DNA from: Candidatus Gottesmanbacteria bacterium
GTDB lineage: Bacteria; Patescibacteriota; Microgenomatia; UBA10105; UBA927
Assembly (NCBI GenBank): GCA_016218215.1
Contig: JACREM010000042.1
Span: 1-34,185, forward strand
DNA length: 34,185 nucleotides
Direction of reading: 5' to 3'
Part shown: positions 1 to 34,185 of the stretch, in pieces
Layout of the letters: every line of letters begins with the position of its first letter
Position numbering within the stretch: the first letter of the stretch is position 1
The notes under the pieces: generated by a model
What the model saw: the letters and a program-made list of their open reading frames with translations, nothing else
Databases searched by the model: none
Told to the model about the DNA's origin: nothing
Program-made: the position numbers and the translations under genes

Positions 1-345
1 ACTCATCCATTTACTACCCCTCCGTCTATTTCCCTCGTCTCATATTTTCCTAATACCGTATCATTTGAAACATCCACCGATGAGGAAAGTATATTGTTTC
101 TCTCAGACACGTATGCTCCGGGATGGATAGCATATGTCGATGGCGTACCAACACAAATTTTGAGAGCGCAGTATGCCTTCCGTGCCGTAGTGGTGCCAAA
201 AGGAAATCATACCATCGTATTTTCGTATGAACCGCTGTCATTTACGCTTGGAAAGTGGATTTCGATCGCAAGCCTGTTCGCTGTTCTTGCAATCTCGACT
301 TATGTCATTTCGAAGAAGAAGTACTCTCATCCCACTCTTCGGTAG
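1..345 (+). CDS. C-terminal fragment of a YfhO-like polytopic membrane protein (truncated by window start)
   Basis: Frame 1 is open from base 1 (THPFTTPPSISLVSYFPNTVSFE...) to the stop at 345. The tail ...SDTYAPGWIAYVDGVPTQILRAQYAFRAVVVPKGNHTIVFSYEPLSFTLGKWISIASLFAVLAI closely matches the C-terminus of the YfhO-like protein at 6023..8371, including the final TM helix. The ORF-track start at 94 (TTG) is internal. Confidence 0.75.
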   Translation, partial: THPFTTPPSISLVSYFPNTVSFETSTDEESILFLSDTYAPGWIAYVDGVPTQILRAQYAFRAVVVPKGNHTIVFSYEPLSFTLGKWISIASLFAVLAISTYVISKKKYSHPTLR

Positions 346-1783
346 AACGGTACACATCCAAAGGGTTGACCCGAAACCAATCGTTTTTAAATTGTGTGTC
401 CAGTACCTTTGACCGTAGATCCAAAAACTCATATCCTGCTTGGGTTCCGAATGAAATATCAGAATTCACTATGGCTGACGGAGAAGCTATTCTAATTCCA
501 ACCGGAATTCCGTCTTCGGAGATTAAATCCTTATACGATAAATATGATGATAACGGTAGACTATATGCGGCAGATTTATACGTAAAATCATGGAGGGAAA
601 ATTTCTCACCCGGAAATGCTGCTGCGAGAGTTGAAGTCCCGGAGATCACATCGGCATAAAGTGTATTTGACTGAGTAGAAAGTTCCGGTGGCAAAACACT
701 TATGAGACGTATAAAAATAACAGCAAAAACTATATATCCGATTATTTTTTTCCGGGCTATAATCCAAAATATCACATACGACGAAGAGAGAATAATAAAG
801 GGGTGTATAAAGACGAAATAACTGTCATAGAGCGGAGTTTTGATATACCGGATGATAAAAAACATGACCGCTATGCTTATATTTATCATGCCGATAAAAC
901 TGAGACGTTTTTTTACTTTTTCATAGAGAGAAACAACAAGGGAAAATATGTAGGTACATACCCCCATAATGCTATTTCCCGTACTGATCCTTCCTATCTG
1001 GTAAGGTATGAGATCAGATAGATACGTAAGCCATCGTCTGCCGAGCACTTCATATGAAATAGAATTTTTTTCAATAAACAGATACCGAAACATGTGGTTA
1101 AAATTGTAGAAATTATGATTAGAATCATAATATGCAAGCGGAAACAACGAACATACACCTCCGAGGATGCATCCAAAGATGCCTGCTCTTCTAAACATCC
1201 CTGAAAAAACAATAAAGACAAACGCAAACACAAAAAGAAGCGCCCCAGATAGATGGATAAGCGGCGCGAGTGCCACAAATAATCCAAAAAAGAACGCTGA
1301 AACAAACGACCGCGAGGTGAGATGCCGATACCCTGCCCAAAGTGCAAGAAGCGATATCATAGCCAATGGTGATTGATTTGTGAGGTGTACCGATTGGGAA
1401 ACCTGAGCGGGAGAGAGTATAGCCAGAATGCCTGCGATAATTGAAAACGTATATCCGTTCATCTCGTAAGCAAGCTTCATGATTACGAGAACAAACACAA
1501 AGGACCAGAGAGCCATAAATACCCAGGGACCATAAAATACGAAAGGGAAAAGTGCCATACCGACCATGACTATCCAATACCATTGTCCTCCCGTCTGAAA
1601 CGGGCCGGCGGAAGAAAAGGGGCCGACGAGCGGAATCTTATGGGCGTCTAACGCGTACTTTGCCACGAGATAATCATGAGCCTGATCGTACGCAAATCCC
1701 CATCGATTTTGAAAATTGTAAAGTCTGAAAAATAATGCTACGAGGATGATGAGTCCAAAAAATAAATATACTTTCTTATTCAT
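305..1783 (-). CDS. GT39/ArnT-like polytopic membrane glycosyltransferase (GT-C fold)
   Basis: 492 aa, N-terminal TM then extracytoplasmic loop FAYDQAHDYLVAKYAL, many TM helices; paralogous in layout to 19732..21303. Confidence 0.7.
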   Translation of the reverse strand: MNKKVYLFFGLIILVALFFRLYNFQNRWGFAYDQAHDYLVAKYALDAHKIPLVGPFSSAGPFQTGGQWYWIVMVGMALFPFVFYGPWVFMALWSFVFVLVIMKLAYEMNGYTFSIIAGILAILSPAQVSQSVHLTNQSPLAMISLLALWAGYRHLTSRSFVSAFFFGLFVALAPLIHLSGALLFVFAFVFIVFSGMFRRAGIFGCILGGVCSLFPLAYYDSNHNFYNFNHMFRYLFIEKNSISYEVLGRRWLTYLSDLIPYQIGRISTGNSIMGVCTYIFSLVVSLYEKVKKRLSFIGMINISIAVMFFIIRYIKTPLYDSYFVFIHPFIILSSSYVIFWIIARKKIIGYIVFAVIFIRLISVLPPELSTQSNTLYADVISGTSTLAAAFPGEKFSLHDFTYKSAAYSLPLSSYLSYKDLISEDGIPVGIRIASPSAIVNSDISFGTQAGYEFLDLRSKVLDTQFKNDWFRVNPLDVYRSTEEWDESTSSSK

Positions 1784-1786
1784 GGC

Positions 1787-2701
1787 TTATTTTACCGCAA
1801 CAACATCACGGTCACGAAGTATAAAACTTTTTTGCACTACCCATCTTCTTTTTAGCACTTTGGGAAGCATCAGAAATGACGATAAAAATCCTGCAATGAA
1901 GGATAGATCGAAGCGAAACACTGCCTGCATAAACCGAACAGGAAGCCAGAAGAAATGTGAACGGATTATGTCTTTATCTGACATATTCTTCCAGATAAAG
2001 ATAAACTGATTTCTAAAAACAATTTTTTGTATGAGGGTCTTCGAGAAAAAAGTCAATATCTTACCCTTCTCATGATAGTGATGGACGATGCTATTTTTCT
2101 CAAATTTGAGAGTATATCCTGCCTTGACAGCTCTATACGACAGATCTATATCTTCCCAGTAAAACGGATCAAAAAGTGGATCCATCCCACCCAAGCGCTC
2201 CCACATATTTCTTCGAAATGCACCGCTTCCTCCTGATACCCATGCAGTAGCACTCTTCGTAGTACTGCCTTTTTTATGGAGGTAAAATCCTTTTTCCCAC
2301 CATGCCTCACCATTTCCCCGGAAAACAATGGAATTTTTTTCATGACTATGCTCAAGACACCCCACGGCAAAAACTTTCTCATCCGCAAAATGCGGTAAAA
2401 GAAAATCAATACAGCTTTTTTCAGGTATGACATCTGTATTTAACAAAAAAACAATATCGCCCGAAGCACGGGAAACTCCTGCGTTAACAGTAGACGAAAA
2501 ACCTTTATGAACAGAATTTTTTACTATCACTATATCCGGATACGACTTTGATACAAAATCGACCGATTCGTCTGTGGATGCATCGTCGCTAAATATTATT
2601 TCCCGACCGAGAGAAGCCTGAACCACTTGAGCAAGATGCATTTGAAGAAGCTTGATACCGTTCCAATTTGGTATGACTATACTACACATCAAATTTTTCA
2701 T
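1787..2701 (-). CDS. Glycosyltransferase family 2
   Basis: IVIPNWNG...IIFSDDASTDES...VFLLNTDVIPEKS...GGSGAFRRNMWERLGGMDPLFDPFYWEDIDLSYRAVKAGY: classic GT2 (rhamnosyltransferase-like) motifs. 4-bp overlap with upstream gene. Confidence 0.9.
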   Translation of the reverse strand: MKNLMCSIVIPNWNGIKLLQMHLAQVVQASLGREIIFSDDASTDESVDFVSKSYPDIVIVKNSVHKGFSSTVNAGVSRASGDIVFLLNTDVIPEKSCIDFLLPHFADEKVFAVGCLEHSHEKNSIVFRGNGEAWWEKGFYLHKKGSTTKSATAWVSGGSGAFRRNMWERLGGMDPLFDPFYWEDIDLSYRAVKAGYTLKFEKNSIVHHYHEKGKILTFFSKTLIQKIVFRNQFIFIWKNMSDKDIIRSHFFWLPVRFMQAVFRFDLSFIAGFLSSFLMLPKVLKRRWVVQKSFILRDRDVVAVK

Positions 2702-4995
2702 ATTGGACTGTACTTGAGAGAAATAATATGCTCTCCCCTGGGAATCCGTACACCGGTAAACATATAATTTACCCGTAAAGGAATGACCCTTTTCGTATCT
2801 ACAGTAACTCGGAGAGATGAGTCGAACTTTTGTGACAATACAAGCAACTGGTCGCCCTTTGTCTGTGTTTTTATTTTCATAGAGTAACCGGAATACTCCA
2901 TAAATCGTAGACTATTCTTAGTCAAATCGTATGTGTCCGGAAGTATTTTCTTATCTTTCTCCTCAAGAATAGAAACAAACGTATCGCCAGGAATCACATT
3001 CAACATAGTTTTTAGAGTATCGAAGTCTGAAGAGGAATACCGGACAGATGAAGCAAAATATGCTCTCGGCATAAAAGTCGTATCTTCATACACTAGTGTA
3101 TTTCCTTCGGAAAAAACTTTCTTAAAATTCGGCAACGAAATTTCATTAAATGTAATATAAAATTTCACATTTAATAATTTTAAAAGCACTGAAGACATAT
3201 TGCGGACTGATACTATCCGCTGGAATGCCGGAAAAGCTCCAACTTCTGTAGTATCCAGAACATGCAAATACTCGGTATACCTTTGCCCGTACACGGGATC
3301 GTACCCATCTACGGATTCTATACCGTAATACGACAGTACATTGGGCGGAAAAATTTTATCGTCAAGTACTGCTACGCGAAACGGCTTTGGCACTGATTGT
3401 AAAAATGAAATGAGAGAAGTATTGGGGAAAAAATACTTACCGCTCACAAATGGAGTGAATTTCCACCCAAAACGGAATAAATCTGTCAGAATTATAGCAA
3501 GCATCAATACGACAAACACTCTGCGGAACCGATATCCTTTCTCTTTTATATACAACCAAAAAACAATGAAGACAAAAGACACAACAGTCAAAAGCACCGG
3601 GAATACTGAATTTCTGAGAGCAATACTAAGGTTTGAACTAAATACTTCATCTTTGGTAAAAAATTTAATCGCGTAGGTCACGCCTGAAATACTAAAAACA
3701 ATACCCGGAACTATAGAGAGGAGAAAAATTCCCCTCTTTGATACTCGGGAGAGAAGTAAATCTACTCCGTACGCCGCAAGTATGGAAAGCGATATATCGA
3801 TAATGACGAGCATTCGCGAGGGCTGGATCGAAGACAGAAGCGGAATATGAGCAAGATAAGGTATTTTTCCAAATATTGTCGGAGTCACCAAAAACAAAAA
3901 AACCAGAAGACAGGACCACCAAAACCAAGTTTTCCTCAGGGTATATATACTAAGAAACACTACTATCAACGGGAAAATTCCTATATACCCTATAAATTCT
4001 CCGTAGTTCCATATACCGAAATAATTCATCGTTGCTGGATTTCCGAAAAAATCGGGTATAACAAATTGTATGAGATTTTGAAATGGCAAAAACCATCCCG
4101 GAACATTCCATGCATTCGGGTCCCCCGCCCTTGCTGAAGACAGTATCTCCTGAAGCATTGGAAACCAAACGACAGAACTGACTGTCACAAATACTGTAAA
4201 AACCGATACTACTGCGATAAATCTTGTGTATTTTTCCTTTCGGTGAAGCTTGAGTGCTCCGGCCACATACACTGCATACGATAATTCAAGAATCATACAA
4301 TATACTGCAGCTTGTATATGTCCGGCTGAAACCTGAAAAAAAAGAAGCAGAATGAAAAGAAATGATAAGCCTAAAAATTTATGATTTGTGATTGTAAATG
4401 GTATGGAAATAAGCTCATCTATGATATACAAAATGAGCGGAGTCCAAAGTACAACATGACCTATCGTACCCCAGGTCAACCACGCGATAGAAAAACCGGA
4501 ATAACCAAAACAAACTGCACCGACAAGCGAAGCGCTCTTTGATATTCCTTTTTTGCGAAGAAAAAGAAACATAAATATCACCGCCAAAAACGGCTGTATA
4601 AATATAAGAACGGTCCATCCTGCTTCAAATGGTAAAAGTAAAAAGAGAACGTTGAACGGATAATATGCACCGGATTGTATATTTGCTGCAAGCGGAACGC
4701 CTGAGAATGAAAAAGGGTTCCACCAGGGGAGTACGCCTGCTTTCAGTTCGTCTACGACTATCTTTCTCCATGGTATTTGCTGACGAACAGGATCTGTAAT
4801 TAGAAAATTTTTAAACGGCATCCCCCGTGGATAGCTACCCGAATAAAAATCGCGAAAAGGATGATACAAACCAACCAGGGCGTCTGTCGGAGCGGGAATC
4901 AACCCTTTGACAAAGGTCTGCCAGAAGAAGACAGCAATAAATATTAAACTAAAAAAAATTGAAAATGAAACTTTGGATGTTAAAAAATTCTTCAT
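2698..4995 (-). CDS. YfhO-like polytopic membrane protein (putative GT-C glycosyltransferase)
   Basis: 765 aa, about 12 hydrophobic segments, PTDALVGLYHPFRDFY...PWWNPFSFSGVPLAANIQSGAYYPFNVLF motif typical of YfhO-like proteins; paralogous to 6023..8371. Confidence 0.75.
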   Translation of the reverse strand: MKNFLTSKVSFSIFFSLIFIAVFFWQTFVKGLIPAPTDALVGLYHPFRDFYSGSYPRGMPFKNFLITDPVRQQIPWRKIVVDELKAGVLPWWNPFSFSGVPLAANIQSGAYYPFNVLFLLLPFEAGWTVLIFIQPFLAVIFMFLFLRKKGISKSASLVGAVCFGYSGFSIAWLTWGTIGHVVLWTPLILYIIDELISIPFTITNHKFLGLSFLFILLLFFQVSAGHIQAAVYCMILELSYAVYVAGALKLHRKEKYTRFIAVVSVFTVFVTVSSVVWFPMLQEILSSARAGDPNAWNVPGWFLPFQNLIQFVIPDFFGNPATMNYFGIWNYGEFIGYIGIFPLIVVFLSIYTLRKTWFWWSCLLVFLFLVTPTIFGKIPYLAHIPLLSSIQPSRMLVIIDISLSILAAYGVDLLLSRVSKRGIFLLSIVPGIVFSISGVTYAIKFFTKDEVFSSNLSIALRNSVFPVLLTVVSFVFIVFWLYIKEKGYRFRRVFVVLMLAIILTDLFRFGWKFTPFVSGKYFFPNTSLISFLQSVPKPFRVAVLDDKIFPPNVLSYYGIESVDGYDPVYGQRYTEYLHVLDTTEVGAFPAFQRIVSVRNMSSVLLKLLNVKFYITFNEISLPNFKKVFSEGNTLVYEDTTFMPRAYFASSVRYSSSDFDTLKTMLNVIPGDTFVSILEEKDKKILPDTYDLTKNSLRFMEYSGYSMKIKTQTKGDQLLVLSQKFDSSLRVTVDTKRVIPLRVNYMFTGVRIPRGEHIISLKYSPI

Positions 4996-6026
4996 AGTGA
5001 CTGGAGAAGTCTATCAAACGCATCAAAAAAAACACTATCTCTGAAATCCATTGCTCTCTTTCTTATGTTTATTCTACTTTTTTCTGAAAATGGATGAGAT
5101 AATACCGTACGAGTTTTTTGAATCAACTGCTCTTCTGTACTCCACAGGAACCCTTCAGTCTCACGACGGATAATCTCATGAAGTCCTCCTCCGTTAAAGA
5201 CAATTGGTATACATCCGGCAGACATCGACTCTACTGTTGATATACCAAAATGTTCCATACGCTTCGGATCAGACTCGCCGAATCCTGCTGCGTGCCAGTA
5301 TACGCTTGATGTTGTATACAACGAAGCCAAATCATCGTAAGAAACATTCGGATAAAACTCAATATTAAGTCCCTGAGCCATACTTTTAAGAGAATTAAAA
5401 TACTCTTGGTCACGAGAAAGTAAACCTCCGGCAAGTAGAAGCTTTACTTCTTTTTTTATCCCCATGTCTTTCATGCGCTTAAATGCATTGATTAGAACAC
5501 CTTGTTTTTTGACTTTATAAAATCCTTCAAATCTTCCGACCGAAAGTATAGTAGTTTCATCTTTGTTTCCTATACTATACATCGTCACACCAGGATATAT
5601 CACAGAAGATTTGCTATGTATCCTAGGATCGCTCTTGAACCGGGTAAATTCAGAATTAAAGATAAATTTTGAATATATAAAATTTTTTATCATTCCGAGC
5701 GTTATTGTTTTAAACGGAACCTGAAAATGAATAATATTTTTTCGCGCCAATGAATAAGGAACGCTTCCATCGCTTAAAATGAAAAGGAGATCTAATCTTT
5801 TTGTCTCGGCAAGCTTTTGGATCAATCCTCGTGAAAAAACATTACGACGGACAGTAATTCTTGATACATCCAAATCAAATCTCTTCGCTAGATCCTGTAT
5901 AGTTGCCAGTGAATCCCAATAGAGATAGACTTCATGGGATTTTGACCAATGTGAGGCAAGAGATATCATATAGCGCTCTCCCCCGCCTAAAGTATCAAGA
6001 TATGGACTATATATGCCTATTTTCAT
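4992..6026 (-). CDS. Glycosyltransferase family 4 (GT-B)
   Basis: MKIGIYSPYLDTLGGGERYMISLA N-terminus; SVGRFEGFYKVKKQGVLINAF; FGISTVESMSAGCIPIVFNGGGLHEII (EX7E-like region). Confidence 0.88.
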   Translation of the reverse strand: MKIGIYSPYLDTLGGGERYMISLASHWSKSHEVYLYWDSLATIQDLAKRFDLDVSRITVRRNVFSRGLIQKLAETKRLDLLFILSDGSVPYSLARKNIIHFQVPFKTITLGMIKNFIYSKFIFNSEFTRFKSDPRIHSKSSVIYPGVTMYSIGNKDETTILSVGRFEGFYKVKKQGVLINAFKRMKDMGIKKEVKLLLAGGLLSRDQEYFNSLKSMAQGLNIEFYPNVSYDDLASLYTTSSVYWHAAGFGESDPKRMEHFGISTVESMSAGCIPIVFNGGGLHEIIRRETEGFLWSTEEQLIQKTRTVLSHPFSEKSRINIRKRAMDFRDSVFFDAFDRLLQSL

Positions 6027-8371
6027 GTTTTCCCTCTCCTATAAAGAAACATTCCTGTGCACAAAAATAATAGACCAGCTGACACATACAGTCCCAGGAT
6101 AAATTCAGACGGAAAGTATTTAAATTCTATGGCATGCGATCCGGGTGGTATCGACACACCCCGAAGCGCATAATCTGCCTGGTGCAGTTTCGTCTCCTGA
6201 GAATCAACATATACCTTCCATCCCGAGTCGTATGTATCGGACAATACGAGTATTTTTGGGACATCTGATTGTGTTGATAGTGCTATATAACCAGCAGTGT
6301 ATTTTTTTATATGTACCTCACTATTACCTTCCATGGGCTCAAATTCCGGCGTAGTCTCCAAAAGTACAGTCGATCGCGCGTCAAATTCTTCTGAGTATAA
6401 TTTTCTGATACTTGCATCATCATCCTTTTCAACTATGTATTTCGATACCAAAAATGCCCTAGGGTACGCGTTTCTATTCTCGTACGATTCATAATGCTCA
6501 TCTTCATATACCCTGATGTATTGCTTGGGCCAATTCCAGAACGGATATGCCCATACATTTCTCCCATCGCTTTTTCTTTGTAATATATATCGAACACCTA
6601 AAAGCGATAATACTTTCTCTGAAAATATTCCGTTTTTATCCATGGCGGCAACGGATCTGCCCGGAGAAGATAAAAACCCGTTTGAACTTGCCTGCAAAAA
6701 TTCTCCATATCGTTTTTTGTACATCGCATCGTACCCCTCAATGCTTGGAACATGATAAATACTTGAAATTTCATTTCCAAAGTTTCCGAATACTCTGTCT
6801 ATTCCATTTAGTTGTGAAAGATATTGTAATACCTTCATCTGCGGATACACCAAGTCCGGCGGATCAAACGGCATCCACTTTGACGAAAACTTCACCATGT
6901 CAAGTATGACCAGAATTAAAACGAAAAGACTAATGAGGATTCTTTGATACGCATATTTTGTAAATCGACCACATAAAATGAAAAAAAATGAAATACCAAG
7001 CAGGACAAATGAAAAAATACTATTTCTGAGTGCAATTTGAAGTTTGTCACCTGTGCCATATAAGAGAAAAATCGACAAAAGAAACAACCCGAACGATAGT
7101 ATAATAACTGATAGTGTCTGTTTTATAGATATAAACGCTTTCTTACTTTGCCATGATTCGCGCCATTCGTCCCATCCAAATGATGCAAGTACGGACAGAG
7201 AAAAACTAAAAAGCACAATAATTCTGGACGCGGCACTCGTAGACAGTACAGGAACCTTAAACCAATATAAAGCCCATGACAATGGAGACGGAGTCGCGAG
7301 TAGCAGTGCCGCTGCAGCAGGAATTCCAAAATACAATAACGACTCACGTTTTTTTATGAAAAAAGCAGAAACTGCTAAAACAAGCGGAACTATCCCTATG
7401 TAACTCGACCACTCTGCATAATGTCCGAACCAATCATTGCGTGTTACCGGATTGCCATAAAAATCGGGGGCAAAAAGTGTCGTGAGATATTTCCAGGGGA
7501 TTATCTCTCCGCTCCCAAACGAGACACTGCGGACTGACTCTATAAACGATTTATACGTTATGAATAGCTGGGGCATGACGACAAGAAGAGACAAAAACGA
7601 GAAAAAAAGCGCATAGAACATTTCAGTGAATCGTTTCAAGTGCCATCCCCGCACCAAGAGATAGTAAAAGACAAATCCAAATACATAGAGACTAATCTGA
7701 AAATGCCCGGAAAAAAATGAGAGAGCTAGAGATACAGTAATCAAGAGTCCGCCCCACCACCGTCTATACTGAATAAGTGTTTCTACCCCGAGTAGTGCGT
7801 ACGGAAGAAAGAGAATAGCGTATCCAAGAGTCCCGTAAGCCATCCACACAGTCATAAAACCGCAAAACATAAAAGAAATTGAGGAAATAAGAGCCCCTGT
7901 TGGAGAGCGCCGTAATGAGTGTAAAAACAGATACATGCCAAACCCTGCGAAAAGCGGCTGCAGAAGAATCTGCAAACTCCATGCAGTCAGAAAAGGAAAT
8001 ATGAGATACAACATGTTTACAATACTAAATACCGCTGTCTGGTAGTTTCCTGCATGCGGCGTTCCGGAAAAACTATAAGGGTTCCAAAGAGGCAGGCGAC
8101 CCTGCTTCCATTCGTCTATAGTAAATTTTTTCCATGGGTAAATCTGAGTTATAAGATCAGGCATTGCATTATTTTTTACGGGCATGCCGTATGCAGCGCT
8201 CCATGGAGGAAAAAAAGTGACGAGATACGTTGATGGAAACGGAACCGCGCCACGAAGAAAAAATGGAAACGAGAACAGAAACCAAACCACTAAAATCACA
8301 ATAAAGGGAAAAATTCCATTTATAAAAAAAGATTTTTGTAACGTATTTAAGACTTTTTTTGCAGTTCCCAT
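6023..8371 (-). CDS. YfhO-like polytopic membrane protein (putative GT-C glycosyltransferase)
   Basis: 782 aa; PLWNPYSFSGTPHAGNYQTAVFSIVNMLYLIFPFLTAW; multi-TM; C-terminal module DTYDSGWKVYVDSQETKLHQADYALRGVSIPPGSHAIEFKYFP plus final TM. Confidence 0.78.
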   Translation of the reverse strand: MGTAKKVLNTLQKSFFINGIFPFIVILVVWFLFSFPFFLRGAVPFPSTYLVTFFPPWSAAYGMPVKNNAMPDLITQIYPWKKFTIDEWKQGRLPLWNPYSFSGTPHAGNYQTAVFSIVNMLYLIFPFLTAWSLQILLQPLFAGFGMYLFLHSLRRSPTGALISSISFMFCGFMTVWMAYGTLGYAILFLPYALLGVETLIQYRRWWGGLLITVSLALSFFSGHFQISLYVFGFVFYYLLVRGWHLKRFTEMFYALFFSFLSLLVVMPQLFITYKSFIESVRSVSFGSGEIIPWKYLTTLFAPDFYGNPVTRNDWFGHYAEWSSYIGIVPLVLAVSAFFIKKRESLLYFGIPAAAALLLATPSPLSWALYWFKVPVLSTSAASRIIVLFSFSLSVLASFGWDEWRESWQSKKAFISIKQTLSVIILSFGLFLLSIFLLYGTGDKLQIALRNSIFSFVLLGISFFFILCGRFTKYAYQRILISLFVLILVILDMVKFSSKWMPFDPPDLVYPQMKVLQYLSQLNGIDRVFGNFGNEISSIYHVPSIEGYDAMYKKRYGEFLQASSNGFLSSPGRSVAAMDKNGIFSEKVLSLLGVRYILQRKSDGRNVWAYPFWNWPKQYIRVYEDEHYESYENRNAYPRAFLVSKYIVEKDDDASIRKLYSEEFDARSTVLLETTPEFEPMEGNSEVHIKKYTAGYIALSTQSDVPKILVLSDTYDSGWKVYVDSQETKLHQADYALRGVSIPPGSHAIEFKYFPSEFILGLYVSAGLLFLCTGMFLYRRGKT

Positions 8372-9111
8372 AATTTTATATATGTCATGACCATGCTAAA
8401 TCCCTGATACATGCTTTCTATCCAACCATGAGTACCTGCCATCCATCCGAATTCTTTTATATGAGAGCGAATAAATCCCGTGACAAAGACTCGTAGAAAC
8501 CTCCAGGGAGCGATCGTAGGGTGACCTGAAATCAACCTTAATCGTGCTTCCTCATCTGACCATGTATTTGTTTTCGCTACCATCTCTTCCAGGTTTCTGT
8601 GAGTATCATGATGAAGTTCATGTCTCAATGATCCGTACGACCCGTACACAATCGCTGTTTCATGAAGAGACCCTGACCACCGAACAAATGCGGGTTTATA
8701 AAATAATCGTTGCATCTTATCACCAACGGGTCTTTGAACGCCGAAGTAATAATTTTTTCTTGAAATAAAGTAACAGGTAGAATCAACCGCTCGTGACCAG
8801 CCCTGAAGCAGATCTAAAATTTCAAGTTCAAGCTCTTTTGTAACGACTTCATCAGCATCTACATATAAAATCCACACGCCCTTTGCAGCTTGAAGTCCCT
8901 GCGTTCGAAGAACCGAAAAGTCTGTGGCATTACTCGAGATAACTGTTGCGCCAAAAGTACGTGCAATTTCAGTTGTCCTGTCTGTCGAATTATTGTCAAC
9001 CACGATGATCTCATCGGCCCATTTCAATGAACTAAGACATTCGTGTATCCGTACTTCTTCGTTTTTGGCGATTATTACCGCTGAAATAGTATTGGGTGGA
9101 TGCTTTTTCAT
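8347..9111 (-). CDS. Glycosyltransferase family 2, WaaE/KdtX-like
   Basis: ISAVIIAKNEEVRIHECLSSLKWADEIIVVDNNSTDRTTEIARTFGA...WILYVDADEVVTKEL. Confidence 0.88.
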   Translation of the reverse strand: MKKHPPNTISAVIIAKNEEVRIHECLSSLKWADEIIVVDNNSTDRTTEIARTFGATVISSNATDFSVLRTQGLQAAKGVWILYVDADEVVTKELELEILDLLQGWSRAVDSTCYFISRKNYYFGVQRPVGDKMQRLFYKPAFVRWSGSLHETAIVYGSYGSLRHELHHDTHRNLEEMVAKTNTWSDEEARLRLISGHPTIAPWRFLRVFVTGFIRSHIKEFGWMAGTHGWIESMYQGFSMVMTYIKLWELQKKS

Positions 9112-10010
9112 ACCTGCTTCCCTGTTCTTCCTATCAAAAAATCAAATACAGCACGTCTTTGCACTGGTTTTCCGGTAAATAAATATTTTATGCTTTCTCG
9201 TAAAAGTGCGAATTTGGTTCTCAGAGAACTATACCTCATTCCGAGTCTATAACGATTTCGTGTTTGATAGTACGCTTGGGTTATTCCCCCTGGTCCATCC
9301 GATGACCCAGAATTTTTATGCCAAATCTTCGACAATGGTTCATACCTTAATGAAAAACCAGCGTCACGCGCTCTGAGACAAAACTCCACATCCTCGTAGT
9401 ACAAAAAATACGATTCATTGAGCATCCCTATTTTTTTGACAACATCTGAAGAAAACATCATTGAACAACCGGTAATAAAAGACGTCTCGTCAGAACGCTC
9501 ATACTGTCCACGGTCAATTTCATCCACTCCTCGATGAGATGCATACATATTGTCCCAATCAATAATTCCACCAGCATACCAGAGTACTTTTCCGCGTTCA
9601 TCATTCTTATACCACACCTTATGATATTCAAACCCCGGAGCAAAGTATATTTTTGATCCTGCAATGCCACAGTGATATTTCTCCAGAGATTGAATCAACG
9701 CAAAGCACGAGCGGGAATCAACGAACGTATCATTATTTAAAAGCCAGATATACTCTGCTCCATGAGACAAAGCATACTTTATGCCGATATTGTTTCCTCC
9801 GGAAAAACCGATATTCGTAGGATGCTCGATACTATGTATGAATGGATATTTTTTAGATATACGCTTCACTGGATGAGTTGTTGACCCGTTGTCAACAACA
9901 ATTATCTCAACATTAAGTCCCGTCACTACAAGTTTTTGAAGCGAAAGTAAACATTCCTCTGTGTCTTTCCAGTTGTTCCATACCACAAGCACTATAGCGA
10001 CCTTTGTCAT
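9108..10010 (-). CDS. Glycosyltransferase family 2, rhamnosyltransferase-like
   Basis: VAIVLVVWNNWKDTEECLLSL...IIVVDNGSTTHPV...NIGFSGGNNIGIKYAL...WLLNNDTFVDS...GCSMMFSSDVVKKIGMLNESYFLYYEDVEFCLRARDAGF. Confidence 0.9.
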   Translation of the reverse strand: MTKVAIVLVVWNNWKDTEECLLSLQKLVVTGLNVEIIVVDNGSTTHPVKRISKKYPFIHSIEHPTNIGFSGGNNIGIKYALSHGAEYIWLLNNDTFVDSRSCFALIQSLEKYHCGIAGSKIYFAPGFEYHKVWYKNDERGKVLWYAGGIIDWDNMYASHRGVDEIDRGQYERSDETSFITGCSMMFSSDVVKKIGMLNESYFLYYEDVEFCLRARDAGFSLRYEPLSKIWHKNSGSSDGPGGITQAYYQTRNRYRLGMRYSSLRTKFALLRESIKYLFTGKPVQRRAVFDFLIGRTGKQV

Positions 10011-10909
10011 ATAAAAAGCAATTTTTTAACTATTTGAAAATATTTTTTGACAAAGAAATTTTTTGCTTGTAGAATTTTTGCCGTAAGCAGCCAAAACCAA
10101 ATCTCTTTTCCGTCTCGTGTCAGTTCATGCTCCACTTGATCCAGACGAATTTCTTCTTCATTAAATCCCTTCTTCTCCCAAAGTTTGGCAAACACGACGA
10201 AAGAGTACACACTCTGGAGTAACGATAAAACCAGACCGTGCAAGCCGTCTTTGTATCCGCCCTCTGCAAAGTATATTTTTATAAAATCTGAAACTGGGAA
10301 CCGAATCGCATCAAACCAGGAAAACTGATAAGAAACACGTATAAGATAGTCAACTTCATTTTCACTATATATATCCATCTTCCGAATAAACTGCGATATT
10401 GATTCATAATTATAATGTATATACGGCAAGCGTAGTTCCGACGTCTTCCCGTCAACAGAAAGATATTCATGAACATGTTTGCATGGATAAGACCCTGTAC
10501 TCCGTTTAAATAATCGAAGCTGCTTATCTGGCCACCATAACCCATGCTGTATCCACTTTTCGAATATAATATTTTTTCGAGCAATCCAGTATCCACACGC
10601 ATCCGATTCTGTGTCTAATACTGATAAAATTTCTGCTTTTAAGTCGGGGGGTATTTCTTCATCTGCATCAAGGCATAAAATCCAGTCGGAACAAGCCTTA
10701 GTAAACCCAAAATTTTTATTCACATTTAACATATTGTTGTTCTTCTGCTTAAACACTTTAGCCCCGAGAGAACGTGCAATCTTTGAAGTAGCATCAAGCG
10801 ACCCGTTGTCTACAACAATAATTTCGTCTGCCCATTTTACCGAAGACAAACACCTGCCAATCTTTTTTTCTTCATTCAGTGCAGAAATAACTATCGAAAG
10901 AGTTTTCAT
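10007..10909 (-). CDS. Glycosyltransferase family 2, WaaE/KdtX-like with C-terminal extension
   Basis: LSIVISALNEEKKIGRCLSSVKWADEIIVVDNGSLDATSKIARSLGAKVF...DWILCLDADEEIPPDL; paralogous to 8347..9111. Confidence 0.88.
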   Translation of the reverse strand: MKTLSIVISALNEEKKIGRCLSSVKWADEIIVVDNGSLDATSKIARSLGAKVFKQKNNNMLNVNKNFGFTKACSDWILCLDADEEIPPDLKAEILSVLDTESDACGYWIARKNIIFEKWIQHGLWWPDKQLRLFKRSTGSYPCKHVHEYLSVDGKTSELRLPYIHYNYESISQFIRKMDIYSENEVDYLIRVSYQFSWFDAIRFPVSDFIKIYFAEGGYKDGLHGLVLSLLQSVYSFVVFAKLWEKKGFNEEEIRLDQVEHELTRDGKEIWFWLLTAKILQAKNFFVKKYFQIVKKLLFI

Positions 10910-10910
10910 A

Positions 10911-12350
10911 TCAAGATTTCACTCCTTCCATAATAGAAGCAATTTGTTTTCTCTCAAATACCCAAATAATTGAAACATACAAAACAAATCCACCTGTCCC
11001 GATAATAAAAAGCGGGAAGAAATCTCGGGTATGTTGAATAAAAATCATATAAAACAAACTCTGAAGCGTGATTCCAAGCACCGGAAATTGGAGACTTCTC
11101 CAAAAAGAAAATGCCGCTACGCGCTTGACAAGATACACAACGAGAGCAAGAGTGCTTGTGATAAGAAAAAGAGACAAAGCAACACCATTAAATCCAATAA
11201 GCGAAACAAGCAGCACTGTAAGTATCCATGTGCTGGAGGTCCATAATACCATAAGCCAAAGAGTCGTTTTTATCTTCCCTAAGGCATTTAACGCATTGGT
11301 AAGCGGAGTCGAAAGACTTGCGATTGCTGAAGCAATTGTAAAGAGATAAAACGATATAAGAGCAGGTTCCCATTTGCTGTATCTTGGGATGAGATCGATA
11401 AGAGGACGCACAAAAAATAACAAGCTTATGGAGATCGGGAAAATCGCTACAGAGAGACCGAAAAGTGTTTTCTCTATGGCTTTTCTTAAAAGCTCCTTTG
11501 AATGCTGTAATCGCGAGAATGCAGGAAAAGTAACGCGGATAATACTGTCCATGATGAGTCGAAGTGGTATTTCGGCCCATTTTTTCGCCCACCCTATATA
11601 TCCAACTTGGGCAAGCGGCAGTATTTTCCCTAAAAATAATGTCAGCAAATCATCTTTCAGTAACGCTAAAAATGAATTAAATTGAAACGGAAGCCCGAAT
11701 GTCATGAGTTTTTTTGCCGTTATCAGAGAGAAGCCTAGTCGTATACGCCAGGGAGAAACGTAATAAATAGCAACAAGTCCAACGATAGCCCGAACAAGTA
11801 CCGCCCAGGTAAAACTTGATATGCCAAATCCCTTCCAGGATAAAAATACGGCTACAACATAAAATCCAAGTGTTTCTAATATCTGAGGAAGAACGAGCTT
11901 ATGAAATTCAAGTTTTCGTTCCAGGAGCACCGATGGAATCGTTTTTAGTGAAGACAAAAAAAATGAAATCAGTAGACCATACAAAAGGTATCTACCTGCA
12001 TCCTCCAAAGCATAGAAACTCACTATCAGTGGCGAACACAAAAAAGCGAGACCCACAACAACGGAAACAAGAGTCTGCTGTATAGTAAATGTCGTTACAA
12101 GATCATCATCGGATAATTCACTTTTTTTTTGGATAAGCGCGGCTGCAAGTCCTATATCAGAAAAATACCCCAAAAATGATATAACCGCTGATACAACATA
12201 AAATACTCCAAATATCGCCGGGCTTAAGAAAATTGTGAGAAGAAATGTTGCAGAAAACGCTATGACTTGCAGCACAAATGTTCTACTCGTAAGAGCTATG
12301 ACCCCTGATACAGATCTTTTTTTGATTAATGCAATATCAAGCTCGCTCAT
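10911..12350 (-). CDS. Polysaccharide/oligosaccharide flippase (Wzx/TuaB-like, MOP superfamily)
   Basis: 479 aa, about 12-14 TM, SPAIFGVFYVVSAVISFLGYFSDIGLAAALIQKK...LVTTFTIQQTLVSV, TuaB/Wzx-like N-terminal pattern. Confidence 0.85.
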   Translation of the reverse strand: MSELDIALIKKRSVSGVIALTSRTFVLQVIAFSATFLLTIFLSPAIFGVFYVVSAVISFLGYFSDIGLAAALIQKKSELSDDDLVTTFTIQQTLVSVVVGLAFLCSPLIVSFYALEDAGRYLLYGLLISFFLSSLKTIPSVLLERKLEFHKLVLPQILETLGFYVVAVFLSWKGFGISSFTWAVLVRAIVGLVAIYYVSPWRIRLGFSLITAKKLMTFGLPFQFNSFLALLKDDLLTLFLGKILPLAQVGYIGWAKKWAEIPLRLIMDSIIRVTFPAFSRLQHSKELLRKAIEKTLFGLSVAIFPISISLLFFVRPLIDLIPRYSKWEPALISFYLFTIASAIASLSTPLTNALNALGKIKTTLWLMVLWTSSTWILTVLLVSLIGFNGVALSLFLITSTLALVVYLVKRVAAFSFWRSLQFPVLGITLQSLFYMIFIQHTRDFFPLFIIGTGGFVLYVSIIWVFERKQIASIMEGVKS

Positions 12351-13074
12351 ATGTTCTCCATGGTCTGTGTATAAACAAACGCCAAAGTCCCTCCAAGTCG
12401 CCTGTCGCGGTTTTCATAACCCGTACTGTTGATCCTGGATTGTCAACCCAGGTCACAGGTTCCTCATAAATCTTGTATCCCAATTTTTCAGCCAATATCA
12501 AAAGTTCTGTATCAAAAAACCATTCGTTATCAGAAACGAGCGGCAAAAGAGATGTTACGACTTTGCGGGAAACAACTTTAAAACCGCATTGTGCATCTGA
12601 AAAATGCACAAAGAAAAACATCTTAATAAGAAATATATACCCCTTGGAAGTAATCGTTCTTAGCCAATGTCTTTTTGAAACCCTTGAATTTGATAAATTT
12701 CTGGACCCTATTGCTATATCGTACCCGTGTTCAAGCGAATGCAACAGTGCTTCAAAATGTGTAAGATCTGTAGACAAATCTATATCCATATATGCCAAAA
12801 TTTCATCGGATGAAGTTGTCCATGCGTGCTTTACCGCCCTCCCTCTGCCCTTTTGATCCAGATGCAATGCAATGATTCGTTTATCTTTCTTTGCAATACC
12901 GAGAGCGATATTCATCGTGTCGTCATCTGACGCGTTATCAACAATGGTTATCTTCCAAAGATATTTTTTAGGAAGAGTCTTAAGATACGCCTTTAAGCGC
13001 GAAACAGAATCCTCTAGCTCTGATTCTTCATTGTAGACTGGTAAAACAACATTAAGAGATCTGTTTTTTGCCAT
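12337..13074 (-). CDS. GT2 polyprenyl-phosphate hexose synthase, ALG5-like
   Basis: VVLPVYNEESELEDSVSRLKAYL...VDNASDDDT...AYMDIDLSTDLTHFEALLHSLEHGYDIAIGSRNLSNSRV...DAQCGFKVVSRKV...ILAEKLGYKIYEEPVTW. Confidence 0.85.
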   Translation of the reverse strand: MAKNRSLNVVLPVYNEESELEDSVSRLKAYLKTLPKKYLWKITIVDNASDDDTMNIALGIAKKDKRIIALHLDQKGRGRAVKHAWTTSSDEILAYMDIDLSTDLTHFEALLHSLEHGYDIAIGSRNLSNSRVSKRHWLRTITSKGYIFLIKMFFFVHFSDAQCGFKVVSRKVVTSLLPLVSDNEWFFDTELLILAEKLGYKIYEEPVTWVDNPGSTVRVMKTATGDLEGLWRLFIHRPWRTYERA

Positions 13075-14743
13075 AGTATATTATACTCAAAAAAACACTC
13101 ACGAGAGAAATAATGTTTCCGAGAGTCTCAATAGGTGTGCTATTATGCTTTGCATCGACAATATGCGCTCCTTTTACAAGTGCAATATTAGGCATGCCCC
13201 TATCCAAAGACACACGAGAAGCTACTCCGTCGGTCATGACGCTCCAGCCAGGAAGATACGACATGCCCAAACGTACGTCGCTATTTTCCTCTGCATATAG
13301 ATCCCACTGTCTCTTTACGGACGTTGAAGAGTAATGACTCAAAACCCCTATAAGCCCATCTACAGCACCGTAGGCTATCATGGTGCCATCAGATTTTTTT
13401 CTATCAAACCCATGGGGGAGATATTCATCGGAGATCTGAGAATATTTTACTCGAATATCCTCAAGGCTCACCGTATTTGACTTTCCAAAATCATAGATAT
13501 ATTGCGGGGTAAACAATTTTAACGATATAGCCAATGTAAGTCCAATGGTTACCAAACATACAAAAGCCATCTGAATACGAAATTTATTAAGTAGCGACAG
13601 GGACCACGCTCCAATAATCGCTATCCCAAAAACGACAAATACTAAAAATCGCCAAGGATACTGTATGTATGCCAACAATGGCACAAATTTCCAAATCCAT
13701 TCCGACCATTGAGTCATCATATAAAGTGACAGTACCACTAAGACAATGGAGGATCCCGAAAGTACGAGATTTTTTTTACCCCGAAACCAAAAAACTAAAA
13801 TAGATCCGAGCGAAAAAATAAATACAAAAATTTTCCCGAGCCTAAAAGACAAACCATCGACACATCCAGGGACAGAACCGCCAAAACCCCACGCTGAACT
13901 CCAAAATTGAGATATACAAACAAAATGATCTTTAAAATCCGCGCCGCCGCCCACCTGAGAGGCTACGTTGGTATACCCCATCTCAACCAGAGCAGGAAGC
14001 CAAAAAAAGCTCGACAGAGCCATCCCTATACCAACCAACGTCATGCTCGGTAAAACATACGATCTAATCGATTTCTTCTTACTAAAAAATGCAAAAAACG
14101 CGACGCATAAAATTTCAATGACGCACAATAACACAACGATGAAGCCAAAAACTGTATGCGAAACTATGACACCTGCAAGTCCGATTGCCCCGACGATTGT
14201 AGATCGAAAACCTTTTGATGCATGCATCAAACCATAGAGCACCAAAGGCAGGAATGAGAGAGTCCATAGCTCGCCAACAGCACCACGAACATACAACTGC
14301 ACAGCATGATACGGCGCGAAAACATACAGCACTGCACCGAGTAATCCGGGGAAAAAACCAAAAAATGAGTACAATACCAATCCCATCGTCATTGCCGGAA
14401 GTATCATGCCAAGACCCATCATGATCTTTGTTGCATCAAGAGGAGAAAACCCTATCAGGGAAAAAAAAGAACCGATATAATATGGCAAAGGCCCATAAAA
14501 ACTGTATAAAGGGTATCCGAATCCGTATCCCAAGTCTCTCACCCAGCGAACAGGAAATTGTCCATCCTTCAATGCTTCGGTCATCTCTACAACTCGCGCA
14601 ATCTGCGTGTCATCGTGCATCGGAAAATACCCTCGCTGAAACAGCGGATAAACTATTGTAAGCGAAATTATAAACACCAGGCATATAAATAATAATCTCT
14701 GCAATGCCTGAGCTCCTCCGAACCAGAAATATAAACGCTTCAT
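13052..14743 (-). CDS. Polytopic membrane protein resembling the '6-pyruvoyl-tetrahydropterin synthase-related domain' membrane family (putative GT-C)
   Basis: 563 aa, YFPMHDDTQIARVVEMTEALKDGQFPVRWVRDLGYGFGYPLYSFYGPLPYYIGSFFSLIGFSPLDATKI; multi-TM. The family name is a recollection and not an indication of pterin chemistry. Confidence 0.65.
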   Translation of the reverse strand: MKRLYFWFGGAQALQRLLFICLVFIISLTIVYPLFQRGYFPMHDDTQIARVVEMTEALKDGQFPVRWVRDLGYGFGYPLYSFYGPLPYYIGSFFSLIGFSPLDATKIMMGLGMILPAMTMGLVLYSFFGFFPGLLGAVLYVFAPYHAVQLYVRGAVGELWTLSFLPLVLYGLMHASKGFRSTIVGAIGLAGVIVSHTVFGFIVVLLCVIEILCVAFFAFFSKKKSIRSYVLPSMTLVGIGMALSSFFWLPALVEMGYTNVASQVGGGADFKDHFVCISQFWSSAWGFGGSVPGCVDGLSFRLGKIFVFIFSLGSILVFWFRGKKNLVLSGSSIVLVVLSLYMMTQWSEWIWKFVPLLAYIQYPWRFLVFVVFGIAIIGAWSLSLLNKFRIQMAFVCLVTIGLTLAISLKLFTPQYIYDFGKSNTVSLEDIRVKYSQISDEYLPHGFDRKKSDGTMIAYGAVDGLIGVLSHYSSTSVKRQWDLYAEENSDVRLGMSYLPGWSVMTDGVASRVSLDRGMPNIALVKGAHIVDAKHNSTPIETLGNIISLVSVFLSIIYYGKKQIS

Positions 14744-16251
14744 ACTTCTTTACGGCTTGTTTTTTTTATAAATCCATAAACAACAAGAGACAAAAACGAA
14801 ATGCTGTCTGCCGCAAAACGAAATGGAGTCTCTCGAAACTCAACGACCAGAGTATGAGTACCCTCGGGAACTAGTATATGCATTAATCCAAACGACGAGG
14901 TCTTAATACCAGCGCGCTGACCGTTTAAAGACGCCCCCCATCCTGGGTAGTACACGCTATTTACCTGTACGATAAGTGGCTCTTCAGCTACTATCTTTGC
15001 TGCAATACGCTGTGAAGACTGATAGGTAATATCGAGAACACCCTTCCCTTCGTATATTTCAATTCGTTTTAGTGCTCTATGGTCTTGAGATTTTGTAGCC
15101 CATCGTGGCATAAATTCATTCTTTACTGTTGTGGTCGCTTCATTTGTCGTGTAATATCCCATTGGCCTATCAACAAATCGTATACCTGACAATACTGAAA
15201 TTGCACAAAAAACAGCCAGAGCTATAAAACTCAATGAGACTAATTTTTTCCTCGATGAAGTTTCGATAACTTGAGATACAATAAACGGTGAAGATATAAC
15301 AACGAGCGATAGAAAGCGAAATGGAAACTGAAATAAGAACCCCAAACCCAACACATTCCATAACCAAAATGACCACTGCAATGAAAATACAAGTCCGACA
15401 AAAAAAATCAGGATAAAATATTTTACATCAGAAGACACATGATCTAGACGCCTGCACAATAAAACTACCCACGCAACTATGCCAACTCCATATAAATACG
15501 TCTCTCCGGGCTTTATAAAATACCTATAAACATCAGAAACGACAATAGCGTCAACCTGGACAAATTGTTTTTCAAATATGGCAGGCATCCAAAAAAAAGA
15601 AGCCAATCCTACGCCCAACAGAGAATGGATCAGAAGATAAAACTTCTTTTTGTATATGATGTAGCCGGCGATAACCAAAAAAAACAATATCGCAAGAGAA
15701 TTATGGCTTAAAATTAGAAATGCAACACTGAGGGGCAATAGCCAGATAAAAGAAAATTCTACTGCATAAAGGGATGCAAAAAACGGTAAAAATGCAAGCA
15801 CTTCGCCTACTGACCCCCTCGTGTACATATCGTATAAAAGATACGGTGAGACAATAAATACAAACGTACCAACCGATGCACTAAGCCTCGCAAACTTTTC
15901 GCGAAGCAGTTTGTACAAAAAGAATGAAGATCCAAGCACCGAAAAAGCGAATATTAACTTAATGGCATGTACAAAGGAAATTCCTACCCCGCGAAGAGCG
16001 GTACCTATATAAAGAAACCCTGGATACAAAAAATTTGACACTGGATACCCGTAGCTCTGGTTTAATCTTCCTAAAAATCGGACCGGAAATTGACCATCCC
16101 GAAATGATTGATAAAATGCACTCAGTCGAATGATCATCCACTCTCCGTCATCGCTTGCAAAAAACCCGGGATGCAATAACGGCCACAATGAAAGAGAAAA
16201 TCCAACGAGTAACAAAATAACGATAAAAACAAGCATCCGGTGATTTTTCAT
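14740..16251 (-). CDS. Polytopic membrane protein, paralog of the adjacent 13052..14743 gene (putative GT-C)
   Basis: FFASDDGEWMIIRLSAFYQSFRDGQFPVRFLGRLNQSYGYPVSNFLYPGFLYIGTALRGVGISFVHAIKL aligns with the neighbour's N-terminus; C-terminal YYPGWGASLNGQRAGIKTSSFGLMHILVPEGTHTLVVEFRETPFR. Confidence 0.65.
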   Translation of the reverse strand: MKNHRMLVFIVILLLVGFSLSLWPLLHPGFFASDDGEWMIIRLSAFYQSFRDGQFPVRFLGRLNQSYGYPVSNFLYPGFLYIGTALRGVGISFVHAIKLIFAFSVLGSSFFLYKLLREKFARLSASVGTFVFIVSPYLLYDMYTRGSVGEVLAFLPFFASLYAVEFSFIWLLPLSVAFLILSHNSLAILFFLVIAGYIIYKKKFYLLIHSLLGVGLASFFWMPAIFEKQFVQVDAIVVSDVYRYFIKPGETYLYGVGIVAWVVLLCRRLDHVSSDVKYFILIFFVGLVFSLQWSFWLWNVLGLGFLFQFPFRFLSLVVISSPFIVSQVIETSSRKKLVSLSFIALAVFCAISVLSGIRFVDRPMGYYTTNEATTTVKNEFMPRWATKSQDHRALKRIEIYEGKGVLDITYQSSQRIAAKIVAEEPLIVQVNSVYYPGWGASLNGQRAGIKTSSFGLMHILVPEGTHTLVVEFRETPFRFAADSISFLSLVVYGFIKKTSRKEV

Positions 16252-17771
16252 AATGCTTGTGAAGCATGCGTGTCTGATATCACTTCAAACAATCGGAGGG
16301 GTATACTCTTCCCTCCGCCTTTTTGTTTCTCAAACACAAGCCTCATTGGCCATGATGGTATAACCTGAGACTGATAGAAAACAACAAACGTGGGCTTAAT
16401 CCTCGCATCCTCCATTATCTCTTCAGGAATTGTCTTTGGAACCGGCCAAAAACCTTTAATCTTGATATTTGGATTATCGACATAATAAAGCTCAATAGCG
16501 TATGGCATTAATCCAAAGGTACCCTCAGTATATACGCTAACCTTACCGCTCATTGCCTTTTGACCTAAGAATGCATTCACCTCCGGCACTCCCCATCCTG
16601 AAGGCCAATCATCTATATACTGACCTTTATCCGATTTAGGTATAGGGGCTGTGAGAGGAGACGATAAAATAAAATAATCTATGTACGCAGACGGAATGAA
16701 ACAAAAAAGAATTACTAAAACAGCCGCAAGCTTATTTTTTAAAACTCCAAATACTGTCTTAAATGTCAAAGCAGAAAGAATCAAAAGAGGCATAACCATA
16801 AAAAATATGAATCGCGGGTACAATACTCTGCCAAATAACGCGAGTCCTACAAAAGGAACAAACCACCAGAGAAAGAGCAATATTTTTTCTTTCACATATT
16901 TTCCTAATACAAAAACAGATAAAATAACCGAGAAAACTATCGGCCAAGTAAGATACCCTTTAACCCAATCAAACATTCCCGATAAATTCCCCTCCAAAAA
17001 TCGATACGGATGAAGAAGCCATTCTGACAGAGGATAGACAAAAACCGAATCTTTTTGTGAAATCATGCTAAACAAAGGAGACAATCGGAGAACTCCATAA
17101 AGCGCTTGGGAGATGACTAGGCTTATAAAGGCAAGCCCAAACCATAGTAACAGTCTTTTTTTCCACTCTTTGTGTTTAAAATCAAATAAAACAAGAGTCA
17201 TCGGAAGAAGATATAGACTCAAAAATCCGGATGTTTTATTGAGCATCCCGAGCCCAAGTGTCATACCAAGCATAAGTGCGATATCAAGTCGAAGCGATCG
17301 CGCGAGAACGATGCTAAAAAACAAACTCCATACAGAAAGAGCCGCGACGAGTGAGTCATACAGCGCAAGCCTGTCATACATGAGTGAAAACGGTGAAATG
17401 ATATATAAAATCGCAGTCAAAAACGAAATTTTCTTATCTTTAAAGAGGTAGTATGATAGACAAACAAGACCTATAAGCGTCAAACATCCGGCGCTAACAG
17501 ACACGAATCTGCCTGCAAACAGCGGATCATGAAAAATTTTTAGATATACCATCATAATCCACGTAAACAATGGTTGCTTGCCATCTACAAGCGAAATAAA
17601 CCTCCAGCTTGCATCTCGGGAGCCTATTTGAGACCAACGGATATATATGGCCTCATCAGTAAATATTGGAAGACCGGTAAGTGCATAGAGCCTGCTAGAA
17701 AAGTAAACGATAAACACGGAACAGAGAGCAAAAACTACGGCTATCCAATTTTTTGGTTGAGAAAACTTCAT
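16248..17771 (-). CDS. GT39/ArnT-like dolichyl-phosphate-mannose-type glycosyltransferase
   Basis: MKFSQPKNWIAVVFALCSV...GLPIFTDEAIYIRWSQIGSRD...DGKQPLFTWIMMVYLKIFHDPLFAGRFVSVSAGCLTLIGLV: the DE-containing first loop and KQPL region of GT39/GT83 proteins. Start placed at the ATG at 17771; the ORF-track start at 17900 would run 91 bp into the upstream gene. Confidence 0.8.
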   Translation of the reverse strand: MKFSQPKNWIAVVFALCSVFIVYFSSRLYALTGLPIFTDEAIYIRWSQIGSRDASWRFISLVDGKQPLFTWIMMVYLKIFHDPLFAGRFVSVSAGCLTLIGLVCLSYYLFKDKKISFLTAILYIISPFSLMYDRLALYDSLVAALSVWSLFFSIVLARSLRLDIALMLGMTLGLGMLNKTSGFLSLYLLPMTLVLFDFKHKEWKKRLLLWFGLAFISLVISQALYGVLRLSPLFSMISQKDSVFVYPLSEWLLHPYRFLEGNLSGMFDWVKGYLTWPIVFSVILSVFVLGKYVKEKILLFLWWFVPFVGLALFGRVLYPRFIFFMVMPLLILSALTFKTVFGVLKNKLAAVLVILFCFIPSAYIDYFILSSPLTAPIPKSDKGQYIDDWPSGWGVPEVNAFLGQKAMSGKVSVYTEGTFGLMPYAIELYYVDNPNIKIKGFWPVPKTIPEEIMEDARIKPTFVVFYQSQVIPSWPMRLVFEKQKGGGKSIPLRLFEVISDTHASQAL

Positions 17772-17809
17772 ATGTATATTATACGAGTTTATGTGCTTCG
17801 AGAGCAAAA

Positions 17810-18955
17810 TTACGATCTCCTCATAATGCGCCGTGCAAACAACGCCCCCGCAACGGCAAATGAGCAGAAAACTGGGAGTACTGTTACCAGCGATTTCCAT
17901 AGATTGGCCGGAGAATCCCAGTTGCCAAGATAGAGATATGGCGCATACCGTAAAAGTAGGGCCAGGGAGGAACCATAGAGAATGACAAAAACTTCAGTAG
18001 ATTGCGAGAGAAGAGACATAAAAGGAACCAGCCAAAGAAAATACCACGGTAATACCTCTCTTTGCAAAAGAACCAGTGCAAACCCTAAAAGCATACAGCT
18101 CAAGATGACTTTTCTATTCCACTTCAAAAAATATGCAGGGATCAAAAAAATAGTCATAAACTTAAGACCTATCGAGCTCACAAAAAGAAAAAACGATACC
18201 CATCGCTTCTTCTCAATAAAAAATACATACGCCCAGAGTACGAGTGCCATCATGATTATATCGTTATGAGGACTGATGAGCGACTCAATGACAACCAGCG
18301 GATTGAACGCAAAAGCGACTAAGATTAATTCCGAATTTTTTAATTTCTCCTTCTTTGATGCAGCATACAGTGCAACGCAAGAAAGCACATACGACAGAGA
18401 AAATAACCCTTTTAAAAGAAATACAAACGGGAGGAATGCTCCAAAACTCAGTAAATACACTGGAAGAGTGAGTACTATCCATAAAGGAGTATATGCGCTT
18501 GGAAGATGAGTCCATCGCATAAATAAAATCCAGGGATCAAATCCTGTAAAGTCCAAAGGGATAACCGCATATGGATTTTTATGATACAAAGCAACCGTTT
18601 TTGCAGTAAACATATAGTTAAAAAAATCATATGAAAAGGCTGGGTAGCTTATGAGAGAAATACACACAATGACGAATATCACAGTCCAAATAATGTGAAG
18701 AGGCAATTTTTTCTTATGTGAAAAATATACCATGAGCGCATACAAAGAAAACCAAAAAATCAGGAGGACTATATATAAAAACGTGGACAATGGTCTATCG
18801 AAATATCCAATACTCTGAAACCAACGCTGGCTGCTTTGAATAATTCCTAACTTTGAAACGGCAAGGCCAAGATCAATCTGAGTAAACGAATAGAGTAGAA
18901 GACCAAGAGATGCGAAGCTGTACGCTATGACAATAAACCGTTCCCGCAGTAACAT
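17810..18955 (-). CDS. Polytopic membrane protein, MptA/MptB-like polyprenol-phosphomannose-dependent mannosyltransferase (GT-C)
   Basis: SYPAFSYDFFNYMFTAKTVALYHKNPYAVIPLDFTGFDPWILFMRWTHLPSAYTPLWIVLTLP: D/N-rich first loop and NPY...YTPLW region resembling GT87/MptB-type enzymes. Confidence 0.6.
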   Translation of the reverse strand: MLLRERFIVIAYSFASLGLLLYSFTQIDLGLAVSKLGIIQSSQRWFQSIGYFDRPLSTFLYIVLLIFWFSLYALMVYFSHKKKLPLHIIWTVIFVIVCISLISYPAFSYDFFNYMFTAKTVALYHKNPYAVIPLDFTGFDPWILFMRWTHLPSAYTPLWIVLTLPVYLLSFGAFLPFVFLLKGLFSLSYVLSCVALYAASKKEKLKNSELILVAFAFNPLVVIESLISPHNDIIMMALVLWAYVFFIEKKRWVSFFLFVSSIGLKFMTIFLIPAYFLKWNRKVILSCMLLGFALVLLQREVLPWYFLWLVPFMSLLSQSTEVFVILYGSSLALLLRYAPYLYLGNWDSPANLWKSLVTVLPVFCSFAVAGALFARRIMRRS

Positions 18956-18960
18956 ATACC

Positions 18961-19722
18961 TTACTCACCTTTCTTTTCATATTCACCTAATAAAGCATTC
19001 AAGCGAATGAAAAGGATATCCGAAAGACCCTGTAATGAATCCCAAAGCGGATTTACTCTTCTGGTCTCTACATAGTGCCACTCTACCGGAACCTCCCGAA
19101 TAACATACCCTCTTCGTTTTCCTATAAAAAGAACCTCTATGTCAAACCCTGCCGTAACCATGGATCCGGATACTATCCGGGGTTTAGCATAAAGCTTCAA
19201 ACGGTTCATAATATCCAGTGCAACTGGACGACGAAACGCTTTAAATCCGCATTGGGTATCCGTAATTCCCGAAAGCCCAAGCACGATTGAGCGTAAAATC
19301 ATAAATCCCCGCGCCATAATAAGCCGAAGCAATGGAGCACCTTCACGTTTTGTATTCCTAGAACCTATGACTACATCATACCCTTTTTCAAACCACGGAA
19401 GTAATTTTTCACTTTCTCCAAGTGGAGTTGCCTGATCCAGATCTGTAAAAAGCACAATCTCTCCTTTTGCCATTTTTATGCCCGAAATGACCGTAGATGC
19501 CTTCCCCTGATGAGCACAATGAAATGCAGTAAAACCTTTGTTGTTTTTTGAAAATTCTTCTATCAGCGTCTTTGTGCTATCCGTAGATCCATCGTCTACG
19601 ATGAGCACTTCCCAGGTATACGATCTGTGTTTTAGGTACTTTGAAACTTTTTCAAGTACACCAAGACGAATGTTTGTTTCTTCGTTATACGCCGGAATAA
19701 TAAAAGATACGTATGGGTTCAT
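18961..19722 (-). CDS. GT2 polyprenyl-phosphate hexose synthase, ALG5-like
   Basis: VSFIIPAYNEETNIRLGVLEKVSKYL...VDDGSTDSTKTLIEEFSK...GKASTVISGIKMAKGEIVLFTDLDQATPLGESEKLLPWFEKGYDVVIGSRNTKREGAP...DTQCGFKAFRRPVA. Confidence 0.87.
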   Translation of the reverse strand: MNPYVSFIIPAYNEETNIRLGVLEKVSKYLKHRSYTWEVLIVDDGSTDSTKTLIEEFSKNNKGFTAFHCAHQGKASTVISGIKMAKGEIVLFTDLDQATPLGESEKLLPWFEKGYDVVIGSRNTKREGAPLLRLIMARGFMILRSIVLGLSGITDTQCGFKAFRRPVALDIMNRLKLYAKPRIVSGSMVTAGFDIEVLFIGKRRGYVIREVPVEWHYVETRRVNPLWDSLQGLSDILFIRLNALLGEYEKKGE

Positions 19723-19731
19723 ATTTTCTCT

Positions 19732-21303
19732 TTACTGCGACATGCTATGCACCAGCTTATGTATTGTAACAAATGGAACCGTCTTGGTTTCTACAATTTC
19801 TGCTCTCCCGAATCCAGCAATTTCCCAAAGAGGGTGACCTAACGGTTTACAATCAATGATCTCGCAAAGAACTATAAGTCTATCAGTAACCGTTATTCTC
19901 TCAGGATCTATAACAGTATTTTCAATTGTCACTGGTGGATTACCCCAAACCTCAAAGAAAAACCTGTATGCGTGATCAGAGTTCTGACCGGTAATAAGAG
20001 CAAAATTAAACGGTTTTCCTTCAGTCATCTGGTACGCCTCCCAAGAAATCCTGCGGACCTGTTCCAGTTGTCGGTTGGGAGGATACCAAAACGGCATTCC
20101 AAGCCAGTTTATGTATACGAGAAAAACCAAGGATACAAAAGATACCAGCCAAACATATCGAAATCGCGCTATCCAAGACAAAAACACCGAAACTATGAGA
20201 AATGGTGCGGGAAAGAAAATACCAAAATAATATTCGTATATAGATCGTCTATAAAAACCAAAACACATAAGCGGCACCAAGAGCCAAAGAAATAATAAAA
20301 GTGCACCGTTTTTATTCCAATGCATTGGAATAAATTTCCTGAATATCACCTGAGAACGGACAGTCAAAAACAAAAAGACGGTTGATAAAAATGCAGCAAT
20401 AAAAGTCAAAATGACCCAAAGATGTATTTGAATTTTTGAAAAATTATCATAAATATCTCTTTGCGGCAGTCTCAAAACCAAACGTCCGAACAATCGAAAG
20501 AAAACATCGTAGAGAATTGACGCATATTGAGCTAGAGCAAACCCTGTGTCTTTTCCTTCTAAAATAAAATTGATAATCGATCGGATATTCGCAAATCCGT
20601 GTCTTAATTCAAACAAAAGGAATGGTGACGCTCCGATAATAAACCCAATAACAAGAGATACAAATATTTTAATAAATGCACGCCTCCGAAACAAAAATAC
20701 CCACAACAAGACCAAAGGGAACAGAAATGTGAATAGATAATGCAATTGAATACCAATACCAAGACATATTCCTGCAAAGCACACATATCTATTTTTTTGT
20801 TCCTGAGAATATTTAAATAATATATAGACAAGAAGTGTCGCAAAAAACGGCACTACATTTGGATTCCACGATGATCTTGAATACGCAATCACTATCGGAG
20901 AAAGTGAATATAATAACGACGCGATGATTCCGGTTCTATAGTCAAAAAAATCTTTCCCTATTCTATAAACCAGATACACCGTTAGTATGCCAAAAAGTGC
21001 AACCATAACGGCAGGTCCGGTTGGATCCAAATTCCATAACCAGAGAAAAGGAAGCATAAAATAGTAATATATGGGTCCCAAAAAAAATCCTCCAACAGAT
21101 GCAGTGGGACCAAGAAGAGTAAATTTATGGTCAACGATCATTCTCTTTACGATCAATACATCTCTCCCTTCATCTCCAAGAAATGTCATATACTCTGAAA
21201 TTTTATACAGCCGTAGATATGCACTGAGGAGGAGCACGGCCACAAGAAGTATGCTTTGAAAAAAGATCGAATGACGCTTTACAAATGAAATAAAATTCTG
21301 CAT
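19732..21303 (-). CDS. GT39/ArnT-like polytopic membrane glycosyltransferase
   Basis: YLRLYKISEYMTFLGDEGRDVLIVKRMIVDHKFTLLGPTASVGGFFLGPIYYYFMLPFLWLW; multi-TM. Start placed at MQNFISFVKR (21303), which avoids overlap with the upstream gene. Confidence 0.78.
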   Translation of the reverse strand: MQNFISFVKRHSIFFQSILLVAVLLLSAYLRLYKISEYMTFLGDEGRDVLIVKRMIVDHKFTLLGPTASVGGFFLGPIYYYFMLPFLWLWNLDPTGPAVMVALFGILTVYLVYRIGKDFFDYRTGIIASLLYSLSPIVIAYSRSSWNPNVVPFFATLLVYILFKYSQEQKNRYVCFAGICLGIGIQLHYLFTFLFPLVLLWVFLFRRRAFIKIFVSLVIGFIIGASPFLLFELRHGFANIRSIINFILEGKDTGFALAQYASILYDVFFRLFGRLVLRLPQRDIYDNFSKIQIHLWVILTFIAAFLSTVFLFLTVRSQVIFRKFIPMHWNKNGALLLFLWLLVPLMCFGFYRRSIYEYYFGIFFPAPFLIVSVFLSWIARFRYVWLVSFVSLVFLVYINWLGMPFWYPPNRQLEQVRRISWEAYQMTEGKPFNFALITGQNSDHAYRFFFEVWGNPPVTIENTVIDPERITVTDRLIVLCEIIDCKPLGHPLWEIAGFGRAEIVETKTVPFVTIHKLVHSMSQ

Positions 21304-21317
21304 ACGTTGAATAATTT

Positions 21318-22439
21318 TTAATGTTTTTTCCAAATGACAAGCGAGTAGAAAACGTAATTCCAAACAAGAAGAAGCGCGGTACCAATAAGAAAATAAAGGA
21401 AGTATCCTTCTTTACCAAAAAACGCAATTCCAAAATAAATAGTACCTGTCTGTATCAGAATCACTCCGAATGCTGAAGTAAAATAAAACTGAATAAGTTT
21501 TAATACATACTCTACAGGTGATTTAACTTTTCTCTCTTTAAAGGTCCAGATATTGTTCAAGTTAAAATTTGAAAATATGGCAAGGGTCGCCCCTATAAGA
21601 TTCGCCAAAATCGGAGAGACACCAACTGATTCATGAAATACTTTGAGCACCACCGCGTTCACAACAAACCCAAAGCCTCCAACTACCAAAAATTTCAAAA
21701 AAGAGCTAGTCATAAATGCTTTACTTCTCTCTGATCCAACGTAATACAGCACATTTCGTATATACTCTGAAGGAGCGATTTTTGACTTCCCGTATCTACG
21801 ATCTGTAAATTGGATCGGTACTTCAGAAACGTTTGCGTGCAATTTTAATATTTTATGAAGAAATGCTATCTGAAACACATACCCGCTATACGAAGATAAC
21901 TCGTCTTGTATTTTTTCGAAAAATGATTTTTTGTACGCCCTGTATCCCCCTGTCCAATCGTGAACATGCGAATACCCAAGACCAAACCGTACAATAGAAT
22001 TTCCAACGATACTGAAAATCTTCCTATGGGTTCCCCAGTTTTCTGGAATTGACCCCCCCGGGATATACCGGCTCCCAACTGCCATATCCGCACCCGAGTC
22101 AATCGCTTCTATAAATTGAGGAAAGCTCCTCGGATCATGAGAAAGATCAGCATCCATCTGAGCGAGTATGTCAGCGTGAAGTTTTGTAGCGGCATAAACA
22201 AGGCCGCGAAGAAGCGCTTTTCCTAAACCCTCTTTTTTTCCTGAAAGAAGAAAGACATCTTTATGTTTTTTTTGGTATGCAGCGATTGTAGCACCCGTTC
22301 CGTCAGGAGAATTATCATCTACGATGACATAAGAAAATGTATGTTGTTGTACCTTTGATACTGCTCTTTTTAAAGTATCAAGAAGAACAAGTATATTTTC
22401 CCGCTCATTATACGTCGGTATTATAACTGATATCCTCAT
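21318..22439 (-). CDS. DPM1-like polyprenol-phosphate mannose synthase (GT2) fused to C-terminal GtrA-like membrane domain
   Basis: MRISVIIPTYNERENILVLLDTLKRAV...VDDNSPDGTG...LAQMDADLSHDPRSFPQFIEAIDSGADMAVGSRYIPGGSIPENWGTHRKIFSIVGN, then FLKFLVVGGFGFVVNAVVLKVF...ANLIGATLAIFSNFNLNNIWTFKER. Start at ATG 22439. Confidence 0.92.
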   Translation of the reverse strand: MRISVIIPTYNERENILVLLDTLKRAVSKVQQHTFSYVIVDDNSPDGTGATIAAYQKKHKDVFLLSGKKEGLGKALLRGLVYAATKLHADILAQMDADLSHDPRSFPQFIEAIDSGADMAVGSRYIPGGSIPENWGTHRKIFSIVGNSIVRFGLGYSHVHDWTGGYRAYKKSFFEKIQDELSSYSGYVFQIAFLHKILKLHANVSEVPIQFTDRRYGKSKIAPSEYIRNVLYYVGSERSKAFMTSSFLKFLVVGGFGFVVNAVVLKVFHESVGVSPILANLIGATLAIFSNFNLNNIWTFKERKVKSPVEYVLKLIQFYFTSAFGVILIQTGTIYFGIAFFGKEGYFLYFLIGTALLLVWNYVFYSLVIWKKH

Positions 22440-22450
22440 ACAGTGGAGAC

Positions 22451-23413
22451 CTACACTCTCGCGCGCCAATAGTTGAGAAGATCCTCCATTGTTTTTTTGA
22501 ATGGAATTTCATCTTTCCAACCTGTTTGTGCAACAAACTTTGAATTATCTCCTATGAGAATTGGCACATCAGACGGCCGCATGCGTGACTGATCCTGTTT
22601 TGTACTAACTTTTACCTTTGAAAAAGATAACAATAGCTCAAGCATTTTGCCGATTTCTATCGCATTTCCGGTACAAATGTTATACACATCTCCAGCTTCA
22701 CACTTCTCAACCGCAAGAAGATATGCCCGAACCATATCTCGAACATCTGTATAATCTCGTTTTGCTTCAAGATTTCCCACATGAATAATCGGCTCCTGTT
22801 TGCCTTTTTCAATGAGTGCGATCTGTTTGGCAAAATTTGATTCTGCAAACGTGTCTCCTCTTCTTGGACCAGTATGATTAAATCCGCGGGTTCTGACTAT
22901 TTTCATGTTATACGAAGAAAAATATTGATACCCGAGATAATCCATAGCAACCTTTGAAACAGCATACGGGCTCTGGGGCCGCAGGGGATTTGTTTCCTTT
23001 ATCGGTACCTCATCCGGATAAACAAGTCCATACTCCTCAGAAGAGCATGCTATCTGAACGACAGGATCGATACTGGCCTGCCGAATCGCCTCGAATAAGT
23101 TAGCAGATCCTGAAACATTTACTTCAAGTGTCACTGATGGTGATATCCAAGATGTAGGCACGAATGATTGCGCAGCAAGATGGAAGACAAAATCGGGCTT
23201 AATTCGCGAAATAATTGTATACAGACTGTGTGAATCCATGAGATCTGCATCCTCAAGGATAAGTTTATTTTTAATTTCTTCTATATGATCCATTTTTGTC
23301 CTTGATCGACAAAACCCATATACCTCAAACCCTTTTGAAAGTAATAGCTCAGCCAAATGGCTCCCGACAAATCCGGCTATTCCTGTAATCAATGCTTTCT
23401 TTTTTCCTGCCAT
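22451..23413 (-). CDS. NAD-dependent SDR epimerase/dehydratase, GDP-mannose 4,6-dehydratase / GDP-6-deoxymannose reductase-like
   Basis: KKALITGIAGFVGSHLAELL (Rossmann motif), CSSEEYG, YAVSK catalytic motif, RTRGFNHTGPRRGDTFAESNFAKQI, RPSDVPILIGDNSKF. Start at ATG 23413 preceded by AAGGAGG. Confidence 0.85.
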   Translation of the reverse strand: MAGKKKALITGIAGFVGSHLAELLLSKGFEVYGFCRSRTKMDHIEEIKNKLILEDADLMDSHSLYTIISRIKPDFVFHLAAQSFVPTSWISPSVTLEVNVSGSANLFEAIRQASIDPVVQIACSSEEYGLVYPDEVPIKETNPLRPQSPYAVSKVAMDYLGYQYFSSYNMKIVRTRGFNHTGPRRGDTFAESNFAKQIALIEKGKQEPIIHVGNLEAKRDYTDVRDMVRAYLLAVEKCEAGDVYNICTGNAIEIGKMLELLLSFSKVKVSTKQDQSRMRPSDVPILIGDNSKFVAQTGWKDEIPFKKTMEDLLNYWRARV

Positions 23414-23423
23414 ATTCCTCCTT
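23414..23423 (-). promoter_or_regulatory. Strong Shine-Dalgarno (AAGGAGG) upstream of the GMD/RMD-like gene
   Basis: Minus-strand reading ...GTTAAGAAGGAGGAATATG; the plus-strand cctcctt lies at 23417-23423, 3 nt before the cat start complement. Confidence 0.6.
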
Positions 23424-23452
23424 CTTAACACGTATAATAAAAAATACCGCTC

Positions 23453-24751
23453 TTACATCCTTCCAACTCCATAGTAGGCAAAGCCTAATTTCTTTGCGTC
23501 CGAAGGGTCATAAATATTTCTTCCGTCAAAAAGAACCATTTCTTTCATGCCCTTTGCCAATTTTACCAGATCAAGCTGTCTAAATTCATTCCATTCTGTA
23601 ACAACGCACACTGCATCAGCACCAACGGCTGCGGTGTATGCGTCGGAAGCAAAAGAGACTGTATCCGAAAGAAGCAGCTTCGCATTTTCCATCGCTATTG
23701 GATCAAAAACTGTTATCTTTGCGCCTAATGATAGTAACTTTGAGATGACGAGAAGTGACGGTGCTTCACGCATGTCATCTGTATTTGGTTTAAAGGCTAA
23801 GCCTAATACCGTAATCGTTTTTCCTGAAATGTCTCCATGGAAGTGACTCACAATCTTATTCACAAAGTGCTCACAGACTTCTTTATTTATTCCGTCTACA
23901 TCCTTTAAAAGCTTAAAGTCATATCCTTTTTCATCAGCAAAAGCGATGAGGGCTTTTACATCTTTCGGAAAGCAGCTGCCTCCATATCCTACGCCCGCAT
24001 AAAGAAAGCTCCTCCCAAGTCGTCTATCAAGCCCAACGCCCTCCAATACTTTCTTAGCATCGGCTCCAACTTTTTCTGAAAGCATCGCAATGGCATTTGC
24101 AAATGAAATTTTCGTTGAAAGCAAAGAGTTGGAAGCGTATTTGATAAGTTCTGCAGTTTCAATGTTGCAAAGCACTGCTTTGCCATCGATAGTTTTATGA
24201 AGCTCAAGGAGAAGTTCTTGCGCTCTTTCTGAAGTCGTACCAATGATAATTCTGTCAGGATGCATAGTGTCTGAAATTGCAGAGCCTTCACGAAGAAATT
24301 CAGGGCATGAAGCAATCGCAAAAGAAGCCCCTGCTGGCTTATTTTTTTCCAAAATTTCAGAAACTTTTTTATTTGTACCAGGAGGAACGGTACTTTTTGT
24401 CACGACCACCTTGTACCCCACAAGTTCTTTGGCTACCGATTCTGCCGCACTAAATACACTCGAAAGATCAGCTGAACCACTCGCCTTTGGAGGAGTTCCT
24501 ACGGCGATAAAAATAATATCTGAAGGCACTACGGCTTCATGATAGTCTAATGTAAAAATGAGCCTCCCGGCATCAACATTTCTTTTTACAAGCTCCGATA
24601 GACCCGGTTCATAAAATGTTGCGATACCTTTTTTGAGTTTATCAATTTTTTCCTTCGTCCGTCCGACAACCCAAACAGTATTCCCAAGATCTGCAAAAAC
24701 CGCAGCTGTGACCAAGCCTACGTATCCATGTCCAATAAATGCAATTTTCAT
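23453..24751 (-). CDS. ugd: UDP-glucose 6-dehydrogenase
   Basis: MKIAFIGHGYVGLVTAAVFADLGNTV; VGTPPKASGSADLS; ASCPEFLREGSAISDTMHPDRIIIGT; SFLYAGVGYGGSCFPKDVKALI; GLAFKPNTDDMREAPSL. Confidence 0.96.
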   Translation of the reverse strand: MKIAFIGHGYVGLVTAAVFADLGNTVWVVGRTKEKIDKLKKGIATFYEPGLSELVKRNVDAGRLIFTLDYHEAVVPSDIIFIAVGTPPKASGSADLSSVFSAAESVAKELVGYKVVVTKSTVPPGTNKKVSEILEKNKPAGASFAIASCPEFLREGSAISDTMHPDRIIIGTTSERAQELLLELHKTIDGKAVLCNIETAELIKYASNSLLSTKISFANAIAMLSEKVGADAKKVLEGVGLDRRLGRSFLYAGVGYGGSCFPKDVKALIAFADEKGYDFKLLKDVDGINKEVCEHFVNKIVSHFHGDISGKTITVLGLAFKPNTDDMREAPSLLVISKLLSLGAKITVFDPIAMENAKLLLSDTVSFASDAYTAAVGADAVCVVTEWNEFRQLDLVKLAKGMKEMVLFDGRNIYDPSDAKKLGFAYYGVGRM

Positions 24752-24753
24752 AT

Positions 24754-25623
24754 CTATTGTTTTTCTTTTGAAAAAATAGTTTCAAGTCCATTTGCAAAGG
24801 ATGTCATCCTCGCACCAAGTTTTTTTATTTTATCATTACTAAGCACCGCATGAAAAGGTCTTGATGCGCGACCTTCAAAGAACTCTTCAAAACGAGCCTC
24901 TTGAACTAAATCGTTTGATACATGCAGGGTGCGTGCAATCTCTTTGGCTGCTTGATACGGAGAAAATGCCTCATCACCTACTACCTGGTACGTCCCGCAT
25001 GCATTCTTATGAAGCAGAAGTTGTATTGCAGCCGCAATGTCTGGGATGAATGTCGGAACAAAAAGTTGATCCGATGGCGCTTTTATAGTCATCCCAAGCT
25101 TCAAATCGTGAGTGATCTTATGAACAAAATCTTTTTTACCGCTCTCTTTCGGACCATAAGGGTTTGCGATCCGAACAACTAAACCATAATTACCAAGACG
25201 CGATACCCGCTTCTCTCCTTCATATTTTGTTTTTGCATACCAACCTACCGGATCCGGAACATCATCTTCTGTGTACCGTTCTTTAGTTCCAGAAAATACA
25301 TAATCAGTTGATATATAAAGCATATGTTTTCCTGTTTTGTTGCAAAGAGATGCTATCGAATCTGTTGCTTCGACATTGACAAGCCAAACAGAACTTTTTT
25401 CTTTTTGATCCTTTTCTTTTTCTGCTTGATCCACATCTGTTCGTGCTGCAAAATGAAAAACCCACGGTGCGTCTGAAGAAAAGATTGCTTTTTCTAGTGC
25501 AGTCTTATCTGTAATATCCACACCTGTTTCGAGACTTAAATTGGTAAAAGAAAAATTATCTTTCAGAGTATCAACAACTGACGTACCAAGTAGTCCTGAT
25601 AAACCGGTTCCGAGTATGTTCAT
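24754..25623 (-). CDS. rmlD: dTDP-4-dehydrorhamnose reductase
   Basis: MNILGTGLSGLLGTSVV; FHFAARTDVDQAEKE; YISTDYVFSGTKERYTEDDVPDPVGWYAKTKYEGEKRV; VVRIANPYG. Confidence 0.9.
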   Translation of the reverse strand: MNILGTGLSGLLGTSVVDTLKDNFSFTNLSLETGVDITDKTALEKAIFSSDAPWVFHFAARTDVDQAEKEKDQKEKSSVWLVNVEATDSIASLCNKTGKHMLYISTDYVFSGTKERYTEDDVPDPVGWYAKTKYEGEKRVSRLGNYGLVVRIANPYGPKESGKKDFVHKITHDLKLGMTIKAPSDQLFVPTFIPDIAAAIQLLLHKNACGTYQVVGDEAFSPYQAAKEIARTLHVSNDLVQEARFEEFFEGRASRPFHAVLSNDKIKKLGARMTSFANGLETIFSKEKQ

Positions 25624-26636
25624 GTCTTGGGGTTATATTGTCGATCGTAATATTCTTTGTACTCTCCGCTCTTTACATGCTTCCACCAGGCTTCGTTGTC
25701 TTTGTACCATTTCACTGTATCGGCAAGCCATGTATCAAAATCAAACCGAGGCGACCATCCGAGATTTTTTTGAATCTTAGTCCAATCTACCGCATACCGT
25801 CTATCATGACCCGGTCGGTCGGCAACAAATGAAATAAGAGATTCATTTTTTCCTAAAATATGTAAAATTTTCTTAACCACTTCAATATTGGAGATATCTT
25901 TCGTAAGTCCGCCTACGCAATACGTCTCACCAATTGTACCTTTTTCTAAAACAGACTCAATTGCACGGCAGTGATCTTCCACATGCAGCCAATCTCGAAC
26001 GTACAACCCGTCACCATATACAGGTATTTTTTTATCCTCAAGAGCATTGGTTATAGCAAGCGGGATTACTTTCTCCGGAAACTGATATGGTCCGTAATTA
26101 TTTGAACAATTTGTGATTGTGACAGGAAGACCGAAAGTATGAAAATACGCACGGACGAGATGGTCTGACCCAGCTTTTGATGCTGAATAGGGGCTATGTG
26201 GATCGTATCTGGTATCTTCAGAAAAACGAGTGTTTTCCGCAAGACTCAAAGACCCAAAGACTTCGTCTGTTGAAATATGATGAAATCGCTTAACCCCAAG
26301 TCTAACTGATTGGTCCAGAAGCACCTGAGTACCTAAAACATTTGATTTAATAAAATTTGCAGGATCGTGAATTGATCTATCAACGTGACTTTCCGCCGCA
26401 AAATGTACTACCGTATCTACTCCTTTTAATACACTGGATACAGCGTCGACATCGCAGATATTCCCTTGAACAAACGAATATGTTGATTTTTTTTCAACTG
26501 CACGTATACTTTCTAAATTTCCCGCATACGTTAGTGCGTCAAAATTTACGATCGTATCCTCAGGATGCTTCTCCATCCAATAAAGAATAAAATTTGCTCC
26601 GATAAATCCTGCCCCTCCTGTCACAACGATCTTCAT
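25620..26636 (-). CDS. rmlB: dTDP-glucose 4,6-dehydratase
   Basis: MKIVVTGGAGFIGANFILYWMEKHPEDTIVNFDALTYAGNLESI; FAAESHVDRSIHDPANFIKSNVLGT; HISTDEVFGSL; YSASKAGSDHLVRAYFHTFGLPVTITNCSNNYGPYQFPEKVIP; DRPGHDRRYAVD. Confidence 0.97.
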   Translation of the reverse strand: MKIVVTGGAGFIGANFILYWMEKHPEDTIVNFDALTYAGNLESIRAVEKKSTYSFVQGNICDVDAVSSVLKGVDTVVHFAAESHVDRSIHDPANFIKSNVLGTQVLLDQSVRLGVKRFHHISTDEVFGSLSLAENTRFSEDTRYDPHSPYSASKAGSDHLVRAYFHTFGLPVTITNCSNNYGPYQFPEKVIPLAITNALEDKKIPVYGDGLYVRDWLHVEDHCRAIESVLEKGTIGETYCVGGLTKDISNIEVVKKILHILGKNESLISFVADRPGHDRRYAVDWTKIQKNLGWSPRFDFDTWLADTVKWYKDNEAWWKHVKSGEYKEYYDRQYNPKT

Positions 26637-27373
26637 GCAAGTTTTCCTTCCTTCACCATCTGTGCGACTTCGTTATTTGCCCGCAGCAGCTCATCATATG
26701 AAGTACCTGCATCTACCCACCAATCAAGCACCTCGCATCCAAGCTTTCCCTGCGACAAATATGAATTATTTAAGTCGGTAACCTCAAGCTCGCCTCTGCC
26801 TGACGGTGTAAGTTTTTTGATATACTCAAAAACCTTATGATCATACATATAAATACCTGTTTGAGCGATATTCGACTTAGGTTCTGCTGGCTTCTCTTCT
26901 ATCGACACGACAGCACCCGACGAGTCTATCTCAATGACTCCATACTGACCTGACTTTGTCGGCATTCTCACTCCAAAAACCATCGAGCCAAGAGACTTTT
27001 TTTCAAACATCTTTACAGCATTTTTAAGATCGTAATTAAAAATATTATCACCCAAAAGAACCAATATTGAATCCTCATGAGAAAATTCCTCTGCAAGAGA
27101 GATGGCATCCGCGATTCCACCTTTAGGATTTTTTTGGATTGCGTAGTACAAGCGAAGATCAAATTCTTCTCCGGATTTTAGAAGTGAGGCAAAATCTCCG
27201 ACATGATCACCAGAGGTTGTAAGAAGTACTTCTTTTATCCCCGCCCTTTTCATCGATTCCAATGAATAATAAATCATTGGTTTGTTATACACCGGGAGAA
27301 GATGCTTGTTGGTTACAAACGTGAGCGGCCGAAGTCTTGTAGCAAGTCCGCCAGCTAAAATGACACCTTTCAT
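26633..27373 (-). CDS. rmlA: Glucose-1-phosphate thymidylyltransferase (short form)
   Basis: MKGVILAGGLATRLRPLTFVTNKHLLPVYNKPMIYYSLESMKRAGIKEVLLTT; LLGDNIF; SIEEKPAEPKSNIAQTGIYMYD; GRGELEVTDLNNSYL. Confidence 0.95.
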   Translation of the reverse strand: MKGVILAGGLATRLRPLTFVTNKHLLPVYNKPMIYYSLESMKRAGIKEVLLTTSGDHVGDFASLLKSGEEFDLRLYYAIQKNPKGGIADAISLAEEFSHEDSILVLLGDNIFNYDLKNAVKMFEKKSLGSMVFGVRMPTKSGQYGVIEIDSSGAVVSIEEKPAEPKSNIAQTGIYMYDHKVFEYIKKLTPSGRGELEVTDLNNSYLSQGKLGCEVLDWWVDAGTSYDELLRANNEVAQMVKEGKLA

Positions 27374-27397
27374 ATTCGCACCCCTTTCAAATCTTTA

Positions 27398-27655
27398 CTA
27401 CGATCGAAGCACTATCACAAAGAGAGCAATTGCGATAGCACCAATGAGTATATATTCTACCACAACTTTTCTATGTAAATCCCCAATAATACTATGATGG
27501 GCCACGCCCCATGTCGCGTACAAACATGCAGTAGTGACGCCAATCACCAGCTGAAAGCCGTGATTTCCCTGGGAAAGGAAAAACATCCACGCGCTGAGCG
27601 TAAGCATCACTATAAGAACAAAATAATGAAGGATATATCTTCCTGTACTCATCAT
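27398..27655 (-). CDS. Small (85 aa) three-TM membrane protein with a WGxxHHxxxGDLHxK motif, unknown function
   Basis: MMSTGRYILHYFVLIVMLTLSAWMFFLSQGNHGFQLVIGVTTACLYATWGVAHHSIIGDLHRKVVVEYILIGAIAIALFVIVLRS; 4-bp overlap with the CAP-domain gene supports real coding. Confidence 0.7.
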   Translation of the reverse strand: MMSTGRYILHYFVLIVMLTLSAWMFFLSQGNHGFQLVIGVTTACLYATWGVAHHSIIGDLHRKVVVEYILIGAIAIALFVIVLRS

Positions 27656-28548
27656 AAGATTCCCCCAGGCAAAATTTTAGCAAATACAACTGCAAGCATG
27701 ACAAAAAATAAAATATGGGCAACGTTATGCCCAGAAATCCGGACAATCTTCTTTCTCGAAATAATCCACGCATCGATAATGAGTAGCAAAATAAAACCAG
27801 AAACGACCACGAGAGAAAACGAACGTGTGAGGGTTGGAATATTCACAAGAGGTTTGTTTGTGGCGCTGTAAAATACACGTAATGCATCATTTGGAAGGGA
27901 TGTAGCTTCTCCTTTTATCGATGCTCCTGACGAATCAACAATAATCGGCGGTTGTTTTTTTACTAAATCAGCCATCTGAGAAGATGATGCTCCAAACATC
28001 TGTACGACAAGCGTCGTCTCTTCGCCATTGAGTATCCCATTTACGACGGCAAAACCGACCTCCCGGTAGGCAGATTTCACAATATTTGCCTTATGAGTCG
28101 GTGAAGCCATCCACGCATCAACGACATTTTTACTCGTAGTAAAATTTTTCGCTAAATTTTCACCAGCTACAGTATACTGATACCCCTGAGCCACTATAAA
28201 ATCCCAGGGAGTCACTCCCTTTGGACTCACATGTGCCCAATAATTATTGGCAAACATGTCTTGAGCCTTTTTATAGGCTGCAACAGATAATTTTTCGTTC
28301 AATACTACTGTTGCAAGGCCGATTTTTCCCCGCTCAATATTCGTATCGTCCAAAAGCGATTGAACGTAAATATCCGTGGCATACCCTAAAATATTTGGAA
28401 ACGCATGGTGAAACGAATCTATAAAAAAGTAGAAAGCTACAAAGAGAAGCGCATATACAAAAAGGTACTTTGCATGGAGTGCTTTTGGTTTGAAGTTATT
28501 GGAGTGATGCGGAGTCAAAAAATGACGACAGTAATCGGTAATTCTCAT
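27652..28548 (-). CDS. Membrane-anchored CAP/SCP (YkwD-like) domain protein
   Basis: NIERGKIGLATVVLNEKLSVAAYKKAQDMFANNYWAHVSPKGVTPWDFIVAQGYQYTVAGENLAKNFTTSKNVVDAWMASPTHKANIVKSAYREVGFAVV: CAP motifs (WAHVSP, AGENLA, W..SPTHKANI); one N-terminal and two C-terminal TM helices. Confidence 0.92.
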   Translation of the reverse strand: MRITDYCRHFLTPHHSNNFKPKALHAKYLFVYALLFVAFYFFIDSFHHAFPNILGYATDIYVQSLLDDTNIERGKIGLATVVLNEKLSVAAYKKAQDMFANNYWAHVSPKGVTPWDFIVAQGYQYTVAGENLAKNFTTSKNVVDAWMASPTHKANIVKSAYREVGFAVVNGILNGEETTLVVQMFGASSSQMADLVKKQPPIIVDSSGASIKGEATSLPNDALRVFYSATNKPLVNIPTLTRSFSLVVVSGFILLLIIDAWIISRKKIVRISGHNVAHILFFVMLAVVFAKILPGGIL

Positions 28549-28597
28549 GTATATCCATCATATCGACATCTTATCCGCGAAACAAGTGACCCCAGTA

Positions 28598-28903
28598 TCA
28601 TTCGTAGACCGGTTCGACCGACCTCAGTTTTCCATTCAGTGGAATGCCTAACAAAAATTGAAGCGTATTCGCCACCGATACCCCAACGCGTACCCCTGTA
28701 AATGACCCTGGGCCGAGAGCTACTTCAAGCTCGTCAATATCTTCAAAAGTCACCTGTTGTGATTTCAGATTTTCGGAAATTGCCTCAAGCACAACCTGTG
28801 AACGTTTCTCCCGTGTAAGAACGACCTCATTCATGATCTTTTCTTCTTTCGTAAGGATCACTTTTGTTTCTGTCTGATCGGTAGTATCAATGCAAAGTTT
28901 CAT
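28598..28903 (-). CDS. tsaB: Half-length TsaB-like (t6A dimerization subunit) protein
   Basis: MKLCIDTTDQTETKVIL...VVLEAISENLKSQQVTFEDIDELEVALGPGSFTGVRVGVSVANTLQFLLGIPL: the GPGSFTGxRxG motif is diagnostic of TsaB. 101 aa from the ATG at 28903 (4-bp overlap with tsaC). Confidence 0.85.
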   Translation of the reverse strand: MKLCIDTTDQTETKVILTKEEKIMNEVVLTREKRSQVVLEAISENLKSQQVTFEDIDELEVALGPGSFTGVRVGVSVANTLQFLLGIPLNGKLRSVEPVYE

Positions 28904-29499
28904 ATGTATACATCTTCTTCTAGTAATTGTACCGCTCCAGTCCTCACGATTACTACTGGATTCTTTGTACAATCTACAACCGTAGATGCTTGTTTTACTA
29001 CGCATGTCCCAGGCACCACTAGGTCTACTAGGGCTGTGAGGCGTGCATCGAGCTTTTCATAGACATAAGGAGTCTTGTCTCCATGAAAATTTGCTGAAGG
29101 TCCGAGAATAGGTACTCCGAGTTGCCGAATGAGTGTTAAAGGAATTTTATGATTTGGCATACGAAGACCAATGTTTCCGGTCCCACCACGTATCGGTGAA
29201 TACACTTTATGAGAATCGCAAAAGGAAATTATTGTAAGTGCGCCAGGCCAATATTTTTCCATGAGCGTAAAAACTACTTTTGGCGGATTTAAAAAATATG
29301 TTCGTGCCATATCAATAGATGATACAAGCACGGGCGTTGCATGATCCACACTCCTTTTTCGAAGTTTAAACAGTCTGTCAACCGACTCCTTACTGTCAAT
29401 TCTGCAGCCGATTCCAAACGCTGTGTCCGTGGGGTAAATGATAATTCCTCCGCTTTGAAAAACTTTTACTGCTTTTTCTAACATATCATTTTGCTTCAT
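28900..29499 (-). CDS. tsaC: L-threonylcarbamoyladenylate synthase (TsaC/Sua5/YrdC)
   Basis: GGIIIYPTDTAFGIGCRIDSKESVDRLFKLRKRS...YWPGALTIIS...GNIGLRMPNHKIPLTLIRQLGVPILGPSANFHGDKTPY...TVVDCTKNPVVIVRTGAV. Confidence 0.93.
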   Translation of the reverse strand: MKQNDMLEKAVKVFQSGGIIIYPTDTAFGIGCRIDSKESVDRLFKLRKRSVDHATPVLVSSIDMARTYFLNPPKVVFTLMEKYWPGALTIISFCDSHKVYSPIRGGTGNIGLRMPNHKIPLTLIRQLGVPILGPSANFHGDKTPYVYEKLDARLTALVDLVVPGTCVVKQASTVVDCTKNPVVIVRTGAVQLLEEDVYI

Positions 29500-29502
29500 A
29501 TA

Positions 29503-29952
29503 TTATCCTAAGACATTTAGCACGATCTCACGAGATGTATCCCCAATGACTTCTATACGTACATCTATCCGCTTTGATGGTAAAAATTCCGAAATCTTTT
29601 CCGACCATTCAATAAGTACTATGGCGTTGGCGTCCGACAAGACCTCTTTCATGCCAATGGCCATAGCGTCTGACGCATCAAGCATACGATAAAGATCAAA
29701 ATGCCAAATCGTTTTTTCTTGTATCTCGTATGTTTTTGAAATGGTGAATGTCGGAGAAAGAATCCGGGTCGTAATTCCAAATTCTTTCAGAAATCCTTTT
29801 GCAAAAACGGTCTTCCCGCTCCCCAAAATCCCCTGAAGACATACCAATCGCCGCTTTCCAAATATACCATTCTTTATGCCTTTTGCGATTTGAACGCCAA
29901 AGTCGTAGGTATTTTTAGAAGAGTTGGAAATTATTATTTCTTCTGACTTCAT
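29503..29952 (-). CDS. tsaE: tRNA threonylcarbamoyladenosine biosynthesis ATPase TsaE
   Basis: VCLQGILGSGKTVFAKGFLKEFGI (Walker A), LSPTFTISKTYEI, IWHFDLYRM, AIVLIEWSEKI. Confidence 0.94.
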   Translation of the reverse strand: MKSEEIIISNSSKNTYDFGVQIAKGIKNGIFGKRRLVCLQGILGSGKTVFAKGFLKEFGITTRILSPTFTISKTYEIQEKTIWHFDLYRMLDASDAMAIGMKEVLSDANAIVLIEWSEKISEFLPSKRIDVRIEVIGDTSREIVLNVLG

Positions 29953-29974
29953 TGGTACATTTTACACTTTCATA

Positions 29975-30874
29975 CTATGAGAAGGAAAATTTCTTTGCAA
30001 TATAAATAACCGAAGCCAAAGAAAATACCCCAAGGCCTGCTGCAATAAATCCAAAGGTAACTGCCATCATTTTATCAATTCTCGGTGTATTATTAGATGT
30101 ATTGCTATCTGTAGTCACACCAAGAACGGACCCATCTGACGCTATGACCGTTTTTTCTTGAATGAACGCTTCATCGGTATCAGCCAAAACATCATTTTCA
30201 TCTTTTAAAGAAATACTCGGAGAGGGAACGCTTTTTGTACTCATCGAAGTAGGTGTCTTTGTACTACTGGTTGGAGTGGAAGTGGGAGACGGTGTACTCG
30301 TCGGAGTCGGTGTTCTGGTGGGAGTTGGAGATGGCTCAGGAGTAGGGGTAGGAGTTGAAGTTGGAATTGGAGTCGGAGTAGAAGTTGGAACGATGGGATT
30401 TAAAGGCAAAGAATTCAACGATTGAAAACTTGTACCACAACTATTGTCTGTATTTAAACACGCTCGAACAAAAAGCAGTTTTGCCTCATCCGTTGATGAG
30501 GATTTAATCCTACATCGAGTTAATCCTGACCAATATCCATCTACCCCTATAGCAACTTGAGGCATATCTACCCATGCGCCGGAAGAACCTGTGTCATCAA
30601 GCCATTTTGAACTTTGCGAATTAAATGTCTGCCCGTCGTTTAGGCTTGAGGTATTTCCACCAATTCTACATTTGACAAAATAATTACTTCCTGCGACAGC
30701 CCCACTCATCGTTGCGGTGAGAGTAAAGGCATCGCCGATTACAGGGGAATTTATATCGACGCTCAATGGGCTTATGCTGACTGCAAAAACGGGGTAATTC
30801 GATAAGAATAAAAGGACAAAAAAAAGAATCTCTGCCCGAACAACAGCTGAAAGAAATAGTCGATTATTGAACAT
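29975..30874 (-). CDS. Secreted/membrane-anchored protein with N-terminal beta-rich domain, long Thr/Pro-rich linker and C-terminal TM helix; unknown function
   Basis: Signal-like N-terminus (AVVRAEILFFVLLFLSNYPVFAVSIS), Cys-containing domain (YFVKCRIGG...TRCRIKSS...RACLNTDNSCGTSF), TSTPTPIPTSTPTPTPEPSPTPTRTPTPTSTPSPTSTPTSST linker, C-terminal MMAVTFGFIAAGLGVFSLASVIYIAKKFSFS. Confidence 0.75.
   Translation of the reverse strand: MFNNRLFLSAVVRAEILFFVLLFLSNYPVFAVSISPLSVDINSPVIGDAFTLTATMSGAVAGSNYFVKCRIGGNTSSLNDGQTFNSQSSKWLDDTGSSGAWVDMPQVAIGVDGYWSGLTRCRIKSSSTDEAKLLFVRACLNTDNSCGTSFQSLNSLPLNPIVPTSTPTPIPTSTPTPTPEPSPTPTRTPTPTSTPSPTSTPTSSTKTPTSMSTKSVPSPSISLKDENDVLADTDEAFIQEKTVIASDGSVLGVTTDSNTSNNTPRIDKMMAVTFGFIAAGLGVFSLASVIYIAKKFSFS
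30225..30392. repeat. Degenerate period-6 low-complexity tract encoding (Thr/Ser-Pro)n
   Basis: + strand ggagtcggtgttctggtgggagttggagatggctcaggagtaggggtaggagttgaagttggaattggagtcggagtag; codes for the TPTPTP linker on the minus strand. Boundaries approximate. Confidence 0.85.
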
Positions 30875-31991
30875 GCAGATAGAAGCTCACTGCTCCGTCT
30901 CCGTGTTCAATATATTTAATCTTAATAATACTACTTGTCCCACATGCTTGACTTGAGGAGTATAGTAATCCATCTTTTGGAGCACGAATTACGGATGAAG
31001 TCTTACTTACCATGTCTATACCCGTATGTATTCCACCACTATATGAATACCTCCATGACCACGGAGTCTTTCCGAAATGCTGAGTAATTATGACATCTCC
31101 TTCAAGCGGCCATCCCCAACTTCCGGAGCCCATGCGAACTCTCGCACCAATTTGATCATCGTACACATCTCTTGATGATACATACTCCTCACCATTAACC
31201 CATGCGCTATTTTTTCTAATTTCAAAATGAAGATGCGCCCCAGATGAACACCCAGGATACCCTGTATTCCCTACTAAGGCAATCGGATCACCTTGTTTTA
31301 TTGTGCCTATTTTGACGCTATCAATGAGGGCACGATCAAGAGCTTGCTTTTCTGCAAGCGCTTGAGCCAGTAGAGTCTGGTACACAGATTCATTATTTTT
31401 GGTTTGCTCGAGGAGCGCCTGTTTATCTTTTTTCTGGAGATTTAATGCTTGTTTTTCGCTCTCTAATACTGCCTGTAGTTTCTGTTGTTCAACTTTTTTC
31501 TGCTCCCTCTGATTCTTTCTTTCGCTTAAGGTATTTTGTTCTTCCTGATGAACGCGATATTTCATTGTTTCTTTTCGCTGAATATAAGAGAGATACACTC
31601 GCCTTGAAAAAAAATCTGCAACATTTGAGCTAAAAAACATAACGCCAAAAGGAGAAACTTGAAGTCTCTTGTATGTTTCGGGGATCCGGTGAAGAATGAG
31701 TTCCAATCTTTTTGTTTTTATATTCTCAAGCTCGTCAATATCACGAGTAAGAGAATCAATATCGTCTGACAATTTCTTTATCTGTCCTTCTGAAGCGCTA
31801 ATCTTTAGTATGCTAAGGGCAATAGAAGAATTAAGAATTGATATCTGCTTAGAAAGAGTATTCTCTTGACCTTGAAGTTCTGCAATCTTATTCTGTAAAG
31901 CCTCAATGCTGTTAGATTCCTCTGCAAAAACACTTCTCGACTGGAAAAATATAAAAAACGTTATACAAAAAAGAGCGAATAACTTTTTCAT
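30864..31991 (-). CDS. EnvC/PcsB-like coiled-coil protein with apparently circularly permuted M23/LytM domain
   Basis: Signal peptide MKKLFALFCITFFIFFQSRSVFAEE; coiled coil (ENTLSKQISILNSSIALSILKISASEGQIKKLSDDIDSL...RIPETYKRLQVSPFGVMFFSSNVADFFSRRVYLSYIQRKE); QGDPIALVGNTGYPGCSSGAHLHFEIRKNSAWVNGEEY followed by VIITQHFG...GGIHTGIDMVSKTSSVIRAPKDGLLY...GDGAVSFYLHVQ. Start moved to ATG 31991. Confidence 0.88.
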   Translation of the reverse strand: MKKLFALFCITFFIFFQSRSVFAEESNSIEALQNKIAELQGQENTLSKQISILNSSIALSILKISASEGQIKKLSDDIDSLTRDIDELENIKTKRLELILHRIPETYKRLQVSPFGVMFFSSNVADFFSRRVYLSYIQRKETMKYRVHQEEQNTLSERKNQREQKKVEQQKLQAVLESEKQALNLQKKDKQALLEQTKNNESVYQTLLAQALAEKQALDRALIDSVKIGTIKQGDPIALVGNTGYPGCSSGAHLHFEIRKNSAWVNGEEYVSSRDVYDDQIGARVRMGSGSWGWPLEGDVIITQHFGKTPWSWRYSYSGGIHTGIDMVSKTSSVIRAPKDGLLYSSSQACGTSSIIKIKYIEHGDGAVSFYLHVQ

Positions 31992-32011
31992 AACAGAACT
32001 AACACGAAGTG

Positions 32012-32905
32012 TCATCGCAGATATCGATTCACTGACACAATCCCACCGAGGCATCCGAGGAGGAACCCGAAACACGAAAGCGAACCGAGCATTATGATCT
32101 GGAAGAGAATAAATGCCTGACCGGTAAGAGAATTAAATATAAGCGCGACATCCGGAACAATCCCAAGAAAACTCATAATTGGCTCTCTTAAAAGAATCGT
32201 AACGATACTAAGCATGACCCAGCTTAATGCCCCCCCGATGACTCCATACATCCCTCCCTCCAGTACAAAAGGGGAACGGATATATGACGGAGACGCTCCG
32301 ATAAGCTTTAGTATCTCTATTTCGTCTTTTTTCGTCGCTATCCTCATGCCTATAACCGTCATAATGGTAAGAATTGAATTTATAGTGAGAATTCCCCCGA
32401 GGACGCCACCGGTGATGCGTATAGTATTTGTCCAGGAAATGAGTGAATCGACCACATCTTTTTGGTAATCAATAAGCTCCACTCCCTCAACACCATTTAC
32501 GAGCGATTCCAAATCTTTTAACATACTCGGGTCTTTTGCATTTACCTCAAGCGACGCAGGGAGAATATCTGAAGATACCATCTCAAGAAGCAACGGGTCA
32601 TTTTTGTTCTGATCCTGGTAAAATTTTAGCGCGTCTTCTTTTGAGATATACTTTGTCGATTCAATTTTTCCGCTGTCAGTAAGAATTTTTTTCACATGTG
32701 TCACTTGTTCTTCGGTCGCCTTGTCATTAAAAAACACCATAAGCTGCGGCTTAGACTCGAAAAACCGCAGCACACTCATAGACCCAAATGTTGCAAGCAC
32801 AAAAAATCCTGTCAATAGTATAGTGATAAACATCGACAGTATGGCCACGAGGGACTGATATGGGGATCTTCGTATGTGCTTCCACATTGTTTTCGTAATC
32901 TTCAT
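32012..32905 (-). CDS. ftsX: Cell division protein FtsX
   Basis: SMFITILLTGFFVLATFGSMSVLRFFESKPQLMVFFNDKATEEQVTHVKKIL...YISKEDALKFYQDQNKNDPLLLEMVSSDILPASLEV...DEIEILKLIGASPSYIRSPFVLEGGMYGVIGG. Confidence 0.95.
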   Translation of the reverse strand: MKITKTMWKHIRRSPYQSLVAILSMFITILLTGFFVLATFGSMSVLRFFESKPQLMVFFNDKATEEQVTHVKKILTDSGKIESTKYISKEDALKFYQDQNKNDPLLLEMVSSDILPASLEVNAKDPSMLKDLESLVNGVEGVELIDYQKDVVDSLISWTNTIRITGGVLGGILTINSILTIMTVIGMRIATKKDEIEILKLIGASPSYIRSPFVLEGGMYGVIGGALSWVMLSIVTILLREPIMSFLGIVPDVALIFNSLTGQAFILFQIIMLGSLSCFGFLLGCLGGIVSVNRYLR

Positions 32906-32907
32906 AG

Positions 32908-33651
32908 CTATGTATCTTTTTTTCCGTGTATCTCTTTCTTCTTATCATCCTGCCGCTTTTTCTCATGCTTTTTTTCATACCTGTATTTACCTTTTAACTC
33001 ATCGCTTACGAGATTTCCTTCGGATAAGGTTATGGTTCTTTTTTTCATGTCATCTACAATCGTTGTATTATGAGTCGAAACGATGACTGTGGTGCCGAGC
33101 TTTTGAATCTCTTCTAATATTCCCATAATTTCGCTCCCGGTCTCAGGATCTAAATTTCCAGTTGGTTCATCTGCTAAAAGTATCTTTGGGCCTCCAATTA
33201 TAGCCCTGGCTATCGCTGTTCTCTGAAGTTCGCCTGCGGAGAGTTGCAACGGAAATTTATTGTCAAAATCCTGTAAACCAACGAGCGCCATAACATCGTG
33301 CACGTCTTTCTCAAGCGCGCTTCCGTGTTTTCCTAAAATTTCAAGGCCGAGAGAAATATTTTCAAAGACTGTTCTGTCTGTCACGAGCTTCCCATCCTGA
33401 AAAACGGTACCCACGTGACGCCGTAAAAGATGAATTTCTGAATTATTAATGGCTTTGAGATTCCAGTCGCCGACAAATATATCTCCTGCTGAAGGAAGGA
33501 TATCTTTTATAAGTAGTCTCAGAAGTGTTGTTTTGCCTGATCCGGACGGGCCAATAAGAAACACAAATTCGCCGTCCACAACGGCAACAGATACCTCGTG
33601 AAGGGCATGTTGATTACCGTAAATCTTTGAGATGTTTTCAAGTCGAATCAT
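32908..33651 (-). CDS. ftsE: Cell division ATP-binding protein FtsE, with Lys-rich C-terminal tail
   Basis: MIRLENISKIYGNQHALHEVSV; LIGPSGSGKTTLLRLL (Walker A); LSAGELQRTAIARAI signature; ILLADEPTGNLDPETG (Walker B); tail KYRYEKKHEKKRQDDKKKEIHGKKDT. Confidence 0.95.
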   Translation of the reverse strand: MIRLENISKIYGNQHALHEVSVAVVDGEFVFLIGPSGSGKTTLLRLLIKDILPSAGDIFVGDWNLKAINNSEIHLLRRHVGTVFQDGKLVTDRTVFENISLGLEILGKHGSALEKDVHDVMALVGLQDFDNKFPLQLSAGELQRTAIARAIIGGPKILLADEPTGNLDPETGSEIMGILEEIQKLGTTVIVSTHNTTIVDDMKKRTITLSEGNLVSDELKGKYRYEKKHEKKRQDDKKKEIHGKKDT

Positions 33652-33670
33652 GATAGGTCACAAATTGGAA

Positions 33671-34054
33671 TTATTTTACTATCTCAACTTTCCCAACATC
33701 CATAAGCCATGAGGCTTTTTTGGCAGCAACAGTTTGACCGAAAACTTTCACCTTTTTTCCGACATACTGATCCAGATCAACGACCGATGAAAGTAAATAT
33801 GCGGTCTGAGACGGACCTCCGTCCCGGATGAGCTTATGAGTTCCTTCTCCATTAAACCCTCCGCTATCAAGCGTTCCTTCTGCCGAATCTTTAAACGTTT
33901 GCGTGTCTTTTGCGCTCATAGTAGGATTTGTATTTTGATTCGGTACGTTACTTGCCGCTGAAGAAGAACGAAATTGTCGAGACAGAAACCAGCCCATAAC
34001 AACACCTGCAACTATCATGCATCCATAAAATGACAATACGATTCCTTTTTTCAT
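33671..34054 (-). CDS. Membrane-anchored small protein with predicted C-terminal OB-like strand pattern, unknown function
   Basis: N-terminal TM (KKGIVLSFYGCMIVAGVVMGWFL), low-complexity linker, YLLSSVVDLDQYVGKKVKVFGQTVAAKKASWLMDVGKVEIVK. Confidence 0.65.
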   Translation of the reverse strand: MKKGIVLSFYGCMIVAGVVMGWFLSRQFRSSSAASNVPNQNTNPTMSAKDTQTFKDSAEGTLDSGGFNGEGTHKLIRDGGPSQTAYLLSSVVDLDQYVGKKVKVFGQTVAAKKASWLMDVGKVEIVK

Positions 34055-34185
34055 CTATGAAAAATTGCAACCCTCAATAACAGGAAACGGTTTGTCCGTT
34101 CTCCTTTTGTTAAAGGTTTTGGTTTGTAAATATTTCTTAGGCCTTTGCCTTAACGAATTTAATCAACCATCTATCCGTGAACAGC

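Follow-up and report, generated by a model that had tools for sequence, protein, structure and literature searches.

A circularly permuted M23 peptidase domain, widespread in Patescibacteria, in a probable FtsEX partner protein

FtsEX moves a coiled-coil partner protein that is either an amidase activator, as in the case of EnvC, or itself a hydrolase, as in the case of PcsB, CwlO and RipC (PMC11627006). EnvC, the FtsEX partner of gamma-proteobacteria, is a coiled-coil protein beside FtsX whose C-terminal M23 fold has the canonical order and has lost its zinc ligands (PMC11627006), whereas the catalytic domains of PcsB, CwlO and RipC are of the CHAP or NlpC/P60 type. In canonical M23 domains the motifs follow one another as HxxxD, YxH, GDxIA and HxH; in LytM, zinc is bound by H210, D214 and H293, with H260 and H291 as catalytic residues (PMC4594094). 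Circular permutation of the catalytic domain is known from another family rich in wall hydrolases, NlpC/P60, in the YaeF/Poxvirus G6R and LRAT-like families (PMC6403190), but these have a cysteine-peptidase fold unrelated to M23. No published permuted M23, LytM or lysostaphin domain was found in the open-access literature. The M23 fold and the FtsEX context are known; the permuted, phylum-wide form reported here appears to be undescribed.

P0001, encoded in a 34,185-nucleotide stretch of a Candidatus Gottesmanbacteria genome (the window), combines a probable signal peptide and a coiled coil of EnvC-like type with one M23/LytM domain whose halves are reversed. ORF, HLH, HTGID, YLHVQ and stop codon (Table 1) lie where an initial annotation of the sequence had placed them. 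We consider it likely that P0001 is an FtsEX partner, i.e. a secreted coiled-coil protein with one complete permuted M23 zinc endopeptidase domain, for which we infer both the fold of the active site and gating by FtsEX.

Table 1. Features of the P0001 locus, in nucleotide positions of the window.
Feature	Position	Strand	Basis or remark
ftsE-like ABC ATPase	32908..33651	-	Pfam ABC_tran 3e-31; adjacency to ftsX
ftsX, directly upstream of P0001 gene, 20 nt gap	32012..32905	-	Pfam FtsX_ECD 1.7e-17, FtsX 6e-8
Permuted M23 FtsEX partner gene, probable (P0001, 375 aa)	30864..31991	-	ORF and translation; full-length homologs in same genomic context
Probable signal peptide, aa 1 to ~23, MKKLFALFCITFFIFFQSRSVFA	31923..31991	-	Basic start, hydrophobic stretch, AxA-like end; judged by eye
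Coiled coil, aa ~26-224	31320..31916	-	AlphaFold helices; EnvC similarity (phmmer, NCBIfam); Foldseek EnvC/PcsB/RipC
M23 C-terminal half, placed first, aa 226-271, GDPIALVGNTG...HLHFE...VNGEEYV	31179..31316	-	Pfam positions 61-95; hhalign columns 87-136
Cys248, loop before HLH	31248..31250	-	Co-occurs with Cys350
HLH (H253, H255), catalytic His and zinc-ligand His by homology	31227..31235	-	Invariant in 40/40 homologs
New linker between old C- and N-termini, aa 272-292, predicted beta hairpin	31116..31178	-	AlphaFold strands 274-278, 283-287
M23 N-terminal half, placed last, aa 293-375, ITQHFG...HTGID...YLHVQ	30867..31115	-	hhalign columns 2-83
HTGID (H322, D326), zinc ligands by homology	31014..31028	-	Invariant in 40/40 homologs
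Cys350, loop after DGLLY strand, candidate disulfide partner of Cys248	30942..30944	-	Co-occurrence
YLHVQ C-terminus	30867..30881	-	Catalytic His of Y-x-H is H373, followed by 2 residues
Stop codon of P0001 gene	30864-30866	-	
ORF after P0001, 11 nt overlap	29975-30874	-	Pro/Thr/Ser-rich with C-terminal hydrophobic stretch; Pfam gives no confident match

The motifs of P0001 occur in the order GDxIA, HxH, HxxxD and YxH, each in a single copy. The Pfam M23 profile matches the protein in two pieces of reversed order, with profile positions 61-95 at residues 229-266 and positions 2-56 at 30858-31031, and Pfam detected no further M23 segment in the next ORF downstream. An alignment of the C-terminal region (A1; the window protein and 38 homologs) was compared by hhalign with a canonical M23 profile built from 57 domains, most of them from phages and several from Patescibacteria. 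In native order, two separate matches are obtained, to canonical columns 87-136 (E 5e-23) and then 2-83 (E 1e-20); with the halves rotated, these become one full-length match over 133 columns (E 5e-43), the score of which (247) nearly equals the sum of both half-matches. A reversed-sequence control gave no hhalign match. Since the rotated match covers each core column once, no core column has been lost or doubled; the breakpoint lies between canonical columns 83 and 87, immediately past Y-x-H. P0001 has its two halves exchanged, with a new linker bridging the former termini, and retains all catalytic residues. Whole-domain profile homology to M23 is found after rotation, and the zinc ligands (HxxxD and the second histidine of HxH) are present; the canonical motif order is absent, and the domain is therefore a permuted offshoot of M23 rather than a standard member. 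The initial annotation had proposed one complete permuted domain, with its cut at the YLH-to-GD turn and a single copy of each motif; the rotated alignment bears out both points, and the AlphaFold model described below supports the former.

A P0001 homolog is present in 58 of the 59 relatives searched. HxxxD, YxH and HxH are retained in all 40 alignable homologs (window protein included), save for one row cut by a contig end, and the Y-x-H histidine is present in 39 of 39 readable ones. A search with the permuted model, suggested by the initial annotation as a measure of spread, gave full-span matches in about 84 of 380 sampled Patescibacteria genomes from 35 families; counted were matches from query position 17 or lower to position 150 or higher, and the order was verified directly in the fetched loci. 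A recurrence on this scale goes well past what chance could produce. ORFs classed as permuted number 109, duplicates included. Among 96 permuted ORFs that have a true stop, the chain ends 2-4 residues past YxH in 87 and exactly 2 residues past it in 65; in P0001, the initial annotation had already noticed the catalytic-strand histidine at the extreme C-terminus. Recurrence of the same order and breakpoint in so many independently assembled genomes, together with the single open frame, refutes a frameshift or misassembly, and a truncation or two-domain reading is rejected by the single presence of each canonical column and the absence of a second domain downstream. An artefact, including a remnant of two tandem M23 domains, accordingly has next to no probability; nothing beyond the odd order favours it, plausible as tandem duplication is as an evolutionary route. 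Neither the misassembly nor the downstream canonical domain that the initial annotation had warned of was encountered.

When the permuted domains are rotated and placed in a tree together with canonical ones, 75 of the 86 permuted rows fall into one group (SH-aLRT 96). The permuted label requires three changes on this tree, and as only one of them is forced by well-supported branches, a single origin of the permuted form in Patescibacteria is possible. At one locus (L217, G141:C37) the permuted-M23 gene adjoins another M23 gene, both orders being confirmed directly; at two others (G115:C2 and G194:C1) it lies beside a second M23 match that covers only the N-terminal half. Such adjacent genes may bear on how the permutation arose. 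The window genome also encodes one canonical-order M23 protein (G000:C22:17077-17364; L001, L069), with no FtsX beside it in the fetched stretch.

Structure prediction, likewise proposed in the initial annotation, yields one confident fold from both halves. AlphaFold predicts the domain alone as one compact unit (pLDDT 93.2, pTM 0.88) and the whole of P0001 with a pLDDT of 87.4 and a pTM of 0.65; the predicted strands keep the M23 order in permuted form, with an extra hairpin in the linker. We infer that both halves form one normal M23 active site. The domain shares all motifs, the strand set and the catalytic residues with the M23/LytM peptidases LytM, lysostaphin and EnpA (PF01551); unlike these it starts at the strand before HxH, ends two residues past the Y-x-H histidine and contains the linker hairpin. 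A Foldseek search of the PDB with the domain alone returned no M23 structure and no useful match, which the dependence of the search on sequence order would explain. With the full-length model the best PDB matches are EnvC (8tzl and 6tpi), PcsB and RipC, with 8tzl the only one to pass E 0.001. The coiled-coil helices are predicted at residues 46-109, 124-197 and 201-224; this region resembles EnvC most (phmmer; NCBIfam EnvC at residues 28-200, below its cut-off), a weak homology of a kind in which matches are prone to composition bias.

The layout is that of an FtsEX partner, with a signal peptide (judged by eye), a long antiparallel coiled coil and a C-terminal wall-hydrolase fold (AlphaFold, Foldseek). 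FtsX lies directly upstream of 75 of the 82 permuted ORFs whose upstream sequence is 400 nt or longer, which, together with the local gene order, supports the FtsEX association put forward in the initial annotation; FtsX itself is near-universal in Patescibacteria (149 of 153 genomes). Other modules occupy the same FtsX-adjacent slot. In 17 homologs a C39-like peptidase replaces M23 on the same coiled coil (L033, L042, L044, L047, L051, L053, L054, L056, L057 and L059-L066), with FtsX directly upstream in 16 of them and little upstream sequence in the remaining one. A single genus (g7) contains both forms, with permuted M23 in five genomes and C39 in two; the coiled-coil tree implies five changes between permuted M23 and C39, a count that is only indicative given the weak resolution of this tree. 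Canonical M23 occurs in the slot in seven sampled families. In other Patescibacteria lineages, FtsX-adjacent coiled-coil proteins have a C-terminal domain that is CHAP-like, as judged by eye only (L257, L259, L261, L264, L269, L277, L287, L290, L296, L299 and L304).

P0001 shares with EnvC the coiled coil beside FtsX and the C-terminal M23 fold, but its domain is permuted and intact. The closeness of the coiled coil to EnvC and the identical gene order would also fit a protein that, like EnvC, uses its permuted domain to bind an amidase and is no enzyme itself. This is quite unlikely: EnvC is without zinc ligands (PMC11627006), whereas all of them are invariant in the 40 permuted homologs, and sister lineages have peptidase-type C39 domains in this position. 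By analogy with LytM, the full set of ligands favours an active enzyme, and P0001 is most likely an FtsEX-gated endopeptidase rather than an EnvC-type amidase activator. The proposed logic would be that of PcsB, CwlO and RipC, in which the coiled-coil protein is the hydrolase released by FtsEX, with M23 in place of their CHAP or NlpC/P60 domains. FtsX would hold the coiled coil of P0001, and ATP-driven movement of FtsEX would release or align the peptidase, so that peptidoglycan is cut at division as in PcsB and RipC.

As a result of the permutation, the attachment of this predicted endopeptidase to its coiled coil would differ from that in EnvC. The last coiled-coil helix would enter the catalytic domain via the strand before HxH and not at the N-terminal edge as in EnvC, and a moving coiled coil would pull at the active site from another side. 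In the AlphaFold model, hardly any linker separates helix 201-224 from strand 226-231. The spacing from the coiled coil to GDxIA is 25-32 residues in 40 homologs, with a value of 26 in 20 of the 22 nearest; the linker between the halves, by contrast, varies from 5 to 29 residues among homologs. The near-linkerless join and the narrow spacing, set against the variable linker, are consistent with a coiled coil coupled to the pre-HxH strand. It is plausible, if speculative, that the permutation alters activation geometry or regulation relative to EnvC/PcsB-type partners. In a more specific version, control would be rewired: the coiled coil would be fused near-rigidly to a core strand by HxH, the Y-x-H histidine would sit at the free C-terminus, and strain, with no restraining arm, would set the geometry of the active site. 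We regard this version as possible and on balance doubtful. The permutation could also be structurally neutral, the protein working as a normal FtsEX-controlled M23 peptidase and its order being the fixed accident of a duplication followed by truncation, a reading to which we give slightly less than an even chance. It agrees with the retention of all catalytic residues, and the tree of rotated domains, with its single cluster of mainly permuted rows, is compatible with few origins. The presence of canonical M23, C39 and CHAP-like modules in the same slot elsewhere also makes attachment geometry seem flexible. The conserved cut site, coiled-coil spacing and exact C-terminus, on the other hand, hint at constraint, although simple homology can also explain them.

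Two cysteines may connect the permuted halves. Cys248 and Cys350 are both present in 36 of 40 homologs, both missing in three and reduced to a single cysteine in one (Fisher p 0.0004, kinship uncorrected). By analogy with the loop assignment of EnpA (PMC8269130), they look like residues of substrate-groove loops 3 and 2, respectively, and a candidate disulfide between them likely ties both halves together.

Permuted M23 is thus a phylum-wide form in Patescibacteria, with intact catalytic residues and tied to FtsEX, the activation of which is under active structural study. Canonical M23, permuted M23, C39 and CHAP-like domains in one FtsX-adjacent slot constitute a natural experiment in which it can be asked which geometry FtsEX needs. 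Since order-based annotation and fold searches miss or split a permuted domain, such domains may be under-annotated elsewhere.

All 53 M23 ORFs on viral contigs that contain both halves are canonical and none is permuted; about five viral cases with an apparent span across the permuted query are in fact canonical domains read in pieces. A plasmid search gave no match, and tblastn against phages no record covering at least 80% of the domain. Among viral proteins, the domain model has its best fold matches in the cyanophage S-TIM5 virion structural protein AEZ65701 and the P60 gp33 type. AEZ65701 (L226:8659-9153) contains an apparently intact permuted M23 segment, GDIIGWVGYSG...HLHME followed by HTGVD...FLAHL, with a second, degenerate M23-like stretch ahead of it and a tail lysozyme domain at the end. 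Its HLH/HTGVD/AHL order is permuted as in P0001, but it is a phage structural protein and forms a separate, long branch of the tree. In Synechococcus phages P60, DSL-LC07 and S-CBP1 (L223, L224 and L225), internal virion or tape-measure proteins have at their end a permuted M23-like domain that is degenerate (STGPHLDVK ... GSHGIDYG ... FLHG; no Pfam match). Cyanophages may hold a separate case of permuted M23.
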